Shown here: one piece after another, positions 1-64,000 of the stretch | How the letters are laid out: every line of letters starts with the position of its first letter | Position numbering within the stretch: the first letter of the stretch is position 1 | Assembly: GCA_020052615.1 (NCBI GenBank) | Contig: JAGVOT010000017.1 | Coordinates: 1 to 64,000, forward strand | DNA length: 64,000 nt | Direction: 5' to 3' | Source: Nitrospirota bacterium | Lineage (GTDB): Bacteria; Nitrospirota; UBA9217 | Translations under genes and position numbers: made by a program | Notes under the pieces: model-generated | Told to the model about the DNA's origin: nothing | Seen by the model: the letters and a program-made list of their open reading frames with translations, nothing else | The model's database searches: none

Positions 1-2924
1 CTCGAACCGTAGTCAGCGGCCACGGAGCCCGAGGGGCTGATGGTCCCGTTCGCGCCCGCCGTCGCCGTGATGGTCACGGTGTTGAGCGAGAACGTCGCGG
101 TCACCGTGCAGTTGCCGGTGATCGCGTTCGTCGTGTAGACGGTCCCGGCGAGCGACCCGCCGCAGGTCCCGCCCATCACGGCGGTATAGCCCGTGTTCGG
201 CGTGACCGTGAAGGTCGTCGTGCTGTTGTAGCTCACCAGCCGCGAGGCGGGGCTGATCGTTCCGCCTGCCCCGGCCGTCGCCGCCACCGTAAAGGTGTCG
301 ATCGCGAAGCTCGCGCTGATCGTATGCGACACGGTCACGTTGGTGAACGTGTAGGTCGCGACCGCGCCCACCGAAATGCCGTCCACCAGGACATCGGTAA
401 TATGGTAGCCGGTGTCCGGTACGATCGTGAATTGCCGGCTGCCGCCATAGTTCACCAGAACGGCGGTAGAGGGTATGATCGTCCCGCCCGGTCCCGCAGC
501 GGGAGTGATCGTGTAGGTGTTGATCGCGAAGCTCACGGCGATCGCGTGGGCGGCCGTTACATTGGTGAACGTGTAGGAGTTGGACGGGCCCACGGGCGCA
601 CCATCTACCGTTATGGCCGCAACCCGGTATCCCGTATCGGGCGTGAATGTGAAGATCTGGCTTGCACCGTAGTTGACCGATACGGCTCCTGACGGACTGA
701 TCGTACCGTTGGTCCCGGTGGATGCTGAAATAATAAAGGTGTCGACCGCGAAGGTCGCGCTGATCGTATGATTTGCGGTCACATTGGTGAATTGGTAGGA
801 GGTGACCGATCCGACCGACACGCCGTCCACCAGCACATCAGACACGTGGTAGCCTGTGGCGGGGGTGATCGTGAATGGCGGGTTCGAACCGTAATCAGCG
901 GCCACGGAGCCCGCAGGGCTGATGGCGCCGTTCGGTCCCGCCGTCGCCGTGATGGTCACGGTGTTGAGCGAGAACGTCGCTGCCACCGTGCAGTCGGCGG
1001 TGATGGCGTTCGTCGTGTAGGTGGCCCCGGCGAGCGACCCGCCGCAGGTCCCGCCCATGACGGCGGTATAGCCCGCGTTCGGCGTTACCGTGAAGGTCGT
1101 CGTGCTGCCGTAGCTCGCCAGCCGGGAGGCGGGGCTGATGGTGCCGTTCGCGCCGGCCGTCGCCGTCACCGTAAAGGTGTCGATCTCGAAACTTGCGCTG
1201 ATCGTGTGAGGCGCGGTCACGTTCGAAAACATGTAGGAGGTCACCGCGCCTGCGGAAAGACCGTCGACCATGACATTCGCGACGTGATATCCCGGATTGG
1301 GGGTGATCGTGAATCCCGGATTCGACCCGTAATCCACCGCCACGGCCCCCGAGGGGCTGATGGTCCCGTTCGCTCCCGCTGTCGCCGTGATGGTCACGGT
1401 GTTGAGCGAGAAACTCGCTGCCACCGTGCAGCTGGCGGTGATGGCGTTCGTCGTGTAGGTGGTACCGGCGAGCGACCCGCCGCAGGTCCCGCCCATCACG
1501 GCGGTATAGCCCGCATAGGGCGTTACGGTGAACTGCTGTGTCGCGCCGTGGTTGACCGTCTGCGGCGTCGGCGGACTGATGGCGCCGTTCGCTCCCGCCG
1601 AGGGCGTCACCGTGTAGGTGTTGACCGCAAAGCTCGCGGCGATCGCATGGTTGGCTACCACGTTGGTGAACGTGTAGCTTTGGGGAAGCGGAGCAGGCAG
1701 CTGGGCGTTATCCACCTCAACGGATGCAATATGGTAGCCCGCAGAGGGGGTGATCGTGAAGGTCTGCGCATTGCCATAGGTCACCGGGACGACCCCCTGG
1801 GGACTGATCGTTCCGCCCGGTCCGGCTGTGGCAGCGATGCTAAGGTTCGGGAACGGTTCTGTCCTGAAGGTCCACGAATATCCCACCGGTGAGTTTGCCA
1901 CGAGCGGGTTGCCCGCGAGGTCGGTAATGCCCGGCGAGCTTGAGTAACCCGGGATCAGGGTTACGATGTAGTCGGTATCGTATTGCAGCGCTTTCGCCGG
2001 CGTCATCCTGGCGGTCGCGCCGCTTGCGTAGACACTGCCCGTGACGTTGCTCGACAGCTTCGTATCGTACAACAGCATGGTTGAAGACGTTATACTGCTC
2101 TCAAGCATTGCCTCATTGAACGTTACCACGATCCGCTCGGTCACCAGCACGTTTGATCCGGTGGGCGTCGTATTATACACCCAGGGGTCGTCATCATCCG
2201 TTTCCGGCGTTGTGAATTGCCAGGTGTACGGCTCGCCCATCGGATTTCCCGACATGTCCTCGACGCTTCCCGCTACGACGACGGTATAGGTCGTCAATTT
2301 ATCCAGTGGATCATAGGGTTGAAAGATCACCATGCGATTGTAGATCTGCAGTTCGCCGGGGATGCTTGTCGTCCCGGTGGTCACGGTGATCGATTGAGGT
2401 GTGAACGACCAGGGATACATATTCTCATTGAACGTCACGACAACCACGGCGTTCAGTCCTACGCTGGTGCCTGTGGGAGCCGTGCTGAAGACCTGGGGCG
2501 GGATCGTGTCGACATAGATGCCGGTGGTGAAGACATACATGACCGGATAGGCAAGATTGTTCCCCGCTGCATCGCGCATGCCCGCCGTGACCGTCACGAC
2601 ATAGCTTGTGGAATAGTCCAATGCCGTCGTCGGCGTGAAAATCGCGGTCACGCCGTCACAGCTGATATCGCCCGCAACCGGATTGGAGTCGGTGTCGCTC
2701 ACCAGGAACGTGCTCGGACCGATGGACGCGATATCCATCTCCTCGCTGAAGCCGATGCTGATCGAGGTGGTAATGCTGACGTTAATGGAGTTGTTGCCCG
2801 GATACTCGGCGATGACCGTGGGCGGCGTCGTATCTTCTTTCGGCGGCGGCGATGTCCTGCCGCAAACGGTCAGGAGAACGGCCGCGAACAGGAGGGCAAG
2901 TAGCCAGGGAATCGTTCGTCTCAT
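1..2924 (-). CDS. Giant Ig-like / InlB-type repeat surface lipoprotein (partial, C-terminus outside window)
   Basis: An open frame runs leftward from an ATG at 2924 to the edge without a stop (about 974 codons seen). A GGAG ribosome site lies about 8 nt upstream. The N-terminus is a signal peptide ending in a lipobox-like L-T-V-C (Cys21); Val at -1 is atypical. Residues about 31-360 form three SbsA-type Ig-like (Big_5) modules, each with a VTFNE/GFSEE strand and a D-x-A-G-N-x-L turn. From about 361 onward come eight complete and one partial InlB-like modules of about 70 residues. They are of two kinds: one with GYHV-x-DVLVDG, the other with a GGTCGGSLAG...CTV pair of cysteines that could form a disulfide. 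The architecture suggests adhesion or matrix binding. It lies downstream of the exopolysaccharide operon on the same strand. Function is inferred from domains only. Confidence 0.85.
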   Translation of the reverse strand, partial: MRRTIPWLLALLFAAVLLTVCGRTSPPPKEDTTPPTVIAEYPGNNSINVSITTSISIGFSEEMDIASIGPSTFLVSDTDSNPVAGDISCDGVTAIFTPTTALDYSTSYVVTVTAGMRDAAGNNLAYPVMYVFTTGIYVDTIPPQVFSTAPTGTSVGLNAVVVVTFNENMYPWSFTPQSITVTTGTTSIPGELQIYNRMVIFQPYDPLDKLTTYTVVVAGSVEDMSGNPMGEPYTWQFTTPETDDDDPWVYNTTPTGSNVLVTERIVVTFNEAMLESSITSSTMLLYDTKLSSNVTGSVYASGATARMTPAKALQYDTDYIVTLIPGYSSSPGITDLAGNPLVANSPVGYSWTFRTEPFPNLSIAATAGPGGTISPQGVVPVTYGNAQTFTITPSAGYHIASVEVDNAQLPAPLPQSYTFTNVVANHAIAASFAVNTYTVTPSAGANGAISPPTPQTVNHGATQQFTVTPYAGYTAVMGGTCGGSLAGTTYTTNAITASCTVAASFSLNTVTITATAGANGTISPSGAVAVDYGSNPGFTITPNPGYHVANVMVDGLSAGAVTSYMFSNVTAPHTISASFEIDTFTVTATAGANGTISPASRLASYGSTTTFTVTPNAGYTAVMGGTCGGSLAGATYTTNAITADCTVAATFSLNTVTITATAGPNGAISPAGSVAADYGSNPPFTITPATGYHVSDVLVDGVSVGSVTSYQFTNVTANHTISATFAVDTFIISASTGTNGTISPSGAVSVNYGASQIFTFTPDTGYRVAAITVDGAPVGPSNSYTFTNVTAAHAIAVSFAINTYTITPAAGPGGTIIPSTAVLVNYGGSRQFTIVPDTGYHITDVLVDGISVGAVATYTFTNVTVSHTISASFAIDTFTVAATAGAGGTISPASRLVSYNSTTTFTVTPNTGYTAVMGGTCGGSLAGTVYTTNAITGNCTVTATFSLNTVTITATAGANGTISPSGSVAADYGS

Positions 2925-2972
2925 AGGTATGCTCCAGTCTGGGCGTGGGGCCCGCGCGGGGCGCGGAGCGCG

Positions 2973-4211
2973 TCAGAAGACCTTTTTTACCTCTGCGATG
3001 ATCCGGTTGTTGTGATAGTTGTCGATAAAGACGTCGTGCGAATAGCTGTCGGCATAACGGTAAATGATCGAATAGGTCAGGGTCTCGTTCGCGTTATAGT
3101 TGAACCGCACGTCCGTCAGGTAGACGATCGTCGTGGTATTGGGCTCCCCGACGGGATACCGCTGATATTTGTCGTTCGTGATGGAATACAGCCCCTGCAC
3201 CCGTTCGGTCAGATAGTGGCTGAATGACAGCATCACGGAGTATTTCCGTTCGTCGCTGTACTCTCCGATCCCGTATTCCCGGTATGAGAAGGATGCCCCC
3301 AGGGACGTTCTCTGAACATCCCTGCTGACGGCGAGGATATACCGGTCTTCCCTCCGTATGATCCTCAGCGCGTCGTCGATCCACGTCCTTCCGGTCTCAT
3401 ATCTCATCGAGACGCTCTGCGCACTGTAGAGAAGGCCGGCGTCCCATATCGGCCGCGTGGCCCTGTCAGCATCGTATCCGCTGAACTTGCTCGCCCCGAT
3501 CCTGCACCAGGCGTACGACAGGTCCTGATATTCCACGCGGGGGCCTATCAGGAACGTGCTGTGCGTGAAGTCGACCACATCGCTGTACGTCATGTCATGC
3601 CTTGCGGAGACCAGCAGGGTGACTCGCCCCGTGAGCTGGTGCGCAAGGTCGCCGTACCCGGAATGCTCGTGCTTATCGATGGCAAGGGGGTCCCCATACC
3701 ATACGTTCCGGTACTGGTATCCCGTGGTGAACTCCGTCCGGGAGGTCGGTCGGAACACCAGGTAGGGATTCACGATGAAGATGTTCTGCTTTGTCAGATA
3801 CTGGGAGGCATACGGACCGACCACGGCGTAATCCCGCGTGGAGAACAGCGATACCGTGCTGTAGTCGTCCCTGACATCGAGAAAAAAGAAGTCTTTGATG
3901 ATGCGCGTCCTGGACAGCAGGTTCAAGGTCTGCGTCGGGTCCTCGCGCGTGGTCTCCCGGGCATAGTAGCGGTAGTCATAGGAATAGAACACGTCCCAGT
4001 CCCAGAGCGGCGCAAAATACGTGGCGCGCACCGAAGGGACGATCCTGGTGATGTAGTCGAAGAGCTTGTTCTGGGGATGGAGCAGCACATTGTCGTTATA
4101 CTCCTCGCTCACCGTTATCGCCGGTTCGACCTTGACGTCCGACGCCCATGCTGCCGCCGCTGTTCCGACAGCGGTCAGGACGGCTACTATGAGGTAGGTT
4201 CGGCGGCGCAC
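2973..4211 (-). CDS. Outer-membrane beta-barrel protein, PEP-CTERM-system associated (TIGR03016-like)
   Basis: 412 residues. A signal peptide (MRRRTYLIVAVLTAVG...AWAS) precedes a mature chain rich in alternating Tyr/aromatic strands, such as YNDNV, FYSYDYRYY and MRYETGRTW. It ends in -KVF, an aromatic C-terminus typical of outer-membrane barrels. The sequence style and its place beside Wza/Wzz/kinase/ATPase match the uncharacterised barrel that accompanies PEP-CTERM exopolysaccharide loci, so a role in polymer passage across the outer membrane is likely. The start is GTG with no evident Shine-Dalgarno; no ATG lies between it and the upstream in-frame stop. It is 269 bp downstream of the NusG-like gene, on the same strand. 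Confidence 0.75.
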   Translation of the reverse strand: MRRRTYLIVAVLTAVGTAAAAWASDVKVEPAITVSEEYNDNVLLHPQNKLFDYITRIVPSVRATYFAPLWDWDVFYSYDYRYYARETTREDPTQTLNLLSRTRIIKDFFFLDVRDDYSTVSLFSTRDYAVVGPYASQYLTKQNIFIVNPYLVFRPTSRTEFTTGYQYRNVWYGDPLAIDKHEHSGYGDLAHQLTGRVTLLVSARHDMTYSDVVDFTHSTFLIGPRVEYQDLSYAWCRIGASKFSGYDADRATRPIWDAGLLYSAQSVSMRYETGRTWIDDALRIIRREDRYILAVSRDVQRTSLGASFSYREYGIGEYSDERKYSVMLSFSHYLTERVQGLYSITNDKYQRYPVGEPNTTTIVYLTDVRFNYNANETLTYSIIYRYADSYSHDVFIDNYHNNRIIAEVKKVF

Positions 4212-4480
4212 GGTGAGGTAACGGTCGGGACGGCGTATTCATTCCGGACTTACTAGGGCGTTGCTCAGATGACCATCCTGCCGGTATGCCGGGCACTGCT
4301 CCGCCCTCTCAGTCACATATTCCGACCGATAAGGTGTGACGCCGTCCGGCGTGCTGCAACGCGCTATCATTGCGTCGCTCGATCACGCCGGGACCGGAGC
4401 AGAATGATCGCCCCTTTCAGCCTCAGGGCCAAAGGTCCGGCGGTTCCGGCGATGGGACAGAAGCTTCCCGCCGGACAGGT

Positions 4481-4990
4481 TCATACCGGTTCCAGTTCTT
4501 CAGCATCGATCGACATCCCGACGCTTCTGCCGAGGATATCGACGTTCACCACGAACAGGTGCCTGTCCTGCTTAGTCGCCAATATGCCCATGACCCCCTT
4601 GAGCGGCCCGCTTTTTATCACGACACGCGCCCCCTCCCAGAGGTGGGGATAGATATCGATGTCATTGCTGTGGGCCAGCATGAGCTTCAGGGCCTGGATC
4701 TCCTGCGGATCGATCGGCGCCGGAATTCCCGGTTCGTGGCCGACGAGCGACACCGTGCCGTAGGTCTTGATCACCTTGAGGAATGTCTCCGCGCTCGGCC
4801 GGACGTGAACGAAGAGGTAGCCCGGAAAGAGCGGGAACGTAACGGCCTTGCCGCGATCGCTCCACCGCTTCATCCTGGTGACCGTCGGGAGCAGCACCTC
4901 GATCCCCTTTTTCGTCAGCTGCTGGGAGGCCACGAATTCGTGCCGTGAGCGGACGGACAACGCATACCAGTGCTCCGACATTCCTAGCAT
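4481..4990 (-). CDS. NusG-like transcription antiterminator of the exopolysaccharide operon
   Basis: 169 residues. Residues about 5-105 match the NusG N-terminal domain (WYALSVRSRHEF, LFPGYLFVHV), and about 115-169 a KOW domain (GARVVIKSGPLKGVMGIL). Specialised NusG paralogs (RfaH/LoaP type) sit in polysaccharide operons and keep RNA polymerase processive, which is the likely role here. The start at 4990 is chosen because AAAGGAG lies 7 nt upstream; another ATG at 4981 lacks a spaced site. The upstream ATPase stops only 2 bp before this start, so translation is probably coupled. Confidence 0.85.
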   Translation of the reverse strand: MLGMSEHWYALSVRSRHEFVASQQLTKKGIEVLLPTVTRMKRWSDRGKAVTFPLFPGYLFVHVRPSAETFLKVIKTYGTVSLVGHEPGIPAPIDPQEIQALKLMLAHSNDIDIYPHLWEGARVVIKSGPLKGVMGILATKQDRHLFVVNVDILGRSVGMSIDAEELEPV

Positions 4991-4992
4991 TG

Positions 4993-6279
4993 CTATTCTC
5001 CTTTGTGCAGCGGTCCGGCCGGGCTTCCTTCCGCCCCCGTTGTTCCCGGCGCCGGATGCTGCCCCTGGGCCGCCATTCGCGGCCGCTTGCCCTCCGGCAG
5101 ATCGCAGTAGCGCTGCCCCGGGTAGGCCGCCGGCATCTTTTGCTGGGCCGGCCGCTGTCCGGCCGGATCCGCGGGAGCCTTCCTTTCGAGGGCCTCGATC
5201 CGCTGTTTGAGGCCGGCGTATTCCCTCTTCTCGGCAGGCGCCATCTCCTTTTCCAGGGCAAGCAGGCGAAGACCGATGCTCCTGGCCGATTCCGGATACT
5301 CGTTCGCGTCGCCGGCGCCGTTCGCTCCATGCACCGGGCCGTCCTCGGCCCGGCCGTCCCCGGACGTGATGCCCAGCGCCTGGAGCAGCGCGCGTTTTTG
5401 CAGGCTGTTGCGGTGGTCGATCATGCCCTGCATCGTCACCGTGCGCCGGGGGGCGCCCTCCCGTTCGGCGTTCCTTCCCAGACTGAGGCCTGAGGCCACG
5501 TCCCGGACCAGCTCCGCCGGAACGTCTCTTCGGCCTTCGGTGAACGCCGTTAAGAGGAGATAATTGCACAGCATGTTGATCTGCCGCGGGATGCCTTCGC
5601 TGATCTCATGAATGGCGTCGAACGCGCCGCCGCCGAACGAGAGCGCGCCGCGATTGCCCGCGACGGACAGACGGTGGAGGATATATTCCTCGGTCTCCTG
5701 CCGCGTCAGGGGGAGGATGTGGCACTCAATGCTTATCCTCTGGCGGAACTGCCGCATCTCGGCCAGGGAGATGACGCGGCCCAGCTCAGGCTGGCCGACC
5801 AGCATGATCTGCAGAAGCGTCGCGCTGTCCGTTTCGAGGTTTGACAGCATCCTGACCTCCTCCAGCAGGTCAAGGGAGAGGTTCTGCGCCTCATCGATGA
5901 TCAGCACCGGCCGCCGCCCCTGTTCATATTCATTGATCAGGTACGCGTAGAGCTCCTTCAGCATGAGCACTTTGCCCTTTCCGGCGGTATCCAGGCCGAA
6001 GTCCTCGTTGATCATCTCAATGAGCTCTTGTGAGCGCACGCGGGTATTGAAGACCCGGGCGAGCGTGATCTCCGGGCCCATCGTTCTGATCATCTCCCGG
6101 ACCAGTGTCGTCTTGCCCGACCCCACTTCGCCTGTCATGAGGACGAACCCGAGCCGCTCCTGCAGCCCGTAGTTGATGTAGGTCATCGCCTGCTTGTGCG
6201 TCCTGCTCAGGTACAGGTAGGCGGGATTCGGCACGATGTCGAACGGTTTTTCCTTCAGTTTGAAATAGGCTTCATACAT
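4993..6279 (-). CDS. AAA ATPase, ExeA-like, PEP-CTERM/XrtA-system associated
   Basis: 428 residues. The start (MYEAYFKLKEKPFDIVPNP) is the hallmark of the ExeA/GspA-like secretion ATPase family. Walker A is GEVGSGKT at about residues 50-57, Walker B is VLIIDEAQ near 126, and a sensor-like GQPEL follows. The last about 150 residues are low in similarity to anything obvious, rich in Ala/Pro/Arg and probably flexible. The protein probably powers or regulates assembly of the envelope export complex encoded by its neighbours. It starts 4 bp after the kinase gene ends, so the genes are one operon. Confidence 0.88.
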   Translation of the reverse strand: MYEAYFKLKEKPFDIVPNPAYLYLSRTHKQAMTYINYGLQERLGFVLMTGEVGSGKTTLVREMIRTMGPEITLARVFNTRVRSQELIEMINEDFGLDTAGKGKVLMLKELYAYLINEYEQGRRPVLIIDEAQNLSLDLLEEVRMLSNLETDSATLLQIMLVGQPELGRVISLAEMRQFRQRISIECHILPLTRQETEEYILHRLSVAGNRGALSFGGGAFDAIHEISEGIPRQINMLCNYLLLTAFTEGRRDVPAELVRDVASGLSLGRNAEREGAPRRTVTMQGMIDHRNSLQKRALLQALGITSGDGRAEDGPVHGANGAGDANEYPESARSIGLRLLALEKEMAPAEKREYAGLKQRIEALERKAPADPAGQRPAQQKMPAAYPGQRYCDLPEGKRPRMAAQGQHPAPGTTGAEGSPAGPLHKGE

Positions 6280-6283
6280 GATG

Positions 6284-7114
6284 TCACGCCTGTTGCCGCT
6301 GACGGGCGGCGTAGTATTGATAGTAATGGCGGTACCGGTTGTTCATGCCCTGGGCGCGCACGTCCACGTTGTTGAACGTGATGCCCAGGACCTTCGTTCC
6401 CTTCAGGATATCGAGGGTGTCGTGCAGGTCCTCAACCGTCGTCTCGCCTTCCTTGACCACGAGCAGGACGCCGTCCGCCAGCATGCTGATGATCTGGGTT
6501 TCCGCAAAGGGCAGGATCGGCGGCGTATCGATGATGATATAGCGTTCCGGACTGTGCCGTTTGAGCTCGACGAGGACCGCCTTCATCCTGGGCGATGACA
6601 GAAGCTCCACCGGGTTGGCGACGCTTCCGCCCGCCGGCAGGATGTCGAGCTTGGGAACCCCGGTGTCGACGATGGCCGTCGATGCGTTCGCGCTGCCGCG
6701 GAGGCATTCGGTGAGACCGGTCCTGGCATTGATGCCGAAGTACGCGGCAAGGCTCGGCCGCCGCAGATCGGCATCGATCAGCAGCGCTCGATGACTGACT
6801 TCCTGCGCCAGGCTTATGGCAAGGTTGATCGCCGTCAGGCTCTTGCCTTCACCGCTGTTGGCGCTGGTGATCATGATGGAGGTCCGCCTCGGACCCTGCT
6901 GCGTCAGCTTGATGATCATGGCCTTGAGCTTGCGATACTCCTCTGCTGCCGGCGATTCCGGGTCCGTCAGCGTGACGATCAGCGGGTTCTTCGGGACGAA
7001 GCGCGACCGTCCGGGTTTGGCGGCTCCGGCGGGCGATGCGCTCGACGGCGGCGCGCTCTGCTCCAATTCATGGAGTCGGACTGCTTTTTCCAGCGCGTTC
7101 TCGATCCTGCTCAT
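6284..7114 (-). CDS. CpsD/CapB-family protein tyrosine kinase (exopolysaccharide)
   Basis: 276 residues. It has Walker A SANSGEGKS (about 84-92), Walker A' LLIDADLRRPS and Walker B IIIDTPP, the three signatures of bacterial tyrosine (BY) kinases. The C-terminus carries a tyrosine cluster (NRYRHYYQYY) that is expected to be autophosphorylated. BY-kinases act with the membrane chain-length determinant to control polymer length. That partner is encoded immediately upstream as a separate polypeptide, as in CapA/CapB systems. AAAGGAAA precedes the start at 7114; the gap to the upstream gene is 10 bp. Confidence 0.92.
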   Translation of the reverse strand: MSRIENALEKAVRLHELEQSAPPSSASPAGAAKPGRSRFVPKNPLIVTLTDPESPAAEEYRKLKAMIIKLTQQGPRRTSIMITSANSGEGKSLTAINLAISLAQEVSHRALLIDADLRRPSLAAYFGINARTGLTECLRGSANASTAIVDTGVPKLDILPAGGSVANPVELLSSPRMKAVLVELKRHSPERYIIIDTPPILPFAETQIISMLADGVLLVVKEGETTVEDLHDTLDILKGTKVLGITFNNVDVRAQGMNNRYRHYYQYYAARQRQQA

Positions 7115-7124
7115 ATCGTTTCCT

Positions 7125-8378
7125 TTACCTGAGGAGTTCTAAAACGGCGAGCGCCATGGCCGCGGTAAGATACAGGCCCGCCGCGCCATAGACCAGGTAG
7201 TCCTTCCTCCGCGTCGCGGCGATCGTCTCGACGTTCTGGATCTGCGGGATGATGCCGATCACCGGAAGGCCGAGGTCCTTAAGCGTGTCAATGTTCTTGA
7301 TCGACCTGTCCAGCATGTCCAGAACGACGGCATAGCAGGCGCCTCCGGCGATCCCCGTGACGATGCCCAGCAGGATGATCTTCCAGCGCGGCGCGCCGGT
7401 CGGCTCGATCGGCAGCACCGCCGGGTCCAGGATGCGGAAGGTATCCGCCTTCGCCTGCACTTCGACCTGCGCCGATACCTCGGACCGCCCGATCGATGCG
7501 ACGAGCGAATCATATATCTTCCGGTATGCCTCCCGGTCCCGCTCGAGGTCGGCAATGCTTCTTCGCTTTGCTTCCTGCGCCGCGCCGCTGTTTCCCGCTG
7601 CTTCGTCGCCGACGCCTTCCTGCCCCTGCTGCGCCCGCATCTGCGCGCGCGTCGACTCGATCTCCGCCTTCACCCGGGAGACCTCGGGATGGTGCTCCGT
7701 ATACTGGACCAGCAGTTCGTCATATCGCTTCTGAAGCGCCGTCAGGCGAGCGGGCAGCTGCTGGAGGCCCTGCTCCTTCGGCCGCAGGGCAAGTTCCGCC
7801 TCGATCCTGTCGATCTTCGCCTTGTAATGCTCCATCTGGTCCACCACGAACCGGTTGGCGCCGACGGCGTCCTGCCGCTTCGAGGAGAGGCTGTCGACGA
7901 TGTACCGGTTGATGAGCGTGTTGACGTAATCCCGGGCAAATCGGGGATTTCGGTCGCGGAACGACACGGTGAACATCTCCATGGTGCGATTGCTGGACCG
8001 GTTCATTTCGATCTTGATCACCGTTTTCTTTTGAAATCGCTTGACGAGCTTCTCTATTTCCGCCTCGCTCTTCGACTTCAGGTCGACCTCCAGCTCGGCC
8101 AGCACCCTGAGAAGCATTCCTCTGCTCACGATCACGACGTTCAACGCCTGCACCTCGTCCTCGATCGACGATGCGACGGCGATGTCCTGCATCAGCACGT
8201 TCAGGTAGTTCTTCTCGACGGACACGGTCGCGGACGCCTCATAGCTCCGCGGCAGGACATAGCTCGCTGCAATAATAAGCGTGATGAGGCCTGCCGCGAC
8301 GGCGATGGCCGATCGACGCCTCTTGTAGATGATCTGCAGGTATCGCCTGATGTCCATGTCCTGCTGCTGGTTTTCCAT
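7125..8378 (-). CDS. Polysaccharide chain-length determinant (Wzz / PCP family, PEP-CTERM type)
   Basis: 417 residues. A cytoplasmic N-terminal stretch (DIRRYLQIIYKRRRSAI) leads into a first transmembrane helix at about 20-42. A long periplasmic part with coiled-coil character follows (LTALQKRYDELLVQYTEHHPE), then the PCP motif region (AVLPIEPTGAPRWK) and further membrane segments near 330-355 and at the C-terminus. This is the topology of Wzz co-polymerases that set polymer length and contact the BY-kinase. AAAGGA lies 6-7 nt before the ATG. Confidence 0.9.
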   Translation of the reverse strand: MENQQQDMDIRRYLQIIYKRRRSAIAVAAGLITLIIAASYVLPRSYEASATVSVEKNYLNVLMQDIAVASSIEDEVQALNVVIVSRGMLLRVLAELEVDLKSKSEAEIEKLVKRFQKKTVIKIEMNRSSNRTMEMFTVSFRDRNPRFARDYVNTLINRYIVDSLSSKRQDAVGANRFVVDQMEHYKAKIDRIEAELALRPKEQGLQQLPARLTALQKRYDELLVQYTEHHPEVSRVKAEIESTRAQMRAQQGQEGVGDEAAGNSGAAQEAKRRSIADLERDREAYRKIYDSLVASIGRSEVSAQVEVQAKADTFRILDPAVLPIEPTGAPRWKIILLGIVTGIAGGACYAVVLDMLDRSIKNIDTLKDLGLPVIGIIPQIQNVETIAATRRKDYLVYGAAGLYLTAAMALAVLELLR

Positions 8379-8388
8379 GGTCCGTCCT

Positions 8389-9297
8389 TTAGAACAGGCT
8401 TTCGTGCACGACGACGTAGTCTCCCGGTAGCAGCCGGGTGTTCTGGCCCAGATCCCCGTCAGCGGTAAGGTCCTTCACCCTGACCGGGATCACGATCTCC
8501 TTCTTCTCGTCCCTCCGGTAGATGACCGTGTTGTTCTGCTTCGCGAACTTGGTGAACCCGCCGGCCTCCAGGAGGGCTTCCACCACGGTCAGTCCGTCGC
8601 GGAAAGGTATGGACTTCGGCGTCGTGACGGCCCCCATGACATAGACGTTCCTGTCCCGGAAGGCGGGGATGAAGATGGCGTCATTCGGCTCGATCTCGAT
8701 GTCTTCGGACATTTTGCCGTTGACGAAGAGATCGTAGAAGTCCTTCTTGATCGTCCTGTTTTTTCTGATGACATAGGCGTTCCGCAGGTCCGCTATCTGC
8801 GCCTCCACCTGGGTCCTCGCCTGGGTGCCCGCCGGGGTGGGCGTTGTCCCGAGGACCTGCTTCGGCTGCCCCCCGATCTGGCACAGCAGCTGCAGCAGCG
8901 TGGTCCGCTGCGTCAGGCTGTGCACGCCGGAATTGACGCCGCCGCCGAAGACGTAGACCTTGTTGTTGGTCACCTCCGCCACGATGACGGTCACGACGGG
9001 GTTCTTCACGATCCCGCGCAGTTTCCGCGTCAGTTCGTTTTGCACGTCATTGGGGCTCAGCCTCGCCGCCGTGATCTCTCCCAGCGCGGGGAGCGTTATC
9101 TTGCCGTCCGGCCGGACCCGGACGGTCTGGCTGAGCTCCTTCTCTCCCCACACGGAGATCTGCAGCAGATCGCCCTCGCCGATGACGTAATCGCCGGCAA
9201 GAGCGCTGAGCGACAGACCCAGCACGAACAGCAGCGCTGCGGCACCGACTGTGCCGCGGCGTCTGTTCTCCGGTCCGTTGATAGAGGGTGTTTCCAT
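8389..9297 (-). CDS. Polysaccharide export protein, Wza-like outer-membrane channel
   Basis: 302 residues. A signal peptide (AALLFVLGLSLSALA) is followed by the Poly_export domain (GDYVIGEGDLLQISVWGEKE... VRPDGKITLPALGEI) and SLBB repeats (NNKVYVFGGGV; RNVYVMGAVTTP). It likely forms the outer-membrane channel for the polymer. The mature N-terminus lacks a lipobox Cys, unlike E. coli Wza. The start at 9297 has AGGTGA about 5 nt upstream; the frame opens further upstream but would overlap the next gene and lacks a better site. Confidence 0.9.
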   Translation of the reverse strand: METPSINGPENRRRGTVGAAALLFVLGLSLSALAGDYVIGEGDLLQISVWGEKELSQTVRVRPDGKITLPALGEITAARLSPNDVQNELTRKLRGIVKNPVVTVIVAEVTNNKVYVFGGGVNSGVHSLTQRTTLLQLLCQIGGQPKQVLGTTPTPAGTQARTQVEAQIADLRNAYVIRKNRTIKKDFYDLFVNGKMSEDIEIEPNDAIFIPAFRDRNVYVMGAVTTPKSIPFRDGLTVVEALLEAGGFTKFAKQNNTVIYRRDEKKEIVIPVRVKDLTADGDLGQNTRLLPGDYVVVHESLF

Positions 9298-9385
9298 ATG
9301 ATCACCTGCCCGAACCGCGCGCCCCTTCTTCGTCCGCTGATCAGGAATCTTGACAGGGCCGAAAGCCGGCCGCGGCCTGTCGTCG

Positions 9386-9778
9386 TCAGAGGATCCCGTA
9401 TTCCTCCCGCGGGACCTGCTCATTGTTCAACAGGGACTTTACCAGGCTTTTAAACTTCGAGTAGTCCAGCGGCTTGATCATGCAGTAAATATTTTCGTTC
9501 GTGAGCACCATGTCGACGAACTGTTCGTCAAGGTTATCGTAGAGAACGATGGCAGGCAGGCTCAGTTTTCTGACCTCATCGAGCATGAAGGCCCCGTAGG
9601 GATAGCTCGTGACGAAAACACCCGTTTCCTGCCTGTTCAGCAGCTCCGGCATGGCATGCTGTTCGTCAATGACATTCGTTCGGCATCCTGCGCTTGCCAG
9701 GATGGCCGAGCAAACCCGGGAGAAGCCCGCTTCGTCGTAGATCAGCACTCTTTTGGAAATTCGGTCGCTCACAATCAC
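9386..9778 (-). CDS. Divergent response-regulator receiver protein
   Basis: About 130 residues of a single receiver-like fold: KRVLIYDEAGFSRVCSAILASAG, then TGVFVTSYPYGAF, PAIVLYDNL and YCMIKPLDYSKFKSLV with the conserved K-P. The usual phospho-acceptor Asp before strand-3 Gly is not evident, so it may be a pseudo-receiver. It has no output domain. It is 88 bp upstream of wza, on the same strand, and probably regulates the exopolysaccharide operon. The start is uncertain: GTG codons at 9778 and 9772 and a TTG at 9808 are all possible. The TTG lies within a TTGACA hexamer that could instead be a -35 element. Confidence 0.65.
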   Translation of the reverse strand: MIVSDRISKRVLIYDEAGFSRVCSAILASAGCRTNVIDEQHAMPELLNRQETGVFVTSYPYGAFMLDEVRKLSLPAIVLYDNLDEQFVDMVLTNENIYCMIKPLDYSKFKSLVKSLLNNEQVPREEYGIL

Positions 9779-9808
9779 GTTTCTATGCAATTTCAATGCG
9801 CATGTCAA

Positions 9809-10353
9809 AGTGCCTGTAATGACGAGAGCTCTTCGCCGCGCGGGAGTGACCGGCCATCGCGACTGTGTCTCCCGGATACAGGTCGCTCTCCCGTCCCGGT
9901 CATTTAAGTCCCTCCATCCGGCCCTGTCGGGCAGAGACGTTCAATATCAATACTATCCCGCTGCCTGCCCGTAGATACGGTGTCCCCCTGGGGTACACTT
10001 GTGTCCCCGGTGCCCTCGCACAGGGGCAGATCGCCCTCTGAATCCTTATTTACGCGTTCAATCATGGAGACGCCAGAGTAACCATGACGGCAGAATTTCC
10101 CTGAACTCTCTAAGCACTCGCTGTCGAATGCATCATTTTGGATCTCTCTGCGACAAGGCATGCTTCTTGCTGATAGACAGGTCGTGCAGGATCGCTTCAA
10201 TGGACATTATTGTTCATTCCCGATCAGAATATGCACCATCCACCATTTCCTACTCTTGTGCGGAACTTGACGGAACCTGACGCCTCGGTCCTCTCCGTGG
10301 TGTTTCGGTCCCGGCGCTTTTATATCCTATTGATAGCGGTTCTGGAGGTTGCC
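9809..10353. other. Intergenic region between divergent exopolysaccharide operon and surface-protein operon
   Basis: About 545 bp separate two divergently transcribed units. No convincing gene was found; short frames here lack family resemblance and ribosome sites. The region should contain both promoters. A TTGACA on the minus strand at 9803-9808 is a possible -35. A direct repeat of TGTCCCC occurs around 9980-10005. No sigma-54 site with correct -24/-12 spacing was found by eye. Confidence 0.5.
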
Positions 10354-13300
10354 ATGGACACACGGTTCTTGTACGCGTGCAGGGTATGGATTCTGTGGGG
10401 TATTGCAGCAGCATTGCCCGGACTGATCGCACCGATCACACCGGCCTACGCAGGACCTGGCGATGTCAGCACCATCGCCGGCGGATACATCGGCGACAAT
10501 GGCCCCGCAACCTCTGCGCGCATCAACAATCCCGCGCACCTTGCCGTGGATGCCGCAGGAAATGTCTATATCGTGGACACCTATAACCAGCGCATCCGCA
10601 AGGTGGCCGCCGACGGTACGATCAGCACAGTCGCGGGGAACGGGATCAGCGCCTTTGCCGGAGACGGCGGTCCTGCCACCGCGGCGAGCATCAATGAGGC
10701 CAACGGCGTTGCCGTTGATGAGGACGGAAACATCTTTATCGCCGACAGTTTCAACCAGCGCATCAGGAAGGTCAATGCGAGCGACGGCCTGATAAGCACC
10801 GTCGCGGGCACGGGAGGCGTCGGCTACGGCGGGTATAACATTCCCGTCTGCCCTGAAGGCGAGTATTGTCCCCTGTTAGCCACCGACGCTCTGCTCAATT
10901 ATCCTTATAGCGTGGCAACGGACTCCCTTGGAAGGCTTTACATCCCTGACGCCAACGGCCATCGCGTCCGGGTCGTGCAGACCGACGGCACGATCAGCAC
11001 CATAGCCGGGAGCGGGACCCCCACGTTTGACGACGCCGGCGGAGGGGATTTTTCGACCTGGATGGCGAGCCTGAATTACCCCACCGATGTTGCTGTGGAT
11101 GCCGTCGGCAACATCTACATCGCCGACACGAACAATAATCGCATCCGGAAGGTGACCATTGCGAACTATTCAATCAGCACCGTGGCTGGAAACGGCGCAG
11201 CAGCCTATGCCGGCGACGGCGGACCGGCCGCAGACGCCAGCCTCGACCATCCCTATGGTGTTGAAATCGATGCTGCGGGGAATATCTATATAGCCGACAC
11301 CTACAACAATCGCATCCGGATGGTAAACACCGCGGGGAACATCAGCACCATCGCGGGAAGCCTCTATGGATACGACGGTGACGGCGGGCCGGCGACCAAT
11401 GCGCTCCTGCGATATCCCATGGATGTCGTTCTGGCCGGCGGGGACCTTTATATCTCGGACCAGTTCAATGATTGCATCCGGAAGATCACGGGAGGTGTCG
11501 GAGGGAATATCAGCACCATCGCGGGCAGTCCGGTGAATGCCTTTTACGGCGACAGCGGTCCTGCCACGGAAGCAAGCCTCAACTACGCCCACGGCGTCGG
11601 CACGGACGTCTCCGGGAACGTGTATATCGCGGACACCAAGAACAACCGCATCCGGAGGGTCTCGGCCGCAACAGGAGCGATCACGGCCGTGGCTGGGAAC
11701 GGGACCGCGGGTTATGCCGGAGACAACGGCGCGGCCGCTGCGGCAAGCCTGAACAATCCCTACGGCGTCACGACGGACAGCGCAGGCAACATCTATATCT
11801 CCGATACGTATAACCATCGCATCCGGAAGGTATTGTATTCGTCAGGCACGATCACCACGATCGCGGGAAATGGAAATCCCCTTTGGACCGGCGATGGCGT
11901 AGCCACGGCCGTCGGCCTGAACGGCCCCCGCGGTCTTGCCTTTGACCAGGACGGGAACCTTTATGTAGCAGACACAGACAACCATCGCATCCGGATGATC
12001 GATCCGTTGGGGACGATCAGCACGATCGCGGGAACCGGGACCGCCACATTCAGCGACGGACCAGCGGCATCTGCCGGCCTGAACACGCCGACCGGCGTTG
12101 CAGTGGACTCGGACGGGAATATCTATATCGCTGACTCGGGAAACAACCGGATCCGGAAGATTACCTCGGGGACGATCACGACGATCGCAGGAACAGGGAC
12201 GTACGGATATTCCGGCGACGGCGGACCGGCAACGGCGGCAAACCTCGCAACTCCCTACGGCGTTGCCGTTGACGCTGCCGGCATCCTCTATATCGCCGAT
12301 TTCTACAACAGCAAAATCCGCAAGATCGAATCGGGCACGATCAGTACCGTGGCAGGCAACGGCATTATCGATGTGTCACCGGATATGACTACCCGCGTGT
12401 TTCTCGGTTTTGCCGGCGACGGCGAACCGTCGGGCCCGTCGGGCGAGTCGATCCTGCTCAATCCCTACAGCGTCGCCGTTGACCCGGCCGGCAACGTCTA
12501 TTTCGCTGATGTGAACAACTGGCGCGTGCGAAAGATCTCGGAATCGACGGCGCCGACGCTTGCGGGCGTCCATATCGCCTCGAACAACAGCACCAATACG
12601 ACCCGCGCCAAGACCGGGGACACCGTCACCCTCACGATCACGGCGGCAGAACCCATTGCTGCCCCGACGGTCACGATCGCAGGACGTGCGGCGACAGCGA
12701 CCGGCGGCGGCGCAATCTGGTCGGCGAGCACAGTAATGACCGGCACGGATACGGAGGGAATGCTCTCCTTCTCCATCGCCTACAGTGATCTTTCGGGTAT
12801 TGCGGGAATACCCGTGAGCATAACGACAGATGGAAGCAGCGTGACCTTTGACCGGACAACGCCGACAGCAATGATCAGCTCAACTGCCTCGAATCCCACC
12901 AGGACCTCGCCGATACCGGTGATCGTGACCTTCAGCGAAACGGTGACGGGCTTCACGAGCGGCGATGTGACCGTCGGCAACGGCGCCATCGGATCATTTA
13001 CTGCTGTCAACGGGACCACTTACACTTTCAGCATCACGCCGTCAGCCCAGGGCGCTGTGACGGTTGACATTGCTGCCGGCGTGGCGCTTGATACGGCTGG
13101 CAACGGAAATATTGTTGCTGCTCAGCTCAGCAGGACCTTTGACAGCGTTTCGCCGACGGCGACCATCAGCTCCATAGCCTCGAATCCCACCAGGACCTCG
13201 CCGATACCGGTGACCGTGGTCTTCAGCGAAGCGGTTACGGGGTTCACGAGCGGCGACGTGACCATCGGAAACGGCGCCATCGGATCATTTGCTGCTGTCA

Positions 13301-16300
13301 ACGGGACCACCTATACCTTCAACGTCACGCCGTCAGCCCAGGGCGCGGTGACGGTTGACGTAGCTGCCGGCGTGGCGTTTGACGCGGCTGCGAACGGAAA
13401 CACCGCCGCTGCCCAGCTCAGCAGGACCTATGACAACGGGGGGCCGACAGCGACGATCAGCACAACGGCCTCGAATCCCACCAGGACCTCGCCGATACCG
13501 GTGACCGTGACCTTCAGCGAAGCGGTGACGGGCTTTGCGAGCGGCGACGTGACCATCGGCAACGGCGCCATCGGATCATTTACTGCTGTCAACGGGACCA
13601 CCTATACCTTCAACGTCACGCCGTCAGCCCAGGGCGCGGTGACGGTTGACGTACTGGCTGGAGTTGCTCTTGATGCGGCGGGAAACGGCAACACCGTTGC
13701 AGTTCAGCTCAGCAGGACCTATGACACCGTTGCGCCGACGGCAACGATCAGCTCAACGGCCCCGGATCCGACCAATGCGGTGATCCCGGTGACCGTGACC
13801 TTCAGCGAAGCGGTGACAGGCTTCGCGAGCGGCGACGTGACCATCGGAAACGGCAGCATCGGATCATTTACTGCTGTCAACGGGACCACCTATACCTTCA
13901 ATGTTACGCCCACGGCGAACGGGACGGTGACAGTGAACATATCTGCCGGGATGGCGTTTGATGCGGCAGCGAACGGGAACACCGCCGCTGTTCAGCTCTC
14001 CAGGACCTATGACAGCACAGCACCGACAGCGACGATCAGCACAACGGCCTCGAATCCCACCAAGACCTCGCCGATCCCGGTTACCGTGACCTTCAGCGAA
14101 GCGGTGACGGGCTTTGCGAGCGGCGACGTGACCATCGTCAACGGCAGTATCTCGCTGTTTACCGCTGTCAGCGGGACCACCTATACGTTCTCTGTCACGC
14201 CGTCGGCCCAAGGCGCGGTGACGGTTGACGTGGCAGCCGGAATTGCGCAGGACGCGGCAGGCAACGGCAACACCGCCGCTGCCCAGCTCAGCAGGACCTA
14301 TGACAGCGTGGCGCCGGCCGTGACGATCAGCACGACGGCCCCGGATCCGACGAATACCTCGCCCATCCCGGTGACCGTGACCTTCAGCGAAGCGGCGACG
14401 GGCTTCACGAGCGGCGACGTGGCGATCGGCAACGGCAGCATCTCGCTGTTTACCGCCGTCAGCGGGACCACCTATACGTTCTCTGTCACGCCGTCGGCCC
14501 AAGGCGCGGTGACGGTTAACGTGGCAGCCGGAATTGCGCAGGACGCGGCAGGCAACGGCAACACCGCCGCTGCCCAGCTCAGCAGGACCTATGACAGCGT
14601 GGCGCCGACCGTGACGATCAGCACGACGGCCCCGGATCCGACGAGTACCTCGCCCATCCCGGTGACCGTGACCTTCAGCGAAGCGGCGACGGGCTTTACG
14701 AGCGGCGACGTGGCGATCGGCAACGGCAGCATCTCGCTGTTTACCGCCGTCAGCGGAACCACCTATACGTTCTCTGTCACGCCGTCGGCCCAAGGCGGAG
14801 TGACGGTTGACGTAGCGGCCGGCGTGGCGCAGGACGCGGCAGGCAACGGCAATGCCGCCGCTGCCCGGCTCAGCAGGACCTATGACAGCGTGGCGCCGAC
14901 CGTGACGATCAGTTCAACGGCCCCGAATTCGACAAATACCTCGCCGATACCCGTGACCGTGACCTTCAGCGAAGCAGTGACGGGCTTCACGAGCGGAGAC
15001 GTGGCGATCGGCAACGGCAGCATCTCGCTGTTTACCGCCGTCAGCGGCACTAACTACACCTTCAGCGTCACGCCGTCGGGCCAGGGCGCGGTGACGGTCG
15101 ACGTAGCAGCCGGCGTTGCGCTTGATCCGGGGGCGAACGGGAACCTTGCCGCTGCTCAGCTCAGCAGGACCTATGACACCGTGGCGCCGGCGATGACGCT
15201 CAGCACGACGGCCCCGGATCCGACGAATGCGCTGATCCCGGTAACCGTGATCTTCAGTGAAGCGGTGACGGGCTTTCTAAGCACCGATGTGGTCGTCGTC
15301 AATGGCGCCGTCGGAGCATTTAACGGCGGCGGCACCACCTATACGTTCTCTGTCACGCCCTCTCAGAATGGCGCGGTAACGGTCGACGTAGCGGCCGGCG
15401 TGTCGCAGGACGCGGCAGGGAACGGGAACACCGCTGCCCTTCAACTCAGCAGGACCTTTGACAGCCAGAATCCGACCGTGACGATCACCTCAACAGCCCC
15501 GAACTCGACGAATGCATCGCCCATACCGGTGATCGTGACCTTCAGCAAGCCTGTCACGGGCTTTGCGATCGGCGACGTGACTGTCGGCAACGGCAACGCC
15601 GGCTCGCTTAGCGGCAGCGGGACCACCTATACCCTCAGCGTCACGCCGTCGGCACAAGGCGCAGTAACGGTGAACATTGCGGCCGACGTTGCGCAGGATG
15701 CGGCGGAGAATGGGAACCTGGCGGCAGTGCCGCTCACCAGGACCTACGATACCGCAGCGCCGGCCGCGGTGATAAGCTCCGGCGTCTCGAGCCCGACGAA
15801 CGCATTGCCGATCCCGTTCACCGTGACCTTCAACGAAGCAGTCACGGGCTTCACGAGCGGAGACGTGGCGATCGGCAACGGCGCCATCGGGTTATTTACC
15901 GCTGTCAGCGGGACGACGTATACCTTCTCGGTTACGCCCGCTGCTGATGGTACGGTGACCGTGGACGTTGCGGCCGCTGCGGGGCAGGATGCTGCGGGGA
16001 ACGGGAACAGCGCCGCTGTGCAGTTTTCCAGGACCTATGACAGCGGGCAGCCGACCGTGACGATCACCTCAACAGCCCCAAATACAACAAATACCTCACC
16101 AATACCGGTGACCGTGACCTTCAGCGAAGCGGTCACAGGCTTTATTTCCAGCGATGTCGGTGTCACCAACGGGTCTATCTCGGGCTTTACCGTCAGCGGC
16201 CCCACGTCCTATGGCTTCAACGTCACGCCGTCTGCCAATGGCCCTGTCACGATAGACGTAGCGGGCAGCGTGGCCCAGGACGCGGCAGGCAACGTCAACA

Positions 16301-16869
16301 GTGCCGCTCTGCAGGCCTCCTGGACCTATGACACTGCGGCGCCGGCCGTGGCGATCGGCCCGCCCTCGTTGTCCGTGGCAAATAACAGCGTTGCGGTAAC
16401 GTACACCGTGACCTACACCGGGGCTGACTCGGTGACCCTGGCCAATGCCAATATCACCTTGAACGCGACCGGCACAGCGAACGGCACCGTTACGGTGTCG
16501 GGAGCGGGCACCGCCCCGAGGACCGTGACGATCTCCAACATCACCGGATTTGACGGAACGCTCGGCATCACGATCGCGGCTGATACGGCAAGCGACCTGG
16601 CAGGCAATCTTTCTGCCGGTACCGGGCCGAGCGCGACCTTCTCCGTGGACAACGCTTCCGGCGATCTTGATGGCGGTGGTTTGGTGGATATGACCGATGC
16701 CCTCAAGGCCCTTCGCATCGCTGCCGGACTTGATACGCCTACGGCATCGGATCTTGCCCATGGCGACGTGGCCCCGCTGTTGAACGGCGCCCGTCAGCCC
16801 GATGGAAAGATCAACATCGCTGATGTGATCGCGATCTTGAGAAAGTATGTGGGATTGCCCAGCTGGTAA
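10354..16869 (+). CDS. Giant secreted NHL-repeat / Ig-repeat protein with C-terminal dockerin
   Basis: 2171 residues. The start at 10354 has GGAGG 5-6 nt upstream. A signal peptide ends near ITPAYA. Residues about 30-730 hold 12 NHL propeller repeats (core YIADTYNNRIRKV followed by ISTVAGNG). A linker Ig-like module follows, then 12 tandem Ig-like repeats of about 86 residues (core TFSEAVTGFTSGDVTIGNG ... AAGVALDAAGNGN) between about 12856 and 16335, and one more Ig-like domain. The last about 75 residues form a dockerin type I-like pair (GDLDGGGLVDMTDALKALRI and DGKINIADVIAILRKYVGL). No PEP-CTERM, LPXTG or type IX sorting tail is present. The dockerin suggests attachment through a cohesin, and two cohesin-like proteins follow directly. 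Confidence 0.88.
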   Translation: MDTRFLYACRVWILWGIAAALPGLIAPITPAYAGPGDVSTIAGGYIGDNGPATSARINNPAHLAVDAAGNVYIVDTYNQRIRKVAADGTISTVAGNGISAFAGDGGPATAASINEANGVAVDEDGNIFIADSFNQRIRKVNASDGLISTVAGTGGVGYGGYNIPVCPEGEYCPLLATDALLNYPYSVATDSLGRLYIPDANGHRVRVVQTDGTISTIAGSGTPTFDDAGGGDFSTWMASLNYPTDVAVDAVGNIYIADTNNNRIRKVTIANYSISTVAGNGAAAYAGDGGPAADASLDHPYGVEIDAAGNIYIADTYNNRIRMVNTAGNISTIAGSLYGYDGDGGPATNALLRYPMDVVLAGGDLYISDQFNDCIRKITGGVGGNISTIAGSPVNAFYGDSGPATEASLNYAHGVGTDVSGNVYIADTKNNRIRRVSAATGAITAVAGNGTAGYAGDNGAAAAASLNNPYGVTTDSAGNIYISDTYNHRIRKVLYSSGTITTIAGNGNPLWTGDGVATAVGLNGPRGLAFDQDGNLYVADTDNHRIRMIDPLGTISTIAGTGTATFSDGPAASAGLNTPTGVAVDSDGNIYIADSGNNRIRKITSGTITTIAGTGTYGYSGDGGPATAANLATPYGVAVDAAGILYIADFYNSKIRKIESGTISTVAGNGIIDVSPDMTTRVFLGFAGDGEPSGPSGESILLNPYSVAVDPAGNVYFADVNNWRVRKISESTAPTLAGVHIASNNSTNTTRAKTGDTVTLTITAAEPIAAPTVTIAGRAATATGGGAIWSASTVMTGTDTEGMLSFSIAYSDLSGIAGIPVSITTDGSSVTFDRTTPTAMISSTASNPTRTSPIPVIVTFSETVTGFTSGDVTVGNGAIGSFTAVNGTTYTFSITPSAQGAVTVDIAAGVALDTAGNGNIVAAQLSRTFDSVSPTATISSIASNPTRTSPIPVTVVFSEAVTGFTSGDVTIGNGAIGSFAAVNGTTYTFNVTPSAQGAVTVDVAAGVAFDAAANGNTAAAQLSRTYDNGGPTATISTTASNPTRTSPIPVTVTFSEAVTGFASGDVTIGNGAIGSFTAVNGTTYTFNVTPSAQGAVTVDVLAGVALDAAGNGNTVAVQLSRTYDTVAPTATISSTAPDPTNAVIPVTVTFSEAVTGFASGDVTIGNGSIGSFTAVNGTTYTFNVTPTANGTVTVNISAGMAFDAAANGNTAAVQLSRTYDSTAPTATISTTASNPTKTSPIPVTVTFSEAVTGFASGDVTIVNGSISLFTAVSGTTYTFSVTPSAQGAVTVDVAAGIAQDAAGNGNTAAAQLSRTYDSVAPAVTISTTAPDPTNTSPIPVTVTFSEAATGFTSGDVAIGNGSISLFTAVSGTTYTFSVTPSAQGAVTVNVAAGIAQDAAGNGNTAAAQLSRTYDSVAPTVTISTTAPDPTSTSPIPVTVTFSEAATGFTSGDVAIGNGSISLFTAVSGTTYTFSVTPSAQGGVTVDVAAGVAQDAAGNGNAAAARLSRTYDSVAPTVTISSTAPNSTNTSPIPVTVTFSEAVTGFTSGDVAIGNGSISLFTAVSGTNYTFSVTPSGQGAVTVDVAAGVALDPGANGNLAAAQLSRTYDTVAPAMTLSTTAPDPTNALIPVTVIFSEAVTGFLSTDVVVVNGAVGAFNGGGTTYTFSVTPSQNGAVTVDVAAGVSQDAAGNGNTAALQLSRTFDSQNPTVTITSTAPNSTNASPIPVIVTFSKPVTGFAIGDVTVGNGNAGSLSGSGTTYTLSVTPSAQGAVTVNIAADVAQDAAENGNLAAVPLTRTYDTAAPAAVISSGVSSPTNALPIPFTVTFNEAVTGFTSGDVAIGNGAIGLFTAVSGTTYTFSVTPAADGTVTVDVAAAAGQDAAGNGNSAAVQFSRTYDSGQPTVTITSTAPNTTNTSPIPVTVTFSEAVTGFISSDVGVTNGSISGFTVSGPTSYGFNVTPSANGPVTIDVAGSVAQDAAGNVNSAALQASWTYDTAAPAVAIGPPSLSVANNSVAVTYTVTYTGADSVTLANANITLNATGTANGTVTVSGAGTAPRTVTISNITGFDGTLGITIAADTASDLAGNLSAGTGPSATFSVDNASGDLDGGGLVDMTDALKALRIAAGLDTPTASDLAHGDVAPLLNGARQPDGKINIADVIAILRKYVGLPSW
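12856..16335 (+). repeat. Tandem array of 12 Ig-like coding repeats (about 258 bp each)
   Basis: Twelve in-frame DNA repeats within the large surface gene. Several are almost identical over long runs; the block coding for ISLFTAVSGTTYTFSVTPS recurs near 14150, 14440, 14725 and 15020. Near-identity of neighbours points to recent tandem duplication, so copy number may vary between strains and the assembly here may be collapsed or expanded. Confidence 0.85.
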
Positions 16870-17002
16870 TGCGGTGAGTCCTGACAGGGCCGCAGGAAGG
16901 TCTGCTTAGAGGGACCGGCCTGCTGACCCGGCCAGGAAGTCGCTTGACCTGCTTGGTTGAGGCAACGACATGACGCGAATAAATACTCCAGGAGGACCAG
17001 AC

Positions 17003-17539
17003 ATGAAAAAGACACCCCTATCCATCTTGCTGACGGTTGCCGTTGGCCTCGCCATCCTGCCGGCCTGCGGCGGAGGGAGCAGCAGCACGCCGCAACCGCA
17101 ATTCCAGCCCACAACGGCGGTCCTGACGCTCTCGACCGCGGTTACCGGCTCCATTCCTGCCGGTACCACCATCAACGGTTATTCCGTCACGATACCGCTC
17201 CCGGCCGGGGTGACGGTCAAGACCATACCGGCCTCGTTTGAAACAGACCCCGGTGTAGTGACCGCGTCAGGCAGCGCGACGGGAGCCATGATCATAGGTG
17301 TTTACACCGCGGCAACGGGCACGTTTCCCGGCACGGTGGAGGTCAGTGTGATCAGTCCGGGCGGCATGGCTGCAGGCGATTTTTGCACCGTGAACGCCGA
17401 TATCACCGCAGGTCATTATCCCACAGCATCGAGTTTCGCGGTACCTACGCTCAATGATGCCACCGGTATAGATTCTGTTCCAAACACCGTCATCCTGACC
17501 GGTCAGCTGTCCCTGACAGCAACCGCCGTTGTCCGCTGA
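17003..17539 (+). CDS. Cohesin-like lipoprotein
   Basis: 178 residues. The start at 17003 has AGGAGG 7 nt upstream. A signal peptide with a clean lipobox (I-L-P-A-C) gives a lipid-anchored protein, followed by a Gly/Ser linker. The remaining about 140 residues are all-beta with a cohesin-like pattern (TINGYSVTIPLPAGVTVK ... AVLTLST, GTFPGTVEVSVISPGG, AGDFCTVNADI). Similar small lipoproteins are common near dockerin proteins in Geobacter-like genomes, by recollection. As the only lipidated member of the trio, it is the candidate anchor for the dockerin of the gene just upstream. Cohesin assignment is by pattern and not verified. Confidence 0.7.
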   Translation: MKKTPLSILLTVAVGLAILPACGGGSSSTPQPQFQPTTAVLTLSTAVTGSIPAGTTINGYSVTIPLPAGVTVKTIPASFETDPGVVTASGSATGAMIIGVYTAATGTFPGTVEVSVISPGGMAAGDFCTVNADITAGHYPTASSFAVPTLNDATGIDSVPNTVILTGQLSLTATAVVR

Positions 17540-17550
17540 GAGGCCGCAGC

Positions 17551-18837
17551 ATGATATTCAAGTCGCTCATTTCAACAGGCATCCTTGCCGCCGTCGTTTC
17601 GATCCTGGCGCTGTGCCTGGCCGCGCCTGCCTTTGCCGTATCGACGGTAACAGCATCATCTGCCGGCGATGGGGTCTTTCTGGTCCAGGGAACGGGGATC
17701 GAGAATGCGGCGGCGCTCGAGATCATGGTGACCTACGATACGGCCGCTCTCGCCAACCCCCGGGTCGCGGCAGGGCCGCTCATCGCGGGCGCCATGACGG
17801 CGATCAACCCGAACGTACCCGGGACCGTGCGCATGGTCATCATTCGTCTCACCCCGGTAAGCGGCGCCGGCGTTATCGCCACGATGACCTTTGACCGCAA
17901 AGGCGCGTCTCCCGGCAGCATAACCTCCCTGGCCGTCCGCCTTGCCGATCTCAAGGGGTCGCCGATCCCCTCGATGGCCGGCATTGCTGCTCCGCCCGCC
18001 GCAGCACCGGTAACCGCGGATTCCTCGCCGGGAACAGATTCTCCGTCAGGCCTGATGACGACGCCTTCAACAGCGCCCACGGGAGCTCCGGTGACCGCGA
18101 TGGTCGTTCCGTCGCCTGTTCCTGTTGTCCAGGGGGACCCTTCATCGATCGTTCCGGAGAGGCCGGCGACGTCCCGCTCCGCTGAACAGGATGCCCCTGC
18201 GTCGGTCCCGGCTGAGGACGTTCCTGCTGAGCGGGATCAACTGGCAATGGCGCGGAGTACTGATGCGCCGCTCAAAGGACGGGACGCAGCGACGACAGCC
18301 GAAAAGTCCGTCTACCGGCAGACCGGCATCCTGGAGCGCTTCCGGACATACCGGGGAGAACGGAACCCCGCAGCCCTCGTCGGTCTCTTTGACAATGAGA
18401 GCATGATCGGGTGCCGCCAGGAACCGCCTATTGTGCTCTCCGACGGAAGATCGACGGTGCGGGTCGTCTTCGTGTCCTCCCCCGGCGCCAAAACGTCTTC
18501 GGACATCGCGGTCATGGGCGCCAGGCTGCTTTCCCTGAAAAGGGACCCCGATAATACCAATACCTGGATCGTCGATCTGCTGCCTGACAAAGGAGCATAC
18601 CAGGCAAGCGTGGCGGTTCCGATGGGCGAACTGAAGATGATCTATCCCATCACGATCGCGCCGAAGGTCGATATCGGGCCCGGCTACGGAGGGACCGTGA
18701 CGCTGGCCGATTTTGACCGCTATCTCAGAGAACGGGGAAAAGACCTGAACCGGGACGGCAAGCTGGACGACACCGATGATTTCATCTTTACCGCCAATTA
18801 TCTCAGCGCGGCCGGCTCCGTCACTGCGCGCCCCTAG
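17551..18837 (+). CDS. Secreted cohesin-domain protein with dockerin-like C-terminus
   Basis: 428 residues. A signal peptide ends at APAFA. Residues about 30-145 match a cohesin domain (LEIMVTYDTAALANPRV, GTVRMVIIRLTPVSGAGVIA, TMTFDRKG). A Pro/Ala/Thr-rich linker of about 120 residues follows, then a beta-rich domain (about 265-385). The C-terminus has a single calcium-loop/dockerin-like segment (DLNRDGKLDDTDDFIFTANYL). It starts 12 bp after the lipoprotein gene, in the same operon, with GAGAGG upstream. With both a cohesin and a dockerin-like end it could bridge the other two products. That is inference. Confidence 0.75.
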   Translation: MIFKSLISTGILAAVVSILALCLAAPAFAVSTVTASSAGDGVFLVQGTGIENAAALEIMVTYDTAALANPRVAAGPLIAGAMTAINPNVPGTVRMVIIRLTPVSGAGVIATMTFDRKGASPGSITSLAVRLADLKGSPIPSMAGIAAPPAAAPVTADSSPGTDSPSGLMTTPSTAPTGAPVTAMVVPSPVPVVQGDPSSIVPERPATSRSAEQDAPASVPAEDVPAERDQLAMARSTDAPLKGRDAATTAEKSVYRQTGILERFRTYRGERNPAALVGLFDNESMIGCRQEPPIVLSDGRSTVRVVFVSSPGAKTSSDIAVMGARLLSLKRDPDNTNTWIVDLLPDKGAYQASVAVPMGELKMIYPITIAPKVDIGPGYGGTVTLADFDRYLRERGKDLNRDGKLDDTDDFIFTANYLSAAGSVTARP

Positions 18838-18978
18838 GACCTGGCTTTGACGCGGAGCGGCCCCTGAGCGCCGCCGGGCATTTCACCTTCGGGTGCGTAA
18901 GACCCGGCCATCGTGCGCGGCCGCTGCCGTCATCTGCATGTTCAAGCCCCTGCGGTCGGGCAAGGAAGGTTGTGCTTT

Positions 18979-20805
18979 ATGTGCGGCATTGTCGGGTATG
19001 TAGGACGGCCTGAATCGCTGCAGCTGCTGGTCGACGGTCTTGCGCGTCTGGCATATCGGGGATACGACTCGGCAGGCGTCGCGTTCCAGAACGGTCATGG
19101 CCTGGAGGTCTATAAGACGCCGGGCAAGATCAACGACCTGCAGAAGATCCTGCCCGCTCCCGCCCCTTCCATAACGATAGGGATCGGCCACACCCGCTGG
19201 GCCACGCACGGGGCGCCGTCAACGGTCAACGCCCATCCCCATAGGGCCGGTGCCGTGACGGTGGTGCACAACGGCATCATCGAGAACCATCATGCCCTGC
19301 GGGAGACGCTCGCAGAGAACGGGGCCTCGTTCTCTTCCCAAACCGACACGGAGGTCATCCCGCACCTCATAACCCGCTACCTCCGGCAGGGTCTGCCCAT
19401 CGTCGAGGCGATCCAGAGGGCCGTCGCAGAGCTGCGCGGCTCCTATGCCCTCGCCATTCTCCACGAAGGAACGCCGGACAGGATCTTTGCCGTACGGAAC
19501 GGCAGCCCGCTCGTGCTCGGCATCGGCGACCGCGGTCATTATATCGCTTCCGATGTCCCCGCCCTCCTGCCGCACACCCGGAAGGTCGTGTTCCTCGATG
19601 ACGGACATCTGGCGGTCCTCCACGGGGACGGCATCGAACTGAAGTCCCTGGAACCTCTCGCGGACCTGCCGCTCAGCGGGCGGGTCGTGTCCGTCGACTG
19701 GTCTCCCTCCCTGGCCGAGAAACAGGGCTACGATCACTTCATGCTCAAGGAGATCCACGAGCAGCCCCAGGGAGTGGCCAACACCCTCCGTGAATGGATC
19801 GACGATACCGACCGTCTGGTGGAGGATCTCGGGATCGCGGCCCGTGTCCGGGACCTTCGGCGGCTGCACATTGCGGCCTGCGGGACATCGTATCATGCCG
19901 GCCTGGTGGGCCGCTATCTCATCGAGAAGTTCGTCCGCATTCCCGTCGCCGTGGACATCGCGTCGGAGTTCCGGTACATGAGCCCCGTCCTGCCCAAGGG
20001 CACCGCGTTCATCACCATCACCCAATCCGGGGAGACGGCCGACACCCTTGCCGCGCAGCGCGAGGCAAAGGCGCGGGGGGCGGCAACGTTCACGGTCTGC
20101 AATGTTGTCGGGAGCACGTCGTCCCGCGAGGCCGATTCGGTCCTCTATACCCGCGCAGGCCCGGAGATCGGCGTGGCCTCCACGAAGGCCTTCACCGCCC
20201 AGCTCGCCGCCCTGTCGCTGCTCGGGATCGCCCTCGGCGTAAAAAAGGGAAAGCTCAGCGAGATCGAGTTCCTCACGCTCAAGCTGTTCCTGCTTGAGCT
20301 GCCCAGGATCATGGAGCAGGCGCTTCAGACCGACAGCGCCGTACGCGCGGTGGCGGCCACGCTGGTGGACGCAAAGACCATCCTCTACCTCGGCAGGGGC
20401 ATCAATTATCCCGTGGCCCTCGAGGGGGCGCTGAAGATGAAGGAGCTGTCGTACATCCATGCCGAGGGATATCCGGCGGGAGAGATGAAGCACGGCCCCA
20501 TCGCCCTTATCGAGGAAGGCGTCCCCGTCGTGTTCCTTGCCACGGTGGACGGCCTGCATACCAAGGTGCTGTCGAACATCGAGGAGGTCAAGGCGCGGGG
20601 CGGACGCGTTATCGCGGTCACCGACGCCCCTGCGGCGTTCAGGGACCGGGCGGATGAGCTCATTGTCGTGCCGTCGACCCATCCGGCCCTGGTGCCCTTT
20701 GCGACCGTCATCCCGCTCCAGCTCCTTGCGTACCACGTAGCGGTGATGAAGGGCTGCGATGTGGACCAGCCGAGGAATCTCGCGAAGAGCGTCACGGTGG
20801 AGTGA
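18979..20805 (+). CDS. glmS: Glutamine--fructose-6-phosphate aminotransferase (isomerizing)
   Basis: 608 residues, normal family length. It makes glucosamine-6-phosphate from fructose-6-phosphate and glutamine, the first step to UDP-GlcNAc for peptidoglycan, LPS and possibly the exopolysaccharide nearby. The start MCGIVGYVG places the catalytic Cys2 correctly. GATase_2 covers about 2-220 (GHTRWATHG, HNGIIENH), and two SIS domains cover about 285-600 (AACGTSYHAG, TQSGETADT, GRGINYPVALEGALK). The conserved tail DQPRNLAKSVTVE is intact. AAGGAAGG precedes the ATG. No glmS ribozyme is apparent. Confidence 0.97.
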   Translation: MCGIVGYVGRPESLQLLVDGLARLAYRGYDSAGVAFQNGHGLEVYKTPGKINDLQKILPAPAPSITIGIGHTRWATHGAPSTVNAHPHRAGAVTVVHNGIIENHHALRETLAENGASFSSQTDTEVIPHLITRYLRQGLPIVEAIQRAVAELRGSYALAILHEGTPDRIFAVRNGSPLVLGIGDRGHYIASDVPALLPHTRKVVFLDDGHLAVLHGDGIELKSLEPLADLPLSGRVVSVDWSPSLAEKQGYDHFMLKEIHEQPQGVANTLREWIDDTDRLVEDLGIAARVRDLRRLHIAACGTSYHAGLVGRYLIEKFVRIPVAVDIASEFRYMSPVLPKGTAFITITQSGETADTLAAQREAKARGAATFTVCNVVGSTSSREADSVLYTRAGPEIGVASTKAFTAQLAALSLLGIALGVKKGKLSEIEFLTLKLFLLELPRIMEQALQTDSAVRAVAATLVDAKTILYLGRGINYPVALEGALKMKELSYIHAEGYPAGEMKHGPIALIEEGVPVVFLATVDGLHTKVLSNIEEVKARGGRVIAVTDAPAAFRDRADELIVVPSTHPALVPFATVIPLQLLAYHVAVMKGCDVDQPRNLAKSVTVE

Positions 20806-20825
20806 GTTTGAGGAAAGGAGGTCGT

Positions 20826-20990
20826 ATGTGGTTCAAGCGCTGTCCCCAGTGCGGCAACTATGCGGAAAAGAGCGACCCCCAGGAATGCGCGAAATGCACC
20901 TGCGGGTGGGTGGAATACGTCGCAGCATCGTTCTATTGCGAAATTGCCAATAGATACTGCACGTTCCTCGGGATGGAGCCCGGCAAGTGA
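20826..20990 (+). CDS. Small zinc-ribbon protein, unknown function
   Basis: 54 residues with a near-perfect Shine-Dalgarno (AAAGGAGG) 4 nt before the ATG, 20 bp after glmS. Two CxxC-like pairs are visible (CPQCGN and CAKCTCGW) with a further C at YCEIANRYC, so it probably binds zinc. It is likely cotranscribed with glmS. I do not recognise a named family. Confidence 0.7.
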   Translation: MWFKRCPQCGNYAEKSDPQECAKCTCGWVEYVAASFYCEIANRYCTFLGMEPGK

Positions 20991-21204
20991 TGGCTCGGCC
21001 GCACGCGCAACAGACACAGAATGCCCTGCCGTTCGACGGACGACTGCAGTAGGGTCCGCGACCTGCTTCCCTCCTGCAGCCGACTATGCCACTCCGCGCC
21101 CAGTTCCCTTCATATTAATATGCATCTTCGCGCAATAGATCATCGCAGCCTGTAGAGAGCAAGATATCCGAGAAAAAAGTACGAAGCGGCGTTCCTGTCA
21201 CGAT
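20991..21204. other. Intergenic stretch, no gene seen
   Basis: About 215 bp downstream of the zinc-ribbon gene. I see no coding frame, RNA gene or strong terminator. It abuts the 3' end of the group II intron remnant on the opposite strand. Confidence 0.4.
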
Positions 21205-21290
21205 GGAAATCAGGTAGGAAGCGGGGTCGCCCCCGCCGTCCTCCCACACCACCGTACGTACGGTTCCGTATACGGCGGTTCATGATAGGC
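21205..21290 (-). mobile_element. Group II intron 3' end remnant (domains V and VI)
   Basis: On the minus strand, 21281 to 21247 reads as a domain V hairpin. The 5' arm CCGCCGTATACGG pairs with CCGTACGTACGGTGG around a 2-nt bulge, as required for the catalytic core of class C-like introns (CGC triad form). It is followed by a domain VI-like GC hairpin at about 21244-21212 (GGCGGGG / CCCCGC). No reverse transcriptase gene lies upstream, so this is an ORF-less or truncated copy. How far the intron extends to the right (up to about 21500) cannot be decided by eye. Confidence 0.65.
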
Positions 21291-21548
21291 TAATCAAGTC
21301 TGAGCAGTGCGACCTGCGGATTGGCGTTCTCCTCTGCCGCCGCAAACGTTTGACGCTCCCTCTCCGTACTTTTGCAGGTTCCGCCTGCTACCCTCCGGGA
21401 AGTCCTTCGACATCTCAGCCGTCCTGCGTCTTTTCGAAAGACATCCGACTTTTCGCTCTGGCTCATCTTCATAGTCACGTTGACAGAAGCGCCACAAGCT
21501 ATAAGCGTTATGCCTGGAATGATCCCTGCCGCAATCTCATAATGTCCT

Positions 21549-22343
21549 TCATCTTTGGTTCTCCTTCCCGGGAACAGCCTTAATCGCCAAAAGTATGAAG
21601 AAAGTGAGCGCCAGACCGGCCACAATGACCGGCGCGGTCGGAGCGTCCAACTTGTAGGAAAGTGCGATTCCCGCAATGGTGCTCAGGACTCCTACGCTCC
21701 AACCAATGATCAGGATCATGAAAGGCTTCATGGAATAAAGGCGACCGATGAGCGCGGGGATGACCAGAAACGAAAAGACCTGGAGAATCCCGGCAAGTTT
21801 GACCGATTTAACCAGAACTACGGCAAAGCTGGCGAAGAACAGAAATTCAAGAAACGCGGTCCCCTTTCCCTCGTAGGAAAGGGCGAGAAACTGCCACCGC
21901 AGAATGAAATGCAGCAACCCGACAGCGCCATATACGAGAAATGTTGAGAATACCTCGTGTGGTGTGACCCAGATGATGTTGCCGTTCAGGATCGTCTTGA
22001 ATTCCTCCAACCCGTGAGGCGAACGGTCGAGGATCAAGATCGCGGCGGATACGGAGAATATGTACAGAACACCGATAAACGCCTCGATATTGACGATCCG
22101 CGCTACCTTCTTTGACAACGACAGGATAAAAGCCCCCAGCAATGCAAATGCGAGCGCAAGGATCGTACCGTGCTCTTCTCCCAGGAGAAACGCCAATGCA
22201 ATGCCGACGCCGATGAACTGGGCCAGCGCGAGATCGACGAATATGATGCCTCGCTGCAGAATGTGTATGCCGAAATAGGCATGGATCACGATTAAAAGCA
22301 GGCATGCCAAAAAAGGGTAGACGAGAAAGTTAAGGGCTTCCAT
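21549..22343 (-). CDS. Zinc/manganese ABC transporter permease (ABC-3 family)
   Basis: 264 residues and eight or so hydrophobic helices, starting MEALNFLVYPFLACLLLIVIH. The ABC-3 signatures are visible: IFVDLALAQFIGVGIAL near residues 35-50 and LVIPALIGRLYSMKPFMILI near 190-210. It forms the inner-membrane channel for a metal captured by the ZnuA-like protein encoded upstream. GGAG lies 6 nt before the start at 22343. Its stop TGA overlaps an ATG (ATGA) that has AAGGAG upstream, so a third coupled cistron once began here; that frame stops after 14 codons. Confidence 0.88.
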   Translation of the reverse strand: MEALNFLVYPFLACLLLIVIHAYFGIHILQRGIIFVDLALAQFIGVGIALAFLLGEEHGTILALAFALLGAFILSLSKKVARIVNIEAFIGVLYIFSVSAAILILDRSPHGLEEFKTILNGNIIWVTPHEVFSTFLVYGAVGLLHFILRWQFLALSYEGKGTAFLEFLFFASFAVVLVKSVKLAGILQVFSFLVIPALIGRLYSMKPFMILIIGWSVGVLSTIAGIALSYKLDAPTAPVIVAGLALTFFILLAIKAVPGKENQR

Positions 22344-22395
22344 GGTTTCTCCGTTGTCACAAGTTAAACTGCCCCGTTTTGCCGGAACGGGCAAA

Positions 22396-22481
22396 CCCCG
22401 TTAGAGAAGATGAAATCAGTTTGCATTTGCAATACGATGTTCGAGATGCAGCGCGCTATTCTTTGCCGTTCTCTAACGGGG
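22396..22481. repeat. 13-bp perfect inverted repeat between znuA-like and znuB-like genes
   Basis: CCCCGTTAGAGAA at 22396-22408 is repeated inverted at 22469-22481, with 60 nt between the arms. A further imperfect hairpin (GCCCCGTT / AACGGGC) lies just beside it at about 22374-22392. It could be a small mobile element or an intra-operon RNA structure that tunes permease expression relative to the binding protein. Confidence 0.6.
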
Positions 22482-22493
22482 CAAGCTGTTATC

Positions 22494-23375
22494 TTACTTC
22501 AACGACGTAATGACCTTGTTCCAAAAAGAAATCAAGTCGTCAGTCCCGGACATCGACCCGACGTCATGAGGAAGCGCAATTATCTTCACGCCGGTCTTTG
22601 CTGAAAGAGACTCCGCCTCTTTCATTCCGTAAGCGGGCGTCACAAGAATGGCGTCCGGCTTTTCCTTCTTCATGGTCTCTATCAGGCCTTCGATATGCCC
22701 CGCTGACGGCGGTATGCCGGGTTTCGGCTCGATGTAGCCGATGATCCTGAATCCGTATTCTGCGGACAGATATTCAAAATACTTGTGATAGGCAATGAAC
22801 TTCTTCCCCTGGAGCGGTACCGCGCGCCACTGCTTTTCCTTCTCATGCAGCCGTTCGGCAAAGGCCTTGTAATTAGCCTCGTAATAACCGGCATTGCCCC
22901 TGTCCGCGTCAGCAAGGAGCCTGGTTATTCCCTCCGCGACGCGCAGAACTCTTGAGGTCGAGAAGTGGTAATGAGGATTACCGAGCGGGTGCACGTCACC
23001 CATGCTTCTATCCACTGTCGTTGGCTTGTCCAGCGCGGCAATGAACTGCGAACAGTCGAAATTGCCCGGCCGGCCGGGTATGAGCTTCGGATTCTTCGAG
23101 GATTCTATGATAAGCGGCAGATAGCCGATCTCCAGGTCAAGGCCGTCATACATGATGATGTCGGCCTTCCGCGCGGCCAGGATCATGCTTGGTTTTGCTT
23201 CGATCGCGTGCGCGTCCTGGCCCGGCTTTATCAGCACGGTTACATTGATCTTGTCCTTTCCGATCTCTTTAGCCGCGCTCCCGATCCAGGGCAGCGTGGC
23301 GACAATGTTTATTCCCGCAAAGGCCGGAGCCGCGTACAGCATCAATAGTGAGATCAATACGAATAGTCTTCGCAT
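22494..23375 (-). CDS. Metal ABC transporter substrate-binding protein (ZnuA/TroA family)
   Basis: 293 residues with a signal peptide (MRRLFVLISLLMLYAAPAFA). The metal-binding residues of the cluster 9 family are all placed as expected: His in GQDAHAIEAKPS, the short His-rich loop in DVHPLGNPHYHF, His in AYHKYFEYL, and Asp in LPHDVGS. The short loop and the context favour Zn or Mn. It captures metal in the periplasm for the permease encoded 150 bp downstream. AGGAGG precedes the ATG, and the gene begins 9 bp after the porin gene. Confidence 0.92.
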   Translation of the reverse strand: MRRLFVLISLLMLYAAPAFAGINIVATLPWIGSAAKEIGKDKINVTVLIKPGQDAHAIEAKPSMILAARKADIIMYDGLDLEIGYLPLIIESSKNPKLIPGRPGNFDCSQFIAALDKPTTVDRSMGDVHPLGNPHYHFSTSRVLRVAEGITRLLADADRGNAGYYEANYKAFAERLHEKEKQWRAVPLQGKKFIAYHKYFEYLSAEYGFRIIGYIEPKPGIPPSAGHIEGLIETMKKEKPDAILVTPAYGMKEAESLSAKTGVKIIALPHDVGSMSGTDDLISFWNKVITSLK

Positions 23376-23384
23376 GGCAGCCTC

Positions 23385-24731
23385 CTAAAATGCATGGGCC
23401 GCATGGGCGCCGATGCTGAATTCGAACTGCAGGATCACCTCGTTGTTCGTTCGTCGTGTCGTCATATCTGTGCGGTCATGGTTGTATTGGAGCCTCATTT
23501 GGGAAAATTCGCTCGGGTTGTACTCCAGGCTTACGGTCTCGCGATGAGGTTTTCCGCCGGTTCCCTGCTGAACACCACCCTGCTCAAAGGTGTCGTACAG
23601 GAGGGCAAGCACATCGTACCTGACCCCGATGCCCCAGCGGTTCTTCCGGTATATCGCCTGTACATAGAACCCATCCTGTTTGCGCAGCAGGGAATCAGCC
23701 GCAGCGGTCGCGAGATCGGTCGAATCACCCCGCTGTACGAGGACCAGGTATTCACTCTGGATCGTCAGTGCTTCCCTGCTCGCCGGTTTCCATTTCCAGA
23801 CCGCTTCCAGGCCGTAGAGGGCGCTCTTGCCCACAACCTCAGCGTCCGGAATGACGCTCTGCGTCTTGGTCTTTCCGAACACCGCTGACGGCCCGAAATA
23901 GAACGTGGAGTAGTCGCTCGTATCGACTGAACTTTTCACAAAAAGCGTGTATGCGTGCGGCCCCTCCTTGGCATCCGGTCCGAACAGGAGGGGGTTCTCG
24001 CCCTGCAGCACTTCCGCGCCGATCTGGGTATAGAATGACATCGCGGGAAGCCAGGTGAGTTGAACGCCTTTCTCGCCTCCCATGCCCTCTCCGCCGAGGA
24101 ATGCACGGTGGGGAAGAGCGATGTCCCAGAAATCCCAGGCATGGGGGTGCTGTGCGTTAAGCCTGCTGAAATTGCTCTTGAACTTGCCGCCCTTGCCCTG
24201 GAACCCTTCCGGAAGAGCCGTGGTCACGACATAGGCCTCTTCCAGTTCCGCACCTTCCTCGGTGAATGGGATATTGGTATAGAAGTTGAAATAGGGATCC
24301 ACCGGGGCAAAAATGAAAACTTCGGCTGCCCGGAGGTTAAACCCTTTCTGCTGCTCAAGCCCCTCGGTAGTGAAACCCGCGATGCCCTGGTTCGCAAGTT
24401 CGTCATTTTTTAGATTCGAGCCGTATTCGAACATATCGAGGACTACGGAAATGTTGGGATTCGTGAGTGCGCTGCCGCCGAACAGACCGCTCGCTTTCGT
24501 CGTCTGAGGACCGGGCGCAGGCAATTGAGTAGAGCCCTGGCCCTTTTGCCGCTCCAAATCGGCCTTGAGATCGTTGATGGTTGCCTGCTGCTGCTCTATT
24601 GTCTGCTCCTGCTTCTTGACAGAGTCATCAAGCCTGTTCAGCCGGTCATCCACATCGGCGGCAAAGGACGTCGCCGAGGATAGCATGAGAACGAGTATGA
24701 ACATGCCGGATAAAGAAATGATCGATTTCAT
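23385..24731 (-). CDS. Outer-membrane porin-like protein of the metal-uptake operon
   Basis: 448 residues. A signal peptide ends at SFAA, a short coiled coil follows (DRLNRLDDSVKKQEQTIEQQ, about 25-60), and then a beta-barrel-like chain ends in aromatic AHAF. The N-terminal coil plus barrel resembles trimeric porins of the OprO/OprP or zinc-regulated type. Its place directly before the binding protein suggests metal diffusion across the outer membrane. GGAGGAG precedes the start. The exact family is not certain. Confidence 0.75.
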   Translation of the reverse strand: MKSIISLSGMFILVLMLSSATSFAADVDDRLNRLDDSVKKQEQTIEQQQATINDLKADLERQKGQGSTQLPAPGPQTTKASGLFGGSALTNPNISVVLDMFEYGSNLKNDELANQGIAGFTTEGLEQQKGFNLRAAEVFIFAPVDPYFNFYTNIPFTEEGAELEEAYVVTTALPEGFQGKGGKFKSNFSRLNAQHPHAWDFWDIALPHRAFLGGEGMGGEKGVQLTWLPAMSFYTQIGAEVLQGENPLLFGPDAKEGPHAYTLFVKSSVDTSDYSTFYFGPSAVFGKTKTQSVIPDAEVVGKSALYGLEAVWKWKPASREALTIQSEYLVLVQRGDSTDLATAAADSLLRKQDGFYVQAIYRKNRWGIGVRYDVLALLYDTFEQGGVQQGTGGKPHRETVSLEYNPSEFSQMRLQYNHDRTDMTTRRTNNEVILQFEFSIGAHAAHAF

Positions 24732-24862
24732 GTCTCCTCCGCTGATGGAAAATTTGATGTCGAAAATAGACCGAACACGCGCGTCATGAACAGCGGAGCG
24801 ATGACCGCATTCATGATCGGCGTGGTTCTTGCGTTTTGTGACGTGGGGTATGACGGGATTGC

Positions 24863-25132
24863 TTATGCCGGGGGAGCGCGATTCTTGAGGAGAGAAACGA
24901 CTATTTGCTCAATGAGGTCTGGTGCTGGGGAAGCGACGGTTGTTTCGGTGATAAACGGATTAGCATCAAAGGCAACCATAGACTGGCTGGTTGCCTGCTG
25001 ATGATGACTTACAAGGCAGATGAGGCAGTTGTGGTCGTCGGCGGTGTTGTTATGGTAATGAACCACCGCAACGACCGTGGAGACCAGAACGAGAAGGATG
25101 AGATATGCTGTAAAACGTTTATGCCAACCCAT
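24863..25132 (-). CDS. Small His/Cys membrane-anchored protein of the metal operon
   Basis: 89 residues. The start at 25132 has GAGAGG 7 nt upstream. An N-terminal membrane helix (YLILLVLVSTVVAVVHY) is followed by a short periplasmic segment with HYHNN, DDHNCLICLVSHHQ and a C-terminal amphipathic part. The His and CxxC residues suggest metal binding. It is the first gene of the operon, right after a strong promoter. Small CLIC-motif proteins of this kind accompany metal-responsive operons, but I cannot name the family securely. Confidence 0.65.
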   Translation of the reverse strand: MGWHKRFTAYLILLVLVSTVVAVVHYHNNTADDHNCLICLVSHHQQATSQSMVAFDANPFITETTVASPAPDLIEQIVVSLLKNRAPPA

Positions 25133-25157
25133 TTGTACGCCTCTCACTTACGAGAGC

Positions 25158-25186
25158 ACATTAATCTTTACAGATGGGATTGTCAA
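25158..25186 (-). promoter_or_regulatory. Sigma-70-type promoter of the metal-uptake operon
   Basis: On the minus strand TTGACA (25186-25181), a 17-bp spacer and TAATGT (25163-25158). Transcription would start near 25151, about 20 nt before the small membrane protein gene. An inverted repeat CTCTC-N6-GAGAG (25156-25141) spans the start and includes part of the ribosome site, so it could be an operator or RNA hairpin. No classical Zur palindrome is seen. Confidence 0.7.
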
Positions 25187-25202
25187 GGAGAGGTTTTTCA
25201 CT

Positions 25203-25227
25203 AAAAAAGCCCCGGAAGGCTCCGGGG
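25203..25227 (-). terminator. Rho-independent terminator
   Basis: On the minus strand CCCCGGA-GCCT-TCCGGGG followed by six T. It ends transcription coming from the restriction-gene fragment and insulates the metal operon promoter at 25158-25186 just beyond it. Confidence 0.8.
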
Positions 25228-25435
25228 ATGCAACGCCGCAGCGCGTTTCAATCCTCGTCCGACAGAAGGATCGTGAAGCCCTCTTACTCCGAGCAGCGGG
25301 GCCAGAGTATGACAGTGGAGGCCCAGCGCGGATCGGACCATCTGGCCATTCGTATATACTATGCGTACTTCTTCCTAGGTATTTTGCGAATCGCTGGTAA
25401 TAGGCTTGTATGCTTATGTATTCCTGGCCTGAGCT

Positions 25436-26491
25436 CTAAAATATTTCGTTGGCTTTCGTTACCACCTTATACGGCACTCCAAGCGCTCCGACGAAATGCC
25501 TCTCTCCGCATTTGATCTTCCGGGCTTCATCGAGATGAAGTTTGCTCATATCCGTCGTGCTCTTCGTTTCCCGGACAAGATAAAGCATCTCTTCGCCGGT
25601 CGGGTCGCCGTGCGAGTCTCGGGGTTCCATGACTATCGCCCAATCGGGATTGTACTCTCCTACCGGAGTCGGGACCGTGAACCAGCTGGGCAGCTTGAGG
25701 TATAGTTTCACATCGTCGCGATGTTCAAGGTCGTTCACGAAATCGCGCTCAACGTCGGAGTCATAGATAACGTGGTCATAGACTGAGTGCTCGGTAGGTA
25801 CAAGATAATCCGCCCAGCTCGGAATATCTTCAAACTGCGTCATCTCGAACCATTCATTGACCTTCTCGTATTGGATGCCATTTACAAGCTGGTCAAGGAT
25901 CTTTTCTTTGATGATCCGCACGGCCACACTTGCAAACTCGTGCGGGTTTTCGACGGCTGCTTTCTTGTTGCTGAACCGCTTGTAGACTTCAAGCAACGTC
26001 CCCCGCGTGAGCCGAACCGGCGGGGTCGTGTGCTCCATCAGATTCGCCATGATCTCAAGAAGATTCGGGAGCGGGTGTCTCTTGTCCAGGTACAGTACAG
26101 GTCTGTCAGCGCTCACCTGTATAGCGTCGAACGTGTCCTCGGTATTGACCGATAATTGAGCCTTGGTCACGGTCACACGTGGGGGCCTGATCTCGGACTT
26201 GTCCAGTTCCGGCATGACATCGGATAAGAGTTTTTCAGTATCGATCTTGACTGCATACCGGGTTTTGTGCTTAATCCGCGCCCATAGCTCCTTGAATTCC
26301 GGCTTGAGCGTGAATTCCTTGCGGAGTTTCACCGTCACGCGGTCACGCGCATTTGCGGGTTTCGGCGGCAGGCCTTCTTTTCCATATTCCAGTTCGATTT
26401 CAGATTGAAGGCCCTCGCAATATTTCTGATAGCTCTCATTCGCTACCACGGTCAGCACATTAACCTTTTCATCCCTGATCCGGTCTGTCCA
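25436..26491 (-). pseudogene. Type III restriction enzyme Res subunit, 5'-truncated fragment
   Basis: The frame carries the C-terminal third of a type III Res protein. It begins at TDRIRDEKVNVLTVVANESY (typical helicase-end sequence) and continues through the C-terminal nuclease domain with a PD-(D/E)xK-like core (YNPDWAIVM ... YLVRETKST). Upstream in frame is a TAG at 26494-26492, and no start codon or helicase motifs remain; a full Res protein is roughly 900-1000 residues. An internal GTG at 26458 could initiate but without a clear site. No modification (mod) gene is present. It is a decayed remnant, likely from horizontal transfer. Confidence 0.85.
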
Positions 26492-26644
26492 CTATACGGG
26501 TCGGACCGATCTAAGCTGCTGATATTCAAATGGTATCGTTCCAAAAATAGAGATTTTGCAGCATTAAACCGTCATTTTCATGCCCCAAAATGGTCATTCT
26601 CTGGTCTTATCCTAATCATCCGGGCTTGGAATTTTCAGTTCGCC

Positions 26645-26977
26645 TTATGCAGCTTTTCGTACCTTTGACGATCTGGTCGATCGCGTCTTTGGTTCGATAG
26701 ACAGCTTCAGCCCCATGGAGTGCAGCAGAGTGAAGATGCTCTTGATCTCGGGATTGCCCTTTTCAGAAAGCATCCGGTACAGGCTCTCCCGGTTCAGTTT
26801 GGCTTTCGCGGACACAGCTGCCATGCCTCCATGCGCTTCCGCCACATTCCTCAGGGCGAGCAGGAACAGTGTCCGGTCGCCATCTTCCATCGCTGCGTTG
26901 AGATAGGCGGCAGCTTCGCGGGGGTCCTTCAGAGCCTCGACGAGGTCTTCCTGATAGGTTGACGTTCTCTTAGCCAT
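26645..26977 (-). CDS. Antitoxin, HigA-like DNA-binding protein (HI1420 family)
   Basis: 110 residues. The start at 26977 has AGGAGA 6 nt upstream. The helix-turn-helix core reads GGMAAVSAKAKLNRESLYRML, typical of the putative addiction-module antidote family. A basic tail follows (RSTRSSKVRKAA). It overlaps the toxin gene by 8 bp (ATGGCTAA), giving the toxin-first order usual for HigBA. It would neutralise the toxin and repress the operon. Confidence 0.9.
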   Translation of the reverse strand: MAKRTSTYQEDLVEALKDPREAAAYLNAAMEDGDRTLFLLALRNVAEAHGGMAAVSAKAKLNRESLYRMLSEKGNPEIKSIFTLLHSMGLKLSIEPKTRSTRSSKVRKAA

Positions 26978-27311
26978 TGCTCTTTCTCCTTTTGTGGTTT
27001 TCCCAATACGTTCGGGCCAGGGTGACATCCTTTTTCTGTGACGATTTGTCGCCCCCCAGCAGAAGCAGAACCACGGTCTTTTTGTCCAATCCGTAATACA
27101 CTCGGTACCCCGGACCGTGATCGATCTTCAGTTCGTAAACGCCGTCACCAACTGAACGATTCCTGCCCAGATTTCCGAGACGGACCCGGTCAAGCCGGAT
27201 GCGGACCTTCTGCCGCGCCACGATATCCGTGAGGCCATCGAGCCATTCTTTGAACGGCTTACCACCCGCCTCGGTCAGATAATAGGATATCGTGTAGGGA
27301 AAGGCTTCCAC
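26970..27311 (-). CDS. Toxin, HigB/RelE-superfamily (HI1419-type)
   Basis: 113 residues from GTG 27311. The sequence FKEWLDGLTDIVARQKVRIRLDRVRLGNLG ... (shown in part) and VYELKIDHGPGYRVYYG, LLLLGGDKSSQKKDV are diagnostic of RelE/ParE-like addiction toxins, which cleave mRNA at the ribosome. No purine-rich site precedes the GTG or the in-frame TTG at 27320. The likely transcription start falls close to these codons, so the mRNA may be leaderless. Confidence 0.88.
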   Translation of the reverse strand: MEAFPYTISYYLTEAGGKPFKEWLDGLTDIVARQKVRIRLDRVRLGNLGRNRSVGDGVYELKIDHGPGYRVYYGLDKKTVVLLLLGGDKSSQKKDVTLARTYWENHKRRKSNG

Positions 27312-27319
27312 AGGAGACA

Positions 27320-27339
27320 ATGTAGCATATAAGCTACAT
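27320..27339. promoter_or_regulatory. Palindromic operator of the toxin-antitoxin operon
   Basis: ATGTAGC-N6-GCTACAT, a perfect 7-bp inverted repeat just ahead of the toxin start. The central spacer supplies a TTATAT -10-like element on the minus strand. This is the expected place for autorepression by the antitoxin. Confidence 0.7.
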
Positions 27340-27445
27340 GAATGCAAGCCTTCTTTGTTCGCCGTGACGAGGCGATGGCCCGGAACGGGCCGGGGATAAA
27401 TGACAGACGCGGAGACAGGGAGACAAGGGGAATACACCATATTAC

Positions 27446-27475
27446 AAAAAAAGGAGCTGCGAATCGCAGCTCCTT
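27446..27475 (-). terminator. Rho-independent terminator after the tRNA pair
   Basis: On the minus strand GGAGCTGCGA / TCGCAGCTCC form a 10-bp stem with a minimal loop, followed by seven T. It lies 9 nt beyond the tRNA-Glu CCA end. Confidence 0.85.
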
Positions 27476-27483
27476 TGACTTGA

Positions 27484-27561
27484 TGGTGTCCCCAGGGGGA
27501 TTTGAACCCCCGTTATCGCCGTGAAAGGGCGGTGTCCTGGGCCAGACTAGACGATGGGGAC
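27484..27561 (-). tRNA. tRNA-Glu (anticodon TTC)
   Basis: A full cloverleaf reads on the minus strand: acceptor GTCCCCA pairs with TGGGGAC, the anticodon loop is CTTTCAC (anticodon TTC), and the T-loop is GGTTCAAATCC. The discriminator is A and the CCA is encoded. It is 78 nt with CCA. Confidence 0.95.
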
Positions 27562-27638
27562 TTCTTTAATTTCGAATTTCGGATTGCGAGATCCGCAACC
27601 AGAACCCGCAACGTGCAACTCATACCTGCATTTATAAC

Positions 27639-27714
27639 TGGTGAGCCGGCTGGGATTCGAACCCAGGACACCCGCCTTAAAAGGGCGGTGCTCTACCAAC
27701 TGAGCTACCGGCCC
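27639..27714 (-). tRNA. tRNA-Lys (anticodon TTT)
   Basis: Cloverleaf on the minus strand: acceptor GGGCCGG pairs with CCGGCTC (one G-U), D-loop AGCTCAGTTGGTAGAGC, anticodon loop CTTTTAA (anticodon TTT), T-loop GGTTCGAATCC, encoded CCA. It lies 77 bp upstream of tRNA-Glu, and the two are probably cotranscribed. Confidence 0.95.
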
Positions 27715-27799
27715 GCTCACGCGGTCTTCAAAGAAACGCATATTAGCAAAGAAACGGCTGTGCGTCAATAGATATTAAAACCCCTGCAATGCTCAAAAG

Positions 27800-29122
<1,323 letters not shown>

Positions 29123-29125
29123 TTA

Positions 29126-29148
29126 AGGGGCGGCTCAGGGCCGCCCCT
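29126..29148 (-). terminator. GC-rich hairpin between serA and purA (weak terminator)
   Basis: AGGGGCGGC / GCCGCCCCT, a 9-bp perfect stem with a 5-nt loop, just upstream of the purA ribosome site. The following T-run is short on the minus strand, so termination may be partial. Confidence 0.45.
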
Positions 29149-29222
29149 CTGCATTTCTCACATCTGACGCTTCACGTCTGACGATGTATTCCACGCGTCC
29201 TGCGCCTGACGCCTTACGGCAT

Positions 29223-30800
29223 CTAGATCCTGACCTGCTTCGCCGAAAGCACGTTCGGGAGCTTTCTGACCTTCTCCATGAGCTCGTCGGAGATCGGGCT
29301 GTCAACGCTCACGATGGACATGGCGAGCCCGCCCTGCTTCTCCCTGCCGAACTGCATCCGGGCGATGTTGACGCCGTTCTGTCCCATGAGCGTCCCGATG
29401 CCGCCGATGACGCCCGGCTTGTCGTTGTTCATGAGCACCAGCATGTCGCCTTCGGGCACGGTCTCCATGGGGAAGTCGTCCACCTGGATGATGCGTGGCT
29501 CCTTCTTGCTGTTCAGCGTTCCGGAAACGGACACCTCTTTGGCGCCCGCCCTGGCCCTGATCGCGATCAGGCTGGTGTATTCCCTCGTATCGCTCGATCT
29601 CGAAACCTTCACCTCGATGCCGCGGTCCTTGGCGATGAGCGGGGCGTTGACGTAGTTCACGTTCTCCTGGATCATCGGCGTGAGCAGGCCCTTGAGCGCC
29701 GCCAGGGTGACCGGCTCGAGCTTCAGGTTCGAAACGTCGCCGCTGTACTCCACCGTGACCTGGGTCAGGCCGCCCTCGACGATCTGCGAGGTGAAGAGGC
29801 CCATGCGCTCCGCCAGGTTGATGTAGGGGCTCAGGCTCGGCAGCTGGTCCGCTGGCACGGACGGCACGTTCACCGCGTTCCGCACGGTCCCGGCGATGAG
29901 ATAATCGACGATCTGCTCGGCCACGGCCGTGGCCACGTTCTCCTGCGCCTCAAGCGTGGACGCACCGAGATGCGGCGTGGCGATGAAGTTGTCCAGGGTC
30001 AGGAGCGGGTGGTTCTCCGGCGGCTCCTTCTCGAACACGTCGAACGCGGCTGCCGCCACCTTGCCGCTCTTGAGCGCCTCGAAGAGGTCCGCTTCGTTCA
30101 CGATGCCGCCGCGGGCGCAGTTGATGATGCGCACGCCGTCCTTCATCTTCGCGATGGTGTCCTTGTTGATGAGGCCCGCCGTTTCCTTGGTCTTGGGCGT
30201 ATGGAGCGTGATGAAGTCGGACCGCTTGTAGATCGTCTCCAGGTCCGCGAGCTCGATGCCGAGCTGCTTCGCCTTCTCCGTCGAGATGAACGGATCGAAG
30301 GCCAGTATCTTCATGCCCATGGCCGTGCAGCGGTTCGCCACCACGCCGCCGATGGCGCCGAGGCCGACGATGCCCAGCGTCTTGTCGAAGAGCTCGACGC
30401 CCTCGAATTTCTTCTTCTCCCACTTGCCGGCCTTGAGCGACGCGTAAGCCTGGGGGATCATGCGGGCGCAGGCGAAGATCATGCCGATGGTGTGCTCCGC
30501 CGTGGTGACGGTGTTGCCGCCCGGGGTGTTCATCACCACCACGCCCTTCTTGGTCGCCGCCGGGATGTCCACATTGTCCAGGCCGCTGCCGGCGCGGCCG
30601 ATGACCTTGAGCTTCGCGGCCTTCTCGAGCAGGCCCGCCGTGACCTTCGTGGCAGAGCGGATGATAAGCGCATCGTAGTCGCCGATCATCTTCTCGATCT
30701 CTTCGACGCTGGTCTTGCTCCGGAACTCGACCTCGAGCCCGGCCTTTTTCAGAATATCCACCCCGCGGGTGGAAAGGTTGTCGCTGATCAGGACCTTCAT
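29223..30800 (-). CDS. serA: D-3-phosphoglycerate dehydrogenase
   Basis: 525 residues, the long (type I, ASB plus ACT) form. It oxidises 3-phosphoglycerate with NAD, the first step of serine synthesis. Substrate and NAD domains show GRAGSGLDNVDIPAA, the Rossmann motif GLGAIGGVVANR, INCARGGIVNEADL and the catalytic-His region HLGASTLEAQENV. The ASB domain spans about 320-450. The C-terminal ACT domain (NDKPGVIGGIGTLMG) allows serine feedback. GGAGG precedes the ATG. Confidence 0.97.
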   Translation of the reverse strand: MKVLISDNLSTRGVDILKKAGLEVEFRSKTSVEEIEKMIGDYDALIIRSATKVTAGLLEKAAKLKVIGRAGSGLDNVDIPAATKKGVVVMNTPGGNTVTTAEHTIGMIFACARMIPQAYASLKAGKWEKKKFEGVELFDKTLGIVGLGAIGGVVANRCTAMGMKILAFDPFISTEKAKQLGIELADLETIYKRSDFITLHTPKTKETAGLINKDTIAKMKDGVRIINCARGGIVNEADLFEALKSGKVAAAAFDVFEKEPPENHPLLTLDNFIATPHLGASTLEAQENVATAVAEQIVDYLIAGTVRNAVNVPSVPADQLPSLSPYINLAERMGLFTSQIVEGGLTQVTVEYSGDVSNLKLEPVTLAALKGLLTPMIQENVNYVNAPLIAKDRGIEVKVSRSSDTREYTSLIAIRARAGAKEVSVSGTLNSKKEPRIIQVDDFPMETVPEGDMLVLMNNDKPGVIGGIGTLMGQNGVNIARMQFGREKQGGLAMSIVSVDSPISDELMEKVRKLPNVLSAKQVRI

Positions 30801-30925
30801 GAAGCCTCCAAAATATTTTAGACAGGATAACAGGATTGACAGGATGGTCCGGATGAAGTATCGGTTCTGTTGTTAAGATCCGAATGTTATCCTGTAATCC
30901 CGTCAAAAACGGTTGTTGACCGTAA

Positions 30926-32062
30926 CTACTTCATCAATATTTCTTGCGCTGCTCCCACGCCCGTGCCGAGCTTCACCGGGTGGCCCAGGCCTTTGAGCAC
31001 CATCTCGATGCCGGCAATTGCCGTGATGACGTCGAAAGTGTCCGCGTAGCCGAGGTGGGCGATGCGGAAGATCTTGCCCTTGAGCTTGTCCTGGCCGCCC
31101 GCGCCGGTGATGCCGTACTTCACGCGGAGGTCCTTGTAGATGGCCTGGCCGTCGACGCCCGCAGGCGCCTCGATGGCTGTAAGCGAGAGGCTCGGGTTCT
31201 CCTTGGGATAGAGCGGGAGGTTCAGGGCCGCCGCACCCGCGCGGGTGGCCCTGGCCAGCCGCTCGTGGCGCTTGAACACGTTCTCGAGGCCCTCGTCCTG
31301 GAGCATCTTGACCGCGGCGTTCAGGCCGATGATAAGCGACACGGGAGACGTCCAGGTCGTCTGGTTCTTGGACAGGTTCTCGCGCTCTTTCTTGAAGTTG
31401 AAGTAGAACTTCGGCGTCTTCGCGGCATCGGCCATCTTCCAGGCCTTGTCGCTGACGGACACGAAGGCCAGCCCGGGCGGGAGCATCAGGCCCTTCTGCG
31501 AGCCGCCGACCAGCACGTCGATGCCCCACTCGTCGGTCCGGATGTCATGGGCCACGAGGGCGCTGATGGCGTCGACGACGAAGAGCGCGTCGGTCTTCTT
31601 CACGACGCCGGCAAGCGTCTTGATGTCATGGTTCACGCCGGTCGAGGTCTCGGTGAACTGGATGAAGACCGCCTTGGTCTTGGGGTTCTTCTTGAGGGCC
31701 TCTTCCACCTGCTCCGGCTTCACCGCGTGGCCCCACTCCACCACGATCTCGGTCACCTTCATGCCGTAGGACTGGCAGATCTTGGTCCAGCGCTCGCCGA
31801 ACTTTCCGCCGTTCACGGTGATCACTTCGTCGCCGGGATTCAGGAAATTGTTCACCGAGCCCACCATGCCGCCGGTGCCGGTGGAGCACAGGATGAGCAC
31901 GTCGTTCTTGGTCTGGTAAAGCCACTGCAGGCCCTTCTTGGCCGATTCGAGCACCGGAAGGAAATCCGGAGCGCGGTGATGGATCATCGGCATGGCCATG
32001 GCCAGGAGCGCCTCGGGCGGTACAGGCGTGGGGCCGGGGGCCAAAAGATATTTTTTTTGCAT
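30926..32062 (-). CDS. Class V aminotransferase (serine/alanine--glyoxylate type)
   Basis: 378 residues. The PLP fold of the AGXT/SPT family shows LAPGPTPVPPEALLAMAMP at the N-terminus, CSTGTGGMVGSVNNFL, the VVDAISALVAHDI Asp segment, and the Schiff-base Lys in VGGSQKGLMLPPGL. The upstream-to-downstream order aminotransferase-serA suggests it serves in serine formation (a SerC-like role seen in archaea and some bacteria) or in glyoxylate transamination. Substrate cannot be fixed from sequence. GGAGG is 8 nt before the ATG. Confidence 0.9.
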   Translation of the reverse strand: MQKKYLLAPGPTPVPPEALLAMAMPMIHHRAPDFLPVLESAKKGLQWLYQTKNDVLILCSTGTGGMVGSVNNFLNPGDEVITVNGGKFGERWTKICQSYGMKVTEIVVEWGHAVKPEQVEEALKKNPKTKAVFIQFTETSTGVNHDIKTLAGVVKKTDALFVVDAISALVAHDIRTDEWGIDVLVGGSQKGLMLPPGLAFVSVSDKAWKMADAAKTPKFYFNFKKERENLSKNQTTWTSPVSLIIGLNAAVKMLQDEGLENVFKRHERLARATRAGAAALNLPLYPKENPSLSLTAIEAPAGVDGQAIYKDLRVKYGITGAGGQDKLKGKIFRIAHLGYADTFDVITAIAGIEMVLKGLGHPVKLGTGVGAAQEILMK

Positions 32063-32450
32063 GGGTATATCCTCCAGTTAAGTTGGTCGATGAATGAAAC
32101 GACTTACGATAGAAACGTGGTTGATGCGCAAGGATTCTGTATTGATAAAGAAGAAGTTATAGTCCCGTGTCGGGACCTATGCCCGGGGTAGGCATGTCGC
32201 TGGGATAGGTTGGATGTCTGAGCTGTTGCACGGGTATTTCAGCCTTTCTCCTCGCCATTTGAACCACTTAAGGCATAGGACTCTAACATGGGGGGCGGAA
32301 AATTGTCAAGTAAATAAAACGCCGGTGTCAACGCCGGAGCGATCGCATGCCCAATACTGATGGGGGGGGGGTGCGTTACCTGCGGTAATATTCCGGGCGC
32401 TTGCTTACAAAACGGCTTTGCATTACAATAACAAGCGTAAGGGGACATTC
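32063..32450 (-). promoter_or_regulatory. Promoter and structured leader of the aminotransferase-serA-purA unit
   Basis: On the minus strand TTGACA (32309-32304), a 17-bp spacer and TTAGAG (32286-32281) form a promoter. The resulting leader is about 210 nt. It contains a GTCCCG-ACA-CGGGAC hairpin (32176-32162) and an ATGCC/GGCAT hairpin next to it, and an alternative pairing of CCCGTG (about 32233-32228) with CACGGG. A 32-codon frame starting at an ATG near 32260 overlaps these structures but has no clear ribosome site. I do not recognise a known riboswitch class. The remainder, toward 32450, holds a G9 run and the start region of the divergent gene. Confidence 0.5.
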
Positions 32451-33494
32451 GTGAGCGAAGCAAAAAAAGGAGCGAACATAACGATAACCCGGTCGATCCT
32501 TTGGGTCCTTATTGCGGGGGCCTTTGCGCTGGGGGTTTTTGTCGGCAGAGGCGCCTGGCTCTTCAGCGCAGGGCTGGCTGACAGGACCGGAAGCGATTCC
32601 GTCGAGGATTTCACCTATATCAGGCTCTCCATCACGGAGGGAAATGCCGACACGCGGAAGATCCGCGAGCTGAAGCCTTTCCGCTACAAGGTCGACGCCC
32701 TCATCCAGGAAAAGATCGACGACGAACTTGCGTCGTCCGTGTCGGTCTACTTCCGGGACCTGAACAACGGGAACTGGTTCGGGATCCGGGAGGACGAAAA
32801 GTTTTCGCCCGAGATCCAGCTCAAGCTCCCGATCCTCATCGCCTATTCCAAGTGGTCAGAGAACAATCCGCTGGTCCTCAGGAAAAAGATACCCTTCCGG
32901 GGCATTGATATTCCGCTCGCTCCGCGATATCTTAAGTCGCCGAAACCGCTGGAAACTGGCAGTGAATATGCGGTAAATGACCTGCTCTTCCGGATGACCG
33001 CCTATGGGGACAACGACGCATATACCCTGCTCCTTGCCAATCTGCCGCCCGCCTATCTGCGTAAGATCGCCAAGGACCTCTACGTGAACTACGATCCCGA
33101 AGTGACCGGCGACTCCCTGACCTTGAGCGCCTATGCCTCATACTTCCGGGTCCTGTTCAACGCATCGTATCTGAGCGAGGAAATGTCGGAAAAGGCTCTC
33201 CGGTACCTCAGCCGGTCCGTGTTCCGAGAGGGTATGGCCTCAGGCATCCCCCCGGACATCAACATCGCGAGCAAGGCCGGCGAGCGGGTCATCAAGACCG
33301 GTGGCGGCGAAGGCGGGCCTGCAGAGGTCCTGCAACTCCACGAGTTCGGGATCATCTATCACCCCGAGCGTCCGTTCCTCCTGGGGATCACCGCGCGGGG
33401 CGAAGACTTCCGGGACCTCGCACGGGTCATCCGGGACATCACCCGTTTGGTCTATGCTGAAGTGGACAGTCAGACAAGTTCAGAGATGCCCTGA
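32451..33494 (+). CDS. Membrane-anchored beta-lactamase-like (PF13354-type) protein lacking the catalytic serine
   Basis: 347 residues from a GTG with GGGGA 7 nt upstream. An N-terminal helix (ILWVLIAGAFALGVFVG) anchors it; the rest is a class A beta-lactamase/serine-hydrolase-like domain in the periplasm. In active relatives the segment reads SPxSxxK with Ser three residues before Lys; here SPEIQLKLPIL has Ile at that place. The SDN loop is YGDNDAY (Ser to Gly), and the third motif reads KAG. It is therefore probably non-catalytic and may bind a cell-wall ligand. Confidence 0.75.
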   Translation: MSEAKKGANITITRSILWVLIAGAFALGVFVGRGAWLFSAGLADRTGSDSVEDFTYIRLSITEGNADTRKIRELKPFRYKVDALIQEKIDDELASSVSVYFRDLNNGNWFGIREDEKFSPEIQLKLPILIAYSKWSENNPLVLRKKIPFRGIDIPLAPRYLKSPKPLETGSEYAVNDLLFRMTAYGDNDAYTLLLANLPPAYLRKIAKDLYVNYDPEVTGDSLTLSAYASYFRVLFNASYLSEEMSEKALRYLSRSVFREGMASGIPPDINIASKAGERVIKTGGGEGGPAEVLQLHEFGIIYHPERPFLLGITARGEDFRDLARVIRDITRLVYAEVDSQTSSEMP

Positions 33495-33535
33495 CCGTTT
33501 CAGGGCATCGATCGCAGCCATCGGCGAAAATGCCA

Positions 33536-33565
33536 AAGGCCGGCAGTAGATATTCTGCCGGCCTT
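33536..33565. terminator. Bidirectional hairpin between convergent genes
   Basis: AAGGCCGGCAG at 33536-33546 and CTGCCGGCCTT at 33555-33565 form a perfect 11-bp stem with an 8-nt loop between two convergent genes. T-runs on either side are short. A second hairpin (ATGCCCTGA / TCAGGGCAT, about 33486-33508) covers the stop codon of the upstream gene. Confidence 0.6.
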
Positions 33566-33612
33566 GCCGTTGCTGGTCATCCATCCCCGAAGCGGTCGTT
33601 TCGGTCTGCTGA

Positions 33613-34029
33613 CTAGCGCGGTGCCGCCGTACCCGCCGCGATCGACAGCCGCACGGTGACCGTTGTGATCGGTGTCACTCGGTCGCTGGAATAGATCGCC
33701 ACATGCTTCGCCAGATAGCCGGTCCGTCCCGTCGTATCCACCGAGATCTTGAGTTGGGTCGCTGCCCCTGGTTCCAGCCGGTTCGAACTGACCAGCCCAG
33801 CGGTGCACCCTCAGGTAGGCTGTACCCGCTGGATATCCAGGACCTCATCGCCGACGTTCTTGATCTCGAAGATATGCTCCGGCTGTGATCCCGGGCTGAC
33901 CGTCCCGAAATCGAAATTTGATTCCTTCACGTAGATCCGCGGCCCTTGCCGGTCTCCGGCAAATCCGGCGGATGCAATGGCCAGTGCGGCTATAGCCATC
34001 ATTAAGATACCTGTTTTTTTCATATTCAC
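33613..34029 (-). CDS. DUF1573-family exported protein, candidate selenoprotein (in-frame UGA = Sec)
   Basis: 138 residues if UGA at 33813-33811 is read as selenocysteine (residue 73). A signal peptide (ILMMAIAALAIASAGFA) precedes a DUF1573 domain: NFDFGTVSPGSQPEHIFEIKNVGDEVLDI (shown only as its parts NFDFGTV, HIFEIKNVGDEVLDI), then RVQPT-U-GCTAGL, then KISVDTTGRTGYLAKHV and VTVRLSIAAG before a TAG. Family members usually read PSCGCT here, so UGA replaces the first Cys of CGC. The frame continues unbroken with conserved family sequence for 65 codons after the UGA. Downstream RNA can form CUGG-GCUGGU / ACCGGC-(bulge)-CCAG with an 8-nt loop 20 nt after UGA, a bSECIS-like position. The start is GTG 34029 or ATG 34023 (GGGAG upstream). 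A simple nonsense mutation is the alternative. Confidence 0.75.
33768..33800 (-). promoter_or_regulatory. Candidate bacterial SECIS hairpin
   Basis: On the minus strand, CTGG (33800-33797) and GCTGGT (33796-33791) pair with ACCGGC (33782-33777) and CCAG (33771-33768), with a 5-nt bulge on the 3' side and the loop CAGTTCGA. The loop begins 20 nt after the UGA. The G in the loop is at the third rather than first or second position, so the match to the consensus is imperfect. Confidence 0.45.
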
Positions 34030-34117
34030 GGCGCTTTTTCTCCCTGAAAAAATCCGCAAGATGAGACGTCGAAGAGGGCTGCTCTAATCCTCACTCCGAA
34101 ATACGCACTCCACACTT

Positions 34118-34813
34118 CTAAAGCCCCAGTTTCTTTTGTTCGATGAGCTTGACCAATTCGTCGCGGGTAAAGAACTCCTTCTCGATCAGGAGCGTCGTGA
34201 GGGCCTCGAGGACGATCTTCTGCGTGGCAAGGTCCTGGCGGATCGCCTGGACGTCGTGCTGAGGCTGGAACTGCTGGTTCCACTCCGTCGTGGAGATATC
34301 CGGCATTTCGCGCACAAGCTCCATCCGCGAGGCCTTTGACGCTGACTCCCGGAACGAAGCCTTGGTCTGCCGCGTAACAGGCTCTCCGTCATAGTACTTC
34401 CGTATGGCGTCCTTGATCTCAGATGCCATGGAGAGGACCGGCTTGATGGACAGGCCCGTGATGAAGCGGATGTTGTCCATCGTTTCGATGTCCATGGGGT
34501 CCGACATTGCGAGGACCAGCGAGTTGGCCTCCTTCCGCACCGGGACCACGCCGAACTTTTTCGCCATTTCGGCCTTCAGGACCTTGAAAATGTCCGGCGA
34601 CAGCTCCGGCTCGAAGAGGTTTATGTAGGGAACGCCCATCTTTTCGGAGATCACTCGGGCAATGTCCTCTTCACGGGCGAATTCCAGCTCCACGATGATG
34701 GACCCGAGCTTCCCTCCCCAGTTCCGCTGATGTGAAAGCGCCGCCTCGAGCTGGAAATCATCGATCAGCCCGGCGTCCTTCAACAGGTCACCCAGTTTTT
34801 TTCGCTCCGCCAT
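34118..34813 (-). CDS. Type II secretion/type IV pilus ATPase N-terminal-domain protein (GspE/PilB MshEN)
   Basis: 231 residues. Residues 5-150 match the MshEN/T2SSE N-terminal module (KLGDLLKDAGLIDDFQLEAA, FAREEDIARVISEKMGVPYI, MSDPMDIETMDNIRFITGL). This module binds c-di-GMP in some relatives. There is no ATPase domain; the C-terminal about 70 residues are helical (AIRQDLATQKIVLEALTTLL). It is a stand-alone module that may regulate a pilus or secretion motor or exopolysaccharide output. AAGGGGA precedes the ATG. Confidence 0.85.
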   Translation of the reverse strand: MAERKKLGDLLKDAGLIDDFQLEAALSHQRNWGGKLGSIIVELEFAREEDIARVISEKMGVPYINLFEPELSPDIFKVLKAEMAKKFGVVPVRKEANSLVLAMSDPMDIETMDNIRFITGLSIKPVLSMASEIKDAIRKYYDGEPVTRQTKASFRESASKASRMELVREMPDISTTEWNQQFQPQHDVQAIRQDLATQKIVLEALTTLLIEKEFFTRDELVKLIEQKKLGL

Positions 34814-35006
34814 GCCGTCCCCTTTGCCCCTGATGCTCCTGCCGACGCAGATAGGTGATTATATTCCAGTCTGTCGGTCCCTGTCAAACAGTTTAGTGCC
34901 TTCCGGCAGGGGCATCGCCGTGACCGCACCAGGTGAAGCTCCCTACAGCAAACTGCATGGAGCTTCGATCCTCAAGGTTGAGCTGATTGTTCTAATCGCT
35001 CGCTGA

Positions 35007-35026
35007 CCCCGCAATAAGCTGCGGGG
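35007..35026. repeat. REP-like hairpin
   Basis: CCCCGCA-ATAAGC-TGCGGGG, a 7-bp stem without a T-run, in the 279-bp gap 34814-35092. The surrounding sequence (CGCTCGCTGACCCCGC...) resembles short extragenic palindromes dispersed in other genomes. No gene is seen in this gap. Confidence 0.45.
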
Positions 35027-35092
35027 AATGGCTCGCTCCTGGCTTCATCCGTCCGAGTTCGTCGCATTTCGCTTGATATTCTCCTGCTCCCG

Positions 35093-35836
35093 CTACCGGA
35101 CCAGGAGGTGGCGAAGGTCCACGTCCTCGAGGGCGGCAAGGAGGCTTGCCTTGATGCCGGGATGCCCCTTTTCCAGGTCGGCCAGGAGCTTTTTTATCTT
35201 CACCCGCTTATGGTCCGGATCACCGCATGCGGGGCAGGCGCAGCAGGTGACAGGAAAGTCCGCTTCCGACGCGTAGGCGATGATGTCATCCTCGGGAACG
35301 TAAACGAGCGGGCGGATCACCACGTTCCTGCCGTCGTCAGCGCGCAGGAGCGGGGCCATGGCCTTGATCCTGCCATTGAAGAACTGGTTCAACAGAAGGG
35401 TCTCGATGAAGTCGTCGCGATGGTGGCCGAGGGCGATCTTGGTGCACCCGAGCGACCTGGCCTGGGTGTAGAGAACGCCGCGCTTGATCCTGGCGCAGAG
35501 GGGGCAGGGGATGTCGTCGGGCGCAAGCTTTTCAAGCACCAGATCATGGACCGGGGCGCTGACGATGCGATATTCATAGCCCTGTTCACGAAGATAGGAT
35601 TCGATGCCCTCGGTGCGGAACCCCGGGAAACCCGGATTCACGGTGACGGCGGTCAGGGAAAAGCTGACCGGCGCCCTGCGCCGGAGGTTCTCAAGCACCG
35701 TCAGAAGCGTCCAGCTGTCCTTGCCGCCCGAGAGGGCCACAAGGATCCTGTCGCCTTCAACGATCAGTCCGAACTTGCCGATCGCCTGTCCTGTAAGGCG
35801 CCGGATATGATGTTCTCGTGATGTCTGGTCCTGCAT
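35093..35836 (-). CDS. ttcA: tRNA 2-thiocytidine biosynthesis protein TtcA-like (PP-loop ATPase)
   Basis: 247 residues. PP-loop SGGKDSW lies near residues 38-44, followed by the TtcA cysteine pair CPLCARIKRG and the CCACPACGD region at about 205. ALGHHRDDFIETLLLNQFF is the family signature. It thiolates C32 of certain tRNAs using an Fe-S cluster. The start at 35836 (MQDQTSREHH) is preferred because family members begin shortly before the basic helix; the ribosome site is weak. Confidence 0.9.
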   Translation of the reverse strand: MQDQTSREHHIRRLTGQAIGKFGLIVEGDRILVALSGGKDSWTLLTVLENLRRRAPVSFSLTAVTVNPGFPGFRTEGIESYLREQGYEYRIVSAPVHDLVLEKLAPDDIPCPLCARIKRGVLYTQARSLGCTKIALGHHRDDFIETLLLNQFFNGRIKAMAPLLRADDGRNVVIRPLVYVPEDDIIAYASEADFPVTCCACPACGDPDHKRVKIKKLLADLEKGHPGIKASLLAALEDVDLRHLLVR

Positions 35837-35918
35837 GGTGCACCCTAACCTCGCCTCTATCGTCTTACCAATCCGCCTCTTCCGTGTCAAAGATCCTGCT
35901 GCACAGTCCACAACAGGG

Positions 35919-35953
35919 AAAAAAAAGCCCCCGGAGCATGCATATCCGGGGGC
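35919..35953 (-). terminator. Rho-independent terminator
   Basis: On the minus strand GCCCCCGGA / TCCGGGGGC with a 9-nt loop and eight T. It ends the zinc-ribbon/H1-tail transcript. Confidence 0.9.
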
Positions 35954-35972
35954 CTTTCTGACGATCAGGAGT

Positions 35973-36308
35973 TTACCGTTTTTTCTTCTTCGCTGTCTTT
36001 TTCTTTGCGGTCTTCTTCTTGGCGGCCTTCTTTTTGGCCGGTCTTTTTACGGCTTTTTTCTTGGCCGGTTTCTTCTTTGCTTTTTTAGCCGCCTTCTTTG
36101 CCGGCTTCTTTGCGGCCTTTTTCTTTGCCTTCTTCTTCGCCGGCTTCTTCACGGCGGGCATCACCGGCGTCTCTGCCGGCGCGCCAACGGACATTGCCTC
36201 TACCCCGCAGCAGAGAATAGGCTCTTCATAGACATCGCCAGTCCTCGTTACATCAAGCCGTCTGCCGCAAACCTTGCACTCATACTGCACGATCTTCTCG
36301 ATAGCCAT
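35973..36308 (-). CDS. Zinc-ribbon protein with histone-H1-like Lys/Ala/Pro tail
   Basis: 111 residues. The start at 36308 is chosen because AAAGGAGG is 8 nt upstream. Residues 1-45 hold a desulforedoxin-like ribbon (YECKVCGRRLDV ... EPILCCGVEAMSV). Residues about 50-111 are almost entirely KKPAKKAAKKAKKK-type repeats, like the C-terminus of histone H1 and of H1-like bacterial proteins (Hc1, AlgP). The basic tail should bind DNA or another polyanion. The repetitive DNA may make the tail length variable. Confidence 0.8.
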   Translation of the reverse strand: MAIEKIVQYECKVCGRRLDVTRTGDVYEEPILCCGVEAMSVGAPAETPVMPAVKKPAKKKAKKKAAKKPAKKAAKKAKKKPAKKKAVKRPAKKKAAKKKTAKKKTAKKKKR

Positions 36309-36481
36309 CCCCATACCCTCCTTTACCGGATAACCCGCTCCCGCGGGATTCGTTACCCTTGCATTCTCCAAGGCCCAGGCAGGTCCTCTGGCATCCAGGG
36401 AGGACCATCGTAATTGATACTGTAGAATCAGAGCCATCAAATGTCAAGGATTTTCAAAGCTTGACAGGGGAAAAATACGCC

Positions 36482-36673
36482 CTAGGACCATATGCGCGGC
36501 TGTTTTTTCAGGGCCTGCGCCCTGGCGTTCTTCCGCATGCCGGCCTGCCGGAGGCTCCATATCTGCTCCATACCCTCGATCGCAATGGTCAGGGCCTCAT
36601 CGGATTTTTTCCCGTCCCATTCCTTGGACTCCGCCAGCCGGTACAGCTCCAGGATAACATCGTCAAACGTCAT
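36482..36673 (-). CDS. Small conserved-looking hypothetical protein
   Basis: 63 residues from ATG 36673 with AAGGAGGG 4-5 nt upstream. It is helical and charged (MTFDDVILELYRLAESKEW, DEALTIAIEGMEQIWSLRQ). It has no recognised domain. It is 77 bp beyond the terminator of nrdJ and 173 bp upstream of the zinc-ribbon gene, on the same strand. Confidence 0.7.
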   Translation of the reverse strand: MTFDDVILELYRLAESKEWDGKKSDEALTIAIEGMEQIWSLRQAGMRKNARAQALKKQPRIWS

Positions 36674-36749
36674 TGGCCCTCCTTGGTTCCCTGTAAAATC
36701 AATGTCTTGAGAAATATCTGCACTGGGTTCTGCTCTGCACGGTCCCCCC

Positions 36750-36777
36750 AAAAAAAGCCGGGAGCAGAACTCCCGGC
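36750..36777 (-). terminator. Rho-independent terminator of nrdJ
   Basis: On the minus strand GCCGGGAG-TTCTG-CTCCCGGC followed by seven T, about 90 nt past the nrdJ stop. Confidence 0.9.
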
Positions 36778-36867
36778 ATGTTGGTCACGGCTTACTCTCA
36801 CGTTTCCGCGTAATGATGTTCAAGATCACGGCAACCCTGCCTTTCTCATCCTGCCCGGGATCACGCT

Positions 36868-39234
36868 CTACCCGCACTTCGAGAATCCGCAGCCCCGGCA
36901 GACCGCGCACCCCTCACCGAACTCCAGGAGCCCCCCGCAATCAGGACATTCGGGGCAGAGGCCGAGATGGTTCGTATTTTCCCCGGTGGAACAATCGGAG
37001 GAAACATAGGATACCGTCGGCGTCGCCTCGGCGGTAGCCGATTTCTCTTTCTGCTTTCCGTGCCGGGGACCCATATTATCCTTGTTGTAACGCTCCAGGG
37101 CCAGGCCGATGGCATCGGGGCACGACAAGATCTGGCGCCCCATCTCGCCCCAGCCCGGGGACGGGCAGCGGATGCCCTTCACCTGCCGGATGATGGAATC
37201 GATCGACACGCCGGACCGGAGCGCCAGGGACACCATGCGGGATACGGCCTCGGACTGGCTGGAGGCGCAGCCGCCGGACTTGCCCATGGTCGAGAAGACC
37301 TCGCAGATGCCTTCCTCATCCTCATTGATGGTAATGTAGAGGTTGCCGCAGCCCGTGGGGATCTTCTGGGTGACTCCATGGGTCATGGTCGGGCGCTTTC
37401 TCGGCTTCTTTTCCTCGGCGAGCTCCGGCGAGGCCGCGGCCAGGGCCGCCAGCTGGGCCGCCTTCCGGGCCTTGTCGGTCGCTCCGGTGGACAGCACCTG
37501 CTCGTCGCGGGACCCATCGCGGTAAATGGTCACGCCCTTGCACCCGAGCTGGTAGGCGAGCATATACACCTTTTCCACGTCCTTCTGGGTGGCGCTGTGG
37601 GGGAAGTTCACGGTCTTGGACACCGCGTTGTCCGTGTACTGCTGGAAGGCGGCCTGCATGCGGATATGCCATTCGGGGCTGATGTCGTGGGCCGTGACGA
37701 AGACCCGCTGAATGTCCGCAGGGACCGATTCGATGCCCGTGCACCCGCCATGCTCGGCGATCTCCTTCATGAGGCCCTCGGAATAGATCCCCCGCTCCTT
37801 CGCCGTTTTCTCGAACACCGGGTTTACCTCGATCAGTTCGGCGCCGTCCATGACCCTCCGCAGGAACGTGAGGCCGAAGAGCGGCTCGACGCCGCTGGAG
37901 CAGCCCGCGATGATGGAAAGCGTGCCGGTAGGGGCGATGGTAGAGACCGTGGCGTTCCGCACCGGCTTCCGGCCGGGCCGGTCGTAGATGCTCCCCTTGA
38001 AGTTCGGGAACGTGCCGCGCTCGGCGGCCAATTCCTCGCTCATCTTCCGGCCTTCTTCGGTCAGGAACTGCATGACCGAGCCTCCGATACGGACCGCCTC
38101 ATCGGAGTTGTAAGGGACGCCCAACTCGAGCAGCATGTCCGAAAAGCCCATGACGCCCAGGCCGATCTTGCGGTTGGCGCGGGTGTTCTCGGAGATCTTC
38201 TCGAGGGGGTACTTGTTCACGTCGATGACGTTGTCGAGGAAATGCACGCCCTCGCGCACGGTGTGGCGGAGCTTGTCGTAGTCCACCACGGACTTTCCGT
38301 CCTTCGTCGTCACCATCCTGGCCAGATTGACGGAGCCCAGGTTGCAGGATTCGTACGGGAGGAGCGGCTGTTCGCCGCAGGGGTTCGTGGACTCCATCCT
38401 GCCCACCTGGGGCGTGGGATTGTACTGGTTGATGCGGTCCAGGAAGACGATGCCGGGATCGCCGTTCTTCCATGCCATGTTCACGATGGTATCGAAGACC
38501 TTCCTGGCCTTGAGCCGCTTGACCGTGGTCCTGCTCCGCGGCGAGACCAGGTCGTACTCCTCGTCCTTCTCCACGGCCTGCATGAAGGGATCGGTGAAGG
38601 CCACGGAGATGTTGAAGTTGTTCAGCCGGTCGCTCTGCTGCTTGCAGGTGACGAAGTCCAGGATGTCCGGGTGGTCCACCGAGAGGATGCCCATATTGGC
38701 GCCGCGACGCGTGCCGCCCTGCTTAACCGTCTCCGTGGCCGCGTCGAAGACGGTCATGAAGGAGATGGGGCCCGACGATACGCCCTTGGTGGACTTCACC
38801 ACGTCGTTCTTGGGGCGGATACGGGAAAAGGAGAAGCCGGTGCCGCCGCCGGATTTGTGAATGAGGGCCGCGTGCTTCACGGATTCGAAGATCTCGTCCA
38901 TGGAATCCCCCACGGGCAGGACGAAGCAGGCGGACAGCTGGCCCAGTTCGCGCCCGGCGTTCATCAGGGTCGGGCTGTTCGGCAGGAACTCGAGGGAGGT
39001 CATGAGCCGGTAGAACTCCCGGCCGATACGCTCGACCTCCTCGGGCTTCTTGCCGTAGGTGGCGTCTGCTGCGGCTATGGTCCGGGCGACCCGCTGGAAC
39101 ATGTCCACGGCCGTCTCCACGACGGTGCCGTCCTCGTTGCGCTTGAGGTAGCGTTTCTCCAGCACCTTCAGGCTGTTCTCGGACAGCTGAAGCCCCGCAC
39201 CAGTTGCCTTCCCCGCGGACACCGCGCTTTTCAT
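36868..39234 (-). CDS. nrdJ: Vitamin B12-dependent (class II) ribonucleotide reductase
   Basis: 788 residues. It reduces ribonucleotides to deoxyribonucleotides with adenosylcobalamin and works with or without oxygen. Visible landmarks are LEFLPNSPTLMNAG, RELGQLSACFVLPVGDSMDEI (core GQLSACFVLP), GGGTGFSFSRIRP, TRRGANMGIL, the NPCGEQPLLPYESCNLGSVN active site, and a C-terminal TSCPAT-like Cys-rich tail (CPECPDCGGLLEFGEGC, CRGCGFSKCG). The start at 39234 (MKSAVS) has GGGAGG about 8 nt upstream. The gene is monocistronic and ends at a strong terminator. Confidence 0.96.
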   Translation of the reverse strand: MKSAVSAGKATGAGLQLSENSLKVLEKRYLKRNEDGTVVETAVDMFQRVARTIAAADATYGKKPEEVERIGREFYRLMTSLEFLPNSPTLMNAGRELGQLSACFVLPVGDSMDEIFESVKHAALIHKSGGGTGFSFSRIRPKNDVVKSTKGVSSGPISFMTVFDAATETVKQGGTRRGANMGILSVDHPDILDFVTCKQQSDRLNNFNISVAFTDPFMQAVEKDEEYDLVSPRSRTTVKRLKARKVFDTIVNMAWKNGDPGIVFLDRINQYNPTPQVGRMESTNPCGEQPLLPYESCNLGSVNLARMVTTKDGKSVVDYDKLRHTVREGVHFLDNVIDVNKYPLEKISENTRANRKIGLGVMGFSDMLLELGVPYNSDEAVRIGGSVMQFLTEEGRKMSEELAAERGTFPNFKGSIYDRPGRKPVRNATVSTIAPTGTLSIIAGCSSGVEPLFGLTFLRRVMDGAELIEVNPVFEKTAKERGIYSEGLMKEIAEHGGCTGIESVPADIQRVFVTAHDISPEWHIRMQAAFQQYTDNAVSKTVNFPHSATQKDVEKVYMLAYQLGCKGVTIYRDGSRDEQVLSTGATDKARKAAQLAALAAASPELAEEKKPRKRPTMTHGVTQKIPTGCGNLYITINEDEEGICEVFSTMGKSGGCASSQSEAVSRMVSLALRSGVSIDSIIRQVKGIRCPSPGWGEMGRQILSCPDAIGLALERYNKDNMGPRHGKQKEKSATAEATPTVSYVSSDCSTGENTNHLGLCPECPDCGGLLEFGEGCAVCRGCGFSKCG

Positions 39235-39304
39235 AAATAAAGCCTCCCTAAAAAATAAATTCAAAATAAATGCGGGACGGTCATTGGTGACCGCCCCGGC
39301 TGGT

Positions 39305-39436
39305 TTACTGGACGATGCGATAGAACACGATTTGAGCGATTTTCGCGTGAAGCGTCGGCTTACCGTCGATCATACGCTGCATCTCACCTGGCTTGAAGTA
39401 GAAGTAGGGAAAACGCTCTTGAACCTGCAGATGAAT
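39305..39436 (-). CDS. Possible short ORF in the nrdJ leader
   Basis: Between the promoter and nrdJ, a frame ending at TAA 39307-39305 encodes a protein-like sequence that includes QERFPYFYFKPGEMQRMIDG and AKIAQIVFYRIVQ. No ATG, GTG or TTG precedes it up to the promoter; possible starts are ATT at 39436 or internal ATG codons at 39382 and 39373. It may be a real small protein with an unusual start, a leader peptide, or a relic. Confidence 0.35.
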   Translation of the reverse strand: MHLQVQERFPYFYFKPGEMQRMIDGKPTLHAKIAQIVFYRIVQ

Positions 39437-39464
39437 CGTATAAAATTCGGAAATAACGAAGGAA

Positions 39465-39492
39465 AGTATACCACAACATATTGTGGAGTCAA
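39465..39492 (-). promoter_or_regulatory. nrdJ promoter (sigma-70 type)
   Basis: On the minus strand TTGACT (39492-39487), a 16-bp spacer and TATACT (39470-39465). The spacer is exactly the NrdR-box palindrome. The resulting leader to nrdJ is about 220 nt; no cobalamin riboswitch was recognised in it. Confidence 0.8.
39471..39486. promoter_or_regulatory. NrdR box 1
   Basis: CCACAATATGTTGTGG on the minus strand matches the NrdR consensus (acaCwAtATaTwGtgt) at nearly every conserved place. It fills the -35/-10 spacer, so bound NrdR would block RNA polymerase. Confidence 0.8.
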
Positions 39493-39502
39493 GACTAAAC
39501 TA

Positions 39503-39518
39503 ATACCACATTTAGTCA
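39503..39518. promoter_or_regulatory. NrdR box 2
   Basis: TGACTAAATGTGGTAT on the minus strand is a weaker match to the same consensus. It is centred 32 bp (three helical turns) from box 1, the usual spacing of paired NrdR boxes. Confidence 0.6.
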
Positions 39519-39663
39519 ATTTTCATGCGGGTTTCTTGCTTCAAGCCTCACCGTACGGGCGTCAGACAAGGCTGAAAAAAGTTTAATAAAAACAGAACTC
39601 ATAAACCCCGCAACCTGTGCGGTCGCGATTGATTTGGAGCGTTACGGTCCCTTCTCTTTTCAT

Positions 39664-39700
39664 AAAAAACAGCGGCCCGAGGGGTTTACCGCTCGGGCCG
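39664..39700 (-). terminator. Rho-independent terminator
   Basis: On the minus strand CGGCCCGAG / CTCGGGCCG with a 10-nt loop, then CTG and six T. It serves the hypothetical gene ending at 39759 and isolates the nrdJ promoter. Confidence 0.88.
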
Positions 39701-39758
39701 TGGCTCGCTGACATCTTGCGTGAACTCTGGAAATGCGGAGAAGCCTGCCGACGCTGCG

Positions 39759-40205
39759 TTACCCCTTTGCACCCCGGCCGGTCGGACGGGCCGGCACCGT
39801 CCGCCACCCGGCAAGTTCGCCGACCCTGCATTGTATCACCGCCCGCTCGTCCATGCCTTTCTCGATCTTGTTGTACTTGACCAGATCATCCTTGAAGTAC
39901 ATGGGCTCGACAAAACCGCACGACACGCGCTCCACGACGCACTCCCTGCCGTCCTGCACGTCGATGATGACAAGCTGCATGTCCGGGCAGTGGGCGGTAT
40001 CGATGCGGAGCCATTCGTTGATGGCAAAATAGCGGGAACAGGACGACCAGACGCCGTTCCATCCGAAGATGCGCGCTTCGAAGGACAGCTCGCGCAATGC
40101 GAGCGAGGCATGGGACAGGTCCCAAACCGATCCGTTGGTGGGCGCAAGCCGCGCTTCAAGGCGATTGTCGGGCGACGCGATCTTCTTGTCGGTAAGAGGA
40201 CTCAT
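39759..40205 (-). CDS. Hypothetical protein (about 148 residues)
   Basis: From ATG 40205 (MSPLTDKKIASPDNRL). The mixed alpha/beta sequence includes FEARIFGWNGVWSSC, AHCPDMQLVIIDVQDGREC and CGFVEPMYFKDDLVKYNK. No domain was recognised. No good ribosome site is visible, and the frame remains open upstream to 40271, so the start is uncertain. It is followed by a clear terminator, which supports a real transcript. Confidence 0.6.
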   Translation of the reverse strand: MSPLTDKKIASPDNRLEARLAPTNGSVWDLSHASLALRELSFEARIFGWNGVWSSCSRYFAINEWLRIDTAHCPDMQLVIIDVQDGRECVVERVSCGFVEPMYFKDDLVKYNKIEKGMDERAVIQCRVGELAGWRTVPARPTGRGAKG

Positions 40206-40329
40206 AGGCGGCAACAAGGTTGTAATGGAAATGAATACGGACACTATACAGCGGGAACCGAGGGTTGTCAATAATTAGTTGTTTTGAACCATTATTATTG
40301 CGATTCAGTTTTTATCGGAAGGACAATGT

Positions 40330-40740
40330 TCAGGCCGGCAGCCTCCTCTTCAGGAACAGCCCCAACGCCTTGTCGGAATACTTGATGTGGTTGATCAGCC
40401 AGTCGACGACCAGCTGCTGCGTATCCTCGGTGATCCGGGGGGTGATACCCTCAAGGAACAGGCGGTCCCTGAGCCGCATGAAGGTCTTCACGAACTGATC
40501 GTGCTGCGCCGTGTGCTGCACCGCATTCAGGTACCCGTACCTGGTCATGTATTTTTCTTCGACGCCGAAATGGAAGACCACGTACTCGGTCAGGTACTCG
40601 ACGGTTCTGACGAGTTCCGCCCTTGCCGAACCCTGTGCCAGCGAAGCATTTAGACTATCGACGCGCTTGAACAATTCCTTATGCTGATCATCGATCTCCT
40701 TGACGGTCGTCGAAAGGTCGGGGGTGAACTGAAGCTTCAT
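40330..40740 (-). CDS. Bacteriohemerythrin
   Basis: 136 residues, a single hemerythrin domain. The di-iron ligands are in place: His in EIDDQHKELF, His/Glu in VVFHFGVEEKYM, His/His in VQHTAQHDQF, and His/Asp in LINHIKYSDKALG. It binds O2 reversibly and may deliver or sense oxygen in a microaerobe or anaerobe. AAAGGAG lies 9-10 nt before the ATG. Confidence 0.95.
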   Translation of the reverse strand: MKLQFTPDLSTTVKEIDDQHKELFKRVDSLNASLAQGSARAELVRTVEYLTEYVVFHFGVEEKYMTRYGYLNAVQHTAQHDQFVKTFMRLRDRLFLEGITPRITEDTQQLVVDWLINHIKYSDKALGLFLKRRLPA

Positions 40741-40886
40741 GGACGGTGGTCTCCTTTCCCGACCGTCCCGCTTAATACAGGACCTGATCGGTCCCGCATA
40801 GAATAGCCGAAGTCCCCATGCCTGTCAAGTGGAGATTTGGAGCTGCGGTCCTGGAGCGTCCTCCCCTGGCGGTGCTCGTTCAGGCG

Positions 40887-41405
40887 CTACATCTGCAGGT
40901 CGGAGAAGGTGATGAAGTTCGTGATGGCGTTCCAGAGCACACCGGCCACCTGGATGGACAGAGGAAGCGCGGCGGGAAGGAGCAGGAAAATGCCATACCG
41001 CTGCAGGAGCGGGACGGTCCCCGCGGCCGGCTGATGGACCGTGGCGAGAAGCGCGCGGTTCACCACCATTGCGAAAGGAAGGTAGATCGCGACCGTGAGC
41101 CAGAAGTTCGTCCTTACGAGAGCGAAGACCGCGATGCCGAGAAGAAATTCCAGCCAGGTGATGCTGAAGAACCTGAGCCACGGGGTTTTCGGGACCTTCC
41201 AGACGTATTTCGCGAGGAGGTGTTTTACGATCGCCGTGATGCCGAGGCCGACCAGGAACATCATGCCCAGGAGCATTGCCGTGACGAAGCATCCCACCTG
41301 GGCGGCAAAGGCCTGGGAGGGAACAAGCACGGCGGGAACGATCAGCGATGCCACGACGACGCGATCGCAGGACCTGTCTGCAGTCATCGAACGATACCTC
41401 ATCAT
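40887..41405 (-). CDS. Integral membrane protein of unknown function
   Basis: 172 residues with about five hydrophobic helices (VVVASLIVPAVLVPSQAFA, AMLLGMMFLVGLGITAIV, WLEFLLGIAVFALV, LTVAIYLPFAMVV, YGIFLLLPAALPLSIQVAG). The ATG pair at 41405/41402 follows AGGGGAGG. No family was recognised. It stands alone between the stress protein and hemerythrin genes on the same strand. Confidence 0.7.
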   Translation of the reverse strand: MMRYRSMTADRSCDRVVVASLIVPAVLVPSQAFAAQVGCFVTAMLLGMMFLVGLGITAIVKHLLAKYVWKVPKTPWLRFFSITWLEFLLGIAVFALVRTNFWLTVAIYLPFAMVVNRALLATVHQPAAGTVPLLQRYGIFLLLPAALPLSIQVAGVLWNAITNFITFSDLQM

Positions 41406-41573
41406 GCCCTCCCCTGAAAGATCTCTGAACATCTGTTCAGCGATCGAAGTAGGGAAACGGTAGTTGCAGGATCGATCATGCGTGATGATAAACGGGGGGC
41501 GATCCGGTGTCAATCGAAGAGTTAAACTTGCGAGAACGCAAAGCTGTAATTTTAGCTTTTCCCTGTTCCTTTT

Positions 41574-42050
41574 CTACTCAATCACCCACACCGCGCAGTT
41601 CTTGGCCTCACGGATGAGCCTGGTCGAGGTGCTGCCGAAAAGGAACTCTTCGGTCCTGGATTTATGGTGGCGGCCCACGACAACGGTGCAGCACGAAAGA
41701 TCGCACCGCGTATCAAGGATCGCCTCGGAGAAGGACTTCTCCTCGCCCACACAGGAGCGGATGCGCACCTTCTCCGGCGGGAACCCCGCGTGGATCATGA
41801 TCTGGCGGTAGTTCTCGAGCATGCGGTTCGCCGCCTCAAGTTTCTCCTTTGTCCAGGCGATCTGCTCCTCCCCGGAATCGAAGAAGTCCTCTTCGGGCTC
41901 CGGGATGATGGAAAGGAGCGTCACGGCGAAGCCCGGGAACCCGCCCACGATGTCCGCCACGTACAGCACCGCCCGCTTCGAACTCTCCGACTCGTCCACG
42001 GCGATGAGAAAATGTTTGTCTTTCGGCTGGCTGCTGTTCTTGGTTTCCAT
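41574..42050 (-). CDS. Universal stress protein (UspA family)
   Basis: 158 residues. The N-terminal strand is HFLIAVDESESSKRAVLYV. The C-terminal nucleotide-binding motif VVGRHHKSRTEEFLFGSTS fits G-2x-G-9x-G(S/T) only in part: the first Gly is followed by basic residues. ATP binding is likely but not certain. AAAGGAG lies 7 nt before ATG 42050. Confidence 0.9.
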   Translation of the reverse strand: METKNSSQPKDKHFLIAVDESESSKRAVLYVADIVGGFPGFAVTLLSIIPEPEEDFFDSGEEQIAWTKEKLEAANRMLENYRQIMIHAGFPPEKVRIRSCVGEEKSFSEAILDTRCDLSCCTVVVGRHHKSRTEEFLFGSTSTRLIREAKNCAVWVIE

Positions 42051-42079
42051 GATACGCTCCTTTTCAGCTGTCGACATGA

Positions 42080-42170
42080 CTCCGCGTCTGATGTTTCCCC
42101 TTGTCCCCTTGTCTCCTTGTCCCCTTGTCTCCGTTGTTAATCCGCAATCCGAAATCCGCGATCCGCAATT
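42080..42170. repeat. Intergenic low-complexity repeats (CCCCTTGTC and ATCCGCAATC types)
   Basis: CCCCTTGT occurs several times in tandem with small changes (about 42096-42129), followed by a run of ATCCGCAATCCGAAATCCGC-like units (about 42139-42166). Related strings occur at about 27400, 45290 and 58630 in this window, so this is a dispersed family. Confidence 0.6.
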
Positions 42171-42173
42171 TTC

Positions 42174-43142
42174 TTACCGCCTCTCCAGTTCCTCCCGGGC
42201 CTCGCCGAGGTCCTCGAGCAGTTCCTCTGTCGTCTCGTAATACACCTGCGCCCCTGCGGAAAAATGCATGAGCACCCGGTTCAGCAACGTAGGAATGTAG
42301 GGGTAGACCTTTTTCAGATTGGCGACGCGGTTGTGGAACACGATGTTCACATCGTCCGAGCTCAGCCGGTCCAGGATGCCGGGCGCCTGGGTGAGCAGGC
42401 GGTTCGTGGTCACGTCGCCCCGGCCGGTGATGAACACAAGGATGTTCCCCAGGCCGAAGAGGTCGTAGGCGAACCGGCTCTCACCGTGGCGATAGTTGAA
42501 ATCGTAATCGATCCACCGGTACCGTCCGGTCGTCTCGTCCTTGATGAGGTGGTCGCGCCGGATGTCGCCGTGCTTCTCGCCGCTCTGGTGGAGGAAGCGG
42601 ATCGCCTCGACGATGCCGACATACTCATCGAGCACGAGGGGGAAGTGGTTATAGAAGAAGTCCTCATGGTCCGAGCCGAGCAGGGGGGTGATCTGGGAGA
42701 GCGTCCTGCCGTGGATGTAGTCGAGAATGCGAAGCGGGTGGCCGGCGGAGTCCTGTTCTGTCGTCCCCTGCATGAAGTCCGCCCTGCCGCGGACCAGTTC
42801 CAGGATCCGGGCCTCTTTCTGGGGGCTCCGCACGCAATCGAACACGAGGTTCCCGATCCGTGCCTCGAAGCGCTCCCTGAAGACCCATTTCAGGACCTTC
42901 ATTTCGCCGGTCAGGAGGTCGATCGCGCGCTTGACCCAGAATTTCTGCTCATCTTCGAGCCCGAACCTGCCCTCCCGCTCATTGTTCCGGACAAAGTACG
43001 GCACGCCTCCCAGGATGACCACGTCGTCGTAGTCCACGCGGAAGAAGTCCGAGGTGTCCTTCACCTGGACCCTCTTCGGGACGCGGTCCGGGGACACCCA
43101 TTTCCGCACCATGCCGCGGAGGTCCTTTTCGGTGAAATCCAT
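42174..43142 (-). CDS. Protein kinase-fold protein (lipopolysaccharide-kinase/RIO-like)
   Basis: 322 residues from ATG 43142. Kinase landmarks are present: HGRTLSQITPLL hinge area, the catalytic-loop-like sequence SGEKHGDIRRDHLI (HGDIRxxH, as in APH/LPS kinases) and the metal-binding segment YRWIDYDFNY in place of DFG. The Lys/Glu region is around KVLKWVFRERFEARIG. Substrate unknown. A TGGTATAAT extended -10 at 43175-43167 places the mRNA start only a few bases from another ATG at 43157, so initiation may be leaderless there. Confidence 0.75.
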   Translation of the reverse strand: MDFTEKDLRGMVRKWVSPDRVPKRVQVKDTSDFFRVDYDDVVILGGVPYFVRNNEREGRFGLEDEQKFWVKRAIDLLTGEMKVLKWVFRERFEARIGNLVFDCVRSPQKEARILELVRGRADFMQGTTEQDSAGHPLRILDYIHGRTLSQITPLLGSDHEDFFYNHFPLVLDEYVGIVEAIRFLHQSGEKHGDIRRDHLIKDETTGRYRWIDYDFNYRHGESRFAYDLFGLGNILVFITGRGDVTTNRLLTQAPGILDRLSSDDVNIVFHNRVANLKKVYPYIPTLLNRVLMHFSAGAQVYYETTEELLEDLGEAREELERR

Positions 43143-43166
43143 GTTTCCCGAGGCCATCACATTATG

Positions 43167-43175
43167 ATTATACCA
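43167..43175 (-). promoter_or_regulatory. Extended -10 promoter of the kinase-fold gene
   Basis: TGGTATAAT on the minus strand (TGn plus a perfect TATAAT) with no clear -35. Predicted transcription start is near 43160. Confidence 0.65.
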
Positions 43176-43275
43176 GTTCCCCGGTTCGGAGTGGCGAGTG
43201 GGAGTGATGCTTTTGAAAACGTTTCCTCGTGACTCTTTATCTATCCGGCCGGCAAACAAAATCTTTTTAGCTGTC

Positions 43276-43357
43276 TTTGCGAGCGCAGCGAAGCAATCTC
43301 GCAGCCTGTAACTGAGCGGATAAACGAGATCGCCGCGTCGCTCCGCTCCTCGCAATG
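43276..43357. repeat. Dispersed palindromic element (TTGCGAG...CTCGCAA type)
   Basis: TTTGCGAGCGCAGCGAAGCA and its imperfect inverse ending CTCCGCTCCTCGCAATGACC bracket a short centre. This element (TCATTGCGAGGAGC...AAGCAATCTC) is widely dispersed in intergenic DNA of Nitrospirota, Chloroflexi and deltaproteobacteria, from general knowledge. Confidence 0.65.
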
Positions 43358-43433
43358 ACCGCAGAGGGGACGGAATAGCAGGACTTTCGTTCATCACTCC
43401 GCATTCCGCACTCCTCACTTGACACGTTTTCTC

Positions 43434-43470
43434 TTGACTTTTCAGGGAAATAACGCTAATTTTCGTTATT
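43434..43470 (+). promoter_or_regulatory. Promoter and operator-like palindrome upstream of scpA
   Basis: TTGACT (43434-43439), 17-bp spacer, TAATTT (43457-43462). A perfect inverted repeat AATAACG (43449-43455) / CGTTATT (43464-43470) overlaps the -10 and start point. Confidence 0.55.
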
Positions 43471-43513
43471 CTATCGTCTGAACGCCCCGGATGCGCCGCG
43501 GGGGAAGGAACTC

Positions 43514-44266
43514 ATGTCGTATCATGTAAAACTCGAGATCTTCGAAGGTCCCATGGACCTTCTCCTCCACCTCATCAAGAAGCACGAACTTGACATCTAC
43601 GACATCCCCATCGCACCCATCACGCGGCAATACCTCGAATATCTGGAGCTCATGAAAAGCCTCGATATGGAGATCGCCGGTGATTTCCTCGTCATGGCCT
43701 CCACGCTCACCCACATCAAGTCCAAAATGCTTCTGCCGCCGCCCGAGAATCCCGACGACGACGACGAGGGAGTGGATCCCCGTGCCGAGCTCATCAGGCG
43801 GCTGCTGGAGTACAAACGGTTCAAGGACGCCGCTGCGTCGCTGGAGCAGCGGGAGAACGACTGGGCCAAGGTCTATACCCGCGAGACCGAGGTGACGCCC
43901 GAGCTCCCGCCCGACGACCAGCCGCTCCTGTTCGACTTCCATCTCTTCGATCTGCTCGCCGCGCTGAAGGACGTCCTGAACCGCGCGCCCGACGCCGGCA
44001 TCGAGATCACGGCCGAGGCCGTTTCCATCACCGACAAGATCGCCACCATCCTTGCCCGCCTCGAATCGGTGGACAGTCTGCTCTTCGCGGACCTCTTCGA
44101 CGTGAGCACCACCAAGGCGCACATCATCGCCACCTTCATGGCGCTCCTGGAGCTCATGAAGAACCGTATCGTGCGGGCGGTCCAGATCGAGCAGTTCGGC
44201 GCCATCCGGCTCATGAAGGCCGTGACCGAGGACACACCGGTGGAGCAGTACAAGATCGACATGTAA
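43514..44266 (+). CDS. scpA: Segregation and condensation protein A
   Basis: 250 residues, the kleisin of the bacterial condensin Smc-ScpAB. The N-terminal signature YHVKLEIFEGPMDLLLHLIK and HELDIYDIPIAPITRQYLEY are clear, as is MASTLTHIKSKMLLPPPE. A C-terminal winged helix (about 190-250) should contact the Smc head. The start has AAGGAA 4 nt upstream. scpB follows after one intervening gene. Confidence 0.95.
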   Translation: MSYHVKLEIFEGPMDLLLHLIKKHELDIYDIPIAPITRQYLEYLELMKSLDMEIAGDFLVMASTLTHIKSKMLLPPPENPDDDDEGVDPRAELIRRLLEYKRFKDAAASLEQRENDWAKVYTRETEVTPELPPDDQPLLFDFHLFDLLAALKDVLNRAPDAGIEITAEAVSITDKIATILARLESVDSLLFADLFDVSTTKAHIIATFMALLELMKNRIVRAVQIEQFGAIRLMKAVTEDTPVEQYKIDM

Positions 44267-44285
44267 GCTACGGCAGCACGTCTTT

Positions 44286-44389
44286 ACCACGAATTACACG
44301 AATGATACGAATGTCACGAATAAGAGCCTGCCGAGGAGACAAGAACAGGAAGTTATTCGTGTAATTCGTCCATTCGTGTCATACGTGGT
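44286..44389. repeat. Imperfect inverted repeat of the ACGAAT/ATTCGT type
   Basis: ACCACGAATTACACGAATGA (44286 on) is mirrored by a run of ATTCGTG units ending in ACGTGGT at 44389. The same style of sequence recurs near 45340-45390. Such ATTCGTGT elements are dispersed intergenic repeats. They lie in the gap between scpA and the HEAT-repeat gene. Confidence 0.6.
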
Positions 44390-44436
44390 CATGATTTTCG
44401 ATTCTGTGGTATTCATCCTTGATCAATTCGAGCCCT

Positions 44437-45276
44437 ATGGACATCAAAGCCCTTGCCCGTGAAAAGAAGTTCGGCGAAATGGAGACCGCGGTCTACGCCG
44501 ACCGGTCCCTCGTCGGACAGCTCGTGGAGCTCCTGGCCGAGAAGGACGGCGACGTGCGCACCGGCGTCCTGAACGTCCTGTCCCGCGTCGGGTTCGACTA
44601 TCCCAAGGACACGCGGCCCTACATTGACCGGCTCATCGCCCTCATGGACGAAGCCGATCCCTTCGTGAAGATCGACGCGGCGAACGCCGTTGGCAATCTC
44701 GCCTACCGGTACGAGGACGCTTCGTCGAAGGCCGTGCCGAAGCTCAGGACCCTGCTTGACCACGAGGCAAGCCTGGTGCGGCAGGAGGCAGCCTACGCCC
44801 TGGGGAACATCGGCTTCTCTTTCATCGAGCTGGTCAAGGACCAGACGCCCCGGCTGATCACCATGCTGGAGTCGGGCGACGACGACGAGCGGGAGGCGGC
44901 GGCCCACGCCCTGGGCAAGCTCGGCATCATCGAGCCGCAGATGATTCGCGGCATCCTGCCCAAGCTGATCGAGGTCCTGGAGTTCTCGAAGGAGGCGTCC
45001 TGCGGCGGTGTGCTCTTCGCCCTGGGAGCCATCGGCCTGCATTACCCCAAGGAAGTGGCGGACCTGGTGCCCCGGCTGATCAAGTACCTCGACAGCGGCC
45101 ATCCCAACGCCGTAAAGAACGCCATCGCGGCCCTGGGGAACATCGGCAGCTCGAATCCCGCTGCCGTGAAGGACGCCCTCCCGCTGATCCGGAAGCACCT
45201 GGACAGCACCGACCTCGACGTGAAGATGAACGCCAAGGTCGCGCTGGGCAGGCTGGGCGATCCGGCGGGAATGTGA
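44437..45276 (+). CDS. HEAT-repeat protein
   Basis: 279 residues, built of about seven HEAT/armadillo-like helical repeats (VKIDAANAVGNLAYRYEDAS, LVRQEAAYALGNIGFSF, EREAAAHALGKLGI, AVKNAIAALGNIGSSNP, VKMNAKVALGRLGDP). These form a curved protein-binding scaffold. Placed between scpA and scpB, it might bind the condensin; bacterial condensins lack HEAT subunits while eukaryotic ones have them, which makes the position noteworthy. No clear ribosome site was found; an upstream TTG at 44419 is an alternative. Confidence 0.85.
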   Translation: MDIKALAREKKFGEMETAVYADRSLVGQLVELLAEKDGDVRTGVLNVLSRVGFDYPKDTRPYIDRLIALMDEADPFVKIDAANAVGNLAYRYEDASSKAVPKLRTLLDHEASLVRQEAAYALGNIGFSFIELVKDQTPRLITMLESGDDDEREAAAHALGKLGIIEPQMIRGILPKLIEVLEFSKEASCGGVLFALGAIGLHYPKEVADLVPRLIKYLDSGHPNAVKNAIAALGNIGSSNPAAVKDALPLIRKHLDSTDLDVKMNAKVALGRLGDPAGM

Positions 45277-45516
45277 CAACCTGACGCGGAGACGGGGTGA
45301 CATGGGGACGCGGGGAAACGTCAACAGCTGCAATGCGAATGACTTCTTGTACTTCGTATTTCATCCGTGCCATTCGTGTCATTCATGTTAATGATTTTTC
45401 GTCGTTCCTTCTGTATCTATAGTCTTTATCTGTGTTGATCTGTGCTTCCATGGTTGTGAAGTAAATCATACCGTGTACATCCGTGGTTACTTATTTTTGC
45501 ATTGTGAGGTTTTGAA
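45277..45516. other. Gap with dispersed-repeat sequence before scpB
   Basis: About 240 bp carrying a GACGCGGAGACGGGG-type string, an ATTCGTGTCATTCATG-type string and an A/T-rich stretch. No gene seen. Any promoter for scpB should be here but none is convincing. Confidence 0.4.
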
Positions 45517-46188
45517 TTGGACGATCAGCAATTGAAATCAGCGATCGAGGCGCTCCTGTTCATCGGCGGGGGCACGCTGTCCGTGGAACGGCTCAAAGGC
45601 ATCTTCGAGGACGCCTCGAAGGAGCAGATCGAGGCGCAGCTCCAGACGCTCAAAGAGGAATACACAGCGCGCGGGGCCGGCGTCATGCTGGCCGAAGTGG
45701 CCAACGGCTGGCAGCTGGCCACCTGCCCCGAGCAGGCGTCCTGGGTGAGAAAGTTCAAGACCGTCAAGGTAACGACGCGGCTTTCGCGGCCGGCGCTCGA
45801 GACCCTTGCCATCATCGCCTACAAGCAGCCGGTTACCCGGCCGGAGATCGAGGCCATCCGCGGCGTGAACATCGGCGGCATCGTACGGAACCTTATGGAA
45901 CGCCGGCTCGTCAAGATCGTGGGAAAGAAGGACATCGCCGGAAGGCCGATGCTCTATGGAACGTCCGTCGAATTCCTGCAGTATTTCGGATTAAAGGACC
46001 TCTCCTCCCTTCCCACGCTGAAGGAGTTCCAGGAGCTTGAAGCAGGGGAGGATGCGCTGCTGGAGCAGAGGGAAGACAACGGGGACGAAAGCGTCGCCGG
46101 GGAACCGGATCCCGCGGACGCCGGGCAGAACGAAGGAGAAGAAGCGGCGGACGAAACGGCAACGTCGGAGGCAACGAGGCAAGAATGA
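45517..46188 (+). CDS. scpB: Segregation and condensation protein B
   Basis: 223 residues from a TTG start with GAGG 7-8 nt upstream. Two winged helices: about 1-75 (LKSAIEALLFIGGGTLSVER) and about 80-160 (LETLAIIAYKQPVTRPEIEAIRGV, VKIVGKKDIAGRPMLYGTS, FLQYFGLKDLSSLP). The acidic tail of about 50 residues is not conserved. It partners ScpA in the Smc complex. Its TGA overlaps the ATG of the next gene (ATGA). Confidence 0.95.
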   Translation: MDDQQLKSAIEALLFIGGGTLSVERLKGIFEDASKEQIEAQLQTLKEEYTARGAGVMLAEVANGWQLATCPEQASWVRKFKTVKVTTRLSRPALETLAIIAYKQPVTRPEIEAIRGVNIGGIVRNLMERRLVKIVGKKDIAGRPMLYGTSVEFLQYFGLKDLSSLPTLKEFQELEAGEDALLEQREDNGDESVAGEPDPADAGQNEGEEAADETATSEATRQE

Positions 46189-47129
46189 TCGAACTCCAGG
46201 ATGCCTTGCGGAAAAAGGAGATCTGGGCCATCGGCGGCGGCAAGGGCGGGATCGGCAAAAGCCTGATCACCGGCAACATCGGCATAACGCTCGCACGCCT
46301 CAAGAAGAAGGTCCTGCTCGTGGACGCGGACCTGGGCGGCGCCAACCTCCACACGACCCTGGGCATCGGCGTTCCGGAGATGACGTTGTCGGACTTCCTG
46401 AACCGCCGCGTCGAGAACATCAACGACGTCATCATCAAGACGTCCATCCCCAACCTGAACCTCATCAGCGGCGCCCAGGACTTCCTTGACGCCGCGAACC
46501 CCAATTTCGCGCAGAAGACGCGGCTCCTCCGGCACCTTGAGACGCTGGACGCGGACTACATCCTCCTGGACCTCGGCGCCGGAACGTCGTTCAATATCCT
46601 GGATTTCTTCCTTTTCTCCGACCACGGGATCCTGGTCGTCCTTCCCGAGCCCACGGCCATCGAGAACGCATACCGGTTCATCAAGAGCGCCTTCTACCGG
46701 CGTTTCAAAAAGGTTGTAGCCAACCAGAACATCAAGGACCTCATCGACGCGGCCATGGACCAGAAGAACACCATGGGCATCCGGACGCCCTTCGATCTTA
46801 TCGAACGCGTCAAGAGCATGGAGCGGGAAGTGGGTGAGATCCTGGAGCTCGAGGTGCTCAAGTTCCGGCCCAAGCTGGTCGTCAACCAGGTGCGGACCAA
46901 GAACGACGTGCAGATCGGCTTTTCCATGAAGAGCGCCTGTCAAAAATACTTCGGCATCAACCTGGAGTACCTGGGCTACGTGGAATACGACGACTGCGTC
47001 TGGCAGTCCATCCGCAGCAAGCGTCCCCTCGTCATCGAATACCCCTACTCGCGGCCGGCGCGATGCATCGAACGGATCGTCCACAACCTGCTCCGCAAGG
47101 AACAGATGACGCTGAGCATGCTATATTAA
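46185..47129 (+). CDS. MinD/ParA-family ATPase
   Basis: 314 residues. Deviant Walker A GGGKGGIGKS (about 18-27), switch I/Walker A' LLVDADLGGANLH and Walker B ILLDLGAGTSF identify the SIMIBI P-loop family (FlhG/Mrp/MinD side). There is no C-terminal MinD amphipathic helix of the usual kind. Translationally coupled to scpB, so a role in spatial organisation of chromosome or polar complexes is plausible. Confidence 0.88.
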   Translation: MIELQDALRKKEIWAIGGGKGGIGKSLITGNIGITLARLKKKVLLVDADLGGANLHTTLGIGVPEMTLSDFLNRRVENINDVIIKTSIPNLNLISGAQDFLDAANPNFAQKTRLLRHLETLDADYILLDLGAGTSFNILDFFLFSDHGILVVLPEPTAIENAYRFIKSAFYRRFKKVVANQNIKDLIDAAMDQKNTMGIRTPFDLIERVKSMEREVGEILELEVLKFRPKLVVNQVRTKNDVQIGFSMKSACQKYFGINLEYLGYVEYDDCVWQSIRSKRPLVIEYPYSRPARCIERIVHNLLRKEQMTLSMLY

Positions 47130-47271
47130 CATCAAGCAACAAATGACAAGCATCAAATCACAAATAAGCTCCTGGCACCAAAGTTCAAGCGTTCGGGTCC
47201 CTGGAGTTAAAGGTTTGGAGCTTACGTGATATTTGTTATTTGAGATTGGGATTTCCCCGGGGTTTAAAAAG

Positions 47272-47967
47272 ATGCTCAAGAAGATCGACGACATGAACTA
47301 CTACGAGCTCCTCGAAGTGAGCTACCGGGCGACACCGCAGGAGATCCACAAGGCCTACGAGCGCGTCCGGAAGATCTACGACCCGAACTCCATCGCCCTC
47401 TACTCGCTGTTCTCTCCCGAGGAAACCGAGAAGATCCGGCAGCGCGTCGAGGACGCCTACCGCACCCTGATCTATGATGAGAACCGGCGCGACTATGACC
47501 GGACGCTGCGCGACATTCCCCCTCTCCCGGAGACGCCTCAGCCGGAACTGCGGTACCAGCAGCGCCCCCTCGCGGCCCCGCAACGGACACCCAGAATGGC
47601 AGAGCCGACCGTTCCCGCTGCGGAACCTCGCGCCGAGGAACCCCAGCAGCAGCAGGTCCCTGCTCAGCCGCCCATGCCGGCGGCCGCCCAGCCCGCTCCC
47701 GCGGACATCACCGAGTTCTCCGGGTCGGTCCTTAAGATGATGCGGGAGCAGCGCGGCCTCAGCATCAGGAGCGTGGCGGACACCACCAAGCTGAGCACCC
47801 GCTTTATCGAAGGGATCGAGGAAGAGAACTACAAGAAGCTCCCCGCCCGGCCTTACATCCGCGGCTTCCTCGTGCTCTATGCCAGGACAATCGGCTACGA
47901 ATCCGACCGCATCGTGAGCGACTACATGAAGCGCTTCGATGCGGCGATGAACCCGCCGAAGAAATAG
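47272..47967 (+). CDS. J-domain-like plus RodZ-type helix-turn-helix protein
   Basis: 231 residues. Residues about 5-75 form a J-domain-like helical hairpin (MNYYELLEVSYRATPQEIHK ... AYRTLIYDENRRDYDRTL) in which the HPD triad is replaced by YDP. A Pro/Gln linker follows (about 85-150). Residues about 155-225 are an HTH_25/RodZ-like domain (GSVLKMMREQRGLSIRSVAD, YIRGFLVLYARTIG). Unlike RodZ there is no membrane helix. The start is unsure; no strong ribosome site is present and a second ATG lies at 47293. Confidence 0.75.
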   Translation: MLKKIDDMNYYELLEVSYRATPQEIHKAYERVRKIYDPNSIALYSLFSPEETEKIRQRVEDAYRTLIYDENRRDYDRTLRDIPPLPETPQPELRYQQRPLAAPQRTPRMAEPTVPAAEPRAEEPQQQQVPAQPPMPAAAQPAPADITEFSGSVLKMMREQRGLSIRSVADTTKLSTRFIEGIEEENYKKLPARPYIRGFLVLYARTIGYESDRIVSDYMKRFDAAMNPPKK

Positions 47968-48010
47968 TGGTCAGGGGTCAGGAGCCGGAAGGGACAAGAA
48001 AAAATGAAAA

Positions 48011-48034
48011 GGCAGCCGATCGGGCTGCCTTTTT
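48011..48034 (+). terminator. Rho-independent terminator, probably bidirectional
   Basis: GGCAGCC-GATCG-GGCTGCC followed by TTTTT on the plus strand and preceded by AAAA. It ends the scp-region operon; the facing efflux operon ends at 48141. Confidence 0.85.
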
Positions 48035-48140
48035 GATATCCATCGTCGTTGCTTGCCGTAATTTGTTTCGTATCGTGATGTGCCTCTTGCCGTAATTTCT
48101 TTCCCCGTGTCGCTTAGAAGCGCCTACTTTTGGCTCCCCG

Positions 48141-51100
48141 TCACCGTGTCACCATGTCCGTCTTTCTCAGCTCCCGCTTCTTCCAGAGCAGATAGATCGC
48201 CGGGTAGATCGTGAGCTCCAGGATCTCCGAGGTGATGACGCCGCCGATCATGGGCGCCGCGATGCGCTTCATCACGTCGGCGCCGGCGCCGTGGCTGAAC
48301 ATGATCGGTATGAGTCCAGCCAGGATGACGGCCACGGTCATGAGCTTGGGCCGGATCCGCTTCACCGCGCCCTCCATGATCGCCTCCTTAAGGTCGTGCT
48401 CCGTGTTCATCCTGCCCTCTTTCTTCCACTTGTCGTGGGCCAGATCGAGGTAGAGCAGCATCACCACGCCGGTCTCGGCGTCCAGGCCCGCCAGGGCGAT
48501 GAGGCCAACCCATACCGCGATGCTCATGTTGTATCCCAGCATCCAGAGAAACCAGAAGGAGCCGACCAGCGAGAACGGCACGGCCAGCAGCACGATGACG
48601 GTCTTGACCGTGGACCGCGTATTGAGATAGAGCAGCACGAAGATGATAAGCAGCGTGAGCGGGATGACGAGCTTCAGCCGCTCATGGGTCTTCACAAGAT
48701 ATTCGTACTCGCCGCTCCACTGGAGGCGGTAGCCGGCCGGGAGCTTCACGGTCTCTGCGACCTTCTTCTGCAGCTCCTGCACGTAACTGCCCACGTCGCG
48801 GCCGGTGAAGTCTACATACACGTAATTGGCGAGCAGGCCTTCCTCGCTCTTGATCTGCGTCGGGCCCTGGACGACGGAGATGTCGGCAAGCGATCCCAAC
48901 TGAACATACGAGACGCCTTCTCCCGCTGCCGTGGACGCCCCCATGCCGCCTGAAGACGCCGCTGCCGCTCCTTCGAACGGCACCAGGATGCGTTTGATCC
49001 GGCCGATGTCGCTGCGATACTCCCTCGGATATCTGACGTTCACGGAATAGCGCTCCCTGCCCTCGACGGTCGTGGTGAGCGTCATGCCGCCCAGGGTGCT
49101 GGAAACGACGGCCTGGACGTCGTCCATTGAAAGGCCGTACCGGGCGATCTCGCCGCGGTTCGGCCGGATGTCCAGGAAGTAGCCCGTCATGAGACGCTCG
49201 GCATAGGCGCTGCGCGTGCCGCGCACCGACTTGACCGCTGCCTCCACCTCGCGGGAGACCGTGTCAAGCACCTCGAGCTTCGGTCCCAGCACCTTGACCC
49301 CCACGGGAGTGCGGATGCCCGTTGCGAGCATGTCAATCCTGGCCTTGATCGGCATGGTGAAGGAGTTCGACACGCCGGGGATCTGGACGGCGTCGTTCAG
49401 TTCGTTCTTGAGCTTGTCGGTGTCCATGCCTTCCCGCCACTCCGACTCAGGCTTGAGGGTCACGATGGTCTCGAACATCTCGACCGGCGCCGGGTCCGTG
49501 GCCGTCTCCGCGCGGCCCGCCTTGCCGAATACCTGCGCCACCTCCGGCACGGTCATCAGCAGTTTGTCCTGGATCTGGAGCAGCCGCGACGCCTCGGAGA
49601 TGCCGAGGGCCGGCACGGTGACGGGCATGTAAAAGAGCGTTCCTTCGTCCAGCGGCGGCATGAACTCCGAACCAAGCTTGATCCCCGGGATGATGTTCAC
49701 CCCGAACAGGGGAGGCACGAAGATGACCCCCGTCACGACGACAATGACGACCGCCGCGATGATGACCCCCCGGCTGAATCGCAGCGAGAAGGCCACGCGG
49801 GGCTTGTATACCCTGTTGATCGCCTTGATGATCGGGTTTTCGTCCTCGGACTTCATCTTGCCGCGCAGGAAGAGCGTCATGAGGACCGGCGTAAGCGTGA
49901 CCGCCAGGAAGGAGGCGAAGAGCATGCCGAAGGTCTTGGTATAGGCCAGGGGCTTGAACAGCCGCCCTGCCTGCGACTGGAGCGTGAAGACCGGCAGAAA
50001 ACCCACCGTGATGACCAGCAGCGCGAAGAAGAGCGACGGACCGACCTCCTGGGCCGCGTGGATGATGACGTCGACGCGGTTCCCGGGCCTGCCCGCGTGC
50101 TCCCATTCCTCGAGCTTTTTGTGGGCGTTCTCGACCATGATGATCGAGGCGTCCACCATGGCGCCGATGGCGATGGCGATGCCGCCGAGGCTCATGATGT
50201 TCGAGGTCACGCCGAGGTAGTACATGCAGATGAAGGAGATGATGATGGCGATGGGGAGCGTCAGGATGACGACCAGGGCGCTGGGCAGGTGGAACAGGAA
50301 GATGATGCAGACCACGCTGACGGCGATCGTAAGCTTCACGATCTCCTCGGTCAGCGTATGGATGGACCGCCGGATCAGGTCGCTGCGGTCATAGGTCGTC
50401 ACAAGCTTGACGCCGTCCGGCAGGGACGGAATGATGTCCCGCGCGAGCTTTTCCTTTACCCGGTCGATCACGTCCAGCACGTTCTCGCCGAAGCGGACCA
50501 CCACGATGCCGGCTGCCACTTCGCCCTTGCCGTCCAGGTCGACCAGTCCGCGCCGGATCTCGGGCCCCACCTCGATATTGGCAATGTCGCGCAGGAACAC
50601 GGGCGTTCCGCCCGGCCCGCCTCCCACGGCGATCTCCTGCAGGTCCTTGACACCCGTGATGTACCCCCGGCCGCGGACCATGTACTCCGTGCCGGACAGC
50701 TCCATGATCCGGCCTTCCACGTCGATATTGCTGTTCCTGACGGCGTCCATCACCTTCATGAGCGAGATGCCGTAGGACGCGAGCCGGTTGGGCTCCACGG
50801 TGATCTGGTACTGCCGCACGAAGCCGCCGACGCTCGCCACCTGCGACACGCCGGGAACGCTCTCGAGCGCAAGCTTGATGTTCCAGTCCTGGAGCGACCG
50901 GAGCTGGGAGAGATCGTGCTCGCCCGTCTCGTCCACCAGGGCGTAGGAAAATCCCCAGCCGAGGCTCGTTGCATCGGGGCCCAGCACCGGGTTCACGTCC
51001 GCGGGGATCTTGCTCCGCACCGACTGAAGATATTCGAGAACCCGGCTCCGGGCCCAGTAGATGTCCGTACCTTCCTCGAAGATGACATAGATGAAGGAAC

Positions 51101-51368
51101 TGCCGAGGAACGAGAAGCCCCGCACCGCCTGGACCTTGGGCGCAGCCAAAAGCGTCGAAGAGATGGGATAGGTCACCTGGTCCTCGACGAGGTTCGGGCT
51201 CCTGCCCGGCCAGTCGGTGTAGACGATCACCTGGGTGTCCGACAGGTCCGGGATGGCGTCCAGGGGGATGTGCTGAAGCGACCAAATGCCCCAGAGCGAC
51301 AGGAAGAGGACCACGAGGAACACGAAGAACCGGTTCCGTCCGCTGTATTCGATGATCCTGGAAATCAT
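48141..51368 (-). CDS. Heavy-metal efflux RND transporter, CusA/CzcA family
   Basis: 1075 residues, full length for HME-RND pumps. It is a proton-driven inner-membrane trimer that expels metal ions through the adaptor and TolC. The N-terminal segment IIEYSGRNRFFVFLVVLFL, the TM4 region MVDASIIMVENAHKKLEEWE and the TM10-11 region LAGLDAETGVVMLLYLDLAH carry the acidic relay residues of this family. HME hallmark sequences such as VYTDWPGRSPNLVEDQVTYP are present. GGAG precedes the ATG. Cu/Ag is favoured by the YtkA-like Met-rich partner upstream, but Co/Zn/Cd cannot be excluded. Confidence 0.95.
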   Translation of the reverse strand: MISRIIEYSGRNRFFVFLVVLFLSLWGIWSLQHIPLDAIPDLSDTQVIVYTDWPGRSPNLVEDQVTYPISSTLLAAPKVQAVRGFSFLGSSFIYVIFEEGTDIYWARSRVLEYLQSVRSKIPADVNPVLGPDATSLGWGFSYALVDETGEHDLSQLRSLQDWNIKLALESVPGVSQVASVGGFVRQYQITVEPNRLASYGISLMKVMDAVRNSNIDVEGRIMELSGTEYMVRGRGYITGVKDLQEIAVGGGPGGTPVFLRDIANIEVGPEIRRGLVDLDGKGEVAAGIVVVRFGENVLDVIDRVKEKLARDIIPSLPDGVKLVTTYDRSDLIRRSIHTLTEEIVKLTIAVSVVCIIFLFHLPSALVVILTLPIAIIISFICMYYLGVTSNIMSLGGIAIAIGAMVDASIIMVENAHKKLEEWEHAGRPGNRVDVIIHAAQEVGPSLFFALLVITVGFLPVFTLQSQAGRLFKPLAYTKTFGMLFASFLAVTLTPVLMTLFLRGKMKSEDENPIIKAINRVYKPRVAFSLRFSRGVIIAAVVIVVVTGVIFVPPLFGVNIIPGIKLGSEFMPPLDEGTLFYMPVTVPALGISEASRLLQIQDKLLMTVPEVAQVFGKAGRAETATDPAPVEMFETIVTLKPESEWREGMDTDKLKNELNDAVQIPGVSNSFTMPIKARIDMLATGIRTPVGVKVLGPKLEVLDTVSREVEAAVKSVRGTRSAYAERLMTGYFLDIRPNRGEIARYGLSMDDVQAVVSSTLGGMTLTTTVEGRERYSVNVRYPREYRSDIGRIKRILVPFEGAAAASSGGMGASTAAGEGVSYVQLGSLADISVVQGPTQIKSEEGLLANYVYVDFTGRDVGSYVQELQKKVAETVKLPAGYRLQWSGEYEYLVKTHERLKLVIPLTLLIIFVLLYLNTRSTVKTVIVLLAVPFSLVGSFWFLWMLGYNMSIAVWVGLIALAGLDAETGVVMLLYLDLAHDKWKKEGRMNTEHDLKEAIMEGAVKRIRPKLMTVAVILAGLIPIMFSHGAGADVMKRIAAPMIGGVITSEILELTIYPAIYLLWKKRELRKTDMVTR

Positions 51369-51377
51369 GAAAGCTCC

Positions 51378-51507
51378 AGTGCGGAGTGCGAAGTGCGAAG
51401 TGCGAGGTTAAAATACTTATGCGGTGATTTCATGTTTTTATATTATGCGCTACACTTCAGGTTCGATGTTCTGTTGTTTTTTCATTCCGCACTTCGCACT
51501 CCGCACT
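51378..51507. repeat. 20-bp perfect inverted repeat spanning the cusB-cusA intercistronic region
   Basis: AGTGCGGAGTGCGAAGTGCG at 51378-51397 is exactly inverted at 51488-51507. In the mRNA one arm covers the stop codon of the adaptor gene and the other ends just before the ribosome site of the RND gene. A related CTCCGCATTCCGCACTCC string is at 43398-43415, so this is probably a dispersed element inserted here. Confidence 0.8.
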
Positions 51508-52694
51508 TATCTGACCCCTTTGAGCTGTGCCTCCGAGTCGATGAGGAACGTGGCGGCCCGGGCGACCTTCTCGCCTTTCTTGATGCCCGACAGGACCTCG
51601 CGGTAGCCGTCTGCGCGCATACCGAGCTTCACTTCCCGCGGTTCGAAATACCCATCACCCTTGTCCACATATACGATCTGGCGGGTTCCCGTGTCGAGCA
51701 CCGCGTCGTCGGGCACGGCGAGACGGCTGCCCATGCCGACCTTGATGTCCACGTTGGCGAACATCTGCGGCTTGAGCCTGCCGCCGGGATTGGGGACCGT
51801 CATCCGGACCTTCACGGTCCGGGCATCGCCGGTCAGGGTGGGATTGACGAACTCGATCTTCGCGGAGAGCTCCTTTCCCGGCAGAACGCTCAGACTGATC
51901 CGCGCGGTCTCTCCCGGGTTGATCAGCGCCAGGTCCTGTTCGTAGAGGTCCGCGGTGATCCAGACCGTGGACAGGTCGGCGATGTCGAAGAGCTTCTCGC
52001 CTGGCATCACCCGCATGCCCTGGATCGCGCTCTTCTGGACCACCGTGCCGTCCAGGGGACTCACCAGCGTCATCGTTCGCACCGTCTTTCCGGTCTCTTC
52101 AATGCTGCGGATCTGCTCATCGGTAATGTCCCAGAGCCGCAGCCGCTCGCGCGCAGCTGCGATGATCGCTTCGGCGTCCCGGTTCAGCATGCTTACAACG
52201 GCCCCTTCCTTTGTTTCTCCGGAAGACTTGGCCCAGCGAAGGGTGCTCAGGAACTCCTGCTGCGTCGCCAGCAGCTCGGGGCTGTACACTTCGGCCAGGG
52301 GCTCTCCCTTTTTGACCTGCTTGCCCGTGTAATCGGCGTGGAGCTTTTCGATCCACGCCTCGTACTTCATGTTGACCGTGGCGAGCTTCCGCTCGTCATA
52401 CTCCACCCGTCCCACAGTCCTGATCGTCCTGCCGAGCTGGCGCGGAGCGACCGTGACGGTCTTGACGCCCATCATCTTCTGTTTATCCAGCGGGATCTCC
52501 ACCGTCGGAGCCTCGACAGCAGTCGCGGGCGCGGCCTGCTGCGCTTCTTCCTTCTGGCCCGCTGCGGGAGGAGTATGTCCCTCGTGCTGCGCCTGCACCG
52601 CGGCTGCGGGAAGGACCATCAGGACCGCGGCGAGGGTCCACGCGATGGCCGGCAGAACCCCTCTGCCCGGGTTATCTCGTTTCCTGCTGCTCAT
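51507..52694 (-). CDS. RND efflux periplasmic adaptor, CusB/CzcB family
   Basis: 395 residues. A signal peptide (LAAVLMVLPAAAVQA) precedes a short His-containing stretch (HEGHTPPA). Membrane-fusion-protein features follow: barrel-sandwich halves (VGRVEYDERKLATVNMKYEA, LVSPLDGTVVQKSAIQGMRV), a helical hairpin (VYSPELLATQQEFLSTLRWA) and the beta-barrel/MP domain (VWITADLYEQDLALINPG). It links the RND pump to the TolC-like channel. Its start overlaps the end of the outer-membrane gene by 23 bp. Confidence 0.93.
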   Translation of the reverse strand: MSSRKRDNPGRGVLPAIAWTLAAVLMVLPAAAVQAQHEGHTPPAAGQKEEAQQAAPATAVEAPTVEIPLDKQKMMGVKTVTVAPRQLGRTIRTVGRVEYDERKLATVNMKYEAWIEKLHADYTGKQVKKGEPLAEVYSPELLATQQEFLSTLRWAKSSGETKEGAVVSMLNRDAEAIIAAARERLRLWDITDEQIRSIEETGKTVRTMTLVSPLDGTVVQKSAIQGMRVMPGEKLFDIADLSTVWITADLYEQDLALINPGETARISLSVLPGKELSAKIEFVNPTLTGDARTVKVRMTVPNPGGRLKPQMFANVDIKVGMGSRLAVPDDAVLDTGTRQIVYVDKGDGYFEPREVKLGMRADGYREVLSGIKKGEKVARAATFLIDSEAQLKGVR

Positions 52695-53997
52695 GCTTTT
52701 CTCCCTGCGGCGCCGCCTGGTCGCCGGTCCCGGTCAGCGCCTCGAGCCGGGCGATCGCCTTCTCCCGCGCCGCGAACTGCGTCCAATAGGATGTCTCGAC
52801 GTCAAGAAATGCCTTCAGCCTGTTCAGCACGATGATGCCCTCGACCTTGCCGGTGCGGTAGCCCGACAGCGACAGTTCGAAATCCTGCCGGGTCTTGGGG
52901 ATCAGGCCCGTGCGATAGAGGTCCATCAACTGGTCGGCTGACCGGACCATCGAATAATTTTCCCGAACGCTCGACGCGAGCATTGTCTTGATCCCCGCGA
53001 GATCGTGGACAGCGGCCGATGACATTGCGCGGGCCGACGCCAGTGCCTGGCCCTGGCGCGACTTGTAGTACAGCGGGATGTTGAACGTGGCGGTAAGGCT
53101 CCACATATCCTCGAAGGGACCGCTCCGTGAGAACACGGTCCCGGCCAGGGTCACATCGGGATAATACTCCTTCTGTGCCATGTGGATCCCGGCCTCCGAG
53201 GCCCTGAGCATCCTTTCCCGTGATGCAACTTCGGGCGAATTCTCGAGGGCCTGCCGGACCAGTTCCTCCTCCGACGCGGGAACCGGCGCAGGATCCGGCT
53301 CAACAGGCCTGCCGAGCGGCGCGCTCTGGTCCCGCCCCACGGCCGATGTCAGCATGGCCTCGAGGGCTTTCCGCTTCTGGTCCAGCATGACCTCCCGTTC
53401 GAGGAGCATATATTTCTCGGTCTGGGCCATCAACACTTCCTGCTGCTGCCCCATGCCCGTGGCGTACCGTGCAAGCGCCGCCTCCTCGACCCTGCTGAAA
53501 AGGGAGGTCCGCTCCCGGACCAGGTCAAGGTCCTTATAGGTCAGGAACAGGTCGTAATAGAGTTCCTTCACCTTCGCCACCGCCCCGAGACGCGCGGCAC
53601 GGTGCATGGCCGCAGCCGTCTCCGCGTCCCGCTCGGCCATTTCCTCCTTCAGCGCGCGCTTGCCCGGGAACGGGAACATCTGGGAGACGGAGTACATCCA
53701 CTGGGCGCCCTCCATCTTGCCGTAGGTATACTGGTTCCACCCTTCGTTCTGATAGCCGATCATGACCATGGGATCGGGAAGACTGCCGGCCAGTTTGACC
53801 TTGGACGACGAGGATTGCCACCTGGACTCGGCTACCCAGACGTCGTGGTTGTTCTGCAGGGCCTCGCTGATGAGCGGCTGCAGTTCCAGCGTTCCGACCG
53901 CCCCATCAGCGGCAATGACCGGCGCCGCGCACAAGAGCAGCGCTGCCGTCACCATGGACAATCCCGCGCCCCCTATGATAATGTTCTTATTCCGCAT
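52672..53997 (-). CDS. TolC-family outer-membrane efflux protein (CusC/CzcC-like)
   Basis: 441 residues from ATG 53997 (MRNKNIIIGG). A signal peptide ends near APVIAA. Two OEP repeats of long helices follow (LQPLISEALQNNHDVWVAES and EELVRQALENSPEVASRERM). It forms the outer-membrane duct of the pump. A GTG at 54024 is an alternative start. Fully consistent with the CBA order of metal efflux operons. Confidence 0.92.
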   Translation of the reverse strand: MRNKNIIIGGAGLSMVTAALLLCAAPVIAADGAVGTLELQPLISEALQNNHDVWVAESRWQSSSSKVKLAGSLPDPMVMIGYQNEGWNQYTYGKMEGAQWMYSVSQMFPFPGKRALKEEMAERDAETAAAMHRAARLGAVAKVKELYYDLFLTYKDLDLVRERTSLFSRVEEAALARYATGMGQQQEVLMAQTEKYMLLEREVMLDQKRKALEAMLTSAVGRDQSAPLGRPVEPDPAPVPASEEELVRQALENSPEVASRERMLRASEAGIHMAQKEYYPDVTLAGTVFSRSGPFEDMWSLTATFNIPLYYKSRQGQALASARAMSSAAVHDLAGIKTMLASSVRENYSMVRSADQLMDLYRTGLIPKTRQDFELSLSGYRTGKVEGIIVLNRLKAFLDVETSYWTQFAAREKAIARLEALTGTGDQAAPQGEKHEQQETR

Positions 53998-54140
53998 TTC
54001 GAATCCCAAAGCAGTCCCTGACACGTGTAATTATATAGTTACCACAGAGGCACCGAGGACACAGAGGAAAGATCACGCAAAGAGCGACCTTCCTTTCTCC
54101 TCTCCGTGAACGCTGTGTTCTCTGTGGTCAGTTCCCGCAG

Positions 54141-54530
54141 CTATTTTGCGTCGATCGTGAACTTTATGTTGCCGCTCTTGCCGCCGGCGCTGATCTTGAC
54201 CACGACGTTCCAGGGCCCGGCCATGGAAAGGTTCATGACCGCTTTGTACTCGTCGCCTTTCAGCAATGCGTCAGCCTTGTAGTTCATCGGCGGCATGCCC
54301 GGCATGGCAGGCATGGAATAATCAACGATCACCTTCGCGTCCTTCACGGCCTTGCCGCCCGCGTCCTTGACCGAGACGGTCACGTTGTTGTCGCCGGTCA
54401 CCGGCGGGTTCTTGTCGATCGTTACGACCACATCGAATTCGCCCGCTTTCTTCTTCACTTCATAGTCCCTGGCATACCCCACGCCAACGCTCAGCAGTAC
54501 CGCCATTACCACCAATACCAGTTTCTTCAT
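54141..54530 (-). CDS. YtkA-like exported protein (FixH-like fold), metal-efflux associated
   Basis: 129 residues. A signal peptide ends at VGYARD. The single Ig-like YtkA domain has a Met-rich loop (SMPAMPGMPPMNY) that could bind Cu(I) and a C-terminal MAGPWNVVVKISAGGKSGN strand pair. As the first gene of the operon it may be a periplasmic copper chaperone or sensor for the pump. AAGGAGG lies 8 nt before the ATG. Confidence 0.85.
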   Translation of the reverse strand: MKKLVLVVMAVLLSVGVGYARDYEVKKKAGEFDVVVTIDKNPPVTGDNNVTVSVKDAGGKAVKDAKVIVDYSMPAMPGMPPMNYKADALLKGDEYKAVMNLSMAGPWNVVVKISAGGKSGNIKFTIDAK

Positions 54531-54796
54531 GTTCCCTGCCTCCTTCGAAAAATTGTTGTTCAGATGGTCGGATCAGGCGATCCTGATCAATCCATGCTGG
54601 TATATAGCAAGAGTCCCGCCAAAACAAGGGAACTAATTTATCGCATGTAATCAATGGGTTTATGATGGCGATGAAAAATAGTTCGGATCATAGTGAAGGG
54701 CCTCATCGAATGCCTGTAGCATTTGCTACAGTATTGGTGGGTCGCGTTTGCCGTTCCTCTGTTGGCGAGTCGGACCGCTGCATGTTCACGGGCAAT

Positions 54797-54830
54797 AAAA
54801 AAAGGAGATGCGGATATCCGCTTCTCCTTT
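54797..54830 (-). terminator. Rho-independent terminator of the Tol-Pal operon
   Basis: On the minus strand GGAGA-A-GCGGATATCCGC-A-TCTCC, a long near-perfect stem, followed by seven T. It lies 19 nt past the cpoB stop. Confidence 0.9.
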
Positions 54831-54848
54831 TGCTGGTAACGATATGCC

Positions 54849-55673
54849 CTACTTCCCCATCTTCTTCAGCCGCTCCTTCGCCAGTACGGCTTCACGGGAG
54901 CCGGGATAGTCCTTTATGACCTTGTTCAGGTTCTCCTTGGCCTTGGCATTGTTCTTTTCGTTCAGGTAGGAATACCCTATCTTGAGACGCGCGCCGGGCG
55001 CCTTCTCGCTCTTGGGATGCTTCTTGAGGACCTTCGCAAACTCTTCGATGGCCTTGTCATATTCCTTCCGGCTGTAGTAACATTCTCCGATCCAGTACTG
55101 GGCGCTGTCCGCCTGGCTTGCGCCGGGGAACTGCTTCAGGTAGTTCTCGAACCCGGCGATGGCCAGCTCAAAGGTTCCCTTGTCGTAGTCGCTCTTGGCC
55201 TGATGGTATGCCTCGGACGGCTCCAGGGTCTTCGCCGCCGGCTTTGTTTCCTGGGCAGCGGTGACCGAAGGCAGGGACTTGAGCTTGTTCTCGAGCTGTT
55301 CGATCCGGGCACCGAGCTCCGACAGCTTATAGGTCTTATCGTCGAGCTTCTCCGCAAGTTCCTTCATGCGGAAGTTGTTCTCTTCGAGCCTGCCCTGCAT
55401 GATCTGGAGGTCCGTAACGAGCTGGTCGTGCTTCGCGTTCTGGTCGGCAATTGCGCTCTGCAGATCGGTGGTGCCCTTGATGTCCGTCTCGAGCCGGTCC
55501 TGGCGCTTCTCGATGCCCGAGAGGTCCGGGACACGGCCCTTCACGTCCTTCACGTCCGCGCGGAGATCGTTCATCTCGTTCCGGAGCTTGACCAGCTCCG
55601 CCTGCGGTACGCAGCCGGCAGAGAGCGTCAGGAGGACGATGATGAGGGAATATATTCTTCGCGGCATGTCCAT
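54849..55673 (-). CDS. cpoB: Tol-Pal system protein CpoB/YbgF-like lipoprotein
   Basis: 274 residues from ATG 55673 (AGGA upstream). A lipobox L-S-A-G-C ends the signal peptide. Residues about 25-150 are a coiled coil (NEMNDLRADVKDVKGRV, RIEQLENKLKSL), longer than in E. coli. The C-terminal 120 residues are three TPRs (AYHQAKSDYDKGTFELAIAG, AQYWIGECYYSRKEYDKAIE, LKIGYSYLNEKNNAKAKENL). It coordinates Tol-mediated outer-membrane constriction with septal wall synthesis. E. coli CpoB is not a lipoprotein, so lipidation is a difference here. Confidence 0.9.
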   Translation of the reverse strand: MDMPRRIYSLIIVLLTLSAGCVPQAELVKLRNEMNDLRADVKDVKGRVPDLSGIEKRQDRLETDIKGTTDLQSAIADQNAKHDQLVTDLQIMQGRLEENNFRMKELAEKLDDKTYKLSELGARIEQLENKLKSLPSVTAAQETKPAAKTLEPSEAYHQAKSDYDKGTFELAIAGFENYLKQFPGASQADSAQYWIGECYYSRKEYDKAIEEFAKVLKKHPKSEKAPGARLKIGYSYLNEKNNAKAKENLNKVIKDYPGSREAVLAKERLKKMGK

Positions 55674-55749
55674 GGTGTATCCTGCACCTGCACCCGATCG
55701 GGCCGTGACCGGGGTCCGTGCGCCCCGTTCAGAAATGGCCCGTAAAGAG

Positions 55750-55791
55750 AAAAAGCGCGGGTGCCGGGAATGCATTCCCTTTCCCCGCGCT
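55750..55791 (-). terminator. Hairpin terminator after pal
   Basis: On the minus strand AGCGCGGG...GGGAATGCATTCCC...CCCGCGCT followed by four T. It sits between pal and cpoB, so termination may be partial and set lower cpoB expression. Confidence 0.75.
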
Positions 55792-55799
55792 GTGATCGA

Positions 55800-56381
55800 T
55801 TACTCTGCAGCGACGAGATCGGCGCGCCGGTTCTGCTGCCAGCAGTCCTCGGTGCTCTCCTGGCAGACCGGCTTTTCCTTGCCGTAGCTGATGAGCGAGA
55901 TGCGGTTCCCGGAGACACCCAGGTCCGTAAGATATTTCTTTGCGCTCGCAGCGCGGCGCTGTCCAAGGGCCTGGTTATACTCGATGGTCCCGCGCTCGTC
56001 ACAGTTGCCCTCAATGCGGATCTTCGCCTTGGGGTTGGCCTTGAGCCATGCCGCGTTCGCCTTCATCACTGCCTTGGCATCATCGCGGACAAAGGACTTG
56101 TCAAAGTCGAAATAGATGGTTTTGAGACCGGCCGCCTCTTTGGCCGCCCTTTCCTTGGCAGCCGCCTCTTCCTCTGCCGCCTTTGCTGCCGCAGCATCTG
56201 CCGCCGCCTTTGCCGCAGCGTCCTCAGCCGCCTGCTTTTCTGCCGCGGCCTTCGCCGCGTCGTCAACCTGTGGTTGGGACTCAGGCGCGGAACTCACATC
56301 TGCGCTCTTGGGGCAGCCATAGAACGCAAAAACGCTCAACACGAGGATCAACGTCAACAAAACAACAGTCGTTCTCTTCAT
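55800..56381 (-). CDS. pal: Peptidoglycan-associated lipoprotein
   Basis: 193 residues from ATG 56381 with AAGGAGG 5 nt upstream. A signal peptide and lipobox (F-Y-G-C) are followed by an Ala/Lys-rich helical segment of about 55 residues (AAKAAADAAAAKAAEEEAAA), then an OmpA-like domain (IYFDFDKSFVRDDA, GNCDERGTIEYNQALGQRRA). The Asp and Arg that hold diaminopimelate are present. It anchors the outer membrane to peptidoglycan and is the TolB partner. The Ala-rich insert is unusual for Pal and resembles TolA domain II. Confidence 0.95.
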   Translation of the reverse strand: MKRTTVVLLTLILVLSVFAFYGCPKSADVSSAPESQPQVDDAAKAAAEKQAAEDAAAKAAADAAAAKAAEEEAAAKERAAKEAAGLKTIYFDFDKSFVRDDAKAVMKANAAWLKANPKAKIRIEGNCDERGTIEYNQALGQRRAASAKKYLTDLGVSGNRISLISYGKEKPVCQESTEDCWQQNRRADLVAAE

Positions 56382-56548
56382 ACTGTCCTCCTTAGTGGGC
56401 TTAATCTTGCTTTTGTTCCCGGAAACAGTGGGAGCAGAGTTGCTGTTGAGAATGCATGGCACCTGATGAAGACTGATGCAGGACGTTTTCAATACGAACT
56501 GAGAATATCATACTGCCCAATGATTGTCAAATACAATAGCCTTTTTGA

Positions 56549-58507
56549 TCAAACGGCTCTCCATTGCGGCGCACGGAGCGCGAACTCCTTGCTGTTCGCG
56601 ACCGGTGCATAGCACGTTTCGCCGATGCAGGGAACGATCCTGCCCTTGTCCTCGCCGTAGACGACGACGGTATAAGGTCCCGTGAAACGCCGGGCAACGG
56701 CGGCGAGATCACTGGAGGGCTCTGCCTCCACGGTCAGTTTGACCATGGCGAACCATGCGTCGAGGCCGCAGTAATACGTCCCTCCATGGATGCTCATTTC
56801 GTTCACGGCGACCGAGAAGATCCTGAACGCCCTCTCGGCCTGGCCACGGTATGTCTCCCGGCCGGTAAGATGGAACAGTTTGACGAGCAGCAGGGCGGCG
56901 GTGGCATTGGCCGAAGGATGGGGAATGTCCTCAACGCGCTTGAGCCGGGAGCCGAGCACCTCCTCATCCGTATCGAAGAACCCGCCCGCGCCGTCCCCGA
57001 ACCTCTCCAGGCACCGGTCCATGAATGCCGTCGCGGCGTCAAGCCGGGCCGGAACCCCTGTTGCCTCATAAGCAGCCACGAGCGCCTCGATGAGATATAC
57101 ATGGTCGTCAAGCACCGCGCGAACGCCTTCGGTATGATAGAGCGCTCCGCCGATGAACCGCTCCTTCAGGACCCGGTCAAGGCTTTTGATCGCAAAGTCC
57201 CGGAGGCCGGAGTCTCCCAGGACCCGGTAGGCCTTCAGATAGGAGGTAATGAACATTCCGTTCAGCGATGTGTAGAGCGTCCGGTCCACGAACGGCGTTT
57301 CCCGCCCGTTCCGCTCGAGCAGCAGTTTCTCCCTTCCGCGGGCGATGATCGTCAAGACGGCCTCCTCGGACAGGCCGAGCGTTCTGGCGATCTCACCGGC
57401 CTCTTTGGCGGCGCACAGGACCTTTTTTTCCTGGTCATGGGGGAGCGCTCCGCGTTCGTGGAAGAACCGCAGGGACAGGACCTCGTGCTCTTCGATGGTC
57501 AGGACGCGCTTGAGGTCCTCGTCGGTCCAGGTAAAATAGCCGCCCTCGTCGTCGGGCGTCACGTCAGCATCCTGGCTCGCAAAGAACCCGCCCGCGGGGT
57601 CGGACAGCACCTCCCGGACGAACCGGATGATCCCGGCCGCGACCTCCCTGTATCGCTCCTCGCCGAAGAGGGCGTAGGCATCGACATAGTTCCGCAGGAG
57701 CCAGGCATTGTCGTCGGCCATCTTCTCGAAATGCGGCACGAACCACGCCTCGTCCACCGAATAGCGGTGGAATCCCCCGCCGAGATGGTCGTGGAAGCCA
57801 CCCCGCGCCATGGCATCGAGCGTCGTCCTCACCGCGTTCTCCGCGGTCCGGTCCTTCCGCGTAGCCGCCTGATGGAGCAGGAATTCAATGACGCCGGGCA
57901 TGGGAAATTTCGGACTCGCGCCGAACCCTCCGTGCTGCGCATCGAAGAGACCGAGCATGGCGGTCTTCGCTTTTTCCAGCGAATCCTTCGTGAGGTTCCC
58001 CGCCTCAAGGGCGTCGGCCTTCAGGGCGTCCATGATGCGGACGCCATACTCGACGGCCTCTCCCTTTCGTGACTGGTAGAACTCGTGCACCGATCTGAGC
58101 ACTTTGAGGAAGCCCGGCCTGCCGTAGCGGTCGTCGGGCGGGAAATAGGTGCCGCCGAAGAACGGCCGGCGGTCCGGCGTCAGGAACACCGACAGGGGCC
58201 AGCCGCCTCCGCCTCCCATGAGCGCCACGGCCTGCTGATAGCGCCGGTCGATGTCCGGCCGCTCATCGCGGTCGAGCTTTACGCTGATGAACAGCTCGTT
58301 CAGCAGCGCCGCCACCTCGTCGTTCTCAAAGGACTCCTTCGCCATCACGTGGCACCAGTGGCACCAGACGCCGCCCGACGAAAGGAACAGGGCCTTCCCT
58401 TCCCGCTCGGCGCGAAGGAAGGGCTCGTCCGACCACGGGTACCAGTCGATCTTCTGGTGCGCGGCATGCCGGAGATAGGGAGACTTTTCGTTGGATAGAC
58501 GGTTCAT
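56549..58507 (-). CDS. DUF255 thioredoxin-domain protein (YyaL/SPATA20 family)
   Basis: 652 residues from ATG 58507. The N-terminal thioredoxin-like domain has the family signature NEKSPYLRHAAHQKIDWYPW and the CxxC motif GVWCHWCHVMAKESFEN. The remainder is an alpha/alpha six-barrel glycosidase-like toroid (GGFHDHLGGGFHRYSVDEAW, YEATGVPARL). Function is not established in the family; it is cytoplasmic by lack of a signal peptide. It interrupts the usual tolB-pal order. Confidence 0.92.
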   Translation of the reverse strand: MNRLSNEKSPYLRHAAHQKIDWYPWSDEPFLRAEREGKALFLSSGGVWCHWCHVMAKESFENDEVAALLNELFISVKLDRDERPDIDRRYQQAVALMGGGGGWPLSVFLTPDRRPFFGGTYFPPDDRYGRPGFLKVLRSVHEFYQSRKGEAVEYGVRIMDALKADALEAGNLTKDSLEKAKTAMLGLFDAQHGGFGASPKFPMPGVIEFLLHQAATRKDRTAENAVRTTLDAMARGGFHDHLGGGFHRYSVDEAWFVPHFEKMADDNAWLLRNYVDAYALFGEERYREVAAGIIRFVREVLSDPAGGFFASQDADVTPDDEGGYFTWTDEDLKRVLTIEEHEVLSLRFFHERGALPHDQEKKVLCAAKEAGEIARTLGLSEEAVLTIIARGREKLLLERNGRETPFVDRTLYTSLNGMFITSYLKAYRVLGDSGLRDFAIKSLDRVLKERFIGGALYHTEGVRAVLDDHVYLIEALVAAYEATGVPARLDAATAFMDRCLERFGDGAGGFFDTDEEVLGSRLKRVEDIPHPSANATAALLLVKLFHLTGRETYRGQAERAFRIFSVAVNEMSIHGGTYYCGLDAWFAMVKLTVEAEPSSDLAAVARRFTGPYTVVVYGEDKGRIVPCIGETCYAPVANSKEFALRAPQWRAV

Positions 58508-58677
58508 AAATAATTCCACCACAGAGAAAAGCAAAAGGTTCATTGACACTGATTTCCACTGGAAACAGCTATGAAGATGCATGACACGGCGATTCTGTGA
58601 TCACGCTGATCTGAGCAATTGGTTTCTCCTTTTCTCCCTGTCCCCGTGTCTCCGCGTCCCCCGTTCTATGTGTCGCT

Positions 58678-59124
58678 CTAGAACGTCTTCGGATCCTCGG
58701 GCGGCAGGTCCGCCTCGTCGAAGGGCATGACGCCGAGCTGTTCCATGACGGCCTCGACGCCCTCCAGGACAGTCCGGTAATCGTAACCGGGCATCTCATT
58801 GAGCAGGGCATGCTCGGTCAGCTTGTCGAAGGCAGCGAAGTCGAACCGTCCATCCAGAACTCCGGAGCGGACCAGTACCGCGTACGCCGTCCGGTCGCTC
58901 AGAAGATCCTCGTCCCCCCTTACGGCCAGTTTCGAGCGGCGCGCCGGCAATGCAAGATACCACTGCATCGCGCTGCTCAGGGCATCGTAGTACGTCACGA
59001 TCCCCGCCGAGATCTTGCCTTGCCGGAACCGCCGCTTGCCGCCGCGAATATGCAGCATCGCCCGCTGAAGCGGCCCCTGCACGGGCCCGAGTGCGTCTTC
59101 ATTCATCAAGCCGAAATGAGGCAT
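58678..59124 (-). CDS. Hypothetical protein within the Tol-Pal cluster
   Basis: 148 residues from ATG 59124 with AAGGG about 8 nt upstream. Mostly helical; the segment LHIRGGKRRFRQGKISAGIVTYYDALSSAMQWYL (split here as RGGKRRFRQGK and GIVTYYDALSSAMQWYL) is HEPN-like in feel, and an acidic end follows (MPFDEADLPPEDPKTF). No confident family. It lies 141 bp after tolB, same strand. Confidence 0.75.
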   Translation of the reverse strand: MPHFGLMNEDALGPVQGPLQRAMLHIRGGKRRFRQGKISAGIVTYYDALSSAMQWYLALPARRSKLAVRGDEDLLSDRTAYAVLVRSGVLDGRFDFAAFDKLTEHALLNEMPGYDYRTVLEGVEAVMEQLGVMPFDEADLPPEDPKTF

Positions 59125-59265
59125 ACCAATACCCTTTCAGTCCTGTCCGACCAGCCGCCGGCCAGGCGGCAAAAAAGCGCGCAGGATGGAGATCTGTAAT
59201 AATTATAGCACCATGGAGAGTGTGGCCTGGAGAGGAAAATGATCAGCGCACCGATCCGGCTGCTG

Positions 59266-60558
59266 TCAGGGCGACCAGGAGGGGGAGGTGTAGTTGGCGT
59301 CGTTCGGCGTGATGCGCTCAAGCTCGGTGCCATCGGGGTTCATGATGTAGATGCCGGTCTTCCCCTTCCGCGATGAACTGAACACGATCTGCCTGCCCGA
59401 CGGCGACCACATGGGATTTTCGTCGTTGCCCGGCCCGTTCGTGAGAACGCGGAAGTCTGACCCGTCGGGGTTGATGGTGGCGACCTTGAAAAGCCCCTTC
59501 ACCTGAGAAACGAATACGATGCGGTCCCCCCGCGGAGACCAGTGGGGCGAGGCGTTGTACGATCCTTCGAAGGTGATCCGACGCGCATCGGTCCCGTCCA
59601 CGCCCATGATGTAGAGCTGCGGGGAACCGCCCCGGCCCGAGGTGAAGGCGATCTCCCGGCCGTTCGGGGACCACGACGGAGAGACATTGTCGGCGATCCC
59701 GTACGTGAGCCGCTCGAGATCATTGCCGTCCATCGTCATCGTATAGATCTCGGCGCCGCCGTCCTTCGACAGGGCGACGGCAAGCCGCTTGCCGTTGGGA
59801 GCCCACGCCGGCGATATGTTGAGCCCCGCTGCGCCCGATATCTTCCATCGCCTTCCGCTTTCCATGTCGAGGCCGTAGAGGTCGGGATTCCTGTCGCGGT
59901 ACGAAACATACGCCAGGACCCTGCCGTCGGGGCTCCATGCCGGCGACATGCTGATCGATCGGTCGGCAGTGAGCTTCCTGAGGTTCTGGCCGTCGTAATC
60001 CATGACATACAGTTCCTTGTGGCCGGTCTTGTCCGAGACGCAGGCGATGCGGGTCTTCGCGACCCCCTTCTCTCCCGTATACTGGGAAACGATCTCATCG
60101 GCAAAGGCATGCACCATGCGGCGGACCATCTCCTCGTTCCCGTAGTACTCCTTGCTCGTAAGGCGCATCCCGCTCACGGCGTCATAGAGTCTGCCCGAAA
60201 GGGTGATATCGCCCCCCTTGCGCGACAACCGCGCCCATGCCACGCCGGAAAGACCGAAGGTCCCGCCCCGTTTGATGACATCCGCCGGCGGGTCGTCCTG
60301 CCCCCCATAGGCAAGATCGAGCTTTTTCGGGTCCATGACATCGAAAATCTGGGAACGCCGGAGATCGGCCTGCAGCACGTCCAGCGCCAATGCCCGCAGA
60401 CCGGGCGCCCCGGTATCGTTGAACAGATCGATCACGACAATGGGGATTTTCCTCGCCTCCCCTTTGATCACGCCGAGGTCGTACTGCGCTGCGGAGGAAG
60501 AAACGAAGAGCAGCATGGCCGCGATAAAAAATAGTGGTCGTATACGTCTCACAGGCAT
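59266..60558 (-). CDS. tolB: Tol-Pal system beta-propeller protein TolB
   Basis: 430 residues. A signal peptide ends near SSSAAQ. The N-terminal alpha/beta domain (IPIVVIDLFNDTGAPGLRAL, DLRRSQIFDVMDP) is followed by a six-bladed WD-like propeller with blades ending in SPAWSPDGR, SPSWSPNGREIAFTS and ENPMWSPSGRQIVFSS. It binds Pal and TolA in the periplasm. It starts 26 bp after tolA. Confidence 0.96.
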   Translation of the reverse strand: MPVRRIRPLFFIAAMLLFVSSSAAQYDLGVIKGEARKIPIVVIDLFNDTGAPGLRALALDVLQADLRRSQIFDVMDPKKLDLAYGGQDDPPADVIKRGGTFGLSGVAWARLSRKGGDITLSGRLYDAVSGMRLTSKEYYGNEEMVRRMVHAFADEIVSQYTGEKGVAKTRIACVSDKTGHKELYVMDYDGQNLRKLTADRSISMSPAWSPDGRVLAYVSYRDRNPDLYGLDMESGRRWKISGAAGLNISPAWAPNGKRLAVALSKDGGAEIYTMTMDGNDLERLTYGIADNVSPSWSPNGREIAFTSGRGGSPQLYIMGVDGTDARRITFEGSYNASPHWSPRGDRIVFVSQVKGLFKVATINPDGSDFRVLTNGPGNDENPMWSPSGRQIVFSSSRKGKTGIYIMNPDGTELERITPNDANYTSPSWSP

Positions 60559-60584
60559 TCCATTTACATCCGATTGTTTTTCGC

Positions 60585-61325
60585 CTAATCCTGCGGCTCA
60601 AGGGTGACTCTGAACTCGACAGAAGGCCTTATGAAATCCTCGGGCAATCGCGGGAACGGACTCGACTGCTGAATCGCCCGGTACGACGCCTGGTCATAAG
60701 CAAAGATGCCGCTTGGTTCCTCAAGCTTCACCTGCTCTGCGATGCCGGACCGGAGGATCGTGAACACCACTTTTGTCTTCGTGCCCTTGGGGACGATGGG
60801 ATGCTTCCAGTTGCTTTCGATCTTTCTGCGAACATTGTGCGAATACCATTCAAAGGCGCTCCCCGTGGAAAATTCAGACGGCGCCTGCACCGCCACGGAC
60901 TCCTGCTTCTTTCCCGCTGCCGCGGACGGCCGGGCGGGCGCTGCTTCCTCCGCTGCCTTCGTCTCGGGTTTTTTCGCATCAAGCTCAGGCAGTGCGTCCC
61001 TGCCGACGGCGGACGGAAGGCGCGGGGCAGGCTTGGCGGCCGCCTTCACCGGCGCTTTCGCTCCCAGTGCTGCCTTCGGTTTGACGACCGGGGCGGCCGG
61101 CTGCGCAGCCTCCTCGGACATCGTGGGAGGAAGGTTCGCGATATCGGCGGGCAGGTCGACAAGCTTTACCCGATAGGAGGGAGGGGCAAGGGTGCGGGGC
61201 GCTCCCTGGAAGACAAGGAAGATGGCGGCAACGAACATGATGACATGGATGAAGAAGGAGAAAAGGACGGCCGCGGCAAGCTCCCCTCCGGACTGACCGA
61301 TCCTCTTGCCGGTGAGCAGCTTCAT
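60585..61325 (-). CDS. tolA: TolA-like / TonB C-terminal energy-transducing protein
   Basis: 246 residues. One N-terminal membrane helix (AAAVLFSFFIHVIMFVAAIF, with an SFFIH motif like the SHLLH of TolA/TonB). A Pro/Ala/Lys periplasmic spacer follows (KPKAALGAKAPVKAAAKPAP). The C-terminal TonB/TolA domain is FEWYSHNVRRKIESNWKHP ... VVFTILRSGIAEQVKLEEPS. It links TolQR in the inner membrane to TolB-Pal. Its ATG overlaps the tolR stop (ATGA). Confidence 0.88.
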   Translation of the reverse strand: MKLLTGKRIGQSGGELAAAVLFSFFIHVIMFVAAIFLVFQGAPRTLAPPSYRVKLVDLPADIANLPPTMSEEAAQPAAPVVKPKAALGAKAPVKAAAKPAPRLPSAVGRDALPELDAKKPETKAAEEAAPARPSAAAGKKQESVAVQAPSEFSTGSAFEWYSHNVRRKIESNWKHPIVPKGTKTKVVFTILRSGIAEQVKLEEPSGIFAYDQASYRAIQQSSPFPRLPEDFIRPSVEFRVTLEPQD

Positions 61326-61744
61326 TTGCCGCTCTCGCCTCCCGGCGCGACCGCCTCGGTGACCATCCCGAGCCGGTCGATGCCTGCGCGTTTCACCACG
61401 TCCATGACCTGGACCACCGCTCCGTAGGGGGCGTTCCGGTCTGCCCGCAGATAGACGTTGATCTGCGGTTTGCCTTTCCGGATGGCGCCGAGCACGCCGC
61501 CGAGCTTCGTGATGTCGATCCGTTCCTTCTCGACGAACACCTCCTGGCCCCGGGTCACGGTGATCACGATCCGGTCCTCGGACTTGATGGTGTTGGCGTC
61601 GGACTTGGGAAGGTTCACATCCAGCCCGCGGCTCATCATGGGAGAAATGATCATGTAAAAGAACAGCACCACGAGCAGCACGTCGATGAGCGGCACCAGG
61701 TTCAGCTCGCGCATGATATGGCTGGTTCTCCGTTGCGTTCGCAT
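61322..61744 (-). CDS. tolR: ExbD/TolR family protein
   Basis: 140 residues from ATG 61744 (GAGGAA 6-7 nt upstream; an ATG two codons earlier is possible). The single N-terminal helix carries the essential Asp (LNLVPLIDVLLVVLFFYMII), followed by the periplasmic domain (VNLPKSDANTIKSEDRIVIT, YLRADRNAPYGAVVQVMDVV). It is the stator-coupled part of the Tol motor. It overlaps tolQ upstream and tolA downstream by a few bases. Confidence 0.95.
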   Translation of the reverse strand: MRTQRRTSHIMRELNLVPLIDVLLVVLFFYMIISPMMSRGLDVNLPKSDANTIKSEDRIVITVTRGQEVFVEKERIDITKLGGVLGAIRKGKPQINVYLRADRNAPYGAVVQVMDVVKRAGIDRLGMVTEAVAPGGESGK

Positions 61745-61746
61745 GG

Positions 61747-62463
61747 TCATTTCCTCAGGTAGGTGCGGCTCACGAAGCTCATGAACTCGATGGCAAAGGA
61801 ATCCATGCGCGTCGCCATGTCCTTGATCTTCTCCGAGAAATAGTTGTAGGCGATCACCGCCGGGATGGCGACGAAGAGGCCCCCGGTCGTATTTATGAGC
61901 GCTTCGGCGAGGCCCGGCGCCAGCGCCCCGATATCGCCGGAACCTTTGAGCCCGATTCCGTAAAAGGCGTCCATGATGCCCCAGACCGTTCCGAACAGAC
62001 CGAGCAGCGGCCCGACGGTGCCCGTGGTGCCGAGAAACGCGAGGTAGCGCTCCATGTAGCTGACCTCGTCCTGGATCGTGATCTGGAGCGATCGCTCGAT
62101 CTCTTCGACGATCATGGCCCGGTCCGCTTCGGCCACTTTGCCGTCGGAAAGGGACTTGGTGATGGCCCCGATCTCCTTCTGGCCTTCCAGGAACAGCGTC
62201 GCCACGGGGCTGAATTTCATCTGTTTCGCGCTGGCAAGCAATTCTTCGGCGTTCTTGGTCTTCCGAAAAACCTGGAGGAAAGCGAGGGATTCCTTTTCCG
62301 CCTTTCGCAGGTACTGGAACTTGAGCAAGATCATGGCCCAGGAAATAATGGAGAAGCACAGGAGGATCCCCATGACCACCTTGCCCATCCATCCCGCTTC
62401 CCAGAACAGCCCGACGATCCCCGGCGCCATGCCGGGTGTAGCAGCTACTGCCAGTGCGAACAT
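61747..62463 (-). CDS. tolQ: MotA/TolQ/ExbB proton-channel family protein
   Basis: 238 residues with three membrane helices (MGKVVMGILLCFSIISWAMI; LAFLGTTGTVGPLLGLFGTV; EALINTTGGLFVAIPAVIAY). The conserved Thr and Gly of TM2/TM3 are present. It forms the pentameric proton channel of the Tol-Pal system with TolR. GGAGG lies 7 nt before the ATG. It begins the operon; no clear promoter is seen in the 167-bp gap upstream, which contains a CACGCAAAGCCACGAAGCC-type dispersed repeat. Confidence 0.95.
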   Translation of the reverse strand: MFALAVAATPGMAPGIVGLFWEAGWMGKVVMGILLCFSIISWAMILLKFQYLRKAEKESLAFLQVFRKTKNAEELLASAKQMKFSPVATLFLEGQKEIGAITKSLSDGKVAEADRAMIVEEIERSLQITIQDEVSYMERYLAFLGTTGTVGPLLGLFGTVWGIMDAFYGIGLKGSGDIGALAPGLAEALINTTGGLFVAIPAVIAYNYFSEKIKDMATRMDSFAIEFMSFVSRTYLRK

Positions 62464-62630
62464 TAGGTAACCTCCTGGTCAATGCAGACAAATATGCAGA
62501 TATGGATAAATGATGGGATCGAAAAATCCGTCTCACGCAAAGCCACGAAGCCGCAAAGAAAACAACGGCATCTTTCTAAAAACCTGCTTCGTGTCTTCGT
62601 GCAAGATAAGAATTCTTTACGGCCATCGTT

Positions 62631-64000
62631 TCAGAGCGTCGCTATGACGGACCCCATCTCCGAAACGTCATACCCGCCCATCTTCACGATCTGCTCACGG
62701 AACTCGCGGTCCTCCCGGACGATATGGAGCAGCGCCTGGAGCATGGGCGTATCGAAATATTCCGCCACAATGGCCAGATCGTACCGTTCCTGCGCCACCG
62801 GCACGAAATCGAGGCCCAGTGCCCGGGCCGCGGACAGCACCGCAAGACCCGTGTCCGCGGCGCCGGAGACCACCGCGGCGGCCACGGCCATGTGCGTGAA
62901 TTCTTCGTGATGATACCCTTTTACGCTGTTCGGGTCAATTCCTAATCGTTTCAGGTAGAGGTCCGTCAGGAGTCTCGTGCCCGCCCCCGCCTGGCGGTTC
63001 ACGAACACCACGTCGGGCCGCCGCAGGTCCTCGAAGCCCCTTATGGTCTTCGGGTTGCCCGACCGTACGATGAAGCCCTGTGTCCGATACACGAGGTTCA
63101 CGAGGATGACCTTTATTCCCGGCAGATGTTTCTTGATATAACTGACATTGTACTCGCCGGTGACCTCATCGAGCAGGTGGGTCCCCGCCAGGTGCGCTTC
63201 GCCGCGCTTGAGCGCCAAAAGGCCGCCCATGCTGCCCACATGGGCCGAGGAGAGCGAAAGCTCGGGGTGTTTTTTCTTGAGGAAGTTGCCGAGCACATCG
63301 AGGGCATTGTCGTGGGAGCCGATGCAGACAACGGTATGCGCTATCTCCTGGGACTGCCGCAGCAATTCTACCGGCACGATCTGTCCACCCGCAATGCCTT
63401 CGCTCTCGGCCGGAACGCGAATGATCCCGTCGGCCCGGACCAGCGACATGAGCGCTCCCGCGCCGCGCGTCACGGGAGTGGCGATGAGATTGCCCGACAC
63501 GCTCCCGAGCTTTACACGAACGAATTCTTCCTGCCCGAGGCTCGATGCCACTTGCCGGGAGAGCTTCGCCGGGATCGTATCGGCAGGCGGAACGGACCTC
63601 CCCTGGAATGCGAACAAGAGAGGCTTCACGAAAAGATTGAAAGTAAGCGCTGCCGATACGGGATACCCGGGGATGCCGATGACCGGCTTGCCCTGCACGA
63701 CGGCGAGGATGACCGGCTTGCCCGGCTTGATGTTGACGCCGTGAACGAACACTCTGCCCACTTCAGCGAGAACGTGCGCGGTGAAATCCTCCCTGCCCGC
63801 GGAAGAACCCGCGTTGATGACCACGAGGTCGTTTTCCACTACAGCATCGAGGATCGTCCGCTTGAGGAGCGCCGCGTCATCCTTCACGATCTTTTTCCTG
63901 CCCGCCGCCGCGCCGTATTCCGTCGCCATGGCCGAAAGCATGGTGGAGTTGAAGTCGATGATATCGCCCCGCCTGAGGTCGCGCCCCGGCTCGACCAGCT
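62631..64000 (-). CDS. MoeA-like molybdopterin molybdenumtransferase fused to a periplasmic-binding-like domain (N-terminus outside window)
   Basis: The frame is open from the right edge to a stop at 62631 (about 456 codons seen). The first part is MoeA: RRGDIIDFNSTMLSAMATEY, VVINAGSSAGREDFTAHVLA, GKPVIGIPGYPVSAALTF and domain IV (VRVKLGSVSGNLIATPVTRG). After about residue 220 of the visible part comes a PBP-like domain (VVCIGSHDNALDVLGNFLKK, FVNRQAGAGTRLLTDLYLKR, FTHMAVAAAVVSGAADTGLA), as in MoeA fusions of anaerobes and archaea. MoeA inserts molybdenum or tungsten into molybdopterin; the extra domain may sense an oxyanion. Confidence 0.9.
   Translation of the reverse strand, partial: LVEPGRDLRRGDIIDFNSTMLSAMATEYGAAAGRKKIVKDDAALLKRTILDAVVENDLVVINAGSSAGREDFTAHVLAEVGRVFVHGVNIKPGKPVILAVVQGKPVIGIPGYPVSAALTFNLFVKPLLFAFQGRSVPPADTIPAKLSRQVASSLGQEEFVRVKLGSVSGNLIATPVTRGAGALMSLVRADGIIRVPAESEGIAGGQIVPVELLRQSQEIAHTVVCIGSHDNALDVLGNFLKKKHPELSLSSAHVGSMGGLLALKRGEAHLAGTHLLDEVTGEYNVSYIKKHLPGIKVILVNLVYRTQGFIVRSGNPKTIRGFEDLRRPDVVFVNRQAGAGTRLLTDLYLKRLGIDPNSVKGYHHEEFTHMAVAAAVVSGAADTGLAVLSAARALGLDFVPVAQERYDLAIVAEYFDTPMLQALLHIVREDREFREQIVKMGGYDVSEMGSVIATL

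Follow-up and report, generated by a model that had tools for sequence, protein, structure and literature searches.

The DUF1573 gene on the reverse strand of the window (the whole stretch of Nitrospirota DNA analyzed, 64,000 nucleotides) is, on comparative sequence grounds, very probably a genuine selenoprotein gene and not a pseudogene. Translated with TGA as selenocysteine (U) from 34029 to 33613, it reads VNMKK...QRVQPT-U-GCTAGLVSS...GTAAPR up to the stop codon, with a single TGA followed by 65 sense codons to a TAG, as the preliminary description had stated. The product comprises 138 amino acids from a GTG start at 34029 or 136 from an ATG start at 34023. In a profile search, Pfam family PF07610 (DUF1573) matched residues 34 to 121 and thereby spanned the TGA (E value, 1.6e-19), and the score of 70.1 bits lies above the gathering score of 26.1. 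The gene and its surroundings contain the following features.

33613..34029, reverse strand: coding sequence of the Sec-DUF1573 protein, with TGA read as Sec and the stop codon TAG at 33615-33613
33811..33813, reverse strand: TGA codon for Sec73 of the U-G-C motif, kept in 13 of 13 gene-carrying family genomes and replaced by Cys in relatives lacking TGA
33805..33807, reverse strand: Cys75, second residue of the putative redox or metal motif UGC, invariant in the alignment
33777..33796, reverse strand: apical hairpin, putative bSECIS, with stem +15..+21/+28..+34 past the TGA and loop AGTTCG at +22..+27, based on covariation and on Sec versus Cys folding energies
33950..34023, reverse strand: probable N-terminal export signal (KK plus a hydrophobic stretch, ending near AGFAG), recognized by eye from the sequence
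34118..34813, reverse strand: upstream neighbor encoding an MshEN-domain protein (PF05157), conserved in the family by synteny, a housekeeping context

The in-frame UGA aligns with a Cys that is conserved in homologs. The U/C-G-C columns show no variation in an alignment of 16 TGA-containing members, and Cys relatives from the same phylum read CGC at the equivalent position. One set of Cys homologs was picked with a CGC-containing pattern, whereas the search that yielded these phylum relatives was free of such selection. The earlier placement of the UGA at the first Cys of a CGC motif is therefore borne out by both the alignment and the unselected relatives.

The family search covered 61 related genomes, including 14 from the window genome's own family. 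The DUF1573 gene was present in 13 of these 14 and was not found in the remaining one, a draft assembly of 74% completeness. All 13 copies, with protein identities of 43 to 80%, contain exactly one internal stop, which is always TGA and always at the same codon, and the frame ends 60 to 66 codons beyond it. The dN/dS ratio past the TGA was 0.08 to 0.36 in five pairs and exceeded the upstream value in only one of them. Neither TAA nor TAG was ever found at the Sec codon across the 13 family genomes and dozens of other Nitrospirota genera. The preliminary description had looked to close relatives for decayed genes, other stops, or a missing Cys; the relatives instead carry intact genes with the same single TGA. 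A pseudogene produced by nonsense mutation or assembly error, which a lone TGA interrupting an undamaged reading frame might suggest, was rejected as exceedingly improbable given the recurrence of the same TGA throughout these genomes and the purifying selection and preserved reading frame downstream of it.

The window genome encodes the complete machinery for Sec incorporation: selB with an adjoining selA, selD, and tRNA-Sec with anticodon UCA, the four components that the preliminary description had named for a genome search. The selD coding sequence (L043, G000:C59:21410-22333) is itself interrupted by one TGA and resembles Sec-containing SelD, which is a known type. Two different tRNA-Sec genes were identified in this genome.

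L001:1497-1595 (G000 contig C50), reverse strand: tRNA-Sec (UCA), 64.1 bits, common to the family
L002:1500-1594 (G000 contig C130), forward strand: tRNA-Sec (UCA), 52.9 bits, divergent

A tRNA-Sec above the cut-off was found in 13 of the 14 family genomes scanned, and none of the other family genomes contained a second copy above the cut-off. A read-through scan of the 64-kb window gave no convincing candidate for a second selenoprotein.

Genetic code reassignment or Sec-independent programmed read-through could instead insert a different residue at the UGA, and the frame would remain open under any such code. This alternative is highly improbable and was rejected. The code is not reassigned, because TGA terminates 18 of 54 long open reading frames in the window as an ordinary stop; the genome has complete Sec machinery, including tRNA-Sec; and TGA-containing DUF1573 genes are strongly associated with SelA across the phylum. 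A TGA lies within the DUF1573 match in 87 of 396 Nitrospirota genomes, and SelA was detected in 81 of these 87 versus 4 of 20 Cys-DUF1573 genomes, defined as those whose strong match lacks TGA (Fisher, 6e-11). The six TGA-DUF1573 genomes in which SelA was not found are all draft assemblies.

Bacterial SECIS elements consist of a hairpin directly downstream of the UGA, with a loop approximately 16 to 37 nt from it and a G among the first loop positions. The preliminary description placed a hairpin close downstream with its loop in this range, and such a structure was found: the loop begins 21 to 22 nt past the TGA, and six of seven positions pair, with one C-A mismatch. Its energy alone is unremarkable, as 19% of synonymous shuffles are equally stable. 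In the 13 family genes, positions +15 to +21 pair with +28 to +34 around an AGUUC loop starting at +22. The location of this stem-loop and its loop G agree with the SECIS rule given above. At pair 16/33, six of these genes have C-G and seven have G-C, a compensatory change, and pair 19/30 is formed by G-C or A-U with a single exception. The compensatory changes tie a first codon position to a later third codon position, and covariation over 82 Sec genes likewise supports the hairpin. Mean folding energy was −9.8 kcal/mol for these 82 genes versus −2.6 kcal/mol for 23 Cys genes, and mean z scores under synonymous shuffling were −2.5 and 0.0, respectively; the hairpin was absent from the 23 Cys relatives tested. 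The putative element is thus convincing only through comparison across relatives and not from the window alone. Guided by this hairpin, SelB and Sec-tRNA would decode the UGA as selenocysteine.

Sec-containing DUF1573 proteins appear to form a coherent group within Nitrospirota. In a tree with the Sec column masked, the 82 Sec rows grouped together with 93% bootstrap support. A wider tree of 88 Sec and 46 Cys rows gave two changes in a quick search, and a single Sec clade was not rejected (p-AU, 0.83). The pattern used to search genome contigs contained CGC and so retrieved Cys forms only, and the Sec survey covered Nitrospirota. Among 88 Sec-DUF1573 proteins inspected, 76 have UGC, eight have UxxC, and four have lost the second Cys. 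The UxxC variants (L213, L214, and L215, at about 4001-4340, and L250-L252, L254, and L255) read URRC, URAC, UKRC, or UKAC. One further gene (L203, G331:C31) has two in-frame TGAs, one at UGC and another, in the context NAUDKE, 13 codons before it; the additional TGA is either a second Sec or an error.

DUF1573 (pfam07610) with a UxC motif was listed as selenoprotein OS_HP2, with two GOS sequences (PMC2398784, 2008). DUF1573 is listed as a UGC selenoprotein in two reviews (PMC9312934, 2022; PMC13188914, 2026), the former crediting Zhang and Gladyshev 2007. OS_HP2, represented by NCBIfam NF041425 (OS_HP2_seleno), shares with the window protein the Pfam domain and Sec in place of the leading Cys of CGC; OS_HP2 proteins are listed from the deltaproteobacterial symbiont of Olavius algarvensis and from marine metagenomes, whereas the window protein is from Nitrospirota. 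The window protein scored 68.6 bits against NF041425, below the curated cut-off of 100, as did nine tested Nitrospirota relatives (69.8 to 90.5 bits). It is therefore related to OS_HP2 and works in the same way, yet lies outside the named subfamily by the curated cut-off. Of the preliminary proposal of a new selenoprotein, the Sec is strongly supported and the protein is a divergent new member, but the family was already published and has its own NCBIfam entry. Literature searches combining DUF1573 with cytochrome, or Nitrospirota with selenoprotein, returned no paper describing these findings, and we encountered no previous account of how widely the Sec form occurs in Nitrospirota, of the cytochrome c fusions described below, or of the UxxC variant.

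The window protein was modeled with a pLDDT of 86.5 (domain blocks mostly 93 to 98) as an Ig/PapD-like sandwich, in which residues 73 to 75 occupy the loop joining strands 64-71 and 76-80. The nearest solved structures are 2qsv from Porphyromonas gingivalis, of unknown function (Foldseek E value, 3.2e-8), and HYDIN/ASH domains; the likeness to these and to VesB Ig-like domains is one of fold, with remote sequence similarity. The product of 136 to 138 residues would be exported to the periplasm, where it is predicted to fold as a beta-sandwich presenting Sec73-Gly74-Cys75 in an inter-strand loop.

Two CXXCH motifs occur in a C-terminal extension of 29 UGC-type Sec-DUF1573 proteins from 26 genomes (L156, L157, L160, L175, L229, L235, and 23 others), which belong to several lineages of the phylum. 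The same fused architecture occurs in a Cys relative, in which Pfam identifies the extension as Cytochrome_CBB3; an AlphaFold model of a fused Cys relative, built from two sequences, had a pLDDT of 47.8 and was too poor to position the motif near heme. A Cys-DUF1573 protein fused to cytochrome c from Nitrospirae bacterium nzgw272 (L053) shares domain, motif position, and phylum with the window protein but has Cys in place of Sec and the two-CXXCH domain. The window gene is the short form without this fusion, and, unlike the Cys-DUF1573 genes tested, it has the hairpin. No cytochrome was identified among its neighbors. Neighboring genes in the family encode the MshEN protein, a PP-loop ATPase, ribonucleotide reductase, SerA, PurA, and a beta-lactamase-like protein; being housekeeping or unrelated, they were rejected as a clue to function.

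Redox chemistry is the most likely role of the UGC site, although its chances are only about even. Sec73 and Cys75 may form a selenenylsulfide that cycles reversibly between thiol/selenol and oxidized states and could transfer electrons to and from partners in the periplasm, which are probably c-type cytochromes. The cytochrome fusion hints at electron handling outside the cell membrane. Given the many relatives in which DUF1573 and a cytochrome c domain share one polypeptide, a c-type cytochrome would probably be the partner in the window organism also.

The main rival retains the selenoprotein but assigns its UGC site to the binding or delivery of a soft metal (Cu, Hg, or Fe) instead of a role as a redox couple. 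A CxC motif with one selenol is a good ligand pair for soft metals, and in all three UxxC loci read (L213-L215) the gene adjoins NosD-, NosF-, and NosY-like genes, with NosL-like genes in L213, a setting of copper-enzyme maturation; these clusters were named from sequences rather than by profile search. They belong, however, to a different subclade and are not orthologs of the window locus. Moreover, the cytochrome c fusion favors electron transfer, and the 16-member TGA alignment contains no conserved His or additional Cys near the motif. Metal binding is accordingly considered rather unlikely.

Returning to the redox interpretation, it is tentatively proposed, as a possibility that may well prove wrong, that a Nitrospirota-wide periplasmic electron-transfer system has Sec-DUF1573 as its redox head. 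It would comprise one Sec-bearing subfamily, for which a single origin was not rejected, whose Sec-Gly-Cys loop exchanges electrons with c-type heme; the heme would be carried by the same polypeptide in some lineages and by a separate cytochrome in the window lineage. If true, this would represent a class of heme-coupled selenoproteins for which no earlier report was found. The DUF1573 selenoprotein family, represented by a few marine sequences in the sources read, now includes Sec genes across a whole phylum. Standard gene callers end the gene at the UGA and thereby miss the motif, leaving a conserved periplasmic protein prone to misannotation in 87 of the 396 phylum genomes sampled. Concrete leads on the possible role of DUF1573 selenoproteins come from the fusions to cytochrome c and from the UxxC variants beside nosDFY-like genes.
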